64,000 nucleotides of DNA from an uncultured Bacteroidia bacterium. GTDB taxonomy: Bacteria > Bacteroidota > Bacteroidia > Bacteroidales > UBA932. Of this stretch, positions 1-64,000 are shown piece after piece. The position numbers and the translations under genes are program-made. Location: NCBI GenBank assembly GCA_902788095.1, contig CADAIT010000004.1, forward strand, positions 101,661 to 165,660, given 5' to 3'. Under the pieces are notes generated by a model that saw nothing but the letters and a program-made list of their open reading frames with translations, was not told the DNA's origin and made no database searches. Each line of letters starts with the position of its first letter. The stretch's first letter is position 1.

Positions 1-659
1 GGATTATATTTGCCAGGAATAATTGCTCTATATAAACCATAAAGCTTATCCAAATAGTCCTGACTGTAGGAATTGAGTATTTGCCGTTGACTTTCTTCTT
101 TGCCAGCTAGTATTTTTGCTTCCGAACTACCGGATTCACTAAGCATAATAGCAACATCCAAAACGTCGAGATCCAAGATGGTTCTTGCTGCAAGATGAAA
201 TTGCTTGAAACTATTCTTTAATGCAGGAACATGCATGAAATGGCTTCCCGAGACCGGGATATTAAATAGTATAGTTCCGTCCTGCTTCTCTATCTTGATA
301 TTGGAAATAAAGCCATTTCCCAATGCTCCTCCACGAATAGAAAGTGAAGTAGTTACAGTATCATCCAAATAGATGGAATACTTCTCCCAAGAGATGGTAA
401 TAACCTTATCTTTGGAAGATGAATGAACGGCATTGCTAAAAGTCCCCAGCGTTTGAATTGGGAACTTGGAAAAGTCAATCTTTGAACCAATGACTGGGGT
501 TTTGCGCTCAAAAAACGCCTTTAATAAAAAAAGAGACTTGACGAAAGAACTTTTTCCGGAGCTATTGCAGCCGACAAGAAAAGTTAATGGAGAAATCTCA
601 ATCCGAGCGCCTTTCTTGTCAAATGCCCTGAAATTCTTGATTGTATAGTTTGTATTCAT
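1..659 (-). CDS. AAA-family ATPase, N-terminal part (runs off the window)
   Basis: The minus frame opens with MNTNYTIKNFRAFDKKG at base 659 and stays open to the window edge (219 codons). It has the layout of the OLD/RecF-like AAA ATPases: a short beta hairpin, then a Walker A at residues ~30-38 (GCNSSGKSS), followed by a long insert before the Walker B, which lies outside the window. Proteins of this kind bind ATP and often act in DNA repair or phage defence, frequently with a nuclease partner. A TATCTTTG promoter box lies just upstream. The subfamily cannot be fixed without the C-terminus. Confidence 0.8.
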   Translation of the reverse strand, partial: MNTNYTIKNFRAFDKKGARIEISPLTFLVGCNSSGKSSFVKSLFLLKAFFERKTPVIGSKIDFSKFPIQTLGTFSNAVHSSSKDKVITISWEKYSIYLDDTVTTSLSIRGGALGNGFISNIKIEKQDGTILFNIPVSGSHFMHVPALKNSFKQFHLAARTILDLDVLDVAIMLSESGSSEAKILAGKEESQRQILNSYSQDYLDKLYGLYRAIIPGKYN

Positions 660-677
660 AATCCTTGTTTCCTGATG

Positions 678-685
678 CAAAGATA
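678..685 (-). promoter_or_regulatory. -7 box of the AAA ATPase promoter
   Basis: Read on the minus strand this is TATCTTTG, matching the Bacteroidetes -7 consensus TAnnTTTG, 19 bases before the ATG at 659. A clean -33 TTTG is not evident at the ideal spacing; a TTGC lies near 702-705. Confidence 0.5.
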
Positions 686-886
686 TATATTGGTTGCGAA
701 AGCAATGTTCGCACTAAAGTCATCCTAACAAAGATAATGATTTTTTTTAAGTAACGTTTTTCTTCTTTTGGTGATGAAGCAACAAGAAGCGCATCAGCTT
801 AAAGATAGCGAAAAAAGCAGATGGAAGTCAAGTATGGTTGACCCCCATCTGCATCAAAGAGAAAAGTCCTCTGCAGAATTATGTGA

Positions 887-1204
887 TTAATATTTGAACA
901 CCCAAATAGTTTTACCAAAGACTCCTTTTTTGAAAGGACTTTTTTTAATAAAACTATGTCTGGAGAAGTAATACGATTCTATCCACCATCTCATCCGTTT
1001 CTCGGTTAAATCAGACATAATTTCAGCATATTCAATAGGACAAAGCCGTTGCAATTTATCAGCAAAGGCATCAACAGTAAAGCAAGGTTTTAACTCTCGC
1101 TTTAATAACGGATACTTCTCTTCAAGAAGCTGTTTAAATTTTGAATATTTTCCCATTGGAAAACAGTTTAAATGTAATATGGTGTAAGTCGCTCTTTTCT
1201 TCAA
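887..1204 (-). CDS. Small hypothetical protein
   Basis: A 105-residue basic, aromatic-rich protein starting MKKRATYTILHLNCF. I do not recognise a family. It has no signal peptide or obvious membrane segment. The middle (KYSKFKQLLEEKYPLL) looks helical and the C-terminus is Lys/Phe-rich. It stands alone between the AAA ATPase and a repeat-rich intergenic block and is AT-rich like the accessory DNA elsewhere in the window. Real coding is plausible from the codon pattern but unproven. Confidence 0.5.
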   Translation of the reverse strand: MKKRATYTILHLNCFPMGKYSKFKQLLEEKYPLLKRELKPCFTVDAFADKLQRLCPIEYAEIMSDLTEKRMRWWIESYYFSRHSFIKKSPFKKGVFGKTIWVFKY

Positions 1205-1472
1205 AACAAGACGCGCGACCTTTACATCATTGTTTTGATGATGATTATTATTGTTTATAACAGTAACACCAAATTAAAAAGGTCGAGAAAGACCTGTATC
1301 ATAAAAACAGAGGGACTTTACCTCGCATAATGCAAGATAGCATTTTTAATTGAAAAAACAAAAAATATAACAGAAGCCGCCGTTGATTTCAATTGCGCCT
1401 CGCCTCTGTTCTACAAAAACGGCTTTTGGAACATTCTGGCTGTCGAAGCGAGAAGATCAGGAGGAAGGGATA

Positions 1473-1974
1473 CCCTCCGGAGGGCTTGTGCACCCCCGCA
1501 CGAGGGCAGGGGGCGGGGCCCGTTGATTTTTGGATATTTGGCCGAAGCTTGCTTCGAGGCAAATGTTCAAAAAGCAATGGGGGGGGCCGGAGTGGAGCGC
1601 GAAGCGCGGAACGGAGTCCCTCCGGAGGGTATCCCTTCCTCCGGCATAATCGCACCCGCGGCGGCATCACCGCCCAATGCTGCCGTCATGGGTCCAAAGA
1701 ATGGGACGATGGCAGCAAAAAACGCCTTAAACGCTGTCATGGGTCCAAAAGATGGGACGATGACAGCACTCAAGAGCTACGGCGCCCGTTTATTCCCAAA
1801 GGGGCTCTCCGAATGTCAACGCGGCAAGAGGAACGGACGCCCTCCGGAGGGTTTGTGCACCCTGCGAGAGCAAGGGGCGGCCCCAAAGGAAAAGCACGGC
1901 CGATGGCGAAGCCATGGCTGTGCTTGAACACATGGGAGGGAGGGCCAGACCGCGGAACGAAGTCCCTCCGGAGA
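1473..1974. repeat. Interspersed CCCTCCGGAGGG palindromes
   Basis: The 12-base perfect palindrome CCCTCCGGAGGG occurs at 1473-1484, 1618-1629 and 1840-1851, with a decayed copy at about 1964-1974. Flanks are shared between copies: GGGATA/TATCCC at the first two and CTTGTGCACCC/TTTGTGCACCC at the first and third. Copies one and two sit in opposite orientation. This looks like a family of short mobile or structural intergenic repeats; no transposase is near. Confidence 0.75.
1679..1767. repeat. Two tandem hairpin-forming repeats
   Basis: Unit 1 (1679-1716) and unit 2 (1733-1767) share the core ATGGGTCCAAA(A)GA(A)TGGGACGATG. Each is closed by an inverted repeat, GCTGCC...GGCAGC in unit 1 and GCTGTCAT...ATGACAGC in unit 2. 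The base change in one arm is matched by a compensating change in the other arm of the same unit, which suggests that the stem is maintained. Confidence 0.65.
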
Positions 1975-1975
1975 C

Positions 1976-3601
1976 CTACTTGATCAGATTCCCCAGGATG
2001 CTGCGGGTGAGCTCCTTAGTGAGGGTGCTGGTGGCGCTCCGGGTGGCCTTGGTGACGGCTTTTTTGGTGGTGGAAGTCTTGGACGAGGACTTCTTGCCGG
2101 TGATGGCGTCGGCGGCAGCGGCAGCGGCCACGCCGGTGAAGGCCGTCAGGACACTCTTCAGCACCTTGGAAGCAATGCTGTTCTTGGCTTTCTTGGCGCG
2201 TTCCTTCTCCTCCTTTTCTTTCTCCTTGGCGGCGCGGGCCGCTTCCTTGGCCTCGAGGGCAGCCTGCTTTTCGGCTTCCTCGGCGGCCTCAATCTCGGCC
2301 TTCTGGCGTTCTGCCTCCAGGGTGGCGGCAGTAATGAGCTCGTAGGCGCTCTCGCGGTCAACCACATGGTCGTATCGGCCGTACAGGCGGCTGCGCTTGA
2401 TAAGCTCCGCCCGCTGGTCTTCGGTAATGGCGCCTATCTGGCTCAGCGGGAAGAGAATCTTGGCCCGCTCCACGATGGAAGGCGTACCCTTTTCGTCCAG
2501 GAAAGAAACCAGGGCTTCGCCGGTGCCCAACTCCAGCAAGGTATCATACGTCTTGAAGGAAGGGTTGGGGCGGAAGGTATCGGCCGCCACCTTCACGGCT
2601 TTCTGGTCCTGCGGCGAATAGGCGCGGAGAGCGTGCTGCACACGGTTGCCCAGCTGTCCCAGGATGTTGGAAGGGATGTCGGTGGGGCTCTGTGTAATGA
2701 AGTATATGCCCACGCCCTTGGAGCGGATGAGCCGGATTACCTGCTCAATCTTGTCCGTGAGGGCCTTGGAGGTGCCTTCGAACAGCATGTGCGCCTCGTC
2801 GAAGAAGAACACCAGTTTGGGAAGGTCCATGTCGCCCACCTCGGGCAGGGTGGCATAGAGCTCCGACAGCAGCCACAGCAGGAAGGTGGAATAGAGCTTG
2901 GGCTGGAGCATCAGGCGGTCGGCGGCCAGCACGTTCATGATGCCCTTGCCGGCCTCGCACTGCAGGAGGTCGTAAATGTCGAAATCGGGCTCGCCGAAGA
3001 ACTTCTCCGCCCCCTGGTTTTCCAGGGCCAGCAGCGCGCGCTGAATGGCACCCACCGAGGCCGATGTCACATTGCCGTACTTCGTGGTGTATTCCGCAGC
3101 GTTCTGCCCCACGAAATTGAGCATGGCCCGGAGGTCTTTCAAATCGATGAGCAGCAGGCCGTTGTCGTCGGCGATGCGGAAGACGATGTTGAGCACGCCC
3201 GTCTGGGTTTCATTGAGGTCCATCAGGCGGCCCAGCATGTCCGGACCCATGCGGGAGATGGTGCTGCGCATGGGGTGTCCCTGCTCCCCGTACACATCGA
3301 AAAAGCGTACCGGACAAGGCTGGAACTGCGGGTCGGAGATGCCGAACTCCGGCAGGCGTTTCTCGATGAAACCGGAGAGTTTTCCGGCCTGGGAGATGCC
3401 GCTGAGGTCTCCCTTCATGTCGGCCATGAAGCAGGGGATGCCGGCCTGGCAGAAGGTCTCCGCCAACACCTGCAGGGTGACGGTTTTACCGGTACCGGTG
3501 GCACCTGCGATAAGTCCATGTCGATTGATCATCTTTCCCACCAGGGAAAGCGGTCCGTTCTCGGAATGGGCCACATACAGCCCGCGTTCTTTGTCCAGCA
3601 T
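1976..3601 (-). CDS. HerA-like helicase / DUF853 (YjgR-type) ATPase
   Basis: A 541-residue FtsK/HerA-superfamily ATPase. The Walker A is GATGTGKT at residues 33-40, the Walker B is in LVFFFDEAHMLF, and there is an arginine/sensor region after FITQSPTDIP. The DUF853 hallmarks ADMKGDLSGI and MRSTISRMGP are visible. The last ~130 residues are a Lys/Glu/Ala-rich coiled coil and basic tail, as in YjgR proteins. The cellular role of the family is not settled; DNA or protein translocation is assumed from the fold. It ends 3 bases from the carbon-starvation gene start region, so the two may be co-transcribed. Confidence 0.88.
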   Translation of the reverse strand: MLDKERGLYVAHSENGPLSLVGKMINRHGLIAGATGTGKTVTLQVLAETFCQAGIPCFMADMKGDLSGISQAGKLSGFIEKRLPEFGISDPQFQPCPVRFFDVYGEQGHPMRSTISRMGPDMLGRLMDLNETQTGVLNIVFRIADDNGLLLIDLKDLRAMLNFVGQNAAEYTTKYGNVTSASVGAIQRALLALENQGAEKFFGEPDFDIYDLLQCEAGKGIMNVLAADRLMLQPKLYSTFLLWLLSELYATLPEVGDMDLPKLVFFFDEAHMLFEGTSKALTDKIEQVIRLIRSKGVGIYFITQSPTDIPSNILGQLGNRVQHALRAYSPQDQKAVKVAADTFRPNPSFKTYDTLLELGTGEALVSFLDEKGTPSIVERAKILFPLSQIGAITEDQRAELIKRSRLYGRYDHVVDRESAYELITAATLEAERQKAEIEAAEEAEKQAALEAKEAARAAKEKEKEEKERAKKAKNSIASKVLKSVLTAFTGVAAAAAADAITGKKSSSKTSTTKKAVTKATRSATSTLTKELTRSILGNLIK

Positions 3602-3604
3602 AAA

Positions 3605-5062
3605 CTATTTTCTATTAATTCGATAATTCCATAAATAAAAGCCCGGAACAGCCAGGATGGCCGATGCAGCCGCAATCCAGGGCGTATATTCCTGCGGCAG
3701 GCCCAGGCCGATTTTGTCCACCAGGATGAACGTGATGCACACGGAGGTCATGAACAGCGCCGGGAAAAACGTCACCAGGTACCAGGCGCCCTTCTTTTCC
3801 TTCTCCAGATACGTGGTAGCAGTCCAGAGCATGATGGCGGCCAGTGTCTGGTTGCTCCAGCCGAAGTAGCGCCAAATCACGTTGAAACCGTTGGCATCGG
3901 AGATATTGTACCACAGCAGGAAGGCCGACAGCGCAAAGAGCGGAATGGCCAGCACAAGCCGGCTGGATAGTTTTTTCTGAGGCAGGTGCAGGAAGTCGGC
4001 GATGATGAGGCGGGCGCTGCGGAAAGCCGTATCGCCGGAGGTGACAGGGGCCGCCACGACGCCCATTATGGCCAGAATGCCACCCACGATGCCCAGCCAA
4101 CCCTGCGAAACTTTGGTGACCACAGTGGGGGCCGATGCCGTCAAGTCCGAACCCACCTGGGCGGCACCGCCGTCGAAGAAGAACCAGGAGCTCACAGCCG
4201 CCCAAATCAGGGCCACCAGGCCCTCCGTAATCATCGCACCGTAGAAGATGGGGCGGCCCAGTTTTTCATTGTCCATGCAACGGGCCATCATCGGGCTCTG
4301 GGTGGCGTGGAAGCCGGAAATGGCCCCGCAGGCGATGGTGATGAACAGGCAGGGGAAAATGGGCTGGTCCTTGAGCCCCGCCTTATCCTGCCAGCCGGTC
4401 AGGCCGTCCCAGATTTCGGGCAGTTGCGGCCATTTGACAAACAGGCACACCATGAGCGCCACGGCCATAAACAACAGTGCCACGGCAAAGACCGGATAAA
4501 TTTTGCCGATCACTTTGTCGATGGGCAGCAGGGTGGCGATGATATAATAAAGGAAGATAATTCCGACCCAGAGCATGATGGACCGGGAGGTGCCGTCGCC
4601 GGCCATATCGCCCAGAATAAGCGCGGGGCTATAGACGAAAACGGTGCCCACCAATGCCAGCAGGATAATGGAGAAAATGAGCATCACAACCTTGGTGGCC
4701 TTGCTCATATAGTCCCCCACCAGTTCAGGAACGCCTACGCCATCGCGTCTGAGGGACATCATTCCTACCATATAATCATGTACGGCACCGGCGAAAATGC
4801 AGCCGAAAACAATCCACAGGTAGCTGGAAGGGCCGAACTTGGCCCCCATGATGGCGCCGAAGATGGGACCCGTCCCGGCGATGTTGAGGAACTGGACCAT
4901 AAACACCCGCCAGGAGGGCATCCGGATGAAGTCCACGCCGTCGGCCTTGGTGACGGCCGGCGTGGGACGCTTGGGGTCCGGGCCGAACATCCGCTCTACG
5001 AAAGCGCCGTAAAAGACATATCCCAGGATGAGAGCGAGGATGCTGATAAGAAATGAGTACAT
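3605..5062 (-). CDS. cstA: CstA-family carbon starvation / peptide or pyruvate transporter
   Basis: A 485-residue polytopic membrane protein starting MYSFLISILALILGYVFYG. Family signatures include the early FGPDPKRPTPA, FLNIAGTGPIFGAIMGA and VHDYMVGMMSLRRDG blocks and a later SGFHATQSPMMARC. It is the shorter form usual in Bacteroidetes (E. coli CstA has ~700 residues). The family imports peptides or pyruvate when carbon is limiting; which substrate applies here cannot be read from the sequence. It is followed by the HerA-like gene. A dispersed repeat lies directly upstream, so its promoter is either inside that repeat or shared with the rsmD group. Confidence 0.88.
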   Translation of the reverse strand: MYSFLISILALILGYVFYGAFVERMFGPDPKRPTPAVTKADGVDFIRMPSWRVFMVQFLNIAGTGPIFGAIMGAKFGPSSYLWIVFGCIFAGAVHDYMVGMMSLRRDGVGVPELVGDYMSKATKVVMLIFSIILLALVGTVFVYSPALILGDMAGDGTSRSIMLWVGIIFLYYIIATLLPIDKVIGKIYPVFAVALLFMAVALMVCLFVKWPQLPEIWDGLTGWQDKAGLKDQPIFPCLFITIACGAISGFHATQSPMMARCMDNEKLGRPIFYGAMITEGLVALIWAAVSSWFFFDGGAAQVGSDLTASAPTVVTKVSQGWLGIVGGILAIMGVVAAPVTSGDTAFRSARLIIADFLHLPQKKLSSRLVLAIPLFALSAFLLWYNISDANGFNVIWRYFGWSNQTLAAIMLWTATTYLEKEKKGAWYLVTFFPALFMTSVCITFILVDKIGLGLPQEYTPWIAAASAILAVPGFYLWNYRINRK

Positions 5063-5108
5063 AGATTCTTCGCTTTGCTATAGATTCTTCGCTTTGCTCA
5101 GAATGACA
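5063..5108. repeat. Dispersed intergenic repeat, tandem pair
   Basis: Two head-to-tail copies of a motif starting AGATTCTTCGCTTTGCT (5063-5079 and 5082-5108); the second continues into CAGAATGACA. The same motif recurs at 11146-11172 and, inverted, at 62151-62195. It sits exactly between stop and start of neighbouring genes each time. Confidence 0.8.
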
Positions 5109-5639
5109 TTATTCAAAAAAACTGAAATGTACGCGGCCATAACTGCGCTCCTTTACAAAACGGGGATGGTCCGCAAAAGAATGTTCTCCGCCGTGTTCCA
5201 GGATGAAATAGCGTTCGGGGTGCAGGATGCCCGCCGCAAACACCAGGTCCGGCAGGTTCTCCAATCCCTCCAGGGCATACGGCGGGTCGGCAAATACCAC
5301 GTCGAATTTTTCCCGGCAGATGGGCAGGAAATCGAAGACGTTGTCCCGCACCATCGTCACATTGGACAGCCCCAGCCGCTGCGCCTCCGTCTTGATGAAC
5401 GAGGCGTTTTCCCGGGCCATCTCCACGCAATATACACGTGCGGCCCCACGGGAAGCGAACTCGAAGGCGATGGAGCCGGTGCCGCCAAAGAGATCCAGCA
5501 CCTTGAGGTCCTCGAACTCGTACTCGTTGTCCAGGATGTTGAACAGGCCCTCCTTGGCAAAGTCCGTGGTGGGACGGGCTTTGTAGCCGGGCGGCGGGAC
5601 TATCGTCTTCCCTTTCAGCTTTCCTCCGATAATCCTCAT
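5109..5639 (-). CDS. rsmD: 16S rRNA (guanine(966)-N(2))-methyltransferase RsmD
   Basis: A 176-residue SAM-dependent methyltransferase that modifies G966 of 16S rRNA. It begins with the family start MRIIGGKLKGKTI and has RPTTDFAKEGLFNIL, the SAM-binding LDLFGGTGSIAFE and the catalytic DPPY (VVFADPPY). A longer upstream in-frame start exists at 5813, but it lies inside the upstream gene and lacks homology, so ATG 5639 is chosen. The start overlaps the stop of the DUF3822 gene (ATGA), indicating translational coupling. Confidence 0.93.
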   Translation of the reverse strand: MRIIGGKLKGKTIVPPPGYKARPTTDFAKEGLFNILDNEYEFEDLKVLDLFGGTGSIAFEFASRGAARVYCVEMARENASFIKTEAQRLGLSNVTMVRDNVFDFLPICREKFDVVFADPPYALEGLENLPDLVFAAGILHPERYFILEHGGEHSFADHPRFVKERSYGRVHFSFFE

Positions 5640-6325
5640 AGCTGCACCACCCCCTTGAAGTAACGGTACAGCGACATTTCCGCTTCCTCGGTCAGGGGCG
5701 TGCGGAAGCACACCGTGGACACTTCCGGATTTAATTGTAAACGCTTCAGGCTCAGAAAAATAAAATACTCCGCCGTGGTGAAGTCCGGTGCGGCGAACAC
5801 ATTGGCCAGGCACAGGCTCTTGCCTTGGGCGATGACCAGATGCAGCCAGCCGTCGGCCCAGGAAGCCACAATTTTGTTGTATTCCGACAAACTCTCCAGG
5901 CTCCGCAGCAAATAATACATCTCGGGAAGGACACGGACGGGGGTTCCGGACGCAGGAAGAACCGTCTGGGCGATTACCCGCGACAAGGACTCGCCTATCG
6001 TATTGGAAAACACCAGCACGGCGGCCATCCCGGGCAGGTCCACCGACTCCACATAATCGCCTTCCTCCAATGCCGCCACTTCCGAAAGGGCGGTACGCGC
6101 GGCACCGGGGTTGTAGAAACCTTCGGGGACAAGAGCCACCTTGGGCGTCAGGAGAGAGACCTCCACCTCACTGTAGCGACGCTGGAACTCCGGCGTGGTG
6201 AACAGGCGTTCGGCCCCCATCCAGGGAGAGCGGTGCTCTTCCTGTTCCGTACGGGTCCTAAAAGAATATCCACTCAAGGAAACTTGAATGGATATTCCTG
6301 AATATGAGGTATGCGTCCTGTCCAT
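5636..6325 (-). CDS. DUF3822 family protein
   Basis: A 229-residue protein with the N-terminal pattern SIQVSLSGYSFRT typical of DUF3822, a Bacteroidetes family found next to rsmD. The fold resembles a paired actin/ASKHA-type protein (LHLVIAQGKSLCLANVF...TTAEYFIFLSLKRLQLNPE), which I infer rather than prove. The role is unknown; conserved linkage to rsmD suggests a link to ribosome biogenesis. It ends with an ATGA overlap into rsmD and starts 6 bases after the upstream membrane protein. Confidence 0.85.
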   Translation of the reverse strand: MDRTHTSYSGISIQVSLSGYSFRTRTEQEEHRSPWMGAERLFTTPEFQRRYSEVEVSLLTPKVALVPEGFYNPGAARTALSEVAALEEGDYVESVDLPGMAAVLVFSNTIGESLSRVIAQTVLPASGTPVRVLPEMYYLLRSLESLSEYNKIVASWADGWLHLVIAQGKSLCLANVFAAPDFTTAEYFIFLSLKRLQLNPEVSTVCFRTPLTEEAEMSLYRYFKGVVQL

Positions 6326-6331
6326 GGGGGA

Positions 6332-7033
6332 CTATTCCCAGTTACCGGCGTTGTTGTTGGGAGCGGTTATGCTGCCCACCTGCAAGCCTTCGTACTTGTT
6401 CTGGTCCCGGCACTCGGCATCCTTGTTGATACGGAGCTGGTTATCCATGCCTTTGCACAGGGCCTTGTAAGGCATGCGGGCCTCGAACAGGGGAACCTGC
6501 ACACCGGAGACGGTCTTGATGGTGGATTCCATTTCCGTAAGCTGTTTGCCGGAGAAAGGAATATAGAACAGGGAGTCCACGCAGAAGTCCGGGCGGCTGC
6601 GGAAGAGGGTGTCCTTCACGGGAATTTCCGTAACGGTGGAGAACACCACCTTGGTGCCGGCGAGATATGCTTCCATCATTTTGGCGGTCAGTTCCTGGGG
6701 TTTGAGCTTCTTGTTGGCCTTCTTGATGGCTTCCGTGTTGGCAACTGCGACGGAGTCGTCGTTGGAGCCAATCTGCATCACGATGTCCATCTTGCCGGTT
6801 TCGTAGAACATCTTGAGGGAGTCCACGGAGGGGCTGAAACGACCGTTGACGCTCTTGAAGGCTACCTGAAGGGTACGGATGTCCTTGAGGCGCTGGATAC
6901 CCACCTCCGAGCGTGCTTTGAGTTCGTTGTTGAATTTGACAGGCTTCTGGACACTTTTTACAATGACCCAGGCAAGCAGGCAGATAAGGGCGGCCAGAGC
7001 AATTTCGATACCGATTTTTAAACCTTTGTTCAT
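6332..7033 (-). CDS. Membrane-anchored hypothetical protein of the rsmD operon
   Basis: 233 residues: one N-terminal membrane segment (residues ~6-27, IGIEIALAALICLLAWVIV), then a soluble periplasmic domain with several charged helices and two cysteines. No named domain recognised. It is the first gene of a three-gene unit with DUF3822 and rsmD (6-base gap, then ATGA overlap). A good promoter lies upstream at 7068-7075. Confidence 0.75.
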   Translation of the reverse strand: MNKGLKIGIEIALAALICLLAWVIVKSVQKPVKFNNELKARSEVGIQRLKDIRTLQVAFKSVNGRFSPSVDSLKMFYETGKMDIVMQIGSNDDSVAVANTEAIKKANKKLKPQELTAKMMEAYLAGTKVVFSTVTEIPVKDTLFRSRPDFCVDSLFYIPFSGKQLTEMESTIKTVSGVQVPLFEARMPYKALCKGMDNQLRINKDAECRDQNKYEGLQVGSITAPNNNAGNWE

Positions 7034-7067
7034 TATTTTAGTGTTTTATAATTTCTCAAACTTCCGA

Positions 7068-7075
7068 CAAAGTTA
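7068..7075 (-). promoter_or_regulatory. -7 box for the membrane protein-DUF3822-rsmD operon
   Basis: On the minus strand this reads TAACTTTG, matching TAnnTTTG, about 35 bases before the ATG at 7033. A TTGC lies roughly 19-20 bases further upstream at the -33 position. Confidence 0.6.
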
Positions 7076-7108
7076 AAAAAATCATTTCTCAAAAGCAATA
7101 ATCTTTTG

Positions 7109-7116
7109 TAAATTTG
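7109..7116 (+). promoter_or_regulatory. -7 box for the DHH phosphoesterase operon
   Basis: TAAATTTG with CTTTTG just before it. Transcription would start near 7121-7124, which rules out the upstream TTG at 7114 as start codon and supports ATG 7138. It is divergent from the promoter at 7068-7075. Confidence 0.65.
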
Positions 7117-7137
7117 CCATCGCAAATCATTAAGTGC

Positions 7138-8157
7138 ATGGAGCAAGTGAGTCAGGACAACATCCGGGCCTTCCGGTCTGCCATACAGGAATCCGGGCGG
7201 ATTGCCGTGGTGGGGCATACCCATCCGGACGGCGACGCCCTCGGTGCCTGCACGGCCATGGCGCTCTGGCTCTCGGCCGCCGGAAAAACGGTCGCCTGCG
7301 TGCTGCCGGACACTCCGGCCGACAATCTGCAGTTCATCCTGTCCCCGGACATCCTTTACCTGTGCAACGACGCCGACGCACCTGCCGCGCAGGAGTGCAT
7401 CCGCTCGTGCGACCTGGTCATCCAGCTGGACTGCAACAGTTTCTCCCGCACGGAAGGGCTGGAGGCAGCCCTCAAAGCCTCGCCGGCCCGCAAAATTCTC
7501 ATCGACCATCACCTGAATCCGGACCGGGACAGTTTCGACCTGGTGTTTTCCACGCCGGAGATTTCCAGCGCGTCGGAGTTCCTTTACTGGGTGCTGAAGG
7601 CCGCGGGAGGAGCCGTTACGGAGGCCATCGGCACGGCGCTGATGACCGGGATGACCACCGACACCAACAACTTCGCCAACTCCGTGTTCCCGTCCACCTT
7701 CCAAATGGCGTCGGAACTTGTCGCCCTGGGGGTAAACCGGGACGCCCTGCTGCAGCAGCTCTATAGCAGCTACCGGGAAAACCGGGTCCGCCTGATGGGC
7801 TATATGCAATACGAAGGCCTCCGGGTACTGCCCGGCGGGGCCGCCTACATGATACTCACCAAGGACATCATGACGCGCTTCGACCTCCGCGAAGGCGAGT
7901 CGGAAGGACTTGTCAATGTGCCGCTTTCCATCGGCGCGGTGAAACTGAGCGTGCTCCTGAAAGAGGACGACGGCCATTTCCGCGTGTCGGTACGCTCCAA
8001 GAAAGGGACCTCCGCCCAGGAGCTGGCCCTGCGCTTCTTCCACGGCGGCGGGCACGAGAACGCCGCGGGCGGCAAAGTGTTCATCGGCACGGACATTCCG
8101 GACGCCGGCGCAGCGGAATCCTATGTACAGAATGCCCTTAAAACCTTTTTGGCATGA
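7138..8157 (+). CDS. DHH-family phosphoesterase (NrnA-like nanoRNase / pAp phosphatase)
   Basis: 339 residues. The DHH domain has the metal-binding HTHPDGDALG motif (residues ~27-36), LDCNSFSR, and the family-naming DHH in ILIDHHLNPD. The C-terminal DHHA1 domain carries the GGGHENAAGG signature. NrnA-type enzymes degrade 2-5 nt RNA remnants and dephosphorylate pAp. ATG 7138 is chosen because the upstream TTG lies inside the promoter box. It overlaps the next lipoprotein gene by ATGA, and a run of six same-strand genes follows. Confidence 0.9.
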   Translation: MEQVSQDNIRAFRSAIQESGRIAVVGHTHPDGDALGACTAMALWLSAAGKTVACVLPDTPADNLQFILSPDILYLCNDADAPAAQECIRSCDLVIQLDCNSFSRTEGLEAALKASPARKILIDHHLNPDRDSFDLVFSTPEISSASEFLYWVLKAAGGAVTEAIGTALMTGMTTDTNNFANSVFPSTFQMASELVALGVNRDALLQQLYSSYRENRVRLMGYMQYEGLRVLPGGAAYMILTKDIMTRFDLREGESEGLVNVPLSIGAVKLSVLLKEDDGHFRVSVRSKKGTSAQELALRFFHGGGHENAAGGKVFIGTDIPDAGAAESYVQNALKTFLA

Positions 8158-8723
8158 AGCGAAGCACCCTCATACCGGTCCTGCTCCTTCTGACGGGCCT
8201 CATTGCAGCCTGCACCAAACAGTCGCTGCAGGCCACCTATGACCGGCAGACCTCCTATATCGACAATTTCGTGGCCGCCCGGATGAAAGCGGATACCAAT
8301 GCCACGCTCACCCGCAACGGCGGCAGCTACCGGCTCACCCTGGCAGACACGCTGGACCGCGTGCTGGGAGAGCGGGATTCCCTGCAGGCCGGCCAGCGCG
8401 TATCCCTGTGGTACGCCTGCTTCACCCTTTCCGGCAACAGCATTTCCACCTCCAACCTGGTAGCCACCAACGTAAAGGAGATAGCGGAAATGGCCCAGTG
8501 GGAGCTGTCCGACAGCACCAACATCTACCGGCTGGATACCGTGGTTGTGGACAAAAAACTGGTGGAAGGCCTGTATCTGGGTTTGCAGGGCGTGCAACAA
8601 TACGACCAGGGCTTTATCCTTTTTACGGGCCAATATGGGTTCGGAAACATTGTGCGGGGCACGATTCCTGCAAGAAGCGCCCTGGTTTACCAATATATGA
8701 TAGAAGAAATACTGAATGACTGA
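8154..8723 (+). CDS. FKBP-type PPIase-like lipoprotein (divergent)
   Basis: A 189-residue predicted lipoprotein with signal peptide and lipobox LIAAC near residue 20. The body resembles Bacteroidales FKBP-type peptidyl-prolyl isomerase lipoproteins: a helical N-terminal part (SYIDNFVAARMKAD) then a short FKBP-like end, IPARSALVYQYMIEEI. The usual central FKBP catalytic aromatic residues are not obvious, so it may be a chaperone without isomerase activity. It lies directly before a second, full FKBP lipoprotein and is coupled to the DHH gene. Confidence 0.7.
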   Translation: MKRSTLIPVLLLLTGLIAACTKQSLQATYDRQTSYIDNFVAARMKADTNATLTRNGGSYRLTLADTLDRVLGERDSLQAGQRVSLWYACFTLSGNSISTSNLVATNVKEIAEMAQWELSDSTNIYRLDTVVVDKKLVEGLYLGLQGVQQYDQGFILFTGQYGFGNIVRGTIPARSALVYQYMIEEILND

Positions 8724-8724
8724 C

Positions 8725-9747
8725 ATGAAAAAAATCCTCCCCCTGGCCGCCGCCCTGTGCGTGATTGCCGGCAGCTGCGCCAAGGAAACCACCATCAATA
8801 CGGGCGTGAAAGCCCAGCAGTACCTGGGCATGTTCATGGAAAAGTATTATCCGCTTGTGAAAGCGGACGAAAACGGCCTGTACATCCTGGAAGACATTGA
8901 GGGCGACGGAGACCCCTGGGTGCAGGATTCCGCCTTTGTTTACGCATCGTACACCCTCCGGACGCTGGACGGCGCCATATCCAGTTCCACGGAAGACGCC
9001 ATCGCCCGGCAGCTGGGCACCTACAAGGAAAGCAATTACTATGGTCCCCGTTATATGGCCCAGGGGAAAGGAAGCAGTTTCGCAGGCCTGGACGCGCTTT
9101 TCGACGGCATGAAAGCCGGCGGTTACCGCAAAGCCGTCATTCCCGCCTGGATGCTCAACACCAGCCGTTTCGACACGCAGCAACAGTATATCAACGCCTG
9201 CAGCACCGAAACCCACATGATTTACGATGTCCGCTTCTACGGACAGACCAACGACATCCAGCGTACGGAAATCGACAGCCTGGAGCGTTATGTCCTCCGG
9301 AAGTTCAACGCAGACCGCAAAGAAAGCAGCTCCTACACGGATGACACCACGGAAGGCACCTTCTATTTCTTTTCCGACACCACGGAGTTCGCCGGCGGAC
9401 GGCATTTCCCCCAGGACACCACCCTCAAAATCAATTACACGGGGTATCTCCTGAACGGACAGGTCTTTGACACCACCGACGAAATCACCGCCAAGGACGC
9501 CCGCATTTATGTTCGCGGCAAAACCTACGAACCCGTGTCCGTCACCTTCTCCCCCACCGTCGCCAACATCAAGATGGGCAGTTCCTCCCCTATCAGCGGA
9601 TTCCAGGGCGGACTGAGCAAAATGGTATTCCTGGGGCAGAAGGCCACTTTTCTGTTCACCTCCTCCCTGGGCTACACCGGCTCCGGAAGCGGTTCTTCCA
9701 TCCCTCCCTATTCCCCGCTTGTTTTTGAAGTGGAGATTGTAAAATAA
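8725..9747 (+). CDS. FKBP-type peptidyl-prolyl cis-trans isomerase lipoprotein
   Basis: 340 residues. The start is set at ATG 8725 because it begins the signal peptide MKKILPLAAALCVIAGSC (lipobox AGSC); an ATG 9 bases upstream is less likely. Two FKBP-like regions can be seen. The C-terminal one has LKINYTGYLLNGQVFDTT, GFQGGLSKMVFLGQKATF and the closing IPPYSPLVFEVEI typical of FKBPs. It would fold proteins in the periplasm or at the outer membrane. The TAA stop overlaps the MATE start (TAATG). Confidence 0.85.
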   Translation: MKKILPLAAALCVIAGSCAKETTINTGVKAQQYLGMFMEKYYPLVKADENGLYILEDIEGDGDPWVQDSAFVYASYTLRTLDGAISSSTEDAIARQLGTYKESNYYGPRYMAQGKGSSFAGLDALFDGMKAGGYRKAVIPAWMLNTSRFDTQQQYINACSTETHMIYDVRFYGQTNDIQRTEIDSLERYVLRKFNADRKESSSYTDDTTEGTFYFFSDTTEFAGGRHFPQDTTLKINYTGYLLNGQVFDTTDEITAKDARIYVRGKTYEPVSVTFSPTVANIKMGSSSPISGFQGGLSKMVFLGQKATFLFTSSLGYTGSGSGSSIPPYSPLVFEVEIVK

Positions 9748-11147
9748 TGAGTACAGGAGCCGTCCCTACAGAACTGGGCACGAGGCCCGTCAACGCACTC
9801 ATACGCCAATACGCGGTACCCGGCATCATTGCCATGACCGCATCTTCGCTGTACAACATGGTGGACAGCGTCTATATCGGCCATATTGCCGATGTGGGTT
9901 CGCTGAGCATCGCCGGCCTGGCCGTCACGTTTCCCCTCATGAACATTTCCACGGCCTTCGGTACGCTGGTGGGCGTGGGGGCGGCCACCATGATTTCCGT
10001 CCTGCTGGGCCAGAAGAACTACAAGGTGGCCGGCAAGGTACTGTGCAACGACATCAGCCTCAACATCATTACCGGCGTGGTTTTCACCGCCGTCATGCTT
10101 TTGTGGATGGACCCGATCCTGCGCTTTTTCGGAGCATCGGACGCCACCCTCCCCTACGCCCGCGACTACATGACCGTCATTGCCCTGGGCAATGCCGTGA
10201 CGCATCTCTACTTCGGGCTCAATGCCATTATCCGCTCCTCCGGGAACCCGAAACTGGCCATGGGGCTCACCTTGTTTACCGTCACTTCCAACGCCATTCT
10301 GGACCCCCTTTTCATCTTCACGCTGGGGCTGGGCATCCGGGGCGCGGCGCTGGCCACCGTCCTGTGCCAGTGCATGGCGCTGGGCTATACGCTGTGGTAC
10401 TTTCTGAATCCGGCGCGTTTCCTGCACCTGCCCCGTTCGCTCAAGATGTTCCGCGTGGACTGGAAAATCGCCAAGGATTCCCTGGCTATCGGCATGGGGC
10501 CTTTCCTGATGAACCTGGCCAGCTGCATCGTGGTATTGTTCATCAACCAGCAGCTGGTGAAGTGGGGCGGGGACCTGGCCATCGGAGCATATGGTATCGT
10601 GAACCGCATCTCCTTCCTCTTTGTGATGATTGTGATGGGGTTCAACCAGGGCATGCAGCCCATCGCCGGCTACAATTACGGTGCGCGGCAGTACAGCCGC
10701 GTCCGGGAAGTGTACCTGAAAACCGCCGGCTGGGCCAGCCTGGTCATGCTTGTCGGCTTTATTTTTTCCGAATTCCTCTCCGGGTCCATGGTGCGCATCT
10801 TCACCTCGGACCCCGTGCTTATCGAAAAGGCCGCCCACGGCCTCCGGGTCATGAACCTGGCCTTCCCCATCATCGGCTTCCAAATGGTCACCACCAACCT
10901 GTTCCAGTGCCTGGGCATGGTGAACAAGTCCGTGTTCCTCTCCCTGTCCCGGCAGCTGCTGTTCCTGCTGCCGTGTATCTACATCCTGCCGCCGCTTTTG
11001 GAGTCCGAGAGCGGCGTCTGGTACAGTTTCCCCATTTCCGATACCATCGCCGCCGTCATCACTTTCCTCATGGGCTGGAGCCTCATCCGCAAGCTCAACA
11101 ATCTCAGGGACGGGGACGACCCGGCTATTTTAGGGAGCAAGATATAG
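9747..11147 (+). CDS. MATE-family multidrug efflux transporter
   Basis: 466 residues with about 12 membrane segments. The N-terminal MATE pattern is present (QYAVPGIIAMTASSLYNMVDSVYIGH) and is repeated in the second half (NRISFLFVMIVMGFNQGMQPIAGYNYGA). Members export cationic drugs or metabolites using a Na+ or H+ gradient. This one resembles the MepA-like group; its substrate is unknown. Translation is coupled to the FKBP gene upstream. A dispersed repeat copy covers the 3' end junction. Confidence 0.92.
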   Translation: MSTGAVPTELGTRPVNALIRQYAVPGIIAMTASSLYNMVDSVYIGHIADVGSLSIAGLAVTFPLMNISTAFGTLVGVGAATMISVLLGQKNYKVAGKVLCNDISLNIITGVVFTAVMLLWMDPILRFFGASDATLPYARDYMTVIALGNAVTHLYFGLNAIIRSSGNPKLAMGLTLFTVTSNAILDPLFIFTLGLGIRGAALATVLCQCMALGYTLWYFLNPARFLHLPRSLKMFRVDWKIAKDSLAIGMGPFLMNLASCIVVLFINQQLVKWGGDLAIGAYGIVNRISFLFVMIVMGFNQGMQPIAGYNYGARQYSRVREVYLKTAGWASLVMLVGFIFSEFLSGSMVRIFTSDPVLIEKAAHGLRVMNLAFPIIGFQMVTTNLFQCLGMVNKSVFLSLSRQLLFLLPCIYILPPLLESESGVWYSFPISDTIAAVITFLMGWSLIRKLNNLRDGDDPAILGSKI

Positions 11148-11172
11148 ATTCTTCACTTCGTTCAGAATGACA
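11146..11172. repeat. Dispersed intergenic repeat, single copy
   Basis: AGATTCTTCACTTCGTTCAG followed by AATGACA, the same family as at 5063-5108 and 62151-62195. It fills the gap between the MATE stop and the next gene and supplies a spurious ATG at 11167. Confidence 0.75.
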
Positions 11173-11178
11173 AAGGAT

Positions 11179-11784
11179 ATGCATACCATTATCAACATCG
11201 GCCGGTCTTTCGGCAGCGCCGGCGGGCATATCGGCCACGCCATCGGCAAAAAACTGGGTATCCCGTTTTACGACAACGAGCTCATTTCCAAGGTGGCCGA
11301 GGAAGAAGGCTACTCCAAGAGCCTCTTCGCCCATGCGGAGGAAAAGAGCCTGTTCTCCTTCTCCAGCTTCTTCGCGTCCAGCCGCCTGGGTTACATGGAC
11401 GGGGGTTATGTGAACGACAACGTGCTGTTCAAGATTCAGAGCGATGTCATCCGGAGCATTGCCCGGAAGGGCGACGCCATCTTCATCGGCCGCTGCGCAG
11501 ACTATATCCTCCGGGACATGGACTGCCTGAACGTGTTTGTCACGGCGCCGGAAGAATTCCGTATCCAGAGCTTGGTGAAAACAGAGGGAATGCGTGCCGA
11601 TGAAGCCGAGAAGCTCATGCGCCGGAAGGACCGCACGCGCGAGACCTATTATAATTATTATACCTTCGGTGCCTGGGGCCAGGCCGCCAACTACCACCTG
11701 TGCGTGGACAGTTCCATCCTGGGAATCGAGGGCACGGCGGACCTGATCGTGGATTTCGGCCGCAGGAGCGGTAAAATCAAGTGA
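11179..11784 (+). CDS. Cytidylate kinase-like family protein
   Basis: 201 residues of the cytidylate-kinase-2 (AAA_26) family: INIGRSFGSAGGHIGHAIGKKLGIPFYD at the N-terminus, IGRCADYIL in the centre, and a lid-like RRKDRTRETYYNYYT. A canonical cmk is present separately at 35500, so this is a paralogue whose substrate is uncertain. ATG 11179 is preferred because the earlier ATG (11167) lies in the dispersed repeat. The stop overlaps the GTG start of the serine hydrolase. Confidence 0.8.
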   Translation: MHTIINIGRSFGSAGGHIGHAIGKKLGIPFYDNELISKVAEEEGYSKSLFAHAEEKSLFSFSSFFASSRLGYMDGGYVNDNVLFKIQSDVIRSIARKGDAIFIGRCADYILRDMDCLNVFVTAPEEFRIQSLVKTEGMRADEAEKLMRRKDRTRETYYNYYTFGAWGQAANYHLCVDSSILGIEGTADLIVDFGRRSGKIK

Positions 11785-13001
11785 GGAGGGCCGGAGTCAT
11801 ACTGCTGGTCCTGGCGTTTGCGCTCATGTGCGGGCACCGGGGACCCGCCAAGCCTGCCGACGGGCCGGAGATTCACTGGCGGGACTCCCTGAACGGGTAC
11901 CTTAGCAATGACATGTCGGTCCTGCCTGCCATGGACGCCGTGGTGGACAGTTTCATGAACTTCTGGAGCCTGCGCGGGGTTTCCATGGCCGTCATGCGCA
12001 AGGATTCCCTGCTGTATGCCCGCGGATACGGCATGGCCGATGCCTCCACGCCCATGACGCCCGGCACCACGCTGCGGCTGGCTTCCGTCTCCAAGCTCCT
12101 CACGGCGGTGGGCATCATGCGCCTGCAGGAAGAAGGCAAGGTCTATATGGACACGCCGGTTTTCGGCCCCTACGGGGTTCTGAACCGCTACGACGCCTAT
12201 ATCAAGGACGCCAATTACTATCTGATTACCGTGGAGCACCTGCTGCGGCACCAGGCCGGATTCACCTCCCGCGGCGGCGACCCGGTGTTTTCCCCGTACG
12301 CCTCCCTGGACGCGCTGCTGCGGAAGCAGCTGGGCCGGACGCTGGCCTACGAGCCGGGCACCAGCCAGGAATACTCCAACCTGGGATTCCTGCTGCTGTC
12401 GCTCATTATCGAAGAAGTGTCCGGGCAGCCTTACGAGCAGTTCATGCAGGAAGAGGTGTTCTCCCCCGCCCTTTGCCGCGGATTCTCTCTGGCGGGCAAT
12501 TACCTGGCCGACAGGCATCCCGGGGAAACACGCTACTACATGCATGCCGATGCACCCTTGACCGTCTCTTTTGACGGCCGGTACGCCGCCGTGGAAAAAT
12601 GCTACGGAGGAAATAACGTGCGCGGCTCGATGGGGGCCGGCGGCTGGACGGGCTCGGCCGCGGAACTGTGCCGCCTGGTGGCGTGCATTGACGGATTCGG
12701 CCCCGTAGAAGACATTCTGTGGCCTTTTTCCGTCCGGCAGATGACCACTTACTATGACCCCGACACCTTCTCCCTGGGCTGGAACGACACAAAGCCGACG
12801 GGCGAATGGACCCGTTCCGGCTCCTTCTCCGGCACCCAGGCCCTGGTGAAAACCTTCCCCGACGGCGAGTGCTGGGTATTCATCGCCAACACCTCCACCT
12901 GGCGCGGCTCCCGCTTCGCCCACAACATCGCCGCCCTCTTCGAGAACCTCCGCGGCCGCTTCAGCGCCCAACTTCCCGTGCGCGATTTGTTCCGGGAGTA
13001 G
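11781..13001 (+). CDS. Serine hydrolase, beta-lactamase / penicillin-binding protein family
   Basis: 406 residues, secreted (hydrophobic N-terminus ILLVLAFALMCG with a possible lipobox Cys). The class C-type motifs are clear: SxxK as SVSK at residues 102-105 and YxN as YSN at 198-200; a KTG-like box is not obvious near the C-terminus. Such proteins are usually peptidases or esterases acting on peptidoglycan or small peptides rather than resistance enzymes. The start is GTG within a GTGA overlap with the previous gene. It converges with ettA with only one base between. Confidence 0.85.
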   Translation: MRRAGVILLVLAFALMCGHRGPAKPADGPEIHWRDSLNGYLSNDMSVLPAMDAVVDSFMNFWSLRGVSMAVMRKDSLLYARGYGMADASTPMTPGTTLRLASVSKLLTAVGIMRLQEEGKVYMDTPVFGPYGVLNRYDAYIKDANYYLITVEHLLRHQAGFTSRGGDPVFSPYASLDALLRKQLGRTLAYEPGTSQEYSNLGFLLLSLIIEEVSGQPYEQFMQEEVFSPALCRGFSLAGNYLADRHPGETRYYMHADAPLTVSFDGRYAAVEKCYGGNNVRGSMGAGGWTGSAAELCRLVACIDGFGPVEDILWPFSVRQMTTYYDPDTFSLGWNDTKPTGEWTRSGSFSGTQALVKTFPDGECWVFIANTSTWRGSRFAHNIAALFENLRGRFSAQLPVRDLFRE

Positions 13002-13002
13002 A

Positions 13003-14682
13003 TTATTCCATCAACTTCTTGTACTTGAAGCGTTTGGGCTGGGCGTCCGGTCCCAGGCGGAGCTTGCGGTTTTCCTCGTACTCCTGGTAGTTGCCCTCGA
13101 AGAACACCACCTTGCCCTCGCCTTCATAGGCCAGAATATGGGTGGCGATACGGTCCAGGAACCAGCGGTCGTGGCTCACCACCACAGCGCAGCCGGCGAA
13201 GTTCTCCAGGCCCTCCTCCAATGCGCGGATGGTATTCACGTCCACGTCGTTGGTGGGTTCGTCCAGCAGGAGCACGTTGCCTTCGTCCTTCAAGGTAAGG
13301 GCCAGGTGCAGGCGGTTGCGTTCACCGCCGGAGAGTACGCCGCACAGTTTTTCCTGGTCGGCCCCGGAGAAATTGAAGCGGGACACCCAGGCGCGGGCAT
13401 TCACGTCCCGGCCGCCCATGCGCACCCATTCGGAATTGCCCGCGATGGTCTCGTACACCGTCTTGTCCGGGTCTATGGACCGATGCTGCTGGTCCACGTA
13501 GGAAATTTTCACGGTTTCGCCAATCTCGATGGTGCCGCTGTCCGGCTGCTCAATTCCCATGATGAGGCGGAACAGCGTGGTTTTTCCGGCGCCGTTGGGA
13601 CCTATCACGCCCACGATGCCCGCCGGCGGCAGCTCGAAGCTCAGGTGCTCGAACAGGAGTTTGTCGCCATAGGCCTTGGACACGTCGTTGAAACGGATGA
13701 CCTTGTTGCCCAGGTGCGGACCGTTGGGAATATAGATTTCCAGGTTGGCTTCTTTCTGTTTGCTGTCGGCCGATGCCAGTTTCTCGTACGCCCCCAAACG
13801 GGCTTTCTGCTTGGCCTGACGGGCCTTGGGAGCCATGCGCACCCATTCCAGTTCCCGCTCCAGGGTTTTGCGGCGCTTGCTTTCCGCCTTTTCTTCCGCG
13901 GCCAGCCGTTTGGTCTTCTGGTCCAGCCAGGAGGAGTAGTTGCCCTTCCAGGGAATGCCCTCGCCGCGGTCCAGCTCCAGAATCCAGCCGGCCACGTTGT
14001 CCAGGAAGTAGCGGTCGTGCGTGACGGCGATCACCGTACCCTTGTACTGCTGCAGATGGGCTTCCAGCCACTGGATGGATTCGGTGTCCAGGTGGTTGGT
14101 GGGTTCGTCCAGAAGCAGCACGTCCGGTTCCTGGAGCAGCAGCCGGCACAGGGCCACACGTCGGCGCTCACCACCGGAAAGCTCCTTGATTTTCTGCTCC
14201 GACGGCGGGCACTGCAGTGCATCCATGGCCCGCTCCAGCTTGGTGTCTATCTCCCAGCCGTTTACATGGTCTATCTGCTCGGTGAGCTCCCCCTGGCGCT
14301 CGATGAGACGATTCATCTGGTCGTCGGCCATCGGCTCCATGAATTTCATGGAAATTTCATTGTATTCGGCCAGGATGTCCATAACGGGTTGCACCCCTTC
14401 CTGGACCACTTCCAGCACGGTTTTCTCCGGGTCCATCTGCGGCTCCTGCTCCAGGTAGCCCACACTGTAGCCCGGGGCCCACACCACCTCGCCTTTGTAG
14501 GATTTCTCCACTCCGGCAATGATTTTCAGGAGCGTGGACTTACCGGAACCGTTGAGGCCGATAATGCCAATTTTGGCTCCATAGAAAAAGCCCAAGTAAA
14601 TGTCTTTGAGGATAACCCGGTTGTTATGGGGGAGAATTTTGCTCACCCCGTTCATGGAAAAGATAATTTTTTCGTCGGCCAT
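13003..14682 (-). CDS. ettA: Energy-dependent translational throttle protein EttA (ABC-F)
   Basis: A 559-residue cytosolic ABC-F ATPase that binds the ribosomal E site and gates translation according to the ATP/ADP ratio. There are two ABC domains: Walker A GLNGSGKST and GPNGAGKTT, signatures LSGGERRRVALC and LSGGERNRLHLA, Walker B LLLDEPTNHLD and LLLDEPTNDVD. Between them lies the linker with basic residues (KAESKRRKTLERELEWVRMAPKARQ, given here only as position ~265-290). Length matches the family. Confidence 0.95.
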   Translation of the reverse strand: MADEKIIFSMNGVSKILPHNNRVILKDIYLGFFYGAKIGIIGLNGSGKSTLLKIIAGVEKSYKGEVVWAPGYSVGYLEQEPQMDPEKTVLEVVQEGVQPVMDILAEYNEISMKFMEPMADDQMNRLIERQGELTEQIDHVNGWEIDTKLERAMDALQCPPSEQKIKELSGGERRRVALCRLLLQEPDVLLLDEPTNHLDTESIQWLEAHLQQYKGTVIAVTHDRYFLDNVAGWILELDRGEGIPWKGNYSSWLDQKTKRLAAEEKAESKRRKTLERELEWVRMAPKARQAKQKARLGAYEKLASADSKQKEANLEIYIPNGPHLGNKVIRFNDVSKAYGDKLLFEHLSFELPPAGIVGVIGPNGAGKTTLFRLIMGIEQPDSGTIEIGETVKISYVDQQHRSIDPDKTVYETIAGNSEWVRMGGRDVNARAWVSRFNFSGADQEKLCGVLSGGERNRLHLALTLKDEGNVLLLDEPTNDVDVNTIRALEEGLENFAGCAVVVSHDRWFLDRIATHILAYEGEGKVVFFEGNYQEYEENRKLRLGPDAQPKRFKYKKLME

Positions 14683-14732
14683 GTTTTTCGCTTTTGTGCA
14701 AGATAGTGATTATTTCTCACATCGCCAAAACC

Positions 14733-16175
14733 CTATTTCTTGGGTACACGCTTGGAGGAAGAGATGGCGCCGACCGGGCAGACGAGGCGGCACAGGTGGC
14801 AACCCACGCACTTGGGGCCGATGAACTGGGGCCGGCGTGTCTCAAGATTGAAAACCAGGGCCTGGTGGCCGCCGTCCGCGCAGGAAATGGTGCAGCGGCC
14901 GCAGCCGATGCACTTCTGCGCATCAAATTTGGGATACACCACGGTGTCGCGGTCCAGGTTGGACGGGAGCCGGAACTGCGGCAGGCGTTCGCCCACCAGG
15001 TCCGCCAGATTCTCCACGCCCCGATCGGCCATATAATGCTGCAAGCCCATCGTCAGGTCCTCGATGATACGGTAGCCGTACTGCATCACGGCCGTGCACA
15101 CCTGCACGTTTCGGCAGCCCAGCTGGATGAACTCCAGGGCGTCGTGCCAGGTCTCGATGCCGCCCACGCCGCTGTATTGCACCTTTTGCATCAGGGGGTG
15201 CAGCGCCATGGACAGGATATGGCGCAGGGCGACGGGCCTCACGGCCCTGCCGGAATAGCCGGAGCCCGTCTGGCTGCCGTTCACCTCCGAGCCATCACCC
15301 ATGGTAACGCTCTTGATGGTATTAATGGCCGATATGGCGTCGGCCCCGGCAAAACAGGCGGCCGTGCCAATGTCCGAAATATGGGTGATGTTGGGCGTCA
15401 TCTTGGGAATGACGGGAATGCGGACGCTGCGCTTGACGGCGGCCGTGAAGAAAATCACGAGCTCGGGGTCCTGTCCCACGTCGCTGCCCATGCCGGCCTG
15501 CCGCATCTGCGGGCAGGAGAAATTGAGTTCCACGGCATCGCAGCCCGCGGCCTCCGCCCGCTTGGCAAGTTCCATCCACTCCTCTTCCTCGCGGCCCATG
15601 ATGGAGGCGATGACAACTTTGGAAGGATAGTCCCGTTTCAGGCGGCGCAGGATATCAAAATCCTCTTCCACGGGGTTCTCGCTGAGCTGTTCCATGTTCC
15701 GGAAGCCAAAGAAGTCTCCGTGCTCACCGGTTACGTGGACTGCGTCGAAGCGGGGCGACACTTCCTTGATTTCCTGAAAGCAGATGGTCTTGTAAAACAC
15801 CCCGGCCCATCCGGCATCAAAAGCCCGGGCCACCATGTCATAATTGGTACTGACGGCCGATGACGCCAGAAAGAAGGGATTCTCGCAGCGGATGCCGCAG
15901 AAGTCAATCGCCAGGCTGGGAAGGGGCCCGGAAGGCACCTCCGGAAGCGCCTTTACCAGTTCACGGATACGGATGGGAAAGTCATAATGGATACAGGCCT
16001 TCTCCGCTGCAACGAGTTCCTCCTCTGAGCAGTCCTTCACCCATCGGCGGGCAATAGCTTGGTTACCAAATCGGACGGCACGGACGGCCCTTGCCGGGTC
16101 TCCGTTCTTACACGCTTTGCTGCAGGGCGCATCGACACAGAAAAGACAACGGGAGGCTTCTTCCAGAATGTTCAT
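14733..16175 (-). CDS. preA: NAD-dependent dihydropyrimidine dehydrogenase subunit PreA-like, with extra N-terminal Fe-S region
   Basis: 480 residues. The centre is a flavin (FMN) DHOD-type barrel (NFSCPQMRQAGMGSDVGQ, then INTIKSVTM and GVGGIETWHDALEFI). The C-terminus carries two 4Fe-4S motifs (CIGCGRCTISC and CVGCHLCRLVCPVGAI), as in PreA, which with PreT reduces uracil/thymine. Unlike E. coli PreA (~411 residues) it begins with ~50 residues holding CLFCVDAPCSKAC, a motif normally found in PreT/GltD. No preT follows here, so its electron partner is unknown. Confidence 0.85.
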   Translation of the reverse strand: MNILEEASRCLFCVDAPCSKACKNGDPARAVRAVRFGNQAIARRWVKDCSEEELVAAEKACIHYDFPIRIRELVKALPEVPSGPLPSLAIDFCGIRCENPFFLASSAVSTNYDMVARAFDAGWAGVFYKTICFQEIKEVSPRFDAVHVTGEHGDFFGFRNMEQLSENPVEEDFDILRRLKRDYPSKVVIASIMGREEEEWMELAKRAEAAGCDAVELNFSCPQMRQAGMGSDVGQDPELVIFFTAAVKRSVRIPVIPKMTPNITHISDIGTAACFAGADAISAINTIKSVTMGDGSEVNGSQTGSGYSGRAVRPVALRHILSMALHPLMQKVQYSGVGGIETWHDALEFIQLGCRNVQVCTAVMQYGYRIIEDLTMGLQHYMADRGVENLADLVGERLPQFRLPSNLDRDTVVYPKFDAQKCIGCGRCTISCADGGHQALVFNLETRRPQFIGPKCVGCHLCRLVCPVGAISSSKRVPKK

Positions 16176-16230
16176 ACGACAGATAGTTTAGTATGCCAAG
16201 GTAGGGATTTTTTGATGAATTTGCAAATGC

Positions 16231-17619
16231 CTAATGCAGCAGCATCCACTTCACCAGCTTGAACATCCCGTACGGCATGTAACGGAATTTCAGGTCTATC
16301 CAGGTGGGTGTTTTCACCACGCTGCGCTCATGGCTGAAAGCCAGGAAACTGCGCTCCGAGTGGTAGCTGCCCATGCCGGAATTGCCCACGCCGCCAAAGG
16401 GAATGTTGCTGTTGGCAATGTGCATGATGGTGTCGTTGATGCAGGCGCCGCCGGAAGTGGTCCTGCCGATGATATCCCAGCCATCGGCCCCCTTGCCGAA
16501 ATAATAGAAGGCCAGGGGTTTCTCGCGGCGGTTCACAAAGTCCGCCACCGCCTGCCGGTCCTTGAAGGTGAGGATGGGGAAGATGGGGCCGAAAATCTCC
16601 TCCTGCATCACGGGCGCATCCGGCGAAACGCCTTCCAGCAGGGTGGGCTCTATCCACAGCTTTTCCTTGTTGTAATGGCCTCCGGCAACGATTTTCCCGT
16701 CTTTCAGGTAGCCGGTGAGCCGGTCGAAGGCGCTGTCTTTCACAATGTGCACAAAGAGCCGGGACTGCTCCGTTCCGTCCGGGTACAGGCCGGCGAGCTC
16801 CCGCTTGAAGGCATCGACAAAAGCGTCTTTGATATCCTCATGCAGGAACAGGTAATCCGGGGCGATGCAGGTTTGCCCGCTGTTGAGGCATTTGCCCCAG
16901 GCGATGCGCCGGGCGGCCAGGGTGAGGTCGGCGTCCTTGTCCACGATGCAAGGGCTCTTGCCGCCCAGCTCCAGCACCATCGGCGTTAAATACTGCGCCT
17001 GCGCGGCCATGGCAATCTTGCCTAAGGACGGGCTGCCGGTGAGGAACACCAGGTCGTAGCGGTGCTTGAACAGTTCGCCGTTCACTACGCGATTGCCCTG
17101 CACCACGGCCACGTACTCCTCCGGGAAGGTGTCGGCAATGAATTCTTCAATGACCTTGGAGACTTCCGGAACGTAGGGCGAGGGCTTTAAAATGGCCGTA
17201 CAGCCAGCCGAGATGGCGCCTACGAGCGGGTTCAGGAGAAGCTGTACGGGATAGTTCCAGGGACTGACGATGAGCGTGCAGCCCAGCGGTTCGCGCACGA
17301 TGTAGCTGGAGGACGGCATGCCGGTGAGGGGCGTGGGACGACGCTTGCGACGGGCCCATTTGTCCACTTTGCGGATGGCCTCCGAAATCTCCCCGTACAC
17401 CAGGCCGATTTCTGTCATGAAAGCTTCCTCGTAACTCTTGTGCAAATTGGCCCACAGGGCGTCGCAGAGCGGTTTTTCCCACTTCTGCAGGCCGGCCTTG
17501 AAGGCTTTTAACTCCTGCTTGCGCCAGGCCACGTCGCGGGTGACGCCCGTGGCATAGAACGCCCGCTGCTTTTCCACCAGTTCCTGAATTCTTGCTGCGC
17601 TTGTATTTTCCAGTGCCAT
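16231..17619 (-). CDS. Aldehyde dehydrogenase family protein
   Basis: 462 residues, class 3-like NAD(P)-dependent aldehyde dehydrogenase. Visible: SPWNYPVQL, FLTGSPSLGK cofactor loop, general base Glu217 in LELGGKSP and nucleophile Cys251 in NSGQTCIAPDY; C-terminal INDTIMHIANSNIPFGGVG. ATG 17619 is chosen over a longer frame because the family begins there. The C-terminus has a hydrophobic stretch (YMPYGMFKLVKWMLL) as in membrane-associated ALDH3 types. It lies one base after the SDR gene on the same strand, implying a joint pathway for an alcohol/aldehyde substrate. Confidence 0.92.
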   Translation of the reverse strand: MALENTSAARIQELVEKQRAFYATGVTRDVAWRKQELKAFKAGLQKWEKPLCDALWANLHKSYEEAFMTEIGLVYGEISEAIRKVDKWARRKRRPTPLTGMPSSSYIVREPLGCTLIVSPWNYPVQLLLNPLVGAISAGCTAILKPSPYVPEVSKVIEEFIADTFPEEYVAVVQGNRVVNGELFKHRYDLVFLTGSPSLGKIAMAAQAQYLTPMVLELGGKSPCIVDKDADLTLAARRIAWGKCLNSGQTCIAPDYLFLHEDIKDAFVDAFKRELAGLYPDGTEQSRLFVHIVKDSAFDRLTGYLKDGKIVAGGHYNKEKLWIEPTLLEGVSPDAPVMQEEIFGPIFPILTFKDRQAVADFVNRREKPLAFYYFGKGADGWDIIGRTTSGGACINDTIMHIANSNIPFGGVGNSGMGSYHSERSFLAFSHERSVVKTPTWIDLKFRYMPYGMFKLVKWMLLH

Positions 17620-17620
17620 A

Positions 17621-18427
17621 TTATTTCCTCCTGCCGGTAAAATGATCCATAACTGTATAGAGCCCGCACACATCGCCAAACAGGAAGTTGAACCAGCTGT
17701 GCGGGAAGATGCCTTGCATGAGGCGGATAAAGTGCGACGGGAAGTTGATGCCGCGGTAGCCCAGATCCAGTTCCACGGCCCGCAGGGCCTTCCGGGCCAC
17801 CTCCTCCGGCGGCAGAATGCGGAAGAAGGAATGAATGCCGTCGAACATGCCGGTATTGATGAAATACGGGGCGATGGTGGTGATTTTCACCGGACTCTTC
17901 TCCCGTTCCAGCTCAATGCGCACGCTCTCGCTCCAGCCGATGGCCGCCCACTTGGAGGCAGCGTACAGCGACATTTTGGGCAGCGCCAGCATGCCGGCCG
18001 ACGAGGTAATGTTGCAAATGTGCCCCACGCCGCGTTCTTTCATGGGCTTGAGGTAGCGCCGCGTCACGTACATGGCGCCTTTGGTATTGATGTCCATGGT
18101 ACGGTCGATGTCCTGGTCCGTCTGCTCGGCAAACGTCTTGTTGTTGGTGATGATGCCCGCGTTGTTGATAAGGAGGTCCACATCGCCACAGGCGGTCTTG
18201 GTTGCGGCAAATGCCGTGTCGATGGACGCGGGATTGGCGATATCGGCCTTGAAGCCTTTGATGAAGCCCTTGGCGGAGAGCTCCTGCACGGTAGCGTCTA
18301 TGGCGGCCTCGTTGATGTCCCATACGATTACCTGGCTGGCGCCCATTTCCAGGCACCGCCGGGCCATGATTTTCCCAATGCCGGAGCATCCGCCGGTAAT
18401 GAGAACGGTCTTTCCTTGTATTTTCAT
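17621..18427 (-). CDS. Short-chain dehydrogenase/reductase (SDR)
   Basis: 268 residues. Classical SDR motifs: TGGCSGIG dinucleotide loop near residue 10, NNAGI, and catalytic Ser...YAASKWA (YxxxK). The ~60-residue C-terminal extension with LMQGIFPHSWFNFLFGDVCG resembles retinol/sterol-type SDRs that associate with membranes. ATG 18427 begins the beta strand that leads to the glycine loop; upstream in-frame codons lie in the polA intergenic. It is the first gene of a two-gene unit with the aldehyde dehydrogenase. Confidence 0.9.
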   Translation of the reverse strand: MKIQGKTVLITGGCSGIGKIMARRCLEMGASQVIVWDINEAAIDATVQELSAKGFIKGFKADIANPASIDTAFAATKTACGDVDLLINNAGIITNNKTFAEQTDQDIDRTMDINTKGAMYVTRRYLKPMKERGVGHICNITSSAGMLALPKMSLYAASKWAAIGWSESVRIELEREKSPVKITTIAPYFINTGMFDGIHSFFRILPPEEVARKALRAVELDLGYRGINFPSHFIRLMQGIFPHSWFNFLFGDVCGLYTVMDHFTGRRK

Positions 18428-18482
18428 GTGTTCAGGTTTTAGCAACACAAATTTACGAAAATTATTCGTACCTTTGGAGGCT

Positions 18483-21095
18483 ATGGACAAATTGTTTCTC
18501 ATCGACGGCCACGCGCTGGTATTCAAAATGTACTACGCTTTCCTGCGCCGCCCCATGATTAATTCCAAGGGGGCGGACATGTCCATCCTTTACGGCTTCA
18601 CCAAATACCTGCTGGAGCTGCTGGAGCGGGAAAATCCCACGCATGTGGCAGTCGCCTTCGACCCGCCGGGCGGCACCTTCCGCAACCAGCTGTTTCCGGC
18701 CTATAAAGGCACGCGCCCCCCTACGCCGCAACTGGTGATAGAAGCCCTGGAACCTCTCACGGAGCTGGTTCGGAACATGAACATCCCCGTAGTGATGGTG
18801 CCCGGCTTTGAGGCCGACGATGTCATCGGCTCCATAACCGCGCAGCATGCCTCGGAGCGGCTGGATGTGTACATGGTGACGCCGGACAAGGACTACGGTC
18901 AGCTGATTGGCCCGCACAGCTTTCAGTACAAGCCCGGCAAAAGCGGGGCCGATGCGGAAGTATGGGGCATCCCCGAACTTTGCGCCAAGTGGGGCATCTC
19001 GGAGCCCTCGCAAGTCATTGACATGCTGGCCATCTGCGGCGATACGGCGGACAACGTGCCCGGCGTAAACGGCGTGGGTGAGGTGGGTGCCGCCAAGCTC
19101 ATCGCCAAATACGGAAGCTTAGAGAACATTTACGCGCACCTGGGCGAGCTCACGGCCCGCCAGCAGGCGCAGTTCGAGGAGGCGCAGCCGCACATGGCCC
19201 TGTCCAAGACGCTGGTTACCATCAAGACGGACATGGACCTGCCGGTGACCCTGGCCGATATGCGCTACACCGGCGCGTTTACGCCCCACCTGGCGGAGCT
19301 GTTCCAGGAGTACGAGTTCTCTTCGCTGAAGAAATACCTGAAAGGCGATTTCCCGACGGCGCCTCCGGCTTCGCCCGAAAAGGCGGACGCCGCCCCTGTT
19401 CCGGAAATCAGCTTCCGGGAAGCCGAGACGGCAGAGGTCGCCGCGGCGGCGCGCAAGGCCGGGAAACTGGGCCTGGTGCTTGCCGGGGGGCATATCGTCC
19501 TCAGTGCGGACGCCCTGGCCGGGCAGGTCTCCCCTGCCCAGGCGAAGGACCTGCTGGAGGATGAGGCCATCGACAAATATGGCGTGGACCTGAAGAAACT
19601 GGCCAATACGCTGGCGGCGGAGGGCATCGCCCTGGAAGGCCGCTGGTGGGATATCCAACTCATGCACTATGTGCTGAACCCGGAACGCAGCCATGACCTG
19701 GCCGCCTTGGCGCATACCTATCTGGGCGTTTCGCTGGAGCCCCGCGAGGAAGTGGTGTCCACCGGTTCGCTTTTTGACGATATGCCGCAGGAAGACAATA
19801 CCGCCGCCTTCCGGGAGGCCGCCGTGCTGGTCCCGCTGGGCGACAAACTGCGCGCGGAACTGCCGGAGCTGTATTTGTCCATGGAGGAACCGCTGTCCAA
19901 GGTGCTCGCGCAGATGGAACGCGACGGCGTAAAAGTAGATATGGGGGTCATCCGGCATTTTGCCGACGGCCTCCGCAAGGAGCTGGCGGAAAGGGAGATG
20001 CGTATCCGCGAAATGGCCCGGGAGCCGGAGCTCAACATCTCCTCGCCCAAACAGGTGGGAGAGTTGCTGTTCGACAAGCTCAAACTGGACCCCAAGGCCA
20101 AACGCAGCGGTGCCAAGGGGCAGTTCTCCACGGACGAGGCCACCCTACTGGCCATCGCGGACCGGCATCCCATCGTGGACGAAATCCTGGAGTTCCGGGC
20201 CGTGAAGAAGTTGTTATCGACCTATATCGAGCCGTTCCCGAGCTTCGTATCGCCGGTGGACGGACGTGTGCATACCACGTTCAATCAGGCGCTTACGGCT
20301 ACGGGGCGGCTGTCATCGTCCAATCCCAACCTGCAGAACATTCCCGTGCGCACCGAGCGCGGAAAAGAGATTCGCAAAGCGTTTGTGCCGGGAACACCGG
20401 ACGGGGTGATTGTGAGCGCAGACTACTCGCAGATTGAGCTTCGCATCATGGCGCATCTGTCTGGCGATGAGCATCTTACGCAGGCATTCCGGGACGGGGT
20501 GGACGTGCATGCGGCCACGGCTTCCAAGATTTTCGGCATTCCCGTTTCCGAAGTCACGCGGGAGCAGCGCGGCATGGCCAAGACGGCCAATTTCGGCATT
20601 ATGTACGGTATCTCCACCTTCGGTCTGGCACAGCGGCTGCACCTGCCCCGGACGGCGGCCAAAGAGCTCATCGAAGGGTATTTCGCCTCCTTCCCTTCCA
20701 TCCGTTCGTTCATCGACGGAAGCATTGCTTTTGCACGCGAACACGGTTATGTGGAGACGCTGTTCGGGCGCCGGCGGTACCTGCCGGACATCCAGGCGCG
20801 GAACGCTACCGTGCGCGCACTGGCGGAACGGAATGCGGTGAATGCGCCCATCCAGGGGACATCGGCCGATATCATCAAACTGGCCATGACCGGCGTGGCG
20901 GCGCGTATGAAGGAGCAGGGGCTACGGAGCAAAATGGTGCTGCAAATCCACGACGAATTGCTCTTTGACGCTGTGCCTGAGGAGGTTCCGGCGCTCAAGC
21001 AGCTCGTTACGGACGTGATGGAGCATGTGATTGCGCTGTCGGTTCCCCTCACCGTGGAGTGCTCATCGGGTATCAATTGGCTGGAGGCGCATTAG
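18483..21095 (+). CDS. polA: DNA polymerase I
   Basis: 870 residues. The 5'-3' exonuclease (FEN) domain is at the N-terminus (MDKLFLIDGHALVFK, FEADDVIGS, DKDYGQLI). The polymerase domain has motif A SADYSQIELRIMAH, motif B RGMAKTANFGIMYG and motif C IHDELLFD. The central 3'-5' exonuclease domain is shrunken: the FDTET motif is replaced by LGLVLAGGHIV, so proofreading is probably lost. ATG 18483 starts the conserved domain; the open frame extends ~400 bases upstream without homology. The TAG stop is one base before the sigma factor start. Confidence 0.95.
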   Translation: MDKLFLIDGHALVFKMYYAFLRRPMINSKGADMSILYGFTKYLLELLERENPTHVAVAFDPPGGTFRNQLFPAYKGTRPPTPQLVIEALEPLTELVRNMNIPVVMVPGFEADDVIGSITAQHASERLDVYMVTPDKDYGQLIGPHSFQYKPGKSGADAEVWGIPELCAKWGISEPSQVIDMLAICGDTADNVPGVNGVGEVGAAKLIAKYGSLENIYAHLGELTARQQAQFEEAQPHMALSKTLVTIKTDMDLPVTLADMRYTGAFTPHLAELFQEYEFSSLKKYLKGDFPTAPPASPEKADAAPVPEISFREAETAEVAAAARKAGKLGLVLAGGHIVLSADALAGQVSPAQAKDLLEDEAIDKYGVDLKKLANTLAAEGIALEGRWWDIQLMHYVLNPERSHDLAALAHTYLGVSLEPREEVVSTGSLFDDMPQEDNTAAFREAAVLVPLGDKLRAELPELYLSMEEPLSKVLAQMERDGVKVDMGVIRHFADGLRKELAEREMRIREMAREPELNISSPKQVGELLFDKLKLDPKAKRSGAKGQFSTDEATLLAIADRHPIVDEILEFRAVKKLLSTYIEPFPSFVSPVDGRVHTTFNQALTATGRLSSSNPNLQNIPVRTERGKEIRKAFVPGTPDGVIVSADYSQIELRIMAHLSGDEHLTQAFRDGVDVHAATASKIFGIPVSEVTREQRGMAKTANFGIMYGISTFGLAQRLHLPRTAAKELIEGYFASFPSIRSFIDGSIAFAREHGYVETLFGRRRYLPDIQARNATVRALAERNAVNAPIQGTSADIIKLAMTGVAARMKEQGLRSKMVLQIHDELLFDAVPEEVPALKQLVTDVMEHVIALSVPLTVECSSGINWLEAH

Positions 21096-21096
21096 T

Positions 21097-21663
21097 ATGA
21101 ACGAAAAAGAAATCATAGAACGGGCCATAGCAGGCGACCAGATGGCCTACCGCATGCTCTACCAGATACACGAGCGGGCGGTCCGCGGTCGCGTGAGCGG
21201 CTATTTCCAGTGGAAGGCCGATGTAGATGATGTGGTCACCGAGAGCTTCCAGAAGGCGTTTCAGGCCCTCGGGAACTTCGATGTGTCCCGCGAGTTCCGG
21301 CCTTGGCTGCTGACCATCGCCACGCGCACGGCGCTGGACCATTTGTCGTCCATCCACCGGGAAGACGAAAAGAAGGAGGGCATCCTGCACAAGGCGTCCT
21401 CCGACGGGCCGGAAGCGGTCCAGCTTACGGACTACACGCCGGAGGAAGAGATTATCAACGACGAGCTGCACCAGCGGCTGATGGGGTACATCGACGAGCT
21501 TCCGTCACTGTATAAGGACGTGATGATCAAGTACATGATTGAGGAACTGGAGTACGAGGAAATCGCCAGGGAACTGGACCTGGAACTGAACACCGTGCGG
21601 ACGCGCATCCGCCGGGGCAAGCAGCACCTGTCTCAAATGATGTTACGGGGGGAAGTAGTATGA
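21097..21663 (+). CDS. ECF-type RNA polymerase sigma-70 factor
   Basis: 188 residues with a region 2 (YFQWKADVDDVVTESFQKAF) and a region 4 helix-turn-helix (YEEIARELDLELNTVRTRIRRGK). No anti-sigma gene is adjacent. It lies between polA (1 base) and rsmG (ATGA overlap), so it may be transcribed with the housekeeping genes rather than autoregulated. Regulon unknown. Confidence 0.9.
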   Translation: MNEKEIIERAIAGDQMAYRMLYQIHERAVRGRVSGYFQWKADVDDVVTESFQKAFQALGNFDVSREFRPWLLTIATRTALDHLSSIHREDEKKEGILHKASSDGPEAVQLTDYTPEEEIINDELHQRLMGYIDELPSLYKDVMIKYMIEELEYEEIARELDLELNTVRTRIRRGKQHLSQMMLRGEVV

Positions 21664-22307
21664 ACTGGAGCAGCATGTTAAAGGCCGATTTTTCCCTGTC
21701 GGCCCTGCAGATGGAGCGTTTCGAGGCGCTGGACGCGCTGTACCGGGAGTGGAACGCGCAGATTAACGTGATTTCGCGGAAGGATATCGACGCACTGTAT
21801 GAGCACCACGTGCTGCATTCCCTGGCCATAGCGCGGTACCTGCAGACCGTTCCGGGACTGTGGGATGCCTTTGCCGGCAGTTCGGTGCTGGACCTGGGGA
21901 CCGGAGGCGGATTCCCGGGGATTCCGCTGGCCATTTTGTTCGAAGGCGCACAGTTTGTGCTGTGCGATTCCGTGGGAAAGAAAACCATTGTGGCACAGGC
22001 GGTCAGCTCCGCTTTGGGCTTGCCGAACGTGCAGGTAGTCAACGCACGGGCGGAGACATTGCCATCGGCCTTTGACTTTGTGGTTTCGCGTGCCGTGGCG
22101 GCCCTGCCGGACTTCTTCCCCTGGGTGAAGGGCAAGTATTCGCAGGGGATTCTGTATCTGAAAGGCGGCGACGTGAACGAGGAGATTGCCACCGTGATGG
22201 GCCGGCACAAACTTCCGCGCGGTTCCGTGCACACCTGGCCGGTATCTTCCTGGCTTCCGGACCCCTGGTATGACGGAAAACTGGTCGTTCACATCGAAAA
22301 TCTCTAA
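21660..22307 (+). CDS. rsmG: 16S rRNA (guanine(527)-N(7))-methyltransferase RsmG
   Basis: 215 residues, GidB/RsmG family: NAQINVISRKDIDALYEHHVL near the N-terminus, the SAM loop VLDLGTGGGFPGIPLAI, and VVSRAVAALPDFF. It methylates N7 of G527 in 16S rRNA; loss gives low-level streptomycin resistance in other bacteria. It overlaps the sigma-factor stop by ATGA and is followed by rpmH on its own promoter. Confidence 0.95.
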   Translation: MNWSSMLKADFSLSALQMERFEALDALYREWNAQINVISRKDIDALYEHHVLHSLAIARYLQTVPGLWDAFAGSSVLDLGTGGGFPGIPLAILFEGAQFVLCDSVGKKTIVAQAVSSALGLPNVQVVNARAETLPSAFDFVVSRAVAALPDFFPWVKGKYSQGILYLKGGDVNEEIATVMGRHKLPRGSVHTWPVSSWLPDPWYDGKLVVHIENL

Positions 22308-22312
22308 AAAAA

Positions 22313-22344
22313 TTTGGCATATTCCTCCGGAATTGCTACCTTTG
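22313..22344 (+). promoter_or_regulatory. rpmH promoter (TTTG / TACCTTTG)
   Basis: TTTG at 22313-22316 and TACCTTTG at 22337-22344 with 20 bases between: a near-ideal Bacteroidetes housekeeping promoter ahead of the L34 gene. Confidence 0.8.
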
Positions 22345-22380
22345 CAGTCCTTACGCGAAAAAATATAAAAAAGAGATATC

Positions 22381-22533
22381 ATGAAAAGAACATTCCAACC
22401 TTCCCGCCGCAAGCGTGTGAACAAACACGGCTTCCGCGCAAGAATGGCCAGCGCCAACGGCCGCCGCGTCCTGAGCGCCCGTCGCCGCCACGCCCGCAAG
22501 AAACTCTCCGTCTCCGACGAAGACCGCTGGTAG
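22381..22533 (+). CDS. rpmH: 50S ribosomal protein L34
   Basis: A 50-residue, extremely basic protein beginning [20 protein letters not shown] and containing the L34 signature [15 protein letters not shown], ending DRW. It is a structural protein of the large ribosomal subunit. Usual length is 44-53 residues. Its own promoter lies 40 bases upstream and a hairpin terminator follows immediately, so it is a single-gene unit. Confidence 0.96.
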
Positions 22534-22539
22534 AAATCA

Positions 22540-22564
22540 AGCAGCCCTCCGGGTTGCTTTTTTT
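22540..22564 (+). terminator. Rho-independent terminator of rpmH
   Basis: An 8-bp stem (AGCAGCCC / GGGTTGCT, one G-U pair) with a TCC loop, followed by seven T residues. Confidence 0.85.
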
Positions 22565-22651
22565 GTACCCTCCCTTGCCGAACCTTCACAGACGGAAACT
22601 TATCGGCAATGATGAAAACAAGTGGTGACGGGACACCGTGCGTACATCCCC

Positions 22652-22758
22652 GTGACAGTTAAACACTTATCCATCAGCAACTTATAGCACATTCCTCGTT
22701 CGGATTTTGAACGAGGAATGTATTGTATGTTGTTGAGTATGAAAGGATTAAGTGTCAC
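22652..22758. repeat. REPIN-like 107-bp imperfect palindrome, copy A
   Basis: Outer ends GTGACA (22652-22657) and TGTCAC (22753-22758). The centre is a perfect 12-bp hairpin, CATTCCTCGTTC / GAACGAGGAATG (22690-22701 / 22709-22720), with a 7-base loop. The two arms are related along their whole length. The RAYT gene's stop codon lies in its right arm. Copy B is at 24378-24484 and has exactly the same length. Confidence 0.8.
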
Positions 22759-23668
22759 TCTTCCAATGGAGATATTTTTCAATCTGGCGGGGACGGGCGT
22801 TGGTTCTGTAATGGAGCATCTCGGCGAGTTCCCTCTTCTTCTCCAAGGGCAGGGATGGCACCTCGCCGGGATGGCTTATCACTCCTTCCTTCATCAACAG
22901 TTTTGTGCAGTCCTGATATACCGCATCCGAGTAATTGTTCCTGTCCTCCTTGATATCGTAGTCACTCCCGGTATTGTCATGGAATGAACGCAGCATCGTC
23001 TCATAGTCTCCATAATAAGAGATAACCTCTTTGTAATCGATTACGTTCCAAAGTCGTATGATATAATCGGCCAGTTGCTGCATATCACGGGGCGTCAGAC
23101 TTTTCTTCCACCGCTCCAACTGGCAATACCGCAGATAACCCTCCCCAGCATGGATGTGCTTGATTTCTTTCAGGATGTTCCTGAACATGGTCGATTTCTC
23201 TGACAAAAGAAAAGGTTCAGAAAAAGGATGAGACTCCTTGGCGTAGCGCAGGAAATTCCAACGGTATTCTTCCGACTTTTCCACCAGCTTCCTCTCCACG
23301 GGATTATTGTTGTTGTAATTGATGGTCGTCTTCACCTGCTTGTTTCCAAATTTCACGGAACTCATGTAGCGGTGCTTGAACAAGGGGCCCTTTCTGCCGC
23401 GCGAGGTGTTCCATTCCCGGGAAAACAGGTGTGTGTATTGCTGCACAAATCGGGACATCGTGGCCTCGTCACGCACCACTATGACATTGTGGGCATGATC
23501 CACCATCGGGCACAAGGCGAGCACCTTTATGCCCAAGCTTCTGGCCACGGTACAATAAATGGTAAAGAATACAAGAAAATCACTGGCTGAATAAAAAACC
23601 AGTACTCCGTTTACCGTTTGCTGACACACATGATGCACTTCCCCAGGATATACTTTTCGCGTTTTCAT
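22748..23668 (-). CDS. REP-associated tyrosine transposase (RAYT), IS200-like HUH family
   Basis: 306 residues of the Y1/HUH transposase superfamily. After VHHVCQQTVNG comes the HUH-type DHAHNVIVV, then a helix with the candidate catalytic Tyr (RFVQQYTHLF). Next are the RAYT signatures GRKGPLFKHRYMS and NPVERKLVEKSEEYRWNF. RAYTs nick and move REP/REPIN palindromes but are themselves usually domesticated. ATG 23668 (MKTRKVYPGEVHH) is chosen; an ATG at 23719 is possible. It is flanked by two REPIN-like elements and lies downstream of an unknown partner gene on the same strand. Confidence 0.85.
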   Translation of the reverse strand: MKTRKVYPGEVHHVCQQTVNGVLVFYSASDFLVFFTIYCTVARSLGIKVLALCPMVDHAHNVIVVRDEATMSRFVQQYTHLFSREWNTSRGRKGPLFKHRYMSSVKFGNKQVKTTINYNNNNPVERKLVEKSEEYRWNFLRYAKESHPFSEPFLLSEKSTMFRNILKEIKHIHAGEGYLRYCQLERWKKSLTPRDMQQLADYIIRLWNVIDYKEVISYYGDYETMLRSFHDNTGSDYDIKEDRNNYSDAVYQDCTKLLMKEGVISHPGEVPSLPLEKKRELAEMLHYRTNARPRQIEKYLHWKSDT

Positions 23669-23780
23669 GGGTGCAAGATATTCAGAACCTCCCTCGATTC
23701 CAAGCTTCGGTTGAAACATTGTGTTGTTTCACATGTTTTTTTGCTGTTTCTTACGATTTTATGCGCTTTCTACCGATTTT

Positions 23781-24323
23781 TTACTCCCAAATCACCCATT
23801 TCCTGTCCAGCTGAATTCGCTTGGGAGAACCGGCGAGTCCGACAATCCGGTAATCCGCAGCATCGTCAACAAGTTGAGCGACCGCCCCGTTCACCCGAGC
23901 GATGTTGACATTCAAATCATTGTTGAACAAATCCATCAGCCGCTGCACCCGGCACTCAATCTCGCCAGGATTGGAACTGCGGCTCACTCTTCGATAAAGT
24001 TCTGCAAGCTCCCGCTCATAATCGGCAATTTGTTTAAGAGAAATGCCTTCCGGATGCTTGAGGAACAGGAGCAAGACTGTTTTTGCCATCGGCCTTATTT
24101 TCAATTCATTACGCCCGAGATAAACACGAAGTGTCCTGGTAATCCGCACTTTTTCGACGGGCGGAGAAACTTTTATTCCCCGCCGTTCCACCTCCTGCGT
24201 CGCATGCCGGATAAAACAGAGCAGTTCCTCCGTTTCCCGCTCTTCCCACTGCACTCCGTACCTTCCCTGCGGCTCCTCCAATAAGCCCGAGGATAAATAA
24301 TACAACAATAAACACGCTTCCAT
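23781..24323 (-). CDS. Unknown protein paired with the RAYT (possible winged helix)
   Basis: 180 residues starting MEACLLLYYLSSGLLEE. No family recognised. The C-terminal half (KTVLLLFLKHPEGI... VQRLMDLFNNDLNVNIARVNGAV... YRIVGLAGSPKRIQLDRKWVIW) has the helix-helix-strand-hairpin rhythm of OmpR-type winged helices, so DNA binding is inferred. It is 61 bases upstream of the RAYT on the same strand and lies between the two REPIN-like elements, so it may recognise them or regulate the transposase. Confidence 0.6.
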   Translation of the reverse strand: MEACLLLYYLSSGLLEEPQGRYGVQWEERETEELLCFIRHATQEVERRGIKVSPPVEKVRITRTLRVYLGRNELKIRPMAKTVLLLFLKHPEGISLKQIADYERELAELYRRVSRSSNPGEIECRVQRLMDLFNNDLNVNIARVNGAVAQLVDDAADYRIVGLAGSPKRIQLDRKWVIWE

Positions 24324-24377
24324 CTTCTCACTTTTTCTGCGAGTATAAGAAATTCCACGGAAACGCCTCGCCTGAAT

Positions 24378-24484
24378 GTGACAGCCAACCATCTCACTAT
24401 CAGCTTACTACACACTAATCCTCGTTCAAAATCTGAACGAGGATTGTATAGGAAGGGTATGAGAATCAAACGATTAGCTGTCAC
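24378..24484. repeat. REPIN-like 107-bp imperfect palindrome, copy B
   Basis: Ends GTGACAG (24378-24384) and CTGTCAC (24478-24484). The central 11-bp hairpin AATCCTCGTTC / GAACGAGGATT (24417-24427 / 24435-24445) has a 7-base loop. Same length and architecture as copy A; the paired bases next to the core differ in a compensating way (ATTCC/GGAAT versus AATCC/GGATT). Confidence 0.8.
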
Positions 24485-24568
24485 ATGCTGCAGCAGCCCC
24501 ACGGAGTCTTTCAGCCGCAGCCCGTACGGAAGGATGTTTCCGCGATGCGCTCAAGGACTTTCTGCAGA

Positions 24569-26866
24569 TTAAATATTCGGCGTATCCCAAACCTTGGTTT
24601 CAGTGCAGGTGAGCAGGGCGGAGAGGCCGCCGCAGGAGAGGCGGAAATCACCCTGCTCCAGGCGCCAGTGCCCGTCGGCCCCCACAAAGGCCAGGTCGCA
24701 GGCCGGCAGTTCGAACGTCACCGTCTTGGTTTCACCGGGCGCCAGGGCAATTTTCTCGAAGCCGCGCAGGCGCTTCACGTCCGGGACGAGGGACGCCACC
24801 AGATCCGAGCTGTACAGCAGCACAGCCTCCTTTCCGGCACGGGAACCGGTATTGGTAACATCCACGCTGACCTTGAGGATATCGGCGGCCGTAAAGTTTT
24901 CGGCCGACACCACCAGGTTTTTGTACGCGAACTGCGTATAGCTCAGGCCATGACCGAAGGGCCACTGCACGTCCATCACGGCGTCGTAGTTATAGGAGCC
25001 GTTCATGGTTTCGCGGTGCTCGGATACCTTATAATCGTACGTGTGCAGGGCGTTGATGTGCTTGGGATAGGTGAAGGGCAGCCTTCCGGAGAAGTTCTCG
25101 TCACCGCTCAGCAGGGCGGCCAGGGCATCGGCCCCGAAGTTGGACGGAAGCATCACGTCCACCACGGCGGCGGCAAGCGGCTCAATGTCTCCTATCAGGC
25201 GCGGACGGCCCTCGTTGAGAATCAGGACGACAGGTTTTCCCGTTCCGGACAGGGCGGTCACCAGCCGTTTCTGGTTGCGGGAAAGGTTCAGGTCGTTTAT
25301 GTTGCCGGGCGTTTCGCAATAGGAATTCTCGCCCACGCAGACCACCACGACGTCCGCTTTGCGGGCGGCGGCCACTGCCTTGCCGATACCGGACGCATCC
25401 TCGGCCTGCCAGTCTGCGCCTGCCACATACGTCACGCCGGGCTCGTAGCTCACCTGCTTGAAACGGCGTTGCAGGGCCTCCACAATGGTGTTATACTGCG
25501 GGACGAAGGCGTCGGCATCGCCCTGCCAGCGATAACTCCAGCCGCCGTTGAGCGTGCGCATGCTGTTGGCGTTGGGGCCGGTGACCAGAATGCGGGCATC
25601 CTCCTTCAGGGGCAGAATGCCATCGTTCTTCAGCAGCACCTCGCTTTCCAGCGCAGCGGCGTAAGATTCCTGCGCAAACTGCTCGCTGCCGAACTCCGGA
25701 TAGGAATAGTCCCAAACGGGCTTGTCGAAAAGTCCCAGACGCAACTTCAGGCGCAGCACGCGGCGCACGGCGTCGTCCAGACGCTCCTGCGAAATGCGGC
25801 CGTCCTTCACGCAGTCCACAATGGCCGTCACGCATTCGGGGTCGTACGGGTCCATAATCATGTCGATACCGGCGTTGATGCCCATGGCCACCGCCTCACG
25901 CTTGTCGGCCGCCACATGGTCACGCTTGAAAAGATTGTCGATATCGGCCCAGTCGGTGACAAACACGCCGTCCCAGCCCAGTTCCTCCTTTACCCAGCCG
26001 CTCAGAAGAATGGCGTTGGCGTGCGTGGGAATGCCGTTCACGGAGGCGCTGTTCACCATGGCGGTGAGGGCGCCGGCACGGAAACAGGCCAGGAACGGGG
26101 CGAAGAACTTCTCGCGGAGGTCGTTCTGGGCAATGATAGCCGGCGTACGGTCCTTGCCGCTCACCGGGACGCCGTAACCGATGAAATGCTTGATGGATAC
26201 GGCGCAATGTTCCAGGTCGATATGGTTGGGGTCTTCACCCTGAATGGCCTCCGTCTCGGCGCGGGCCATCTCCGACTGAACGTACGGGTCCTCGCCGAAG
26301 CTCTCCCAGATACGCGGCCAGCGCGGGTCCCGGCCCAGGTCCATCACCGGAGAGAACACCCACGGCACCTGCGCAGCGCGGGTCTCATACGCCATGGCGC
26401 GGCCCATCATGCGGGCATAGTCCCGGTTGAACGTGGCGGCCAGGTTGATTTCCTGCGGATACAGCGAACCGTCCGTGAGGTAGCTGGCGCCATGAATCAT
26501 GTCCAGGCCATAGATACAGGGAATACCGATGACCTCCATGCTCTTTTCCTGAATCTGGCGCACCATGGCTGCCGTATGTTCGCGCGAGTGGGCGGCGTCG
26601 TGCATCACGTTGAGGATGGAGCCGACCTTGTACTGGCCGATAATTATTTCCAGTTTGGCCGGATCGATGGCCTCGCGCGTGCCGTCTTCCAGCACCGAGA
26701 TTGTCAGCTGGACCAGCTGTCCGGCCTTTTCCTCCAGGGTCATGCCCTCCAGGACCTTTTCCACCTTGGCCTCCACCGCCTTGTCGGAAGGAATGGCCCG
26801 AGGTGCTTTCGGTGCACAGGCGGCCGCCAGAAGCGCGGCAGACAGGAAAATCAAAACTTTTTTCAT
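24569..26866 (-). CDS. Glycoside hydrolase family 3 beta-glucosidase lipoprotein
   Basis: 765 residues with a signal peptide and lipobox LAAAC. The GH3 N-terminal barrel carries KHFIGYG (~226-232) and the nucleophile Asp305 in FVTDWADI. The (alpha/beta)6 sandwich domain follows (VVVCVGENSYCETPG) and then the fibronectin-III-like C-terminus (VSVDVTNTGSRAGKEAVLLY). It releases terminal glucose or related sugars from oligosaccharides at the cell surface or in the periplasm. It stands alone, without SusC/SusD neighbours. A TAACTTTA-like -7 box lies near 26898-26905. Confidence 0.93.
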   Translation of the reverse strand: MKKVLIFLSAALLAAACAPKAPRAIPSDKAVEAKVEKVLEGMTLEEKAGQLVQLTISVLEDGTREAIDPAKLEIIIGQYKVGSILNVMHDAAHSREHTAAMVRQIQEKSMEVIGIPCIYGLDMIHGASYLTDGSLYPQEINLAATFNRDYARMMGRAMAYETRAAQVPWVFSPVMDLGRDPRWPRIWESFGEDPYVQSEMARAETEAIQGEDPNHIDLEHCAVSIKHFIGYGVPVSGKDRTPAIIAQNDLREKFFAPFLACFRAGALTAMVNSASVNGIPTHANAILLSGWVKEELGWDGVFVTDWADIDNLFKRDHVAADKREAVAMGINAGIDMIMDPYDPECVTAIVDCVKDGRISQERLDDAVRRVLRLKLRLGLFDKPVWDYSYPEFGSEQFAQESYAAALESEVLLKNDGILPLKEDARILVTGPNANSMRTLNGGWSYRWQGDADAFVPQYNTIVEALQRRFKQVSYEPGVTYVAGADWQAEDASGIGKAVAAARKADVVVVCVGENSYCETPGNINDLNLSRNQKRLVTALSGTGKPVVLILNEGRPRLIGDIEPLAAAVVDVMLPSNFGADALAALLSGDENFSGRLPFTYPKHINALHTYDYKVSEHRETMNGSYNYDAVMDVQWPFGHGLSYTQFAYKNLVVSAENFTAADILKVSVDVTNTGSRAGKEAVLLYSSDLVASLVPDVKRLRGFEKIALAPGETKTVTFELPACDLAFVGADGHWRLEQGDFRLSCGGLSALLTCTETKVWDTPNI

Positions 26867-27049
26867 ATCGCTTTTTATTGACTATTCGTAAATTTTGTAA
26901 AGTTACTCTTTTCCCCTTCAAGAACAATACCACTTGCCTGGATTTCCGCCGTTTGTCCCGCAGAAAAGTGGATACCGGCCCCTGTCCGGCAAAGGAGCCC
27001 GAAACGTCGTATTCTTGCCGAAAAGCACGCAGTTTTCACAAAAAAGGGC

Positions 27050-27057
27050 TAAATTTG
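27050..27057 (+). promoter_or_regulatory. -7 box of the MscS-family gene
   Basis: TAAATTTG, 28 bases before ATG 27086; the -33 region is TTTTCAC-like rather than a perfect TTTG. Confidence 0.55.
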
Positions 27058-27085
27058 CAAGCCGAAAAAATATGAAAAACCCATT

Positions 27086-29755
27086 ATGAAAAAACGGAAA
27101 CTCATCAGCATTGCCATTCTGATGCTTGCCGTCGCCGTTCCCGCCATGGCCGTATTCACCGGCATGGGCCTGGACGCGACGCTGTTCAACCTCCGGAGCG
27201 AACTGTATCACGAATACAAGCGCCTGGACAGCAAGCGGGAGCAGCAGCGGGAAAATTACGAAATCCAGCACCAGAAGATGGTGGACATTGTCAAAAAGTG
27301 CAACGACCTGTCCCTGATGCTGTATTCCCAGAAGCAGGAATATGCTTTTGACATCAGCTATGCGCTGGAGAAAGTAAGCGAGGAATACAAAGACTTCAAC
27401 GCCAACCGCACCCCGTACGACCGCATCGTATTCTCCCTGGATGTGGAGATTAACCGCTATGCACGCCTGATTGAATCCCTCCGTCGCCTTCCTCCCGAAC
27501 TCCTGGACGTGGAAGTGGTGCCGGACAGCCTGGCCTACCACAACGACTCGCTGGACGTTCACCTGATGCAGAACGAAAGTCTTCTGGAGCAGGATTTGCA
27601 CGAACAGGTGGCCGGCGTCCTGGCCCTGAATGCTGCACGGGACACCGTTTCCCGGGAGGAACGCACTCCGGCGTTCATCCTGAGCGAGGTGGGCCAGGCC
27701 GACCGCGACTCCTGCCTGCGGTATGCCGCCGAACTGCTGAAGATGTATGCCGAGACACGGGAACTGGTGATGGCGGACAGCACCCATTACCGGGAAGCCC
27801 GGCTGCGCATGGAAGAATCCTACAAATATGCCCGGGAGTACTACGGCATCATCGAGGACAAAGTGTTCGTAGAGGGCCAGACCCCTTGGTTCACCATCCT
27901 GTCACAGCCCGGCAAATACTGGAAGAACACCAAGGCGGCCATGAATGAGAAATACAGTTTCTCCGACATCGGGAAGGCACTTTTCAAAGATCAGGTGGAT
28001 TACAGCGAAGAAGAGATTGTCAACAATACCCGGCTGGTGAACTCGGCCAGAATATACTGGCTGGTGATTTATGTCGTGTTCTTCTTCTTGCTGTGGGGCC
28101 TCTCCGCACTCATCCTGATTCCGGTATTCCGTTTTGTCAAGCCGCTGAAGGGGCGTGTCGCCAAGGAGCAGAAGCGGTACATCGCCCTGCTGCTGGGCTG
28201 CATCCTGTTCATGGCCCTCACCTTTGAGAGCACCGACGACGACATTGCGCGCAAGGCCATGCACATCATGTACACCTTCTTCGGCCTGCTCGTGGCCATC
28301 AACACGGCCCTCCTCATCCGGCTGAAACCGGCCAAGCTCAAACACAGTGTCCGGATTTACCTGCCCACCATTTGCACGGCCCTGTTTGTCATCAGCTGCC
28401 GGGTGCTGTTTGTGCCCAATGCCTTCTTGAACATGTTCTTCCCGCCCCTGCTCCTGGCCATGGCGCTGTGGCAGCTCATCGCCAATCTCAAGCGCAGCCA
28501 CAAGGCAGACCTCACGGACGCGGTGCTGGGATGGATTTCCTTCGTCATTACGGCCATTGCCATCATTATCGGACTGGCGGGCTATATTTTCCTGTCCCTT
28601 ATCATCCTGGTATGGTGGTATTTCCAACTGGGACTCATCCTGGCCATCCTCTCTGTCTGGGACCTGATCCTCCTGTACAAGGAAAAGCGGCTGAACAAGC
28701 GCCTGGAGGCCTACAGCGCCAAGATTACCTTCGTGTCCGGGCAGGACAAGGACAATCTGCTTTTCGGAGCCTCCTGGTTCTATGACCTCATCCGTGAAGT
28801 CCTGATACCGCTGATGGCGCTCAGTTCGCTTCCCGTCTGTGCCTATTGGGCGCTGGGCATCTTCGAATTCAGGGACTTGTACCTGACCATCTTCGAGAAG
28901 CCCTTCTTTACTCAGGGCGAATTCCGGGTATCCATTTTCAACATCCTGTTCCTGATAGAGATGTTCCTGGTGTTCCGCTATGTGAACAAAGCCGTCCACA
29001 CCCTGTGGCAGGTCCTCGCATACCACCGCTACCTCCGCAAACATGAGAAAAAGACCGTTCGCGCCAACGAAATCAACCTTTCCCTGGGGAACAGCCTCAT
29101 CAGCGTGTTTGTATGGTTTGTCTATGCCGACCTCTTCATTGTGACGCTGAACATCCCGACAGGCGCCCTCGGGCTCATTGCCGGCGGTCTCAGTGCCGGT
29201 ATAGGTCTGGCCCTGAAGGACATCATCAACAACTTCATCTATGGTATCCAGCTGCTGAGCGGACGCCTGCGCGTAGGTGACGTCATCGAATGCGACGGCA
29301 TCCGCGGCAAGGTGGCCTCCATCAGCTACCAGACCACACAGATCCAGTCTGTTGGCGAAGTCATCATTTCCTTCACCAACACGGCGCTCTTCAACAAGAA
29401 CTTCAAGAACCTGACGCGCGGCAGCGCCTATGAGTACGTGAGCGTGCCGGTGAGCGTAAGCTATGGCACGGACATAGAGAAGGTGCGCCAGCTGCTGATA
29501 GAGGCCAGCCAGCAACTGCTGACCAAGGACAAGTATGGCCGCGACATCGTGGATCCCAAACGCGGGGTCAACGTGGGCCTGTCAGAGTTCGGCGACAGCG
29601 GCATCACCATCGCCCTCAAGCAGTTCGTGCTGGTAGAGGAGCGCTTCGGCTATGCCAACCGCGCCCGGGAGCTCATCTACAACACGCTGAATGCGAACGG
29701 CATCACCATCCCGTTCCCGCAGTGCGACATTCACATGATTCCCGAGGACAAATAA
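27086..29755 (+). CDS. Large MscS-family mechanosensitive channel
   Basis: 889 residues. An N-terminal signal-like segment is followed by a ~270-residue periplasmic helical/coiled region, about ten membrane segments (from residue ~325), and the MscS core. The pore helix is GALGLIAGGLSAGIGLALKDIINNF and the beta domain VGDVIECDGIRGKVASI. This resembles the MscK/YbdG-like large channels that vent solutes upon osmotic downshock. It has its own promoter and is monocistronic; it converges with the DUF4783 gene. Confidence 0.9.
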   Translation: MKKRKLISIAILMLAVAVPAMAVFTGMGLDATLFNLRSELYHEYKRLDSKREQQRENYEIQHQKMVDIVKKCNDLSLMLYSQKQEYAFDISYALEKVSEEYKDFNANRTPYDRIVFSLDVEINRYARLIESLRRLPPELLDVEVVPDSLAYHNDSLDVHLMQNESLLEQDLHEQVAGVLALNAARDTVSREERTPAFILSEVGQADRDSCLRYAAELLKMYAETRELVMADSTHYREARLRMEESYKYAREYYGIIEDKVFVEGQTPWFTILSQPGKYWKNTKAAMNEKYSFSDIGKALFKDQVDYSEEEIVNNTRLVNSARIYWLVIYVVFFFLLWGLSALILIPVFRFVKPLKGRVAKEQKRYIALLLGCILFMALTFESTDDDIARKAMHIMYTFFGLLVAINTALLIRLKPAKLKHSVRIYLPTICTALFVISCRVLFVPNAFLNMFFPPLLLAMALWQLIANLKRSHKADLTDAVLGWISFVITAIAIIIGLAGYIFLSLIILVWWYFQLGLILAILSVWDLILLYKEKRLNKRLEAYSAKITFVSGQDKDNLLFGASWFYDLIREVLIPLMALSSLPVCAYWALGIFEFRDLYLTIFEKPFFTQGEFRVSIFNILFLIEMFLVFRYVNKAVHTLWQVLAYHRYLRKHEKKTVRANEINLSLGNSLISVFVWFVYADLFIVTLNIPTGALGLIAGGLSAGIGLALKDIINNFIYGIQLLSGRLRVGDVIECDGIRGKVASISYQTTQIQSVGEVIISFTNTALFNKNFKNLTRGSAYEYVSVPVSVSYGTDIEKVRQLLIEASQQLLTKDKYGRDIVDPKRGVNVGLSEFGDSGITIALKQFVLVEERFGYANRARELIYNTLNANGITIPFPQCDIHMIPEDK

Positions 29756-29784
29756 AGTCCCGGGCATCCCGAATTACGTTACGT

Positions 29785-29821
29785 TTCCGCCAGGCAGCTT
29801 CAATAAGCAGTCTGGCGGGAA
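29785..29821. terminator. Inverted repeat between convergent genes (possible bidirectional terminator)
   Basis: TTCCGCCAG (29785-29793) and CTGGCGGGAA (29812-29821) can pair around an 18-base loop. It lies just after the MscS stop and covers the 3' end of the DUF4783 gene. No strong T tract, so termination is only suggested. Confidence 0.35.
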
Positions 29822-30255
29822 ATGTTTAATTGCTGAATTTTGTAAGGGTCGCCATTGGAGGAGGTGGCGTAAATGGTAACTTGAAAAAGTTCGCCTCCGG
29901 CGTTGAGCAGGCCGATCATGTACTTCTTGTTGGCCTCGGAGGCTTTGTGCGTCACATTGAAAGAACGCGGTGTGTTGGCTTCGAAGAAACTGCGCAGGAT
30001 TTCGCGGGCCTGTTTCCTGGAGCAGCTGCGGGACGATGAAATGACCGTGACGTCCAGATTGTCCGCGAACCAGGTGGAGAGCGACGCTGCGTCTCCGGCG
30101 GCCATGTATTTGGTGATGGAGGAGAAAACGGCGAAACCGTCATCCTGCTTGAAGCGCTGGAACTGTGTGTTGGTGAGGAAGGACTGCGCCTGCGCCGAAA
30201 AGCCCGCACACAAAAGGATGCCGGACAGCAGAAGAATATGGAATGTATGTTTCAC
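29800..30255 (-). CDS. DUF4783 family secreted protein
   Basis: 151 residues: a signal peptide (HILLLSGILLCAGFSAQA) then an NTF2-like domain (ITKYMAAGDAASLSTWFADNLDVTVI... REILRSFFEANTPRSFNVTHKASE). DUF4783 is a Bacteroidetes family often adjacent to rlmH or nadC. Function unknown; the cone fold suggests ligand binding. GTG 30255 is the best start since it begins the signal peptide. It is divergent from rlmH. Confidence 0.8.
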   Translation of the reverse strand: MKHTFHILLLSGILLCAGFSAQAQSFLTNTQFQRFKQDDGFAVFSSITKYMAAGDAASLSTWFADNLDVTVISSSRSCSRKQAREILRSFFEANTPRSFNVTHKASEANKKYMIGLLNAGGELFQVTIYATSSNGDPYKIQQLNISRQTAY

Positions 30256-30289
30256 CGTGGCAACATCTTGCAAATTCCGCGCCGAATTG

Positions 30290-30297
30290 CTACTTTT
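30290..30297 (+). promoter_or_regulatory. -7 box of the rlmH-kinase operon
   Basis: TACTTTTG with TTGCAAATTC about 20 bases before; matches the Bacteroidetes consensus ahead of ATG 30347. Confidence 0.55.
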
Positions 30298-30346
30298 GTA
30301 CACAAAGATGATTCTTCGGCCAAGGCCCCGGAAAGATACGCTGTCC

Positions 30347-30820
30347 ATGAACATCGTTTTGCTGACCGTCGGAAAAACCGACATAAAATGGGTAAAGGAC
30401 GGCCTGGATGTGTACACGTCCAGGCTCAGGCACTATGTCCCTTTCCAGGTCACGGAAATTCCGGAACTCAAGAAAGTAGCGGCCCTGACCAAACAGCAAA
30501 TCAAAGAAAAGGAGGGCGAACTCATCCTGAAACAGCTTGCCCCCGGGGACATCCTTATCCTGCTGGACGAGCACGGACGGGAGTTCCGCAGTTTGGAATT
30601 CGCGGAATTCATTGAAAAGCAGCTGGCGGCCGGCGGGCGCAACCTCATCTTCACCGTGGGCGGGGCGTATGGATTTTCCGAGGCGGTGTACGCACGCGCC
30701 CAGGGTAAAATCTCCCTGTCCAAAATGACCTTCTCACATCAGATGGTCCGCACGATATTTGCAGAACAGCTGTACCGGGCTTTCACCATCCTGAAGGGAG
30801 AGCCGTACCATCATGAATAA
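30347..30820 (+). CDS. rlmH: 23S rRNA (pseudouridine(1915)-N(3))-methyltransferase RlmH
   Basis: 157 residues, SPOUT-class methyltransferase: MNIVLLTVGKTD start, LDEHGREFRSLEFAEFIE, and the knot motif FTVGGAYGFSEAVYARA ... ISLSKMTFSHQMVR. It modifies pseudouridine 1915 in helix 69 of 23S rRNA. Length matches the family. An 8-base overlap couples it to the histidine kinase. Confidence 0.95.
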   Translation: MNIVLLTVGKTDIKWVKDGLDVYTSRLRHYVPFQVTEIPELKKVAALTKQQIKEKEGELILKQLAPGDILILLDEHGREFRSLEFAEFIEKQLAAGGRNLIFTVGGAYGFSEAVYARAQGKISLSKMTFSHQMVRTIFAEQLYRAFTILKGEPYHHE

Positions 30821-33800
30821 GAAAAGGCACATACTGCAATGGCTGGGCGCCATCCTCTTGCTTGCAGCCGTGGGGGTATTCGCCGCCTCGTTCTTCACGG
30901 GCGGCCGCGGGAACGTGGAGTCGGCCGCCGCAGAAATGGGGTTCCGTGTCAAAAACCGCCTCCACATCCTGGACAAGTTCATCGACAAAGGAATACACAC
31001 CCGTACGGACGGATGGATGGAACTGAACGGCATCCCGGAAGACATGGTGGTGTACCGCTACGTGGAAGACACCCTGCAAAGCTGGGCCAACCAGTTTCCC
31101 ATCCGCAGTGACGATATCCGCCCGCAAACCCTGGTCAACCGCCTGGGAGACAGCCGGGGCAATTTCTCCTCGCCCCTGAAAGATGCCTCCGAAGCGCTTC
31201 GCTATGTGAACCACGGTCCCAAATGGTACCTGGAAAAGAAAGTCCAGGGAGAGGACTGCGTCATTATCGCCGGCCTGGAGATAGTGAATGAACTGCAAGC
31301 CGGGTCGCTCAATGGCATCAACAGAAACTTCGGAGTCAGCCAGTATTACACCGTGCGGCCGTTGTCGGAAGGCACGGGCGTTTCGGTGATGGTGGACGGA
31401 ACCCCTCTGTTCAAGCTCACCGCGGAAACGCTTGCCGAAAGCAATCAGCGGCATTCCACCATGCTGTGGTTCGCCCTGGGGCTGCTGCTGTCCGCTCTGC
31501 TGCTCCTGCTCGGCACCCATCCCACCCCGGGAACCCTGGCCGCCACCATACTCCTGCAAGGGACGGCGATTACCGGCATGTACCTGTACGGACGCGGGCT
31601 CAGCGCCACCTCGCAGCTGTTTTCGCCCCTGCTGTATGCCGACGGGCCCCTGCTGTACGCACTGGGCGCCGTCGTTCTCATCAATCTGGGCATCACCTTG
31701 CTGGTGCTGGATGTCTTTCTGGCCCGACGCCCCCTGCTCAAAGCCCTGCGGGAAAAACGGCGTCCCGCATGGGAAGGCATCCTGTCCCTGCTGCTTGTCC
31801 TGCTTACGGTGGCCGTGTGCGTCTATATGCACCTTACCTTCCGCAGCATTACCGTCAACTCCAGCATCAATCTGGAGCTCTACAAAGTAGGCCTGCTGAA
31901 CGGCTATACGGCCATCGTGTACCTGTCTTTCCTGGCCCTGTCGCTCTCGGTGCCGCTGCTCCTGCAAATGCTTTCTCCCCTGCTGCGCTCCCTTACGGGC
32001 CTGCGTTACGACGTGTTTTCCCCCGGCGGGCGTCTCTGCTACGCCGTCGTCACGGGCGTTTACTTCGTGGCGGCATCGTCCACGTTCGGCTTTCAGAAAG
32101 AACAGCGGCGCATTGACGTGTGGGCCAACCGCCTGGCGATGAGCCGCGACATCGCCCTGGAAATCCAGTTGCGCAGCGTGGAAAACGCCATCGCCTCCGA
32201 CCCGATGATCGGCGCCCTGTCCGTCATAGAGGGCAGTGCCGACATCATCCAGGGCCGGCTGGTAAGCGCATACATGGGCCGCATTTCACAGGACTATGAC
32301 ATTGCCGTGCAGCTGCCGGACGACGTCACCGCCACCGTCCTGTTCCAGGACCGCATCCGCAGCGGCGTGCGCCTGGGCGAGAATTCGCATTTCTTTTACA
32401 GCGCCATCAGCAGCGGACGCACCACATACACCGGCCTCTTCACCTATTATGTCAAGAACCAGGGCTCGCATTCGGTACTGGTGACGGTGGAATCCAAGCA
32501 CAACCGGGAGGACCGCGGCTACCTGAGCCTGCTGGGCATTTCGGACCCCGGGCGGGTATCGCTGCCCCCTGTCTATTCCTGGGCCAAATACGTGGACGAC
32601 CGGCTGGTGCAGTACAAGGGGCTCTACCCCTACCCCACCGTTTACTCCGACCAACTTAAACAATTCACGGACAAGGGATTGACGCATGTGGACATGGAAG
32701 GCTGGTGCCACTTCATGCACAATGTGTCGGAGGGTGAAACCATTGTCATATCGCGTCCCGGCACCGAGTGGCTTTACTACGTGGTGGAGGGCGTCCTCCT
32801 TGCCATCGTGGCCTTCCTCCTGCTCTCACTCCTCGCCTGGCGGCAGCGCGGAATCGGCGGGCGGAGATATTACCAGACGCGCATCAGCCTGGTGATGTAC
32901 ATTTCGCTCATCGTCACGCTGGTGGCCATGGCCGGCTTCAGCGTCTGGTTCGTTTACAAACGGAACAATGCCGACATGGAAAGCATCATGACGGCACGCA
33001 TCAACTCCCTCCAGAGCATGCTGCAGGAGCGGCTGCGGCAGGTGGAGGACCCGGAGGAAATTCGTACCACGGCCACCCTGGCGGCGGTAGAAGGCGTGGG
33101 CAACAACCTCAAATGCGACATTTCCCTCTTCGACCTGTCCGGCCGCGTGGTCATGAGTACCACGCCGGAAGTTTACGACCGCATGATTCTGGGACATCGG
33201 CTGGACGATGCCGCCTACATGCAGATCATGTACGTCCACAAGCGTTTTTACATGCACCGGGAGCGGGTGGGCCGCCGCAGCTATTACGCGCTGTATGCCC
33301 CAGTCATGAACAGCAGCGGACGGATGGTGGCCATCGTATCGTCCCCCTTCACCGACATAACGCACGACCTGGAGACGGAAGCCATCCTGCACATCGCCAC
33401 CGTCATTACCATTTTCCTGCTGCTGCTGATGATTTCCCGTTTCATCACCTTCGAAGTCGTGAGCCGCATGTTCCGCCCCATTGCGGAACTCCGCCGCAAG
33501 ATGACCGTTACGGACGTCGATCACCTGGAGCCGCTGGAGTACAAGCAGGACGATGAAATCACCCCGCTGGTGCAGGCCTACAACCGCATGGTGCGCGACC
33601 TTGGCGAGAGTTCCCGCCGCCTGGCGCAGGTGGAGCGGGACAAGGCCTGGACGGACATGGCCCGGCGGGTGGCACACGACCTCAAGAACCCGCTCACGCC
33701 CATCAAGCTGCAGCTTCAGATGCTCATGCGCATGAAGGCGACGGGGAATCCCGCCTGGGAGGAACGCTTCGACGAGGTGGCCCAGACGGTGCTCTACCAT

Positions 33801-34310
33801 GTGGATTTGCTGGCCGATTCCGCCGACCAGTTCTCCACCTTTGCCAAGATGTACGACCAAAAAGCGGAACGGCTGGACCTGGACGCGCTGATTCGGCAGG
33901 AAGTGGACCTCTTCGACTCCCGTGACGACATTCAGCTGGATTACTTCGGCCTGGCCGATGCCATTGTAGAGGCGCCGCGCCCGCAGCTCACCCGCGTGGT
34001 GGTGAACCTGATTACCAACGCCATTCAGGCCGTCGATGGAATCGAGGGCAAAAAACGGCTGGTGGTGTCGCTGCGCAACGCCGTGGAAGACGGTTTCTAC
34101 GACATCGTCGTGGAAGACAACGGACCGGGCGTAGATGCCGCCAACCAGGACAAGATATTCACCCCGGACTTCACCACCAAAACCAGCGGCAGCGGCCTGG
34201 GACTGGCCATCTGCCGGCGCATCGTGGAGCACTGCGGCGGCTCTGTTTCCTACAGCAAGTCCTTCAACCTGGGCGGCGCCTGCTTCACCGTGAAATACCC
34301 CAAGGCATAG
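30813..34310 (+). CDS. Very large membrane sensor histidine kinase (NtrY-like)
   Basis: 1165 residues. N-terminal anchor, about five further membrane segments (residues ~210-420), an extracytoplasmic region, two more segments (~650-710), a second sensor domain, then HAMP, dimerisation/phosphoacceptor helix (DMARRVAHDLKNPLTPIKLQLQ, His in VAHDL) and HATPase (VVNLITNAIQAV, EDNGPGVD, GSGLGLAICRRIVEHCGG). It would phosphorylate the response regulator encoded 44 bases downstream. Signal unknown; homologous kinases sense envelope or nitrogen state. Confidence 0.9.
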   Translation: MNKKRHILQWLGAILLLAAVGVFAASFFTGGRGNVESAAAEMGFRVKNRLHILDKFIDKGIHTRTDGWMELNGIPEDMVVYRYVEDTLQSWANQFPIRSDDIRPQTLVNRLGDSRGNFSSPLKDASEALRYVNHGPKWYLEKKVQGEDCVIIAGLEIVNELQAGSLNGINRNFGVSQYYTVRPLSEGTGVSVMVDGTPLFKLTAETLAESNQRHSTMLWFALGLLLSALLLLLGTHPTPGTLAATILLQGTAITGMYLYGRGLSATSQLFSPLLYADGPLLYALGAVVLINLGITLLVLDVFLARRPLLKALREKRRPAWEGILSLLLVLLTVAVCVYMHLTFRSITVNSSINLELYKVGLLNGYTAIVYLSFLALSLSVPLLLQMLSPLLRSLTGLRYDVFSPGGRLCYAVVTGVYFVAASSTFGFQKEQRRIDVWANRLAMSRDIALEIQLRSVENAIASDPMIGALSVIEGSADIIQGRLVSAYMGRISQDYDIAVQLPDDVTATVLFQDRIRSGVRLGENSHFFYSAISSGRTTYTGLFTYYVKNQGSHSVLVTVESKHNREDRGYLSLLGISDPGRVSLPPVYSWAKYVDDRLVQYKGLYPYPTVYSDQLKQFTDKGLTHVDMEGWCHFMHNVSEGETIVISRPGTEWLYYVVEGVLLAIVAFLLLSLLAWRQRGIGGRRYYQTRISLVMYISLIVTLVAMAGFSVWFVYKRNNADMESIMTARINSLQSMLQERLRQVEDPEEIRTTATLAAVEGVGNNLKCDISLFDLSGRVVMSTTPEVYDRMILGHRLDDAAYMQIMYVHKRFYMHRERVGRRSYYALYAPVMNSSGRMVAIVSSPFTDITHDLETEAILHIATVITIFLLLLMISRFITFEVVSRMFRPIAELRRKMTVTDVDHLEPLEYKQDDEITPLVQAYNRMVRDLGESSRRLAQVERDKAWTDMARRVAHDLKNPLTPIKLQLQMLMRMKATGNPAWEERFDEVAQTVLYHVDLLADSADQFSTFAKMYDQKAERLDLDALIRQEVDLFDSRDDIQLDYFGLADAIVEAPRPQLTRVVVNLITNAIQAVDGIEGKKRLVVSLRNAVEDGFYDIVVEDNGPGVDAANQDKIFTPDFTTKTSGSGLGLAICRRIVEHCGGSVSYSKSFNLGGACFTVKYPKA

Positions 34311-34328
34311 TGTTTGGAAAAAAATCGA

Positions 34329-34336
34329 TATATTTG
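34329..34336 (+). promoter_or_regulatory. Possible internal -7 box before the response regulator
   Basis: TATATTTG, 18 bases before ATG 34355. A TTTGG occurs upstream but at 12 instead of 19-20 bases, so this is a weak call. Confidence 0.35.
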
Positions 34337-34354
34337 TAGAAAGAAACACCATTC

Positions 34355-35503
34355 ATGAAAGTTCTGATTATAGACGACGAAAGAGCCATCCGCTACTCCC
34401 TGAAAGAAATCCTGGAAATGGAGAATTACCAGGTGGAAGCCGCCGAAAACGGCAAGGAAGGCCTGGAAAAAGCGGAAAAAGAAAAATATGACGCCATCCT
34501 GTGCGATATCAAGATGCCGGAGATGGACGGAACCGAAGTGCTGGCCAAACTCATCGAAGACGGTGTGGAATCCCCTGTGGTCATGATTTCCGGCCATGCC
34601 GACATTTCCACGGCCGTGGATTGCATCAAAAAGGGCGCCTTCGACTTTATTGAAAAGCCGCTGGACCTGAACCGCATTCTCATTACCCTGAAAAACGCCA
34701 CGGACAAGGCCAAGCTGGTCACACAGACCAAAATCCTGAAAAAGAAGATTTACGGCCGCGAGATGATCGGCGCTTCCGTCCCGGTGGAGCACCTGCGGGA
34801 GATGATCGGCAAAGTGGCCCCCACCCAGGCGAGCGTGCTCATCACCGGTCCCAACGGCTCCGGAAAGGAACTGGTCGCCCAGAGCATTTATCAGCTCAGC
34901 GAGCGTTCCATGATGCCCTTCGTGGAGGTAAACTGCGCAGCCATTCCGTCAGAACTCATTGACAGTGAGCTGTTCGGCCACAAGAAAGGCTCGTTCACAT
35001 CGGCCATCAAAGACCACAAGGGGAAATTCGAGCAGGCCGACGGCGGCACCATTTTCCTGGACGAGATTGGCGACATGTCCCTCCCGGCCCAGGCCAAAGT
35101 GCTGCGCGTGCTGCAGGAACGCAAACTTACGCCGGTGGGAGGCGACAAGGAGATTACCGTGGACGTGCGCGTCATCGCCGCCACCAACAAGAATCTGACG
35201 GAGGAAATCCAGAAAGGGAATTTCCGCGAAGACCTGTATCACCGGCTCAGCGTAATTGTCCTGAAAGTTCCGGCCCTGGACGAGCGAAAGGAGGATATTC
35301 CGCTGCTAATCAGCCATTTCTCGGAACAAATCTGCACCGAGAGCGGCAAACCCGTGCGCGAATTCTCGCCGGAGGCCGTAAAACGGCTTGCCGAGCGTCC
35401 CTGGCCCGGCAACATCCGTGAACTGCGCAACGTGGTGGAGCGCCTCCTCATCCTTGGCGGCTCTCCGGTAACTGCACAGGACGTAAATGACTATGTAATA
35501 TGA
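34355..35503 (+). CDS. NtrC-like response regulator lacking a DNA-binding domain
   Basis: 382 residues. A receiver domain (acceptor Asp51 in ILCDIKMPEMDG) and a sigma-54-type AAA+ domain (GPNGSGKE at the Walker A, DGGTIFLDEIGDMS at the Walker B, RPWPGNIREL). Two oddities are visible: the GAFTGA loop that contacts sigma-54 reads GSFTSA, and the protein ends 20 residues after the AAA+ lid, without the usual Fis helix-turn-helix. It lies directly after its probable kinase and overlaps cmk by ATGA. Confidence 0.88.
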   Translation: MKVLIIDDERAIRYSLKEILEMENYQVEAAENGKEGLEKAEKEKYDAILCDIKMPEMDGTEVLAKLIEDGVESPVVMISGHADISTAVDCIKKGAFDFIEKPLDLNRILITLKNATDKAKLVTQTKILKKKIYGREMIGASVPVEHLREMIGKVAPTQASVLITGPNGSGKELVAQSIYQLSERSMMPFVEVNCAAIPSELIDSELFGHKKGSFTSAIKDHKGKFEQADGGTIFLDEIGDMSLPAQAKVLRVLQERKLTPVGGDKEITVDVRVIAATNKNLTEEIQKGNFREDLYHRLSVIVLKVPALDERKEDIPLLISHFSEQICTESGKPVREFSPEAVKRLAERPWPGNIRELRNVVERLLILGGSPVTAQDVNDYVI

Positions 35504-36216
35504 ACATACCCGATATCATCATTGCCGTTGACGGTTATTCATCCACCGGGAAAAGCACCTTTGCCAAAATGGTGGCCCGGGAATTTGATTTTTTGTATCT
35601 GGACAGCGGCGCCATGTACCGCGGTGTGGCCTTCTGCGCCATGGAGGCGGGACTTGCCCGCGAGGACGCCACCTTTGACGAACCCGCATTGAAAGCGCTC
35701 CTTCCGTCGCTGGACCTGCATTTCCGCAGGACGGACGGTGCCACCAAACTGTACCTGGGAGAGCGCTGTATCGAAACCGAAATCCGTACGCTGAACGTTT
35801 CCAACTACGCCAGCCCGGTAAGCGCCCTGCCCTTTGTCCGCCATTTTGTCGATGACAGACTTCACGCGTTTGCCGCCGACGGCCGCGTCATCATGGACGG
35901 CCGCGATATCGGCACCACCGTTTTCCCCGATGCCCAGGTAAAGATTTTCATGACGGCCGAACCTGCCGAACGGGCCCGCCGCCGCTACGAGGAACTGATA
36001 GCCAAAGGAGAAAACGTCACGCTGGAGGAGGTCGGGAAAAGCCTGGCCGAACGCGATTACCGCGATTCGCACCGTGAGACATCCCCTTTGCGCCGGGCCG
36101 ACGACGCCTACGTCCTGGACAATACGCACATGACGCTGCATGAGGAATTGGTGTGGATGCTGGGCCTCCTGCAAGGCAAATTCGGACTCCTGGAAAGCCC
36201 CGGCCTGTCATGGTAA
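35500..36216 (+). CDS. cmk: Cytidylate kinase (CMP kinase)
   Basis: 238 residues. P-loop AVDGYSSTGKSTFAK, then LDSGAMYRGVAF, the NMP-binding MDGRDIGTTVFPDA and the lid RDYRDSHRETSPLRRADDAYVLDNT. It phosphorylates CMP and dCMP. It is coupled to the response regulator (ATGA) and overlaps ispH by 7 bases; the cmk-ispH pairing is common in bacteria. Confidence 0.96.
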   Translation: MNIPDIIIAVDGYSSTGKSTFAKMVAREFDFLYLDSGAMYRGVAFCAMEAGLAREDATFDEPALKALLPSLDLHFRRTDGATKLYLGERCIETEIRTLNVSNYASPVSALPFVRHFVDDRLHAFAADGRVIMDGRDIGTTVFPDAQVKIFMTAEPAERARRRYEELIAKGENVTLEEVGKSLAERDYRDSHRETSPLRRADDAYVLDNTHMTLHEELVWMLGLLQGKFGLLESPGLSW

Positions 36217-37079
36217 GCGTGGAGATAGATTCCGGTTCCGGCTTTTGCGGCGGAGTAATCCGGGCCATTACCCGAGCGGAGGATTTTCTGGCCAGCCATC
36301 CGCTCATGTATTCGCTGGGCGATATCGTGCACAACGAAGCGGAACTTGCACGGCTGCGGGAACGCGGCCTTGTAACGGTAAACAGCCTGTCCGAAGTCCC
36401 CGAGGGAGAAACCGTGCTCATCCGCGCGCACGGGGAACCGCCCGGTACCTATGAAGAAGCGAAACGGCGCAGGCTGGAAGTGGTTGACTGTTCCTGTCCG
36501 GTTGTGCTGCAGCTGCAAAAAAGAATCCGCGAATCCTATGCGCTCCTGCACGACGGAAATGTCCATGGTCAGGTGATTATCTTCGGACGCGTGGGACACG
36601 CGGAGGTGTTGGGCCTGTTGGGACAGGTGGACGGGGACGCCCTGGTGGTGGAAAATGAGGCCATGCTTCTGCGGGCCATGGACAAACTGGATTTTGACCA
36701 GCCCATGGAAATCTTTTCCCAGACCACCAAGAGCCCTTCCGAGTATGCCGACATCTGCCGCCTGCTCAAGAAACGCGGCGCCCGGCTCATCGTTCACGAC
36801 AGCATCTGCGCACAGGTGGCAAACCGGCATGAACGGCTGCTCACCTTTGCCCGCGAGCACGACATCATCCTGTTCGTGAGCGGAAGGGCGTCGTCCAACG
36901 GGAAAGTGCTCAGCGACCTCTGCCGCAGCGTGAATGCCAGAACCCATGTCATCGGCAGTACGGATGAAATAAACCCGGCCTGGTTCAAGGACCGGGACCG
37001 GGTGGGAATCTGCGGCGCCACCTCCACTCCCAAATGGTTGCTGGAAGAAGTGGCTTCCGCCGTACGCGACCTCTGCTGA
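36210..37079 (+). CDS. ispH: 4-hydroxy-3-methylbut-2-enyl diphosphate reductase IspH
   Basis: 289 residues. The three Fe-S cysteines are at 13 (SGFCGGV), 96 (CSCP) and 200 (HDSICAQVANR), matching E. coli positions 12, 96 and 197. It catalyses the last step of the MEP pathway, making IPP and DMAPP. ATG 36210 is the family start; a longer frame inside cmk is not homologous. It converges with efp. Confidence 0.96.
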   Translation: MVSVEIDSGSGFCGGVIRAITRAEDFLASHPLMYSLGDIVHNEAELARLRERGLVTVNSLSEVPEGETVLIRAHGEPPGTYEEAKRRRLEVVDCSCPVVLQLQKRIRESYALLHDGNVHGQVIIFGRVGHAEVLGLLGQVDGDALVVENEAMLLRAMDKLDFDQPMEIFSQTTKSPSEYADICRLLKKRGARLIVHDSICAQVANRHERLLTFAREHDIILFVSGRASSNGKVLSDLCRSVNARTHVIGSTDEINPAWFKDRDRVGICGATSTPKWLLEEVASAVRDLC

Positions 37080-37087
37080 AGGTTCAG

Positions 37088-37657
37088 TTATTTCACGCGC
37101 TGGCCGTAGCTGCGGTCGGTGGTGTTTACGGTGATGATTTCGCCGGTTTCAATGAACAGGGGAACCATAATTTTGGCACCGGTCTCCAGGGTGACTTCCT
37201 TCAGGGCGGAAGTGGAGGCGGTGTTGCCCTTCACGGCGGGTTCGCTGTAGGTTACCTCCAGCGTTACGTAGGTGGGCAGCTCACAGGTGAGACAGCGCTC
37301 TTCGGGTTCGGTCATGAACATCATTTCCACGTGCTGGCCTTCCTTCATGAGGTCCGAATTGTCCACTACATCGTGAGGCAGGGTGATTTGCTCATAGGTT
37401 TCCTCGTGCATGAAGTTGAAAACCTCACCGTCGTCATAAAGGAACTGATAAGGACGGCGCTCCACGGAGATGGTGTCCAGCTTTACGCCGGCGGTAAAGG
37501 TATTTTCCAGAATACGGCCGTTTTCCAGGTTGCGCAGTTTGGTTTTTACGAAGGCAGGACCCTTGCCGGGTTTCACATGCTGGAAGTACACGACAGCACA
37601 AGGTTTGCCGTTGAACATGATGTACATTCCATTCTTCAGATCTGCAGTTGTTGCCAT
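37088..37657 (-). CDS. efp: Elongation factor P
   Basis: 189 residues with the KOW-like domain I (ADLKNGMYIMFNGKPC), the conserved tip KPGKGPAFV with Lys32 and two OB domains. It relieves ribosome stalling at polyproline. The tip residue is lysine, so modification by an EpmA-type or other pathway is possible but no modifying enzyme is visible here. Its own promoter lies upstream. Confidence 0.96.
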   Translation of the reverse strand: MATTADLKNGMYIMFNGKPCAVVYFQHVKPGKGPAFVKTKLRNLENGRILENTFTAGVKLDTISVERRPYQFLYDDGEVFNFMHEETYEQITLPHDVVDNSDLMKEGQHVEMMFMTEPEERCLTCELPTYVTLEVTYSEPAVKGNTASTSALKEVTLETGAKIMVPLFIETGEIITVNTTDRSYGQRVK

Positions 37658-37697
37658 AAAATCGGTATTTGGTTTAAATAATTATCGTAAGGACCCA

Positions 37698-37729
37698 CAA
37701 AATTAACGATTTGTCCCTTTTTCTGCAAA
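37698..37729 (-). promoter_or_regulatory. efp promoter
   Basis: Read on the minus strand: TTTG (37726-37729), 20 bases, then TAATTTTG (37698-37705). Good Bacteroidetes promoter, 41 bases ahead of the ATG. Confidence 0.7.
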
Positions 37730-37770
37730 TTTTCTTTTTCACAGCACACTGACCCTGTATTAATTTTCAC

Positions 37771-37778
37771 TATATTTG
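37771..37778 (+). promoter_or_regulatory. -7 box of the AsmA-family gene
   Basis: TATATTTG only 5 bases before ATG 37784, implying an almost leaderless transcript. Confidence 0.55.
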
Positions 37779-37783
37779 TAAGG

Positions 37784-40700
37784 ATGAAAACGGGAAAGGT
37801 CATACGGAACGTCGTGCTCTGGAGTATCGGCGCCATATTGGGGCTGACACTGCTCGCGCTGGTTACCCTGCAGGTGCTGCTGCGTCCCAAAGTGCTCACG
37901 GGCATTGTGAACCGGGTGGCGGCACAATACGTGGAAGGAGAGGTAAATTTCAGCGAAGTAAAAGCGCACGTAATCAAGAGTTTCCCTTACCTGCACCTGG
38001 AGGCCGAAAACTTCTCCGTCACCTATCCGCACAGCCGTTATGCGCGTTTCGACAGCCTGAACACGGAACGCAACCGCCGCTTCAGCCTGATGCGCGCCGG
38101 CAACGAACGGGCGGGCGGCGAAGGCCGGCATATACAGTGGGCCGAAAACGGACAGGACACCCTGGCCAGTTTTTCCCGCCTGGACGTGGAGCTGAACTAC
38201 ATGGCGCTGCTGGGCGGCACCTGGCACGTCCACAACCTCACCCTGACGCGCCCCCGCATCTTCGCCCATTACTTTGACTCTACGGCCGCCAACTGGGACA
38301 TCCTTCCCATCGGCCCCAAAACGGAGGACAGCCCGAAGGATTCCGCTTCCAAAGCGCTTCCGCCCATCAAGGTGCGCAAGGTTCTCCTGACGGACCGGCC
38401 GCTTATCGTCTATACCAATCCGGAGGATACCCTGCACGGTCTGTTCACCATGCGCCGCCTGAGCCTGGACGGAAAACGGGAAACCGACAACCTGCAGGAC
38501 ACCTATGCGCAGCTGTCGGCAGACTCCCTGTTCATTTCCGGCCGCCTTCCTGCCGATACCGTGGCGCTGGCCCTGGAAAGGCTGCGGGCCGGCGTCAGAG
38601 ACAGCCGCGTCAAGCTGGAGGTGGATGCCCGCACCCACCTGCGGACGGAAAACTATGGCAGGCTCAAAGTGCCCATCCACCTGGATGCGGACGCCACGCT
38701 GGAGCGGCCCGCCCCGCAGGAAATGGGCGCAACGTTCCATGAACTGAACCTGGCGGTATCGGCCCTGAAGCTTCAGGCAAAAGGGGAAGTCCTGTACCGC
38801 GCCAACGGCAACCTGGACGTGGACATGACGGCCAGCGCCGTTGACTTCCCGCTCGGGAAAACGCTCCGTGAATATGAGGATAACTTCCCCGTACTCAAGA
38901 ATTTGCAGACCAATGCGGTCATCAGCCTGGACGCACTGGCCAAAGGCACGTACGGCAACGGGCAGGTTCCCCTGGTAAACGCTACGCTGCATAAACTCAT
39001 CGTCGATATCTACGGCGCCCGCCTGAACGTGACAGGAGAGGCGAAAGACTTGCTGGGCAAAGACCCGGCGATGGCCGTGAACGGACGTATCCGCGCCCGG
39101 GCAGATTCCCTCGCCCGCGCTTTTACGGAAGGGATTGACGCCACCGGCCGCATTGACGCCACCTTCAATACCAAAGCACGGCTCTCCCAGCTGAACATGG
39201 TGCATATCGGCGCGGCAAGCATCAACGCAGACCTTACCGTCACCGACCTGAGCGTGCAGATGGACACCGTCCGGGCCATGCTGCCGCACCTGGAGGTAAA
39301 TCTGGCCACCAAGGGCAACAAAATAGACAAAAACATCCGGCAAGGGGCGCGTGTCCTGGCGTTGAAAGCCAAGGCGGACACCCTGGATGCCAGCCTGGGC
39401 GAGCAGATGTTCATTCGCGGCGGTGACATCACCCTCCTGCTGCAGAACTCCGCCGACATCCTGAAGGGCGGCAAGAAACTCACGCCGCTCATGGGCCTCA
39501 TCAAACTGGGCAGCCTGCGCGTGCGCGATGCAGAGGGCATGAGCATCGGCCTCAGGAACAATACGGAAACCTTCCGTGTTTCTCCCGCGACGGAGACGCG
39601 TCCCAGCCCGCATCTGCAACTCACCTCCAAGAGCGGCGGCCTGCGGGCCCGGCTGGGGGAAAACATGTACGCCCTCCGGAACGTGAACTTCGATATCGGC
39701 GCATCCAAACACCAACGGAAGCACATTCCCAGGGACAGCACCCGGCGCAGAAGGCGTCCCGGCGGTCCCATCAAGGCGGACGACTTCTCCCGGGCCGACA
39801 TTCGCATCAACCTGGGCGACGGACTTCGCAAATACGTGCGCGAATGGGATATAGACGGGAATCTGGCGCTGGAAGGCGGCCGTGTCTTCATGCCGGCCTT
39901 CCCGCTAAAAACGCGCCTGAGCAACGTGCAGGGCGCATTCGACAATGACACGCTGGATTTGAGGAGCATCACCCTGCAGGCGGGCGAATCGGATGTCAGC
40001 GCCCGGGCAAAGCTCACCGGGCTCCGCCGGGCTCTTATCGGCAGGGGGCGCGGCCTCCTCAAACTGAAGGCCGACGTACAAAGCAACTACCTGGACGCCA
40101 ACGAACTCATGCGTGCGTACGCCTACTACTCCACCTACAAGCCGGCAGGGACGCTGGAGGACGATGCCATCGAGGAGAACGTCGCTGCGGCGGAGCTGCC
40201 GGACAGCGCAGGCCGCAAACTCATTGTCATTCCGGGCAATCTGGAGGTGAACTTTACCCTGGAATCGACCGGAATCAAATATGACAGCCTGCTGGTGAAC
40301 TGGGCCGCCATGGACATAGCCATGCGCCAGCGTACCCTTCAGGTTACCAATGCCGTGGCCGCATCCAACATGGGCGATATTTATTTCGAAGGTTTTTACA
40401 CCACGCGCTCCAAACAGGATATCAAGGCCGGTTTTGACCTTAACCTGGTAAATATCACGGCGGAAAAAGTGATTACGCTCTTCCCCGCCGTGGACAGCAT
40501 CATGCCCATGCTCACCTCCTTTGCCGGAGACCTGGACTGCGAGCTGGCTGCCACGACCGACATCGACACGCTCATGAACCTGGTGAAGCCCTCCGTTGAC
40601 GGTGTCATGCGCATCTCCGGAAAGGACCTTACCCTGAGGGACAGCAAGGAGTTCACCAAAATTGCCAAAATGCTGATGTTCAGGGATAAAAAGAAGGCGC

Positions 40701-41281
40701 ACATTGACAATATGGCTGTTACCGGCATTGTGCAGAACAATGTCCTGGAGGTGTTCCCCTTCGTACTGGACGTGGATCGGTACCAGGTGGCGGCCAGCGG
40801 GCGGCAGCAACTGGACAACGCCTTCAATTACCATATCTCGGTCATCCGCTCGCCGCTGCTGGTGAAATTCGGGCTCAACGCCTGGGGGCCGGACTTCGAC
40901 CACATTCACTACGGACTGGGCAAGGCCCGTTACCGCAATGCCCACGTCCCTGTGTACACCAAGCAGCTGGATACCGCGCAGTATAGCCTGATATCGGCCA
41001 TCCACAACATTTTTGAACTGGGTGTGGAAAAGGCGATGGAAGAGAACCGCACCGGGAAGTACTGGACGGCGACGGAGCCTTCCGGGAAAGCGCCGGAAGG
41101 GGTGTCGGAGACTTCCGGAAGTCCCGACGTGGCCGCAGCCGCAAAGGCCGGGGACATTACGGAGGAGGCGCTGCAGCAGAAGGTGCAGGACCTGGCCACC
41201 CTGCAGGAAAATGTGGCACAGCATGCCGCCACGCGGCGCGAAGCCTTGAAACAAGACGTTTTACAGCTTATTCATGAATAG
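37784..41281 (+). CDS. AsmA-family membrane-anchored protein
   Basis: 1165 residues. One N-terminal membrane segment (VVLWSIGAILGLTLLALVTLQVLL), then a very long beta-rich periplasmic region. It has AsmA features near the start (NRVAAQYVEGEVNFSEVKAHVIKSFPYLHLEAENFSV, cited by position ~45-85) and an AsmA-like C-terminal domain (PMLTSFAGDLDCELAATTDIDTLMNLVKPSVDGVMRISG). AsmA-like proteins form bridges that carry phospholipids between inner and outer membrane. The last ~60 residues are Ala/Glu-rich coiled coil. It overlaps prmA by 8 bases. Confidence 0.88.
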   Translation: MKTGKVIRNVVLWSIGAILGLTLLALVTLQVLLRPKVLTGIVNRVAAQYVEGEVNFSEVKAHVIKSFPYLHLEAENFSVTYPHSRYARFDSLNTERNRRFSLMRAGNERAGGEGRHIQWAENGQDTLASFSRLDVELNYMALLGGTWHVHNLTLTRPRIFAHYFDSTAANWDILPIGPKTEDSPKDSASKALPPIKVRKVLLTDRPLIVYTNPEDTLHGLFTMRRLSLDGKRETDNLQDTYAQLSADSLFISGRLPADTVALALERLRAGVRDSRVKLEVDARTHLRTENYGRLKVPIHLDADATLERPAPQEMGATFHELNLAVSALKLQAKGEVLYRANGNLDVDMTASAVDFPLGKTLREYEDNFPVLKNLQTNAVISLDALAKGTYGNGQVPLVNATLHKLIVDIYGARLNVTGEAKDLLGKDPAMAVNGRIRARADSLARAFTEGIDATGRIDATFNTKARLSQLNMVHIGAASINADLTVTDLSVQMDTVRAMLPHLEVNLATKGNKIDKNIRQGARVLALKAKADTLDASLGEQMFIRGGDITLLLQNSADILKGGKKLTPLMGLIKLGSLRVRDAEGMSIGLRNNTETFRVSPATETRPSPHLQLTSKSGGLRARLGENMYALRNVNFDIGASKHQRKHIPRDSTRRRRRPGGPIKADDFSRADIRINLGDGLRKYVREWDIDGNLALEGGRVFMPAFPLKTRLSNVQGAFDNDTLDLRSITLQAGESDVSARAKLTGLRRALIGRGRGLLKLKADVQSNYLDANELMRAYAYYSTYKPAGTLEDDAIEENVAAAELPDSAGRKLIVIPGNLEVNFTLESTGIKYDSLLVNWAAMDIAMRQRTLQVTNAVAASNMGDIYFEGFYTTRSKQDIKAGFDLNLVNITAEKVITLFPAVDSIMPMLTSFAGDLDCELAATTDIDTLMNLVKPSVDGVMRISGKDLTLRDSKEFTKIAKMLMFRDKKKAHIDNMAVTGIVQNNVLEVFPFVLDVDRYQVAASGRQQLDNAFNYHISVIRSPLLVKFGLNAWGPDFDHIHYGLGKARYRNAHVPVYTKQLDTAQYSLISAIHNIFELGVEKAMEENRTGKYWTATEPSGKAPEGVSETSGSPDVAAAAKAGDITEEALQQKVQDLATLQENVAQHAATRREALKQDVLQLIHE

Positions 41282-42119
41282 TTTCGATTACCTGGAAATA
41301 GCCGTACGCCTGGACCCCTTCACGGAAGAAATGGCCGAAATCCTTACGGCCGAACTCGCGGAACTGCCATTCGACTCTTTTGTCACCGAAGCGCCGTTCC
41401 TGAAGTGTTATATCCAGACGACGGATTATCGGCCCCAGGACGTGAAGGTGGTGCTCTGCGGTTACCCGGCCGCCGTGGGGTTCACCGCAACACCGGTGCA
41501 GGGACAGAACTGGAACCGGGCCTGGGAGCAGGAATTCAAGCCCGTCGTGGTGGACGGTACTGTCACCATCAAGGCCCAGTTCAACGAAAATGTACCCCGC
41601 ACACGGTTCAATATATGGATAGACCCGCAAATGGCGTTCGGCACCGGCTACCACAATACCACTTACATGATGATGCAGCGGATGCTGGCGCTGGAATCCG
41701 TGATTCGCGGGCATTATGTAGTGGATATGGGCTGCGGAACGGCCATCCTGGCCATTCTGGCCGCGAAAATGGGCGCACGGAAGGTGTTTGCCGTGGACAT
41801 TGACGCGGTGGCGGCGCGCAGCGCCTGGGGCAATGCGCACTGGAACCGCGTGGGTTCACGCGTAGAAACCGCCTGCGGAGATGCCTCCCTGCTCCAGATG
41901 GGCACGTACGATGTGCTGCTCGCCAACATTCACCGGAATATTATCCTGGAGGACCTGCCCACCTATGCACGTTCGCTGCGACGCAGCGGACATCTGCTCC
42001 TGAGCGGTTTCTACGTGGCCGATATCCCCGTCATCCAAGAGGCGGCAGAGGGGCTGGGTCTGCACTTCGATGGGTCTTCGAAGCGCGAAGACTGGGCCTG
42101 CCTTGAATTCTCAAAATAA
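41274..42119 (+). CDS. prmA: Ribosomal protein L11 methyltransferase
   Basis: 281 residues: N-terminal substrate domain (FDYLEIAVRLDPFTEEMAEILTAEL), then the methyltransferase with DPQMAFGTGYHNTT, the SAM loop VVDMGCGTAILAI and LLANIHRNII (NPPY-like). It trimethylates L11. Length as in other Bacteroidetes. It overlaps the AsmA gene, and the tRNA-Leu promoter begins inside its 3' end. Confidence 0.94.
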   Translation: MNSFDYLEIAVRLDPFTEEMAEILTAELAELPFDSFVTEAPFLKCYIQTTDYRPQDVKVVLCGYPAAVGFTATPVQGQNWNRAWEQEFKPVVVDGTVTIKAQFNENVPRTRFNIWIDPQMAFGTGYHNTTYMMMQRMLALESVIRGHYVVDMGCGTAILAILAAKMGARKVFAVDIDAVAARSAWGNAHWNRVGSRVETACGDASLLQMGTYDVLLANIHRNIILEDLPTYARSLRRSGHLLLSGFYVADIPVIQEAAEGLGLHFDGSSKREDWACLEFSK

Positions 42120-42132
42120 ATTGCTACCTTTG
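42103..42132 (+). promoter_or_regulatory. tRNA-Leu promoter
   Basis: TTGA at 42103-42106 and TACCTTTG at 42125-42132 (18-base spacer), 13 bases before the tRNA. Confidence 0.7.
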
Positions 42133-42144
42133 CACTCCCTCTTT

Positions 42145-42226
42145 GCGGGTGTGTTGGAATTGGTAGACAACCCAGACTTAGGATCTGGTGCCTTACGGCG
42201 TATGGGTTCGAGTCCCTTCACCCGCA
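42145..42226 (+). tRNA. tRNA-Leu (anticodon UAG)
   Basis: The acceptor arms GCGGGTG (42145-42151) and CACCCGC (42219-42225) pair fully, with discriminator A at 42226. The anticodon stem CCAGA/TCTGG encloses loop CTTAGGA, giving anticodon TAG (Leu, codon CUA). A long class II variable arm (GCCTTACGGC) and T loop GGTTCGAGTCC are present. The CCA end is not encoded. Confidence 0.97.
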
Positions 42227-42376
42227 CGAGCCGGCCTCTTCGAGGGCCGGCTTTTTCGTGCGGGCGAAGGGACTCCGTCGGCCCACGTTACCCCATCCCC
42301 AAACCCCTTCCCTCGGGGAAGGGGCTTAGTCGCTTCGCTCCGAAGTGCGGTCCGGCAAAGATGGCGCCTTTTTCGT
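42221..42376. repeat. Long direct repeat, left copy (tRNA end plus intergenic cassette)
   Basis: Bases 42221-42360 match 56272-56411 with one mismatch, starting with the last tRNA bases CCCGCACGAG. The 16 bases after that (42361-42376) match 56421-56436 beyond a 9-base insertion in the right copy. Together they bracket the accessory island. Confidence 0.85.
42229..42256 (+). terminator. Rho-independent terminator of tRNA-Leu
   Basis: AGCCGGCC / GGCCGGCT stem around TCTTCGAG, followed by TTTTT. The same hairpin is duplicated at the right repeat (56280-56307). Confidence 0.8.
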
Positions 42377-42445
42377 GCGGGTGAAGGGACTCCGTCGGCC
42401 CACGTTACCCCATCCCCCAACCCCTTCCCTCGGGGAAGGGGCTGG
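42369..42445. repeat. Partial tandem copy of the intergenic cassette
   Basis: Restarts within the left repeat (TTTTCGTGCGGGTGAAGGGA...) and runs to the CCCTTCCC/GGGAAGGG hairpin, then diverges. This indicates local duplication of the cassette. The rest of the gap up to 42520 holds no gene. Confidence 0.7.
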
Positions 42446-42520
42446 CGGCAGAAGCCGCCTGTTGTCGGCCTTCGGCCTCCGAAAGGGTCTCATAAGCATT
42501 CATTCATAGTCTTGCACATT

Positions 42521-42555
42521 TTTTGCAATTGGTTGAAAGAAAATTGCTACATTTG
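42521..42555 (+). promoter_or_regulatory. Promoter of the small-protein/GNAT pair
   Basis: TTTTG at 42521-42525 and TACATTTG at 42548-42555, about 22 bases apart; ATG follows at 42608. Confidence 0.6.
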
Positions 42556-42607
42556 CAAACGGGCCTGCATCCCTTATGCAGAATTAGTTAAAAAGGAGAA
42601 CCGAATT

Positions 42608-42769
42608 ATGGCAAAGCCTATCAAAGAAACCCCCGTTCTTTATGACGAGGATGCCTACCGTTTCGAAATGGCGGCTCAGAATGTCGTTCCCCTTCCCAAA
42701 GAGGAGCGTGAGGCCATTTGGAAAGCCTATGAGGAAGTGAAATCGTGGTGCGCGCCGGGAGTTTTATGA
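42608..42769 (+). CDS. Small acidic protein, putative antitoxin to the GNAT protein
   Basis: 53 residues, MAKPIKETPVLYDEDAYRFEM at the start and an EEREAIWKAYEEVK helix at the end. Small proteins beginning PIKETPxLxxxDA are found before GNAT genes in Bacteroidetes; I recall this pattern but cannot search for it. The stop overlaps the GNAT start (ATGA), the classic arrangement of a toxin-antitoxin pair. It lacks a clear ribbon-helix-helix, unlike the antitoxins of TacT. Confidence 0.65.
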   Translation: MAKPIKETPVLYDEDAYRFEMAAQNVVPLPKEEREAIWKAYEEVKSWCAPGVL

Positions 42770-43311
42770 AACCTCTGATAAGAAATTTCATTTCTGGAAA
42801 AGACTCCCTTAATCCTTTCGACTGCGGTAAGCCCGACCTGAACAATTTCCTGCTTGAAACGGGAGATGACACGCCCAATGCCACCAAGTACGAGCGCGAA
42901 CATCTCTCGAAGACTTATATTGTCGAGGACCAGGAGACCAACCAGACGCTGGCTTATTTCAGCCTTGCTTGCGACAAGATAGAACGCGCGGTTTCTGACC
43001 CTGCTATCTGGAACAGGCTTTCTCGCAAGATTCCTAACGCCAAAAGGCGGTCTTCCTATCCGGCAATCAAAATTGGCCGTCTGGCCGTATCTAAGGATGC
43101 CCAGGGCAGCGGTTTGGGGCAGATGATTCTGTCATTTATCAAAGGAACATTCTTCGGTTCCTCAAAAGTGGGATGCCGGTACCTTACTGTTGATGCTTAT
43201 CTGGATGCAGAGAGTTTCTACTCAAAGTGTAATTTCAGCCCGCTGGTCATTCCGGAACCGGATGATGAAACCGTCCTGATGTTCTTCGATTTGATGAGCA
43301 TGAAGGAATAG
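42766..43311 (+). CDS. GNAT-family N-acetyltransferase (putative toxin)
   Basis: 181 residues. The acetyl-CoA loop is AQGSGLGQMIL, preceded by IGRLAVSKD, as in TacT/AtaT-like GNATs that acetylate aminoacyl-tRNA. N-terminal NPFDCGKPDLNNFLLE also fits this group (FDCGxxxLNxFL). ATG 42766 is chosen since it starts the domain and overlaps the upstream stop. It is the first gene pair of the island. A toxin role is inferred from context and the LNxFL...RLAV pattern. Confidence 0.8.
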   Translation: MKPLIRNFISGKDSLNPFDCGKPDLNNFLLETGDDTPNATKYEREHLSKTYIVEDQETNQTLAYFSLACDKIERAVSDPAIWNRLSRKIPNAKRRSSYPAIKIGRLAVSKDAQGSGLGQMILSFIKGTFFGSSKVGCRYLTVDAYLDAESFYSKCNFSPLVIPEPDDETVLMFFDLMSMKE

Positions 43312-43346
43312 CAATTGGCTCACAAAGGACTCACGCCAGCATAGCT

Positions 43347-44246
43347 TTGAAGGAAATCCTCATATACATCGGACTTGCCGCTTTAGCTGCTCTCGTTCTC
43401 TATCTGATAGTCAAGTCTATCGTAGAGAGTATCAAGCGTGAACAGTTTCGTAAGAAGAACCGTGAAACGCAATTCTCAGGCAGCGCTGTAAAGGAGGAGA
43501 AAGGATTCTGGGCATCACTGTTTACGCCCAAATATAGCAGCCGGGCAGAAGCCATTGGCGATTATGGTGAGAAGAGGGTTTCCTCATTCTTGGAGGATCT
43601 GGACTGCGAAGACTACCGGGTTTACAATGACCTTTTGATTCGCAACGGCAATTACACCACACAAGTTGACCATATTGTTATCTCTCGCTACGGCGTTTTT
43701 GTGTTGGAGACCAAGAATGTCCACGGGAAGGTATATGGCGGCGGTAATGCTGAGTTCTGGAAGCAGTATCTGCCAGACACCGGCTACAAGCGCTACGGCT
43801 TTACCCAGGAGCATCAGCTGAGAAATCCGATATGGCAGAATGACGGGCACATCAAGACGCTAAGGAAGCTCGTGTTTAGTAACGATGTCCCCGTCTATGG
43901 GATTGTCGTTTTTCCAAGCGATACGGAGATAAATGTCACTGCGCAGCAGCCGGTCTTGAATATGTACAACGTGGTGCCATACATCAAGCAATACCGGGAT
44001 GCCGTTCTGTCATTGAATCAAATGGACTTTTATCGCAGGCGTCTTCTTGAGGTGATCTCTACCTCGGAGTCTGACCGCAAAGAGCACCTTGGTAATGTTT
44101 ATCGCAACAAAGAACGCAGGGACTCAGCAGTGGCCAGCGGAAAGTGTCCTCGATGCGGCGGAAATCTGGTCCTTCGGAACGGGAAATACGGGCAGTTCTA
44201 CGGCTGCTCCAATTATCCCAGGTGCAACTATATTCTCAACAAATAG
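43347..44246 (+). CDS. NERD-domain protein with membrane anchor and topoisomerase-type zinc finger
   Basis: 299 residues. An N-terminal membrane helix (ILIYIGLAALAALVLYLIV), then a NERD nuclease-like domain (GDYGEKRVSSFLEDLD, TTQVDHIVISRYGVFVLETKN with the D...ExK-type active site). It ends with a C4 zinc finger (CPRCGGNLVLRNGKYGQFYGCSNYPRC). The start is TTG 43347; no in-frame ATG precedes the anchor. Such proteins are common in defence islands, but a function is not established. It converges with the nine-gene operon. Confidence 0.85.
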   Translation: MKEILIYIGLAALAALVLYLIVKSIVESIKREQFRKKNRETQFSGSAVKEEKGFWASLFTPKYSSRAEAIGDYGEKRVSSFLEDLDCEDYRVYNDLLIRNGNYTTQVDHIVISRYGVFVLETKNVHGKVYGGGNAEFWKQYLPDTGYKRYGFTQEHQLRNPIWQNDGHIKTLRKLVFSNDVPVYGIVVFPSDTEINVTAQQPVLNMYNVVPYIKQYRDAVLSLNQMDFYRRRLLEVISTSESDRKEHLGNVYRNKERRDSAVASGKCPRCGGNLVLRNGKYGQFYGCSNYPRCNYILNK

Positions 44247-44263
44247 AGTTCGCTATCAGTTCG

Positions 44264-44743
44264 TTACTTCGTTTCTTCGACTCCTTCGAAGATTTCTTCT
44301 AGCTTATTACCCAGGCCCTCAAAGGCCTTTTCCAGTTCTTCGCTATTGAAAATCCCTTCCAGGGTCTTTCCCAATTCCTCTGAGTTTTCACCAAGTCCAT
44401 CAACCAGCCCCTCCAGATATGAAGGAAGAATGGCTTCTAATTCTTTGAAATAGGCGGCAGACTGCTCAACTCCATTCTTGATAAGAAGCGAGTGATAACG
44501 CCCCATCGCCCTCGCTGCCATTTGCTTCTCAGCATCAGTGTACTCCTTTCCGGAGTTACTGTATTCCTCAACCAATCTCTCATACTGGAGCATTGATTTC
44601 TGCCAATCCTCAGCATCGTAATCGCTGCTATTAAGCTCAGCATTGTCAACAAAAGAATCAAGCTTTTGAGGAATATTGGAACTGGAACACGCGACTATAA
44701 AAGCCGATGTCAGGACGACGATAATGCATCGAATAAATCTCAT
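44264..44743 (-). CDS. Small lipoprotein (DUF6565-like), last gene of the motor operon
   Basis: 159 residues: signal peptide and lipobox (AFIVAC, then SSS), then a helical domain (DAEDWQKSMLQYERLVEEYSNSG) and acidic helices to the end. It resembles Bacteroides DUF6565 lipoproteins, of unknown function; this is from memory. ATG 44743 is preferred to a TTG two codons upstream. It follows the membrane protein by 2 bases, so it is co-transcribed. Confidence 0.7.
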   Translation of the reverse strand: MRFIRCIIVVLTSAFIVACSSSNIPQKLDSFVDNAELNSSDYDAEDWQKSMLQYERLVEEYSNSGKEYTDAEKQMAARAMGRYHSLLIKNGVEQSAAYFKELEAILPSYLEGLVDGLGENSEELGKTLEGIFNSEELEKAFEGLGNKLEEIFEGVEETK

Positions 44744-44745
44744 AA

Positions 44746-45060
44746 TCAATTCTTTTTATTCCGTACAACAAGGTAAATCAGATAACCCGCCACTATCACA
44801 TCAACAATGTTCCAGAGAACTCTTCCAAGGGCAATCTTGGCAAAAGGCTGAAATAGGATGGCGAGGACGATAAACAGTATCATCCTGTCCACGTGACCGT
44901 TCTTGTATTCGCAGTATGCCAGGTATGCAAAGATTGCCATTGCTGCGAACCGGACAAACTGGTAGAAGCCATACGGCATCGAAAATAGACACAGAATAAG
45001 CGCTATCGCCAATCCTATGTACAAGCCTGTCTGCAGCTTTTTACGATCGCTCTTATTCAT
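44746..45060 (-). CDS. Small polytopic membrane protein (DUF6804-like)
   Basis: 104 residues with about four membrane helices (TGLYIGLAIALILCLFSM, FVRFAAMAIFAYLAYC, DRMILFIVLAILFQPFAKI, IVDVIVAGYLIYLVV). Similar small proteins are annotated DUF6804 in Bacteroidetes. It overlaps the nuclease stop (ATGA). It could be an immunity or anchoring factor for the nuclease; this is speculation from position only. Confidence 0.65.
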   Translation of the reverse strand: MNKSDRKKLQTGLYIGLAIALILCLFSMPYGFYQFVRFAAMAIFAYLAYCEYKNGHVDRMILFIVLAILFQPFAKIALGRVLWNIVDVIVAGYLIYLVVRNKKN

Positions 45061-45839
45061 CGTATATTCCAGAATTTCAAGTCCACCTCATCCTCGACTA
45101 TTTCTTCGATAGAATCATCCAGCGACGGGAAGAAATCAAAACCAGATACTTTTTCCAATTCATTGATGCTCAAACAACTTTCCGGAAGTCTTTGTGTCGT
45201 AGGATTATTGAACATCACGAATGCGATACCGTGATATGACTCGTCTTTGTAAACCAGGAGCGCCTTGAAAAAAGCATCAGGCACAGTAATTTGGTGATTA
45301 CCTATCTTGCCACTCTGGTTTTGACCCACAATCGGACCGGTAACAACGAAAACGCTTCCGAATTGTCTCGCCCAGGTCCTGACTTTATTCTCCAGGACGT
45401 TCCAACTGCCGTTGTTCAGTTTCTCGTCCTGCGGGCAGCAGTTTGTGTAATAGAAAGTGCCCCACATGGCGCCATCATCCCATTTGAAATCTCCGGCAGG
45501 AGCCATATGACCACGAGACCACCCTGAACCACGATAATCGTAATTGTCAGCCTGAACGACCTTTACTCTATCATCCTGCCGGAAGTTTTTACCACTGCGA
45601 CCTATTGTGCCATTTGCCTCTTCTTCCGTCAGTTCATAGGCGACCCAAAATGGGATACGAGTGGTCTCGTCGTATGAGACAGTATAACCGCTGTAATCTA
45701 TGATGCAATCATTGTCTCTACAGGATGGTATCTCCATCTTGAAAGTACCACCAGCATCAGTATACGAGATACATCCAGAAGTTGTAAAAACTACGGTTAT
45801 AAAGATAAGATTCAAGAATATGCCCATTTGTCCGTGCAT
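45057..45839 (-). CDS. DNA/RNA non-specific endonuclease (NUC1 family), predicted lipoprotein
   Basis: 260 residues. A signal peptide ends in a lipobox-like TTSGC. The beta-beta-alpha-metal nuclease motif is SRGHMAPAGD (catalytic His) followed by TNCCPQDEKLNNGSWNVLE (metal-binding Asn). Family members such as Serratia nuclease and mitochondrial EndoG cut any DNA or RNA. Membrane anchoring outside the cytoplasm fits cleavage of incoming nucleic acid in the envelope. It overlaps the MotB-like gene (TAATG), so it belongs to the motor operon. Confidence 0.88.
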   Translation of the reverse strand: MHGQMGIFLNLIFITVVFTTSGCISYTDAGGTFKMEIPSCRDNDCIIDYSGYTVSYDETTRIPFWVAYELTEEEANGTIGRSGKNFRQDDRVKVVQADNYDYRGSGWSRGHMAPAGDFKWDDGAMWGTFYYTNCCPQDEKLNNGSWNVLENKVRTWARQFGSVFVVTGPIVGQNQSGKIGNHQITVPDAFFKALLVYKDESYHGIAFVMFNNPTTQRLPESCLSINELEKVSGFDFFPSLDDSIEEIVEDEVDLKFWNIR

Positions 45840-46537
45840 TATTCCGCTTTATTGCCACTATCAAGTTTGATATTTCCAATAACAGGCACAATATGAATCA
45901 GGAATCTCTGATTATTCTCTTCAACTAAGCTATCTCTAGGAACGCCCTCTTCTCCACTACCACTGATCACTAGCTCGCACTTTTTCATATTCGAGAAGTC
46001 AATATCGGCCTCATCCTTCCAGAACTGATGAAGGTGTAATGCTCGAAGGTAGCTCAAAGTATTATTATTCTTCCATGGCCCATCGTTAAAAGGAATCCTT
46101 GATGCTTGTCCTTCAATTACGACAAGATACTTGATGTCTTGTTTTGTCGAATCAGACTCTTGCAATTGACGAATCGTGGATTCAATGACGCGTCCAGCCT
46201 CTTTGATGCGACTCCTTAATGAGTCTGCTTCAACCTTATTATACCTATCCGCCTCAAGCTTATGGACATCGAATTCCTTTGGCTGATACTTAACCTGAAT
46301 TTTGAAGATATGTTTTACATATTCTTTATTGAACTCAAAATAAGAAGAATCAATCTTCTCCACCATGTCGTAGATTGATTTTATCTCCTCATATTTGTCT
46401 GCCAATTGCCTCAATTCTGCCTCCTTAATACGAAACCGGCTATAGGAAACAGCAAATAGCACTACCATAATGGCGAACAATGTCGTCATTACGTCCACAT
46501 AAGATGGCCAAAATGAGTCTCTATTCTTCCCTCTCAT
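45839..46537 (-). CDS. MotB/OmpA-like stator protein (ZorB-like)
   Basis: 232 residues. A single N-terminal membrane helix SYVDVMTTLFAIMVVLFAV carries Asp15, the equivalent of the proton-binding Asp of MotB. A coiled linker follows, then an OmpA-like peptidoglycan-binding fold (VVIEGQASR, NNTLSYLRALHLHQF, ELVISGSGE, NQRFLIHI). In Zorya defence, ZorB with ZorA forms a proton-driven motor anchored to the cell wall. It lies 6 bases after the MotA-like gene. Confidence 0.85.
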   Translation of the reverse strand: MRGKNRDSFWPSYVDVMTTLFAIMVVLFAVSYSRFRIKEAELRQLADKYEEIKSIYDMVEKIDSSYFEFNKEYVKHIFKIQVKYQPKEFDVHKLEADRYNKVEADSLRSRIKEAGRVIESTIRQLQESDSTKQDIKYLVVIEGQASRIPFNDGPWKNNNTLSYLRALHLHQFWKDEADIDFSNMKKCELVISGSGEEGVPRDSLVEENNQRFLIHIVPVIGNIKLDSGNKAE

Positions 46538-46543
46538 AATGGG

Positions 46544-48313
46544 CTACTTCCGCTTACCAAATAAACGCTTGAAAATTCCATCCTTTGGAGGCTCTTCCTC
46601 ATGGTGACTTATCGGGCTCAGTTGGGGAGCAGTTTGTTGAGTGGATGCTGTTGAAGGTTGCTGAGGAGGGATGTATGGCCTTGATGTACTGGCATAGGGG
46701 TTGACGGAACTAGAGCCATTATCTCTGCTCGATGAAGTACCAGTTGACGATAATGGAATAGAGCCAACAGTTTTCTTAAGTTCATCAAGTTTTGCCAAAA
46801 CGATAGACTGATCCTTAATCGATTCAAGTATAGAAGATAGAGTGTCCTGAAGTTCAGGAATTCTTTCTAGTTGAGCGAGATGCTGAACCTCTTGTTCAAC
46901 ATCAAGAGAACGTTTTATCTCCTGAATATACTCATCACGTTTAGCTTCAACCGCCTGTTTACATTCGGTGACAATCTTTTCAAAGGCCGTTTTGAAATCT
47001 GCCATAGCTGCCTTGAAATCGTCGCCATGCTCTTGGATAGAAGCACGATATTTAGCATTGATGGCATTGATGGCCTCGGCTTGCACCTTATAAATATCTT
47101 TTAACTGCTCATCTGTTGTTTCTTGATATGCAATAGCAAGATTTGTCTTCTTCTTAATAGCAGTAATCTGTTCCTCAATGAGATTCATCTGAGTATTGCC
47201 AAGAAGCTGAGTTTGAGAGATGTCTTTCCCCAGCGCATTAATGCTCTCCTCAAACGTTGTTATACGACTAAGAATAGTATTAATCTTCTCGAACACTCTT
47301 TCAGGAATCGCCATCTGTTCAACATATTCGGTCTGCGCCTTTACTAGGATCTCACTAGAAACGGCTATACTGTCTTTTATGTCGTTCAGTTTCCCAATAG
47401 ACGTTGTAACTGAGTCAAATTTGTCTGCAGCAGCGGAGAATTTTTCAAGTGTTTCTAACGTTTGTCTTTGACGCAAAGTCTTGAGAAGTTCATCTTGCTT
47501 TTGGATATTCTCATTGATTAACGTCATATTCTTACCCATAGAATCGACGGCATTCGTAAGTACCAGAACCTTTTCGCCAAATGTGTCTCGAAGGGTAACA
47601 GAACATTCGCCAAAAGCAGTCTTAAATTCGTCAATGACGGTACGGAAAGCAGGCTCGAATGTATTAATCGTCTTATGCAAATTATGGAGCGCCGCGACCA
47701 TGCTTGTTCCAAGGACTGGCATAAGTTCAACCTGTAGAAAATCATAGAACTTATTCTTGTCCGCATCAACTTGCTTTTGGAACGAACTTGCCAGCCAGTT
47801 ACCTATCATCATTAGAGCAAGTCCAACCAAACTAGTTACCATCGAAACAATGATACCACCAATAAGCTCGGACACAATACCATCATTGACGCCCGCAGCC
47901 GCAACCCCGATGTTGAAACTTTTTAGACCGATGAAAACTCCGAAGAAGGTTCCCATAAGTCCAAGATAGGTCGGATATGAAACTTTAGACACAGCATCTT
48001 CATACAATGTCTCAAGTTTTCTTTCAGTCTTATCTTTTAATATGCCAAAATCGGTGGTTCCTTCATTTTTTGCAAGGTACTCATTAACTTCTCCGACAAG
48101 TTCTCTAGCATTCTCCGAGTCCTCAGGCATTACAATCTGGTATGAATTCCCATAAACGTCAGCCTTCCAGTTCGCTTCTTTCGGGAAAAAACTTTTATAC
48201 TGAAGTAGTTTAAGGACAGTATAGAGGAAGATACCCAACTGTAGTGCACTGAAAACTGCAATGGAAACCCAGGGGTGCTGGTCAAGATAGATATAAATTG
48301 AATCCATCGTCAA
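46544..48313 (-). CDS. MotA/TolQ/ExbB-like channel with long cytoplasmic tail (ZorA-like)
   Basis: 589 residues. Membrane helices at ~14-36, ~108-130 (YLGLMGTFFGVFIGLKSF) and ~143-172 (ELIGGIIVSMVTSLVGLALMMIGNWL) with the MotA_ExbB signature. A ~380-residue, mostly coiled-coil cytoplasmic tail follows, with a Ser/Pro-rich linker and a basic end (FKRLFGKRK). A long helical tail is the hallmark of ZorA. It should form the stator ring around the ZorB-like protein. ZorC and ZorD are absent; instead an actin-like ATPase gene lies 3 bases upstream. Confidence 0.85.
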   Translation of the reverse strand: MTMDSIYIYLDQHPWVSIAVFSALQLGIFLYTVLKLLQYKSFFPKEANWKADVYGNSYQIVMPEDSENARELVGEVNEYLAKNEGTTDFGILKDKTERKLETLYEDAVSKVSYPTYLGLMGTFFGVFIGLKSFNIGVAAAGVNDGIVSELIGGIIVSMVTSLVGLALMMIGNWLASSFQKQVDADKNKFYDFLQVELMPVLGTSMVAALHNLHKTINTFEPAFRTVIDEFKTAFGECSVTLRDTFGEKVLVLTNAVDSMGKNMTLINENIQKQDELLKTLRQRQTLETLEKFSAAADKFDSVTTSIGKLNDIKDSIAVSSEILVKAQTEYVEQMAIPERVFEKINTILSRITTFEESINALGKDISQTQLLGNTQMNLIEEQITAIKKKTNLAIAYQETTDEQLKDIYKVQAEAINAINAKYRASIQEHGDDFKAAMADFKTAFEKIVTECKQAVEAKRDEYIQEIKRSLDVEQEVQHLAQLERIPELQDTLSSILESIKDQSIVLAKLDELKKTVGSIPLSSTGTSSSRDNGSSSVNPYASTSRPYIPPQQPSTASTQQTAPQLSPISHHEEEPPKDGIFKRLFGKRK

Positions 48314-48316
48314 ATA

Positions 48317-51300
48317 CTAAGCCTTATATGTTGTAAGGTTAAGGATTGCATCCTTTATCGGAATAAAGAACAGTGTGTCATTGTATTGCTCAAGTTCGGA
48401 GTAATTGTCAAGAATCTCTGTTTGGAATTTTGACTCTAGAACATCCTCGACTCCAGAACGAACAAGCTTTAACACATCACTCGCCGACAACTTGTTGTCC
48501 ACAGACCCATTCCTGATTAAAATGCTAAGTACTTCTGCGTAGATTGTATTCATCTCTTGGACCTCGGACATGACATTAGCTTTAATGGATGCGTTGTATT
48601 CAGCAGCGAGTTCCTTTACATCTTTGCAGGTATGCCCTACGCCATCGCCATAATACACGATAGCTTTAGGTTTTGCAGTACCCTCTTTATGGTAAAGGCC
48701 ACCGTAGCATGTGCTTTCCTTTCTAATTTCAGGAAGAACAAGTTGGATATTTGCGATTTCCTTACCAAACACCTTAGACATAATCAGATGAGTAATATCG
48801 GTAAGAATCTCAACATTAGAAGTAAGGTACTGGTCAATATAACGGCTTCCATTTCCACTAAAAGTAACCGTCCTGGGATACTCAAGCCCATTAGCCTTTA
48901 GCATAGAAGCAAGGTAATAGATGGTCGCTGTATAATGATAAGCAAAAGCGTATGAGAAATCCTTCTTTAACTTATCGGCAATTTTGGTCTCGGCGTTATT
49001 GCTAATCCAGAAGTTGATGATGTCTTGAGTTGTACTTTCAGAATTATTAACCATCAGGCTATTGAGTTCCTTAAGGATCTGCGTCTGGAAGCCAATAGTC
49101 TCTTTGTATCTATTAAAGATACCATTCTTTTTTGAATTCTTGAACTGGTCAAAAGCATTTCCCCACATCACATCACATCCGAAATGGACAGAATTGGCAA
49201 TTTGGGGTTCTCCTTTTTGGAAATATACAAAGTCAGTAGAACCACCTCCAATATCAACTATTGCTACGGACTCAACGCTCTTGTACTCGTCCTTCGCATT
49301 GAAATAGTAGTACGGTGCTTCGGATTCAGTATAACACTTGATTTGCTCCTTCGTTGATTCCAAATTAAGGATGGTTTTTGATTCTTCATTCCAAATCTTC
49401 TCAAACATATCACGTTCACTATCCTTAAGACTAAGAGGTCGGAACCAAATAATACCCGTTTTGGAAATCGTAGCATTTTCCTGAAGCATATCTGCCTTGA
49501 TTATGAGCAGAAGTTCGCGGATAAATGTACGAAGCGTATTCTCATCACCAGCCCATTTGATGTCAGTAATAATGCGCTGATTATCTATCGGCTTACTCTT
49601 CTCATAGAAGAAAGCAATATTGCTATTGTCGAAGAGGGCAATCTTTGAGCTGTCCTCGCCGGTGAAACACAAAGCAGTTCTGATTGGGAACTTATACGCA
49701 TCTCCATCAATAAAAGGAGGAACGAACTCCGTCCCAAACGCGGCCTTAAACGGAGCTGGAGTGTTGTCTTCCCAGCATGTTACTTGATTCTGCTGCACAG
49801 AACCCTTCTTGTCATGCAGGTAACTAACAATAGGTATATCCATCGTGAGTTGCTGAGGCTCGTTCATTGTGCCTTTCTCACGACGTGAGATGTAGGTGTT
49901 AGAAGTGCCAAAGTCAACAGCATAATCGAAAGTTTTATTTGAAGCGACTGCTCTATCCCATTTCGGGAATAAGGCAAATGTATATTCACGAGTGTCTACT
50001 ATAGCTGAAACCAGCATTACGTCAAACGAAGAATTGAATACTTCGTAATATTTAGTCCCGCATTCGGCCTTAACACTCTGTTGCGAACGAACAATAGCGG
50101 GGCGAATACCACTCTTAAATGATGAATCTGTCGCTACTTCAATGAGCCTATAGTTGCCATTGTCTGCTTTGTAGAATTCAACATTAAGGTTTTCAACAGT
50201 AAAGGTTCTTCTATCATTATCATCGAAAGCGGAAACAAGGACCTTGAAATAATTGTTTTCCTCTTCATTAGAAGAGAGAACATTCGGGAAAAGAGCAAAA
50301 TCAAAATTGATTTTAGCTGTAGTCAAAGGAATTATAATGCCCTCTCCTGTCTTAACAGCCGCCTCCTCTGCTCGGAATGTCTTTTTAAACTCTTTTCCTT
50401 TTATTTTGAGCGAAATCTCAACAGCTTTATTCTTCTCCTGACACTTGGCCTCGAAGTCTTGAGCCCCTATAACATCGAGCGCCTGTGGCGACAAAGGAAG
50501 AAGATAATCATATGTCCTGTTGGGATTATCGTTGATATAATCAAGAGTCTTAAACTTCGAAGATGCTAGTCTATAAGGGACCTTAAACACGGCATCAGCA
50601 AAAAAATTAATTGACTCAAGATCTTCATTAGTCTTTAACAAAACACCATTAACGACCAATTGACTATTGTCAGTGGAATAGATGTCAGCCAGTGATTGTG
50701 AAGACCACGTATTCTTGATATCCGGATCTGATTTGAATGACTGGATGTAATCTCGAAGCTCACGATACCTCTCTTCGACGGAACCGCCATCACCAAACAA
50801 GAAGTTATACATATAGTTCTTGAAGTCGGCAGGTCGCTTATCAAACAACTGGATATCATGGAAATACTTCCCTGAACCCTTTCTTCGAAGGGGACTTGCT
50901 TCCAGGGCCGCGTAGTTGTCTCCAACGAAGACCATTTTTTTGGCCGACCCGCCTTTTTCTTCATCTCTTACCTCTTTCAGGTCCAAATCAGGGGGCGTTA
51001 CGAAACCGGTTAACGGAGAACTTGTGGCGAGAAGGTATTCTTTGCCTTTTTCGAGCAAGATGATGAAGAAAAGCTTCTTCTCACCGAGGTCATCTTTGAA
51101 ATAGCTTTCAACGGCACCACCAAGAATAGGAACCTTGTTCTTTAGCGTTATTAAGTCGCTATCATAGTTCCACTCCTTGATTATTATCTGTCGCCCGCTG
51201 CTTTTCCAAAGATTCTCATGATACTTCTTGTTGTAGAGAAGTTCGAATACATCGAGACAATTGGACACAAGTTGTTCATATGCACGACCGGCCTGTTTCT

Positions 51301-51520
51301 TCTTATCGTTCTTTTCTTCAAGAACTCTGCGAAATGCCTCCTTGAAGATATAGAATCTAGCGAACGGCGTAGGAAGAGCATTGAGTGCACCTCCGTTATC
51401 AGTTCTCTGTTCACCGATACTGCCAAGGTCTGCAGATGTGATGCGTCCAGGCCCTGCCGTCCATTTGAAATCAGATGCCGCGCCTCTCTGTATAATATTT
51501 AAATCTATGCTGCTAGCCAT
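48317..51520 (-). CDS. Actin/Hsp70-superfamily (ASKHA) ATPase, very large
   Basis: 1067 residues. All three ASKHA nucleotide motifs are readable: phosphate 1 DYAVDFGTSNTYI (~531), phosphate 2 VAIVDIGGGSTDFVYF (~752) and adenosine SGNGSRYI (~887). The first ~520 residues are a separate region of unknown fold. There is no C-terminal Hsp70 substrate-binding domain. It lies between tubulin-like and motor genes in a tight operon and could polymerise or act as an ATP-dependent switch on the motor. No named orthologue known to me. Confidence 0.85.
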   Translation of the reverse strand: MASSIDLNIIQRGAASDFKWTAGPGRITSADLGSIGEQRTDNGGALNALPTPFARFYIFKEAFRRVLEEKNDKKKQAGRAYEQLVSNCLDVFELLYNKKYHENLWKSSGRQIIIKEWNYDSDLITLKNKVPILGGAVESYFKDDLGEKKLFFIILLEKGKEYLLATSSPLTGFVTPPDLDLKEVRDEEKGGSAKKMVFVGDNYAALEASPLRRKGSGKYFHDIQLFDKRPADFKNYMYNFLFGDGGSVEERYRELRDYIQSFKSDPDIKNTWSSQSLADIYSTDNSQLVVNGVLLKTNEDLESINFFADAVFKVPYRLASSKFKTLDYINDNPNRTYDYLLPLSPQALDVIGAQDFEAKCQEKNKAVEISLKIKGKEFKKTFRAEEAAVKTGEGIIIPLTTAKINFDFALFPNVLSSNEEENNYFKVLVSAFDDNDRRTFTVENLNVEFYKADNGNYRLIEVATDSSFKSGIRPAIVRSQQSVKAECGTKYYEVFNSSFDVMLVSAIVDTREYTFALFPKWDRAVASNKTFDYAVDFGTSNTYISRREKGTMNEPQQLTMDIPIVSYLHDKKGSVQQNQVTCWEDNTPAPFKAAFGTEFVPPFIDGDAYKFPIRTALCFTGEDSSKIALFDNSNIAFFYEKSKPIDNQRIITDIKWAGDENTLRTFIRELLLIIKADMLQENATISKTGIIWFRPLSLKDSERDMFEKIWNEESKTILNLESTKEQIKCYTESEAPYYYFNAKDEYKSVESVAIVDIGGGSTDFVYFQKGEPQIANSVHFGCDVMWGNAFDQFKNSKKNGIFNRYKETIGFQTQILKELNSLMVNNSESTTQDIINFWISNNAETKIADKLKKDFSYAFAYHYTATIYYLASMLKANGLEYPRTVTFSGNGSRYIDQYLTSNVEILTDITHLIMSKVFGKEIANIQLVLPEIRKESTCYGGLYHKEGTAKPKAIVYYGDGVGHTCKDVKELAAEYNASIKANVMSEVQEMNTIYAEVLSILIRNGSVDNKLSASDVLKLVRSGVEDVLESKFQTEILDNYSELEQYNDTLFFIPIKDAILNLTTYKA

Positions 51521-51532
51521 AATATGAATTCT

Positions 51533-52930
51533 TTAAATCCGGTCAGTATAATTTGTAATTCCATTATAAGCAAAATCAAGCAAATAGCGAAGCTTGTTTC
51601 CATGCTCGTTCTTTGCTTCCTTATTACTGGCCTCAATCATTTTCAAAAGGTAGTAAGACTCATTCTTGGCCTTTAGAGAAATGGTCTTAATAATCGGAGT
51701 CAACTTCTCTCCTTTGGATACACGATTCAATGGCGCAAAACCACGTTGATTCTCAGAAAGTTCAGCATACCACTTACGGAACTGTTTGACAAAGGCATTA
51801 AGAGATCCAAAGGGTTGATCGAGATAGAAATCTTTATTTAGGCCGCGTGTTTTCTTAAGAGGGAATTGTAACTCATCAGGGAGGATGTCAAGAAGAAGGT
51901 CAAATATCATCATATTTGCGACATTCTTAACAATATCCTTATATCCGTCGCCAAGAGTATTAAGATCAAGAGCATCTACGTTTTCCCTGATAGCGCGTGT
52001 CATTGCTTGAGGTGAATTCGGAGCCGGCCTTTCAAGAAAATCGAACAAGGCTGAAGCTGCCACAAGTTCTACAAGGTGTGCCTTATCTTTCTGTTCTTTT
52101 TCGTTGTTCTTATATTGTGCCTTGAGGCTCTGTTCGCCAGCATAATACAAATAATCTGACTTTACACTCTTCTCATAATACGTAAGAGCAGCTTTGGTCT
52201 TAGTATAGAAATTTGAAGAATCAATGTCACTTCCAGATGTCGTCGGATCTTCAAGAGAAAAATAAGGTAATACTGTAACCGCCCCCATTAGTGCATTTTG
52301 GACCTGAGGGTGAGCAACATCCTCTTTAATCTTCTTCTCAAGAAGAGGATAACCCGAAGCGCCTGTTCCTCCAAAGATGGAGCTGATTATGAAAACACGG
52401 TCCCCTTTCTCACAGTGTCTCTGAAAAGCATCATACCAGTCAGCCCCACTAATCATTTCATTTAGCACAACGGTGCCAACATTTGGGTTTCCCTTAAAAC
52501 CAACAGAAAGACTGTTCTTAAGATTATCTTTTGAATATAACGTTTGGATAAGATAGTGGTTAACATCTTCATTCGAAAGGGCGCCAACATTCAAATATTG
52601 ACCAAATGACTTCTTTTCAGCCATGCTTGCGCTGGTACTGTTTTGCTCATTGTCAAGATCTTCGAGGCGAATGATTCTTGTGTTGAAGAAGCCCTCTGGA
52701 GCATTGAGTTGCTGAGCAGATCCTCCGGAAGTGGCGTTATTATAGACTTTGATGTAATCACCAATAGTTGTCGTTAGGACTGTATTCTCTTCCAAGTCAA
52801 CGTGAGGATCCAGGATAACGGGGACAATATCATAGCCATGAGTTTTCATCCCAGAGGCTGCGAGCATTACCACTGACTTCATAACACGAAGTCCTGTGCC
52901 ACCAATACAAAATACAAATACCTTTGCCAT
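51533..52930 (-). CDS. Tubulin/FtsZ-like GTPase (Tubulin_2-like)
   Basis: 465 residues. The N-terminal Rossmann strand and glycine loop is FVFCIGGTGLRVMKS (residues 5-19), and the tubulin T4 signature appears as FGGTGASG (~186-193) in RVFIISSIFGGTGASGYPLL. This fits the divergent bacterial tubulin-like family (Tubulin_2) seen in conflict-type operons. Its length matches FtsZ-size proteins, but it lacks the FtsZ C-terminal tail. It is followed 12 bases later by the actin-like gene, so two cytoskeletal NTPases are co-expressed. Confidence 0.8.
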   Translation of the reverse strand: MAKVFVFCIGGTGLRVMKSVVMLAASGMKTHGYDIVPVILDPHVDLEENTVLTTTIGDYIKVYNNATSGGSAQQLNAPEGFFNTRIIRLEDLDNEQNSTSASMAEKKSFGQYLNVGALSNEDVNHYLIQTLYSKDNLKNSLSVGFKGNPNVGTVVLNEMISGADWYDAFQRHCEKGDRVFIISSIFGGTGASGYPLLEKKIKEDVAHPQVQNALMGAVTVLPYFSLEDPTTSGSDIDSSNFYTKTKAALTYYEKSVKSDYLYYAGEQSLKAQYKNNEKEQKDKAHLVELVAASALFDFLERPAPNSPQAMTRAIRENVDALDLNTLGDGYKDIVKNVANMMIFDLLLDILPDELQFPLKKTRGLNKDFYLDQPFGSLNAFVKQFRKWYAELSENQRGFAPLNRVSKGEKLTPIIKTISLKAKNESYYLLKMIEASNKEAKNEHGNKLRYLLDFAYNGITNYTDRI

Positions 52931-52932
52931 AA

Positions 52933-53385
52933 CTATTTTCCTATTTTAAGAAACCTGTACGCATTAGTGGGAACAGGGATGTTGCAGATAATCAAGGAAG
53001 CGATGAAATATACGAGTATCGAGTATACGCTGTTAATGAGGGAGATTCTTAATAGGAAGCCAAACTTCTCCTGAAGGTTAGAAGAAACGATAGCAGCCCC
53101 CAAGATAAGCGTTGCGGCGACAGTCAATGCCGCAGTAATTCCAAGCCACAAGGCCCAATGCTGAATTTTGTACTTTCTACCTGGCCATTTGTTGTAGCCA
53201 TAATAATAAAAGCAAACAATGGCCAAGCCAATAGCCAAAAAGGCTATCATAAAATAGATTGAGGCACTATCCAAGCTATTCCAGAAGGAACGCGCCATAT
53301 TATAAAGCGGCTCATTGTCGCGATACCGATTGAGGTGCTCAGCTTGGCTTGGCAGCCCCCATTTGTATAAATCAAGCAGTCCCAT
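52933..53385 (-). CDS. Membrane protein of the motor operon
   Basis: 150 residues, with about three membrane helices (ASIYFMIAFLAIGLAIVCFYYYG, WALWLGITAALTVAATLILGAAIV, NSVYSILVYFIASLIICNI) after a ~40-residue soluble N-terminus. No family recognised. It lies 5 bases after the vWA-like lipoprotein gene and 2 bases before the tubulin-like gene, so it is a full member of the operon, perhaps linking the lipoprotein to the cytoplasmic filaments. Confidence 0.75.
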   Translation of the reverse strand: MGLLDLYKWGLPSQAEHLNRYRDNEPLYNMARSFWNSLDSASIYFMIAFLAIGLAIVCFYYYGYNKWPGRKYKIQHWALWLGITAALTVAATLILGAAIVSSNLQEKFGFLLRISLINSVYSILVYFIASLIICNIPVPTNAYRFLKIGK

Positions 53386-53390
53386 ATGCG

Positions 53391-54644
53391 TTAATCTTTT
53401 TTCGATACAAGAATTCTATTTGGCATCTTATCCCACACGTTCTGGATAGCATTAAAAACACCTCCAATAAAGCGGTCTACAGAGAAAGAACCCGTGAGAT
53501 CAGATTCATTTGGGCAGGATATGATTTGCGAGAAATCATTAGAAATTAACTGGTCCGGGTGATTAAGTGTCCACTCAATAACATCAGAATCAGTAGCAAA
53601 CATATCGTAGACCTTCAGTTCAACAACAGCGCTTGCCTTTCTTTCAAAACCTTGGTTAAAGTGATTTGTAACATCAAGATTAATGTCGCCAACAGACACC
53701 TTCGAGCCATAGCAAGCTTTGACTGCGAGATTTTTCCTCAGAATATCCTCATCCGCAATTTTCCACCTATAGTTAGTCAAATCCAGCTTGAGATTAACAA
53801 CGCAAGTATCACTAAAATCAGTGTTATATCCTATAAAAGTGGGTTCATTAAAGAATTGAAGAGCATTCTTCGGAATGCCAAATGAATAGGCTGGCGATTC
53901 ATAATCAAACCCCATTTCAATACTCTCTCTAAAATTACCGTTGTCTTCAAGAAGAGTGGCTATACAGTTTCTCATGAATGCAACGTTATTGTCCTTCCCA
54001 AAGATGACAAAATAATAGGGAGAGTCCTCCGCAATTACTTTGTTGCTCGCCGACAAATAATCTGATGTCGCCATTATCATGCAAACTGCAAGGCCAGGGT
54101 ATTTTCCAATCTCGTTGCGAATGTCATCCTGATATTGAGAAAGCAAGACCTTTACGTCCCTTTGCCTTTCGGGGCTATATTTCATGTCTGAAATAAGAAC
54201 AGCACATTGGCCATTGTCGTAATCGAGATTCTGAAGGATGGTATTAACCATTTTAGGAACCATTGTCTCTTGATTACTTACAAAAGCACCCCTATTCATC
54301 CTGGACCGGAAGTCCTGAACAGCATACTTGCCAGCCACAGTTCCTTCATTGGATAATACTGCAACATCATTTTCTCCAAAATTCGAAACAATGGACCAAA
54401 CGTCTTTCTTGAATCTTGTATCCTGGTTGGAACGGAAAAACCCATTCATGCTCCCACTTACTTCCACATAAAAACCGAGAGCAGAAGGCGCTTGTGCCTG
54501 GAAAGAAGCACGTAAACTGTCAAGAGCAAAACCCTTCTTGTCAAAATGTGGATCATTGACGGTATTAATAACCTTCGTGCAGGATGCAAATATAATAGCA
54601 GTTGCAATAGCTGCCATTGGTACTGATGAGAATACAGATTTCAT
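53391..54644 (-). CDS. vWA-like lipoprotein, first gene of the motor operon
   Basis: 417 residues. Signal peptide with lipobox FASC (Cys22). The mature protein opens with a vWA-like fold: GFYVEVSGSMNGFF at ~58-70, where the MIDAS DxSxS reads E61-V-S63-G-S65, and CAVLISDMKYSP further on. It would face the periplasm or outer membrane as a ligand-binding sensor. ATG 54644 begins the signal peptide; a longer frame to 54683 adds only hydrophilic residues. Confidence 0.75.
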   Translation of the reverse strand: MKSVFSSVPMAAIATAIIFASCTKVINTVNDPHFDKKGFALDSLRASFQAQAPSALGFYVEVSGSMNGFFRSNQDTRFKKDVWSIVSNFGENDVAVLSNEGTVAGKYAVQDFRSRMNRGAFVSNQETMVPKMVNTILQNLDYDNGQCAVLISDMKYSPERQRDVKVLLSQYQDDIRNEIGKYPGLAVCMIMATSDYLSASNKVIAEDSPYYFVIFGKDNNVAFMRNCIATLLEDNGNFRESIEMGFDYESPAYSFGIPKNALQFFNEPTFIGYNTDFSDTCVVNLKLDLTNYRWKIADEDILRKNLAVKACYGSKVSVGDINLDVTNHFNQGFERKASAVVELKVYDMFATDSDVIEWTLNHPDQLISNDFSQIISCPNESDLTGSFSVDRFIGGVFNAIQNVWDKMPNRILVSKKD

Positions 54645-54703
54645 CCTTATCAATTCTCGTTCACCTGCGGCTCTTAGGTACAATAAACGCCATAGTCACA
54701 GAA

Positions 54704-54782
54704 AGCGTGAGCCACTTTAGACTCATTCTACTGATAGGCTCTGGACGGCCTCGCGTGACGAATAAGTTTCAGTTGCTCACGC
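54704..54782. promoter_or_regulatory. Inverted repeat in the motor-operon leader
   Basis: AGCGTGAGC (54704-54712) and GCTCACGCT (54774-54782), a perfect 9-bp inverted repeat 61 bases apart and 60 bases before the first start codon. It could be an operator or an RNA structure. Confidence 0.4.
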
Positions 54783-55001
54783 TTTGCTATAGCATGGGCG
54801 ACCCCAGATATAGCCAAGCACAAGCGATTAAACATTATTCCCGTCACTACGAATTGTCCAGATTCATCAGTAAGGAACAAAGCTAAACGCTTTCCTATAT
54901 GTAAAAAGTTACCTGTGAGGATAACGAAGACAAATATACAAATTTTAATTGAATTGCTTGTATTAAAATTGCATAGACTTGCAAATGAGAGGATACCATA
55001 C

Positions 55002-55032
55002 TTGAAAAATAGTATCGATTTTCATAACTTTG
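55002..55032 (+). promoter_or_regulatory. Promoter of the lipoprotein gene at 55074
   Basis: TTGA (55002-55005), 19 bases, TAACTTTG (55025-55032); a leader of about 35 bases. Confidence 0.65.
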
Positions 55033-55073
55033 CTCATTGTTTTGCTATAACTTAAACTGTTTTGAAATATGTT

Positions 55074-55898
55074 ATGAGAAGGATTACTTACTTCTTGATA
55101 ATTTGCATTATTGTCTATGGTTGTGCTAATAGCCATAAAAATGTGGCGGGCAATAATAAACAAGAAATGGCTGACTCTAGTGATTGTAGTATATGGTCCG
55201 ATTCTCTTGTTGTCATAGACGAATCAATAGCCGGACTTCGAATCTATTATCCTTCAACATCCGTAGTTGGATGGGAATTTGCTGACGAACCCGATACCAC
55301 CAGGGAATATCTCTGTTTTGTCTGCGCGGCTTCTTATACCGGAAAATCCATTTATAAAAACAAGGCAGCTGGAACAATTAAGCATTCCGATATTGCGGGG
55401 CGACATATAAGTGACGGTGTACTTTACGAAGGCTACGAATGCGACAACAATACGGGCGGTTTTGTCGGCTATGGATATAATGTAAGAGAAGACGGCAAGT
55501 TATGGGATATTCTTGATCGCGACTCATATATGGCGGCTTGTGAAAAAGATCCGCTTCCGCACTCTGCATTTACCCAGGAGTTATTGATATACAAAGGAAA
55601 ACGGCAGGCTTTCAAAAGGGCCGACCGCCTGGAGTACTATCGGGCATTGTGCCGAATTGGTGAGAATCTTTGTGTTGTCGACGGAACACATAAGCATCTG
55701 CTCGTCTCTTTTGTTGATTTGCTTATCAATGCCGGCGTAACAGATGCTTTATATCTGGATATGGGTGACTGGAAGTACTCTTGGATGAGAAAATATCCTG
55801 ACGATGATGAACGATGCAAAGCTGAAATTATCTATGAGAAACCCCAAGGAAAGGAATATTACGGATCGAATTGGTTGGTTTTCCAATATGTGAATTAA
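55074..55898 (+). CDS. Hypothetical lipoprotein
   Basis: 274 residues. Signal peptide with lipobox IVYGC. The body has YLCFVCAASYTGKSIY, KAAGTIKHSDIAGRHISDGVLYEGYE and near the end LLVSFVDLLINAGVTDALYLDMGDWKYSW, which recalls phosphodiester-glycosidase-like folds (an Asn/Asp-Gly-G site), but the match is weak. Divergent from the motor operon and within the island. ATG 55074 begins the signal peptide. Confidence 0.65.
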   Translation: MRRITYFLIICIIVYGCANSHKNVAGNNKQEMADSSDCSIWSDSLVVIDESIAGLRIYYPSTSVVGWEFADEPDTTREYLCFVCAASYTGKSIYKNKAAGTIKHSDIAGRHISDGVLYEGYECDNNTGGFVGYGYNVREDGKLWDILDRDSYMAACEKDPLPHSAFTQELLIYKGKRQAFKRADRLEYYRALCRIGENLCVVDGTHKHLLVSFVDLLINAGVTDALYLDMGDWKYSWMRKYPDDDERCKAEIIYEKPQGKEYYGSNWLVFQYVN

Positions 55899-55918
55899 AT
55901 GTCTCAAGTGTGTCCGGC

Positions 55919-56200
55919 ATGATTGTATTCAGAGCATGCGGGATGAGCCTTCAATACATAACAGAAAGTTTTGTAAAGATACGCAACCTCTGTGGAAAAG
56001 GGTTTTTCAGTCCGTATAAAACCATTCCCTGGGATTCAGTCTTTGGCATGCGCAACTTCCTTTCCCACGAATATGGGGATGTGGACACCGAGGGGATATT
56101 CAATACTGTAAAGACAAACATTCCAAAACTGCTGCATATTACCGAAACTATTCAGCAAGACGTGATTAAAGGAAACCGTGATACCTTCTTATCAGATTAG
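55919..56200 (+). pseudogene. Truncated HepT-like (HEPN) toxin
   Basis: About 93 residues. The second half of a DUF86/HepT protein is clear: SLQYITESFVKIR, then the RNase motif Rx4HxY as RNFLSHEYG, and NTVKTNIPKLLHITETI. The first HEPN helices are missing and no MntA nucleotidyltransferase gene adjoins, so this is likely a remnant left at the island edge. In intact HepT-MntA pairs, HepT is an RNase silenced by AMPylation. Confidence 0.7.
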
Positions 56201-56271
56201 TCTTAGATTTATATACCAAACAGACAGACCGCACCAAGGTCTTCAAAAATGGTTCGATAATTGTCCCATTG

Positions 56272-56436
56272 CCCGCACGAGCCGGCCTCTTCGAGGGCCG
56301 GCTTTTTCGTGCTGGCGAAGGGACTCCGTCGGCCCACGTTACCCCATCCCCAAACCCCTTCCCTCGGGGAAGGGGCTTAGTCGCTTCGCTCCGAAGTGCG
56401 GTCCGGCAAAGAGGCGCCTGATGGCGCCTTTTTCGT
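56272..56436. repeat. Long direct repeat, right copy
   Basis: Matches 42221-42376 (140 bases with one mismatch, then a 9-base insertion, then 16 matching bases). Just left of it, GGTTCGATAATTGTCCCAT resembles the T arm of the tRNA-Leu at 42204-42220 with a small insertion, so the repeat carries a decayed tRNA 3' end. Confidence 0.8.
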
Positions 56437-57203
56437 TTCCATAACTAACTGATATTCGGTCTAATAAGCCAAACACAGCATTCCGATTTTTGGTTAGAAA
56501 TGCCCTTTTTTTCTTGTCCCAAAATATACCGTCCGGGAAGACTAATTTTTGGATTTGTTTCTTTCTCTCAAGGTCTGCATTCTTCCACAAAGTGCCTATC
56601 TTTGAGGCTGTTGCAATAATTGAGATACTTTATCCCAGAGTCAACATGAAATAATTGTTTTTGTGCTATCATAATTCTTTTGCCATATTAATAAGTATTT
56701 CATTATTAAGAATTTAGAGGACATTTTTCAGCAAAAACTACATAATTCCCTAATAAAAGAGATTGTATTAGAAAAAATGTCCTCCTAGAAAGAAAAGAAT
56801 ATCATATCTTTCTGGAGAATCACGAAGTGTAGATGGGACCTGGAGTGAATTCGACGAACTGAGTGAGGAGACGTAGTTGACGAATGAAGGAGTAGAAGAG
56901 AGGGAGGTTTGGGGTCCCATCAGTGTTAAGTTTTGTTCAATAGGGATACTGGTCATTACTCTCCGCTTACGCTACGAGAATGACCATAGACTTTGCCATA
57001 CTATCTTGAATGATATCTTTTCTCTTCTATTGAATAAGAAATACTACAATGCAATTTATATTATCATAGACCGCAGGGACATGACCAGCCAGGCACTAGC
57101 GAAGCGTGGGGCCAGGCAGTGAGTTTTGTTTTGAATGGAAAAGGGGGCCATATCCTTTTGAACGCACTTTTTCGAATCCTTTAACACTTTTTAACAAATT
57201 CCG
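56437..57203. other. Gene-free stretch with inverted repeats
   Basis: About 770 bases, no convincing gene. Visible structure: GAGGACATTTTT (56717-56728) with AAAAAATGTCCTC (56772-56784); GATGGGACC near 56832 with GGTCCCATC near 56912; and GGTCATT...AATGACC flanking CTCCGCTTACGCTACGAG near 56952-56986, a decayed relative of the dispersed repeat at 5063. Confidence 0.6.
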
Positions 57204-57235
57204 TTTGGCGGTCTCAAAAGAGGCCGCTATCTTTG
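57204..57235 (+). promoter_or_regulatory. Promoter of the deiminase operon
   Basis: TTTG (57204-57207), 20 bases, TATCTTTG (57228-57235); ATG follows at 57289. Confidence 0.8.
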
Positions 57236-57288
57236 TGCCAAGAAATGCGCATTTCATTGATTTATAATATATTAACTATTAAATTATT

Positions 57289-57828
57289 ATGGAAATCAAT
57301 GAATATTTGAAAGACCAAAAACAAATCTTTTGGGATTTGCTTGCTGCAACGGTACTGGAACTGGACAGATACCCGGACATCCTCAAAGGAGATTTTGTTT
57401 TCGGAGCCAATGATACAGTCCTGTCGTTTAGAAACTGTGGGAAGGGGTTTCTACCTGGTGTAATTGCAAAGGCTATATTGCCTGATGTGGAAGGAGAGAA
57501 AGCTGATGGCCATATGTCGGACCTGTATCCAATGGAGGCACTGCTAACGGCTGATGTATTTGAACTCCATTCCTTCCATGATGGGAAAACAACAGCCCTA
57601 AAGTGTGAGAAAGGAGAATTGACAGAACTACGTGTATATCCCGACTGGAGTACTCCACAGGGACTATTGATACACCTGGAATGGAGCCAAGGTTTACCAG
57701 AAGCACAGATACTTAAGATGAAAGACGTTGCCAGTGCCATGAGAAGGGTGTTTTCCGGAAAAGCTCCTCTTCCCAAGATGAGGTGGAAGCCAGCGGTCTG
57801 GTTTAATGGAGAAAGAGTAATGTATTGA
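57289..57828 (+). CDS. Hypothetical protein, first gene of the deiminase operon
   Basis: 179 residues, soluble, starting MEINEYLKDQKQIFWDLLAATVLELD. No family recognised. A central beta-rich part (FHDGKTTALKCEKGELTELRVYPDWSTPQGLLIHLEW) and a conserved-looking C-terminus. It is 3 bases before the deiminase-family gene and shares its promoter, so a joint function is likely. Confidence 0.75.
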   Translation: MEINEYLKDQKQIFWDLLAATVLELDRYPDILKGDFVFGANDTVLSFRNCGKGFLPGVIAKAILPDVEGEKADGHMSDLYPMEALLTADVFELHSFHDGKTTALKCEKGELTELRVYPDWSTPQGLLIHLEWSQGLPEAQILKMKDVASAMRRVFSGKAPLPKMRWKPAVWFNGERVMY

Positions 57829-57831
57829 CGT

Positions 57832-58689
57832 ATGATTTGTGATTATCAGACAAACAAAGTATATCTGGCCGAAGGAATCAAGCACTACGAGACCGTGGCG
57901 CATAACCTTCTCATGGCACTCTACAATGGAGGAATCGAGACAGAATTCCTTAGGCACACCGAGTCTTGGAAGCATATCTGGGTTAGGGACTATATGCCCA
58001 TCCAACTCACAAAGACACGCTTCCTTCAATACCGATATGCGCCAGATTACCTCAAAGGATATGAAGACTACATCCCGCCCTATCAGACTATCTGCCGAGG
58101 ATTACGTCTGAAGGGGAAAGAGACTCCGTTTGTAATAGATGGCGGTAATGTCGTCAAGTTCAGCAATTGTGTTGTGATGACCGATAAAGTTCTGAAAGAG
58201 AATCCCGGCTATACGGAAGGCTATATCCGGAAACAATTGGAGGAGGCTTTTGGTTGTGAAGTAGTCCTAATACCCTGGGACCGATACGAGATGTTTGGAC
58301 ACGCAGATGGAATGGTGCGTGCTATCGGGGACTACTATATCCTGATGAACAATTATTGCGATTTCGACAAAGACCTGCGAAAACGCGTTAAAGATGCTCT
58401 GTTCGGCCGATTCTGTTTCGCCGAACTTCACTATGACGTCCCGCGTCCTTCACGCCTGAGTTGGGCCTATCTGAACTTCCTTCAAGTTAAAAATTGTATA
58501 TTTGTACCTGGGCTGGGTGTCCGGGAAGATGAAAAGGCAATGGTACAGATCCAGGAGTATTACCCCCATCACAAGGTAATCCTCATCCCCGGCTGCCAGG
58601 AGCTAGTAAAGGAAGGTGGAGCCCTGAACTGCATAAGTTGGAACATAGTTTCGAATAAAAGGAATAATCGGCATTATGAGCAGTATTAA
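57832..58689 (+). CDS. Peptidylarginine/agmatine deiminase-family protein
   Basis: 285 residues of the guanidino-group modifying superfamily. Catalytic blocks are present: WVRDYMP, DGGNVVKF, GHADGMVRAIGDYYI (His/Asp) and the C-terminal nucleophile in GGALNCISWNI. It is shorter than agmatine deiminases (~340-370), lacking the usual N-terminal part. The substrate may be agmatine or peptidyl-arginine; the unusual neighbours suggest neither standard polyamine metabolism nor secretion (no signal peptide). Confidence 0.85.
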   Translation: MICDYQTNKVYLAEGIKHYETVAHNLLMALYNGGIETEFLRHTESWKHIWVRDYMPIQLTKTRFLQYRYAPDYLKGYEDYIPPYQTICRGLRLKGKETPFVIDGGNVVKFSNCVVMTDKVLKENPGYTEGYIRKQLEEAFGCEVVLIPWDRYEMFGHADGMVRAIGDYYILMNNYCDFDKDLRKRVKDALFGRFCFAELHYDVPRPSRLSWAYLNFLQVKNCIFVPGLGVREDEKAMVQIQEYYPHHKVILIPGCQELVKEGGALNCISWNIVSNKRNNRHYEQY

Positions 58690-59245
58690 GACAACTGAAG
58701 AACTTTATCAAGCTATGCGTCTTGACGGGAAAGAAAGCGTCAAAGACCTTGAAAGGGCTTTTGCAGACATAGCTGATGCGTTGCTCAATGACTTTGCAAT
58801 CTCGAAAGGCGATAAGCTTTATCATTTCGTAGAGTTGGAGTTCTATCATAGTTTCATCGACGGAACAATCGTTTATCCCAGAAAAGCCGACGCCCTCCAG
58901 TATTTCTTTCATAAGAGCGGTATGGATTTGACCTTCTTAAGCGATGAAAACATGTTCGGTGGGATCCTTGTTCGTGCTATCCGTTGTGGAGATAAGTTTA
59001 TCAATGGTCCATATAAGGTGGTGGATACCCTATTTGATGTCTTTGATGCCAGGAAACTACCAGAGAGTAATTATCCGATTATTGTCCCAAAGGAGGGAGT
59101 AAACAGAATAACGCCAGTGCAGAGTTGGAGATTCCATATAGAAAGTGATAAACAATACCGATTCTCATTGCCACAAGAGTTATGGGTTGAGCATAAGGGA
59201 TATCAGGCGTATCCTTGGGATTACAAGGGGAATCTGAAGAAATAA
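58676..59245 (+). CDS. Hypothetical protein, third gene of the deiminase operon
   Basis: 189 residues, overlapping the deiminase gene by 14 bases. Notable text: YHFVELEFYHSFIDGTIVYPRKADALQYFFHKSGMDLTF and MFGGILVRAIRCGDKFINGPYKVVDTLFDVF. The pattern (H-x-SG-MD, GGILxR, GPxxxVDxL) is vaguely like 3-methyladenine DNA glycosylase proteins but I do not assign it. No signal or membrane segments. Confidence 0.7.
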   Translation: MSSIKTTEELYQAMRLDGKESVKDLERAFADIADALLNDFAISKGDKLYHFVELEFYHSFIDGTIVYPRKADALQYFFHKSGMDLTFLSDENMFGGILVRAIRCGDKFINGPYKVVDTLFDVFDARKLPESNYPIIVPKEGVNRITPVQSWRFHIESDKQYRFSLPQELWVEHKGYQAYPWDYKGNLKK

Positions 59246-59287
59246 GCGGCTATTATCATTATCTTTATACGTCAAAACCAGTTCAAT

Positions 59288-59683
59288 ATGAAAAAATTCA
59301 TCCTCGTATTCATTTCATTGTGTCTGGCTATAGCGGCCTCGGCACAGTCAACATCCAACATTACTACTGATAATACCAACGATCCCCAGGCCACCTTTAA
59401 GCTCTATCCGACACAGAACATGTGGACTTTTCTCAAGCTTAATACTGCAAACGGAAAGATTTGGCAAGTTCAGTTTTCCGTAAAGGGTGGAGATTACAGG
59501 TATGAATCTGTGTTGAATATGATGCCCTATGCTGTTGGTGAAAAGGCTGTTCCGGGTAGGTTTACATTATACCCAACGGAGAATATGTGGACCTTCTTGA
59601 TGCTGGACCAGATAGAAGGAACTGTATATCAAGTTCAATGGTCGCAGGAAGCCGAGAATAGAGGTGTAATCAGGATTGAATAA
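59288..59683 (+). CDS. Small secreted protein with an internal duplication
   Basis: 131 residues with signal peptide FILVFISLCLAIAASAQ. The segment ATFKLYPTQNMWTFLKLNTANGKIWQVQFS is repeated as RFTLYPTENMWTFLMLDQIEGTVYQVQWS about 57 residues later (motif LYPTxNMWTFLxL...G..xQVQ). Two copies suggest a beta-propeller-like or dimeric repeat. Periplasmic or secreted; function unknown. Confidence 0.75.
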   Translation: MKKFILVFISLCLAIAASAQSTSNITTDNTNDPQATFKLYPTQNMWTFLKLNTANGKIWQVQFSVKGGDYRYESVLNMMPYAVGEKAVPGRFTLYPTENMWTFLMLDQIEGTVYQVQWSQEAENRGVIRIE

Positions 59684-59685
59684 AC

Positions 59686-59901
59686 ATGGCAGACTATTAC
59701 AGACATTTCAAAGGCGGCAAGTATAAGCTTCTGGGTATTGCAAAGGATAGCGAAACCCTGGAGAAGATGGTCGTATATCAGGCTCTCTACGGTGAGGGTG
59801 AGTTTTGGGTTCGGCCTTATGAGATGTTTTTCGGGACTGTCGAGAGGGATGGCAAGGTAATTCAGCGTTTCACTAAAATATCAGAGGAAGAGGCACTATG
59901 A
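59686..59901 (+). CDS. DUF1653 domain protein
   Basis: 71 residues matching DUF1653: YRHFKGGKYKLLGIAKDSETLEKMVVYQALYGEGEFWVRPYEMFFGTV. Family members are stand-alone or appended to other domains; function unknown. It begins 2 bases after the secreted protein and ends in an ATGA overlap with the next small frame. Confidence 0.88.
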   Translation: MADYYRHFKGGKYKLLGIAKDSETLEKMVVYQALYGEGEFWVRPYEMFFGTVERDGKVIQRFTKISEEEAL

Positions 59902-60086
59902 CATTTCTTATCGAGTCCATCATTGCTTGCGCTCTGTTTACACTCTTTGTATTCCTATTGTCCAGGAATCACCGTAAAGGCCCAGAAACAAGCAGTCGAG
60001 GTTCCTACCTTCAGACTTGCCGTTGGACTTTAAAATCGGGCACTTCTCCAGAAAAGAAACGCAAAACGGGAACACGCTCGATTTGA
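59898..60086 (+). CDS. Short membrane-anchored ORF, possibly truncated
   Basis: 62 residues with one membrane helix (FLIESIIACALFTLFVFLLS) and a basic tail without recognisable fold. The ATGA overlap with the DUF1653 gene suggests real initiation, but the tail looks like a decayed end, so the gene may be broken. Confidence 0.4.
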   Translation: MTFLIESIIACALFTLFVFLLSRNHRKGPETSSRGSYLQTCRWTLKSGTSPEKKRKTGTRSI

Positions 60087-60108
60087 CCTTTAGAATCAAA
60101 AAAAATAC

Positions 60109-60116
60109 TATCTTTG
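60109..60116 (+). promoter_or_regulatory. -7 box before the decapitated secreted-protein gene
   Basis: TATCTTTG followed by CACCCGCGAAAAGG and a small GCGAAAAG/CTTTTCGC hairpin; ATG follows at 60186. Confidence 0.5.
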
Positions 60117-60185
60117 CACCCGCGAAAAGGCTCTTTTCGCAGCTTGGTAGAGCTGCAATCTCCATTGATTTTTAAACCGTTTATT

Positions 60186-60332
60186 ATGAAAAAGAGATTG
60201 CTGTATACCATTCTCTCCATCAGTCTGCTCACAGTCATGGCGGGTGCCGCCATCGCCAACGGTGTCGTGTTCACCAAGGAAATGAGCTGGAAGGTGGATT
60301 TCTCTACGGATCCGGTACGCATCCATAGCCAA
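60186..60332 (+). pseudogene. Secreted-protein gene cut off by the AbiE module
   Basis: A full signal peptide (MKKRLLYTILSISLLTVMAG AAIA, split here) is followed by only ~25 mature residues (NGVVFTKEMSWKVDFSTDPVRIHS) before the sequence runs into the 3' end of the oppositely oriented abiEii. The start and promoter are intact, but the rest of the gene is missing. This implies that AbiE arrived by insertion or by deletion of the original gene. Confidence 0.55.
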
Positions 60333-60334
60333 AC

Positions 60335-61375
60335 TTATAATTCGATATTCCTGAACCTTTGCTGCAGGAGTTTGATTCTCTCCATTAAGGCATCGAAAGC
60401 CATAGCCTCGCCATAGATGTAACCATTGACCATATTGTCATTGTAATCACGCCTATACGCATCCAGCGTTTCGCCTTCAGGCACAAACTTGATGGCCGCA
60501 GGATAGTCCAAATCATAGTTGACGTGGCCAAGGTGATAGAACTTGCGACGGTGCTCCACAATGGCCCGGTATAGGGCAGTGTCTTCCAGTGCGGCTTTGC
60601 CATAGTCCGTGTCCATCAGTTTTTCGAGGTCGTAAAGATGGCGGCTCATACGTCTGGGGCGAGGTTTCTCTTTCTGGAATTCCTCGTTAAGCAAGAAGGC
60701 TTTTTCAAGGAAAGTCCTGGAGGGCGTGACTGTGCGAATGTCCACAGATAAGGCCTCATCAAGTTCCGGGAACTGGTTGTGTATAAGGGTGGTTATTGGT
60801 TTTGCCTCAAACGGCTCTGACATCGACAGGCAACTAATCTCGATCTTCACCCGCGGTAGGATATCACCGTTATACGCTGGGAAGACGCTGTCATAGTTGA
60901 CAAGGATGACAGTGGGATCACTATCGGCATCAATCGGTTTAGGACCTTCTGCCGTGGGCTGAGTAGTCTGATTCTCGACAGTAAACCTGACAATGCCCAT
61001 AGCGGAAAGACGTTCGCCCAGTTCTTTGGAAAGGGTGCCATGAATATACTTGCGGGATGCTTTGCGTAGATTCTTAAGCTGGGTGTTATTAGTGGCGGCA
61101 GCATAGGGCAGTTTCATCACATCGAGGAAGAATTGCCGGCCAAGAGACAGGTCAATATCTTCACTGAAACGCTCAATGATTGGCCATCCCTTGCTGATGG
61201 ATGTCCCGCCTTTGAAAAGCAGATAGTCGCTGCAAGAGGTAGAGAAAAGGGCTTTGAGGACGGCTGTCACCCACCAATCCTTTTCAACCGCACGGTCTTC
61301 AATATTCTTGTTTGCTGCTGTGGTCTGTACGGCGGCAATACGTTCAGACATATCGAGGCTTTGCCAAAGACTCAT
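60335..61375 (-). CDS. Nucleotidyltransferase AbiEii/AbiGii toxin
   Basis: 346 residues. The DNA polymerase-beta-like nucleotidyltransferase core is visible as LFKGGTSISKGWPIIERFSEDIDL (K-GGTS-SK and D-x-D). AbiEii adds nucleotides to tRNA or other acceptors and stops growth upon phage infection. Length matches the family (~300-350). It overlaps its antitoxin gene by 4 bases (ATGA). Confidence 0.9.
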   Translation of the reverse strand: MSLWQSLDMSERIAAVQTTAANKNIEDRAVEKDWWVTAVLKALFSTSCSDYLLFKGGTSISKGWPIIERFSEDIDLSLGRQFFLDVMKLPYAAATNNTQLKNLRKASRKYIHGTLSKELGERLSAMGIVRFTVENQTTQPTAEGPKPIDADSDPTVILVNYDSVFPAYNGDILPRVKIEISCLSMSEPFEAKPITTLIHNQFPELDEALSVDIRTVTPSRTFLEKAFLLNEEFQKEKPRPRRMSRHLYDLEKLMDTDYGKAALEDTALYRAIVEHRRKFYHLGHVNYDLDYPAAIKFVPEGETLDAYRRDYNDNMVNGYIYGEAMAFDALMERIKLLQQRFRNIEL

Positions 61376-61986
61376 TGTTTGCTGGTTTTAAGCGTTCTTA
61401 CGAATATCTTGCGAATCCACGACGGCATCACCGCCAGGTCCTGTTCTATCGTATCAGGCTCCAGGTGTCGAAGGATGATGTCTCTTATGTGGATTAAAGC
61501 CTCTTCCGAGAAATTCTCTTCTCCAATTGATTTCAGTGCTTGAACAATCAGGCTCGTGTAACGTCCCTTGACTGCAAAATTCTTTGGAACGGCACGGCGG
61601 AATGTGATGGTACGGTTTCCCAGCTTGACTACTCTTGCGGATCCGGATGTAAGGAACACGGCATTCATAGGCACCTGAGTCGACAATCCAAGGAGGTTCA
61701 GGGCTGTGGCTCCGGTAGGAATCACCTGGGCCTTGTCGCGGCGGGCAATAGCCTCCGCTATATCTTCAATAGGGGGATAGACCAGACCAAAACGAGTTTC
61801 CTCCGTTTTGAGATATACGCCCCTGGAAAGATGATGTATGATACCATCTTTGGCCAGATCCGACAGGATTTGCCCCACGTATTCATCATCAAACTCAGGG
61901 AAACTGTTGTTAAAGAACAACGTTCCGTTCTGAGCGGCCTGAATCCGCGATTTGATGATGTTTATAATCTTGTTTTCCCTTGCCAT
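61372..61986 (-). CDS. AbiEi-type antitoxin (DUF6088-like)
   Basis: 204 residues. N-terminal winged helix (IINIIKSRIQAAQNGTLFFNNSFPEF... VGQILSDLAKDGIIHHLSRGVYLKTE) and the AbiEi-like body (IPTGATALNLLGLSTQVPMNAVFLTSG). It represses its own operon and neutralises AbiEii. ATG 61986 is chosen over the TTG at 62016, which lies within the promoter. Confidence 0.88.
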   Translation of the reverse strand: MARENKIINIIKSRIQAAQNGTLFFNNSFPEFDDEYVGQILSDLAKDGIIHHLSRGVYLKTEETRFGLVYPPIEDIAEAIARRDKAQVIPTGATALNLLGLSTQVPMNAVFLTSGSARVVKLGNRTITFRRAVPKNFAVKGRYTSLIVQALKSIGEENFSEEALIHIRDIILRHLEPDTIEQDLAVMPSWIRKIFVRTLKTSKQ

Positions 61987-62013
61987 AAGAGGACTTTTAC
62001 TCGGTAATTTTTG

Positions 62014-62045
62014 CAAAAATACCGATAATTTCTCAAATGAGCAAA
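62014..62045 (-). promoter_or_regulatory. abiE operon promoter
   Basis: On the minus strand: TTTG (62042-62045), 20 bases, TATTTTTG (62014-62021), then ATG at 61986. Confidence 0.75.
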
Positions 62046-62118
62046 TCGTCTTGTAATCTTGGGGAATCTACCGGTTTTCATCTCTGCGTGCTTTTTTCGT
62101 GAGAAAACGAGCGGCATC

Positions 62119-62141
62119 AAAAACCGGCCCCATCGGGCCGG
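62119..62141 (-). terminator. Rho-independent terminator facing left
   Basis: Perfect CCGGCCC / GGGCCGG hairpin with a 4-base loop (62124-62141); on the minus strand it is followed by TTTTT. It would end transcripts of the long minus-strand frame at 62216. Confidence 0.8.
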
Positions 62142-62150
62142 GAAGCGGGT

Positions 62151-62195
62151 GTCATTCTGAGCGCTGCTTGTCATTCTGAGCGAAGCGAAGAATCT
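62151..62195. repeat. Dispersed intergenic repeat, inverted tandem pair
   Basis: GTCATTCTGAGCGCTGCT (62151-62168) and GTCATTCTGAGCGAAGCG followed by AAGAATCT (62170-62195): reverse complement of the motif at 5063 and 11146. Confidence 0.8.
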
Positions 62196-62215
62196 GGCGG
62201 GACCAATCGAAGAAT

Positions 62216-64000
62216 TTAGCGTAACTGTATGCTGACGGGAATTTCCAGTCTAAGTCCGTTCCACTGGTCATCGACGGTGAGTATTTGTCCCTGAATTGTC
62301 TGACCGGAAACAAAACCCAGTTTACGCAGCAGCAAGCCGTTGAGCCTCCATTCTAAGTTCATTGGATTCTGAGATTTAATCAAGGATTCGTTAGATTGAT
62401 TATATGGCACCCATTTTCAGTTTATTCTCACTTCAGCTCATGGAATATCAAAGATTATTCATTTATACCATCATTTAGTTAGAGTGACAGTCTCTCATAC
62501 ATTAATGCTAGATGGGATATCTGATATCATGCAGTATTTTTTGAAAAATCATGCGGGATTCATACGCTGAAGCTCCTGTACTTCTCAATCAAGTCTAATA
62601 TAATTTTTTAGACAAGTGGATCGTATCTTTTCCAATAGCTCATCTACATCCTGAACATTTGCTACCATTTGGAATAGAAGTGAGGCAACAGCGACATTTA
62701 CATAATTAGAATGTGATGTAGGAGGGGTTCAATTTGTGATGTAGACATATCAAGTTGGAGTTCGACGAGATGGGAATTCAGACGATGCAAATAATATTTT
62801 AGGATGAAATCATATTGGGAATTGTGCAGATTGTTCAAATTTACCACTTTGATCGATGTCTCCTGTTCCATCCATTCAAATTGATAACATAAGATGTCTA
62901 TCTAATACATTATCATGTTTGTTGTGTGCACGAGATGCTTGAGAATAAAGGGAGTGCTCATCTGGTAAATCATAATCTTCTTGAACTTTTTTATTTATTA
63001 GTATTCAATTTTCTTTGTGAATATTTCATATGGCCAAAAAACTTAATCAGTTTGCTAGTTTATCATATTTTTTTCTGTCTCATGCTTGTACCATTTCATA
63101 AAAATCTTTATTAACATCTGCTCACATAGAGCATCATCCAATATTAATCTTATTTGGATTGTTATTACAGAAATCAAACCAATCTTTCCATATGTTATTT
63201 GTTTGAATTACATTAAAGTTTCAATGTTTGATTAAGTCATTTAATATATGCATTGAAAAATGTGCATGCTCACTAGGTTCGTCCGTAACATTTCCGCCTA
63301 TAAGTTCATAATTGTTATATCACAAAGGGCGCTCTCATAACATAACAATATTAAGTTTATTCATAAGTTCTTGGTACTGTTCACGAGTATATTTTCATGT
63401 TCCATATTCCCACATCATATCCCTTATCTTTGTGGCCTCAGCAATTCTGAGGTGTTCTATATGGCTATAGAATTCTTTGTCTCATACTTCTATTTGTCAT
63501 ATAATAGGTAGTATATCCACAGGTTTAATATTGGCTATTTGTATAGATTTGTATTCGAGAGCATTTATCTTTATATTATCTACCTTTATTTCACTTTGAA
63601 CTCCATTCTTATCCTTTATAGTGATGATGATACTACATACTCATGGATATGATGGAGTGAAATGTGATGGATCTGCTATCTCTTTTCTAGTTCAATCTAT
63701 CTCTATCTCCACTTTGTCAAGCGTGAGGCCTTCGGCGACGGTGAGGCCGGCAAGAAGATCGGTCTCCTGGTCCACCTGGAGGGAGAGCTGCTGGAGGGCT
63801 TCCAGGCCGTAGATGGCCACGGCCGTGAGGGTGATCGCCGCGCTGGAGGCGTTGCCTGCCTCGTCGGTGACGGTGAGGGTGAGCGTGCCGGCCTCGGAGA
63901 GGGTTGCGCCGTCTTTGACTTCGGCCTCGGTGCCGGCGGTGTTCTTGAAGAGAAGGGAGACGGTGCATTCTGCGGTGAAGTCGTCCTTCCAGCTGGCGGC
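62216..64000 (-). CDS. Long frame with 25 in-frame TGA codons (TGA=Gly): Ig-like/subtilisin-like surface protein, N-terminus outside window
   Basis: The minus frame ending at TAA 62216-62218 has no TAA or TAG up to base 64000 (594 codons), but 25 TGA between 62417 and 63694. Reading TGA as Gly gives sensible protein, for example EYGTGKYTREQYQ, MLGERPLGYNNYELIGGN and NPAGFFKKY. Read from the N-terminal side: an Ig-like GC-rich part (TLTLTVTDEAGNASSAAITL), a region ADPSHFTPSYPG, then what may be an S8 peptidase (EHAHFSMHIL and PPTSHSNYVNVAVASLL as His and Ser blocks), then a beta-rich C-terminus (WRLNGLLLRKLGFVSGQ). GC content drops sharply between ~63705 and ~62345. In a code-11 host it would be a pseudogene. 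Confidence 0.7.

Follow-up and report, generated by a model that had tools for sequence, protein, structure and literature searches.

From their sequences, some gut Bacteroidales appear to possess a small number of genes that follow a second genetic code, along with tRNAs able to decode them, the remainder of the cell using the standard code. The window analyzed here, a 64,000-nucleotide stretch of contig C4 from an uncultured Bacteroidia bacterium (genome G000), ends within one such gene. We consider it likely that these genes belong to a portable cassette that has its own genetic code, restricted to its own messages, inside otherwise standard-code Bacteroidales. The decoder of this cassette would comprise a tRNA with anticodon UCA and glycine identity elements, usually a UCG tRNA with tryptophan elements, and then a protein resembling RNase III and dsRNA-binding proteins but without the catalytic motif. 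In the genes decoded, called clients below, UGA would be read as glycine and CGA as tryptophan; those described here would encode surface lipoproteins that combine Ig-like repeats with a domain of subtilisin fold. A structured RNA leader that ends 82 to 100 nucleotides before the first client's start would form the third part. Codon meanings, tRNA identity elements, decoder-client linkage, and the structure and spacing of the leader are well supported at the level of sequence.

In the window, the initial annotation had reported a long frame free of TAA and TAG with 25 in-frame TGA codons, naming no strand. We recovered this frame on the minus strand, running from 64000 to 62216, with 594 sense codons, 25 of them TGA, no TAG, and TAA only as the terminator (62216..62218). 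Translation of the plus strand with table 25 was rejected, being full of stops. In the AT-rich middle of the frame (455 codons), the other five frames each contain 8 to 33 TAA or TAG codons, and none of 2,000 mononucleotide shuffles of this middle part gave a TAA/TAG-free frame in any of the six. The identification of a recoded lipoprotein-type client gene of 594 codons plus TAA (62216..64000, minus strand) draws on this reading, on homologues, and on purifying selection in the family. Its 5′ end is missing because the right end of the window is the end of the contig; the gene probably continues in the short contig C27 of the same genome, which matches the end of the window over its own last 50 bases with a single difference and on which the probable start reads M-R-UGA. 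The part present in the window begins with a GC-rich Ig-like repeat region without TGA (residues 1 to 101; 63698..64000, minus strand), for which a similar repeat on C27 and a weak Big_9 match were seen. It is followed by an approximate subtilisin-fold domain holding most of the TGA codons (about residues 155 to 465; 62606..63538, minus strand), placed by structure model and fold match, and by a conserved C-terminal domain (about residues 466 to 594; 62219..62605, minus strand), placed by alignment and model, the limits of both being drawn by eye. Composition shifts sharply within the gene, and the joins that had been suspected near 62345 and 63710 proved instead to be composition changes inside one gene family. 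With TGA translated as glycine, the predicted structure reached a pLDDT of 81.6 and a pTM of 0.75, and Foldseek matched this model to subtilisins (e.g., 1sua, TM-score 0.60 on the target, E 5e-8). On this predicted model the middle domain has the subtilisin fold of S8 peptidases; no S8 peptidase match was found in Pfam, where the window protein had nothing above cut-off.

Codon meanings in clients were assessed by a Codetta-style likelihood on 28 gene pieces, using sites with at least five aligned residues. The standard residue was returned for 60 of the 62 codons, the exceptions being TGA, which gave glycine, and CGA, which gave tryptophan. Across 347 TGA sites, glycine was ahead of the next residue by 612 nats (log-odds of +440 for Gly and −603 for Trp), so that the earlier reading of TGA as glycine and not tryptophan was borne out. 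When TGA was masked in the alignment, 52% of the aligned residues were glycine, versus 63% at GGN codons, and TGG columns were 68% tryptophan (sites with at least four aligned residues). Homologues with tryptophan or a stop at the TGA positions, the contrary outcome named at the outset, were not seen: TGA-free homologues mostly have glycine there. The base after a client UGA was distributed approximately as that after GGN codons, with somewhat more T, less C, and no marked context. At CGA sites (n = 48), tryptophan was favored by 40 nats over arginine and by 14 over the next best residue, and CGA often fell on a conserved tryptophan, as in MM[CGA]KYG versus MMWKYG in the family. At loci in which a UCG tRNA was seen (n = 33 CGA sites), tryptophan was ahead of tyrosine by just 2.4 nats; in G108, which is without a UCG tRNA, CGA was not tryptophan-like (n = 5). 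One locus (L111) has CGA at a conserved tryptophan, yet no UCG tRNA. The window gene, beside its 25 UGA read as glycine, has two CGA codons (413 and 460), one of which lies on a mostly arginine column. CGG was arginine over all pieces (n = 20), and within TGA-bearing loci (11 sites) tyrosine was best, followed by arginine. Taken together, these alignments strongly support glycine at UGA in clients, and tryptophan at CGA is well supported.

Outside the clients, the sampled ordinary genes of these genomes keep the standard code. The claim that TGA is a normal stop outside the frame held in G000, where 30 of 102 sampled ORFs (at least 150 amino acids long, in 142 kb) end in TGA. Corresponding counts were 16/48 in G256, 20/50 in G108, and, in two genomes without the tRNAs, 14/50 (G023) and 14/55 (G033); TGA stops made up 25 to 40% overall. 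CGA usage was no lower in tRNA-bearing genomes, and in ordinary gene pairs CGA aligned mostly with arginine, with tryptophan at 0/9 sites in G000, 0/4 in G256, 0/27 in G108, and 0/35 at other loci. Genome-wide reassignment was rejected, since host TGA stops and CGA-arginine are retained. The window's genome does not read UGA as glycine in place of a stop throughout, as a table-25 organism would, and it is grouped with Bacteroidales-named MAGs of one genus, not with patescibacterial genomes.

Matches to the window protein were found in 6 of 101 related genomes and, genus-wide, in 14 of 300, several of these solely through the Ig-like repeats that ordinary proteins contain. When named species genomes were scanned, 20 loci came up under several Bacteroidales names (16 TGA-bearing and 4 TGA-free), many of them from stomach samples of goats, yaks, sheep, or buffalo. 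Locus pairs L105/L083, L108/L015, L106/L079, L109/L102, L124/L014, and L123/L016 represent genomes fetched twice. TGA-bearing homologues, with up to 27 UGA per client, lie on Bacteroidales contigs of several MAGs and are linked to host-type genes. Complete clients start with a lipoprotein-like or other signal, mostly continue with Ig-like repeats, and end in a middle domain and the conserved C-terminal domain. Among the 14 closest client pairs, dN/dS was 0.16 to 0.45, indicating purifying selection. How decoder and clients are ordered and oriented differs from locus to locus; G001 carries two tandem client copies, both TGA-bearing, G023 has a homologue without TGA that is 45% identical to the window protein, and G033 has a C-terminal client piece without TGA. 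The client family was searched for and not found in G361, G649, and G321. The TGA-free homologue of G023 (L014:10351-12282, plus strand) has one in-frame TAG near its C terminus, and a 49-residue client remnant with one TGA and one TAA (L017/G025:C267:1547-1693, minus strand) lies in a genome in which the tRNAs were not found. A second, UGA-rich client type was seen at L084:1288-3399 (minus strand) and L113:2409-4874 (plus strand), with the same Ig-like front and a different C-terminal part. Further TGA-rich frames listed in a scan, many in GC-rich DNA, were taken for antisense or chance. Recoded genes are easily missed because ordinary annotation cuts them into fragments.

In two places, contig C27 of G000 and next to the tandem client copies in G001, ARAGORN detected a pair of tRNAs with long variable arms and the anticodons UCA and UCG. 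A covariance model built from these four tRNAs gave matches of at least 76 bits, the next best scoring 53. By this measure the tRNAs occur in 8 of 300 genus genomes, 6 of which have TGA-bearing clients. Of the 16 TGA-bearing named loci, 11 have such tRNAs; none was found in the four TGA-free loci. Among TGA-bearing loci without the tRNAs, contig ends truncate L115, L118, and L122, and the genome of L109 has the tRNAs on another contig, leaving L116 (17 TGA, no leader, no tRNA within 10 kb) as a true exception. At three loci, L080 (G046), L082 (G321), and L130 (G649), tRNAs are present, and neither a client nor a leader was seen next to them. We aligned 29 tRNAs (16 UCA, 12 UCG, and 1 CCG) from 16 loci (alignment A8), omitting L082, whose tRNA sequence is the same as that of L083, and L084. 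Both-side pair changes were observed in every arm, including the variable arm, except the invariant D arm. In the published rules, glycine-accepting tRNA(UCA) is marked by G1:C72, C2:G71, G3:C70, and U73, and tryptophan-accepting tRNA by G73 and the absence of A20, with A/G1:U72 supportive (PMC8629427). The glycine elements are all present in 16/16 UCA tRNAs, and G73 and A/G1:U72 occur in all 12 UCG tRNAs, in which the position taken as 20 is C or U. In G001 and others, the acceptor of the UCA tRNA (GCGGAAG..CTTCCGC-T) closely resembles the one in host tRNA-Gly, and housekeeping-like −7 boxes precede the tRNA genes in 8 of 16 cases. Less regular members of the family were also seen: a UCG-type tRNA close to a contig edge, the 5′ acceptor strand of which is mismatched (L084); a third tRNA with anticodon CCG (L113:1817-1911, minus strand), which would read CGG, at a locus with three CGG sites; and, in G361, a degenerate tRNA-like sequence between the UCG and UCA tRNAs (L129:416-510, plus strand; 39.7 bits, no ARAGORN call), the anticodon of which may be CAG.

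Downstream of the tRNA(s) and on the same strand, 17 of 18 tRNA loci encode a protein of about 330 residues; the 18th (L082) ends at a contig edge. Within the genus, 7 of 300 genomes have this protein, each of them being one of the 8 that carry the tRNAs, and in an order-wide set of 393 genomes the tRNAs and the protein occurred in the same 3, two of them in other families. Pfam searches with four of the proteins returned weak RNase III and dsRNA-binding matches (PF14622 below cut-off). Foldseek gave matches of low TM-score to RNase III and to chains of the mitochondrial ribosomal large subunit; the fold similarity to RNase III and to the RNase III-like proteins of mitochondrial ribosomes lies in the helical and dsRNA-binding parts. 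Unlike RNase III, for which we take the catalytic acidic motif to be NERLEFLGD, it reads NSRYVFAGM or close variants in that region (alignment A5) and has a long charged C-terminal helix. Judged by its residues, it is an RNase III-like protein without the catalytic motif. In the window's own genome, the gene (C27, locus L013, 2048-3039, minus strand) is split over two frames, through decay or assembly error.

The DNA upstream of first clients was approximately 66 to 94% identical over stretches of at least 70 bases, and client proteins were 38 to 65% identical (to the alignment's first row). The structure of this leader showed both-side changes in 19 of 41 pairs, compared with 0 of 500 shuffles; the leader region of one locus had no match in Rfam at E values up to 1. 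A leader model run over 51 loci (868 kb) returned 16 rows, only in cassettes: the 12 model-building operons (one of them twice, as L102 and L109), G361, and L115 and L118, both of which are cut by contig ends, L118 being weak (E 0.15). The leader was not found in TGA-free loci, in 20 host samples, or at L116, L121, L080, L082, L122, L130, L084, and L079; of these loci, L122, L084, and L079 have no visible client upstream DNA, L121 has a client without its 5′ part, and L080, L082, and L130 have no client in view. Among 190 relatives it occurs in four (G000, G001, G108, and G361), all with tRNAs. In the 12 operons, 82 to 100 nucleotides separate the leader's end from the chosen start codon (for L015, the first of two ATG codons gives 82 and the second 88). 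G361, from another family, provided an independent leader match, 87 nucleotides after which an ATG begins a frame that is free of TAA and TAG and has three TGA in total, one of them at codon 4; on the same strand, the other two frames are interrupted by 11 and 10 TAA or TAG. The protein of this frame lies outside the window's client family and had no convincing Pfam match. In clients with a visible N terminus, UGA is codon 3 in 13 of 20, versus 12 of approximately 276 other ATG codons (Fisher p 2e-11, a value that ignores relatedness and takes the split between client and other ATG codons from the analyst's reading), and in the remaining clients a UGA occurs later, within the signal part or close to it. 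Neither the codon-3 count nor the leader spacing is blind, because starts were chosen by eye from signal peptides and the M-x-UGA motif.

As to how these parts might work together, we lean toward a mobile, message-addressed code, in which the leader would mark the mRNA, the dead RNase III-like protein would recognize the leader, and two (once three) tRNAs would read UGA as glycine and CGA, perhaps CGG, as tryptophan on that message only, for more than one payload family. The tRNAs would be charged by the host glycyl- and tryptophanyl-tRNA synthetases. On client mRNAs marked by the leader, perhaps with the RNase III-like protein bound to it, the special tRNAs would win over RF2 and tRNA-Arg, and they would not do so elsewhere. 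The early UGA may serve as a gate, translation stopping where the decoder is absent so that the payload, which presumably acts at the cell surface, becomes unreadable. In G108, a single leader stands ahead of as many as three tandem clients, which contain many UGA; for this reason we propose that the leader acts at initiation, where it might set the ribosome to accept the special tRNAs. Against this scheme, under which host genes would have to escape read-through, stand the undepleted host UGA stops and the housekeeping-like −7 boxes of half of the tRNA genes, as do the split RNase III-like gene of the window's own genome, the CGA on a mostly arginine column in the window gene, the narrow lead of tryptophan over tyrosine at loci with a UCG tRNA, and the irregular loci L080, L082, L111, L116, and L130.

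The same promoter boxes before half of the tRNA operons, and the lack of a marked base context after client UGA, would also fit plain suppression, in which the UCA and UCG tRNAs are weak general suppressors to which clients have adapted and the leader and protein serve otherwise, for example in transcription control or mRNA stability. We regard this as unlikely, since efficient decoding would be required for clients containing as many as 27 UGA, yet neither UGA stops nor CGA-arginine codons are depleted in the host, and the leader and protein are tightly linked to recoding. Still less probable is a remnant of an earlier transfer out of Absconditabacteria or another code-25 donor, with clients and tRNAs imported and not, or no longer, expressed in Bacteroidales. 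Both reassignments are indeed shared with Absconditabacteria, and client cores are AT-rich; against this stand the dN/dS values of 0.16 to 0.45 among diverged clients, their lipoprotein-like signals and host-type Ig repeats, and the retention of covarying tRNAs and leader over families. No Absconditabacteria-named locus appeared in the scan of named species genomes, which covered close motif matches only.

The initial annotation had implied that a piece of an Absconditabacteria or Gracilibacteria genome had entered a chimeric contig. An assembly or binning chimera of this kind would explain the sharp composition changes in the window gene and the contig end there, but the same architecture, with tRNAs, leader, and protein, recurs within contigs of unrelated MAGs, which makes this source very improbable. 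It was dropped because same-genus homologues appeared; TGA homologues on Bacteroidales contigs of several MAGs, host-type neighbors, lipoprotein-like signals, and Ig-like repeats also count against it. It is hardly credible that UGA encodes selenocysteine or tryptophan: although ARAGORN labels the UCA tRNA as tRNA-SeC, its U73 and glycine-type acceptor and the TGA-site log-odds speak against this reading, and SelA was not found in G000 (83% complete) by a search that was positive in 2 of 14 control genomes, E. coli among them. A viral, phage, or plasmid origin was also rejected, as searches of viral contigs and phages gave no match to the client family, and searches of viral contigs, phages, and plasmids gave none to the RNase III-like protein.

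A genetic code is usually regarded as belonging to an entire genome, organelle, or virus, and those recodings known to us that are message-specific insert rare amino acids at few sites. Every single feature of the cassette has a known relative. To our knowledge, though, no bacterium with the standard code is known in which a handful of chromosomal genes have two codons reassigned to standard amino acids and come with tRNAs, a protein, and a leader of their own, and we found no description of such a case in the open-licence literature searched. Some phages reportedly recode a stop with their own suppressor tRNA, e.g., code 15 in crAss-like phages. The cassette likewise places genes plus tRNA in a standard-code cell; unlike these phages, it is chromosomal, affects two codons, and has no match in viral or phage collections.

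Table 25, the code originally proposed for the window gene, stands with respect to UGA as glycine; the cassette's code goes further, because CGA aligns with tryptophan and a second dedicated tRNA (UCG) is present. Absconditabacteria (SR1) and Gracilibacteria use table 25, and CGA and CGG are tryptophan in Absconditabacteria (PMC8629427). The cassette shares with the Absconditabacteria code UGA as glycine, CGA as tryptophan, and tRNAs that follow the same identity rules (PMC8629427). Unlike that whole-genome code, it is confined to a few genes of standard-code Bacteroidales, its tRNAs have long variable arms, and it includes a dedicated protein and an RNA leader; CGG is arginine over all pieces, though it may have another meaning in a few loci. 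Selenocysteine recoding employs SelC, SelB, and SECIS (PMC7609411), and the cassette resembles it in having a UCA tRNA with a long variable arm, a structured RNA on the message, and, as we infer here, message-specific UGA reading. It differs in using standard amino acids, a sense codon as well, and many sites per gene, with one leader per operon before the start, SelA not found, and an RNase III-like protein in the place of SelB. Allo-tRNAs are described with unusual anticodons, long variable arms, 8/4 or 9/3 acceptor domains, and serine-type identity (PMC7609411); the cassette tRNAs share the unusual anticodons and long variable arms but are 7/5 and of glycine or tryptophan type.

If this reading of the cassette is true, codon reassignment can begin locally and spread by horizontal transfer, the ribosome of one cell can follow two codes, and nature offers a ready orthogonal translation module. 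In the window itself, G+C drops from approximately 58% to approximately 41 to 48% from 43 kb on (43000-64000), as in a variable or foreign island, and two adjacent ORFs beside the client (60335-62016, minus strand) may be an AbiEii/AbiEi toxin-antitoxin pair.
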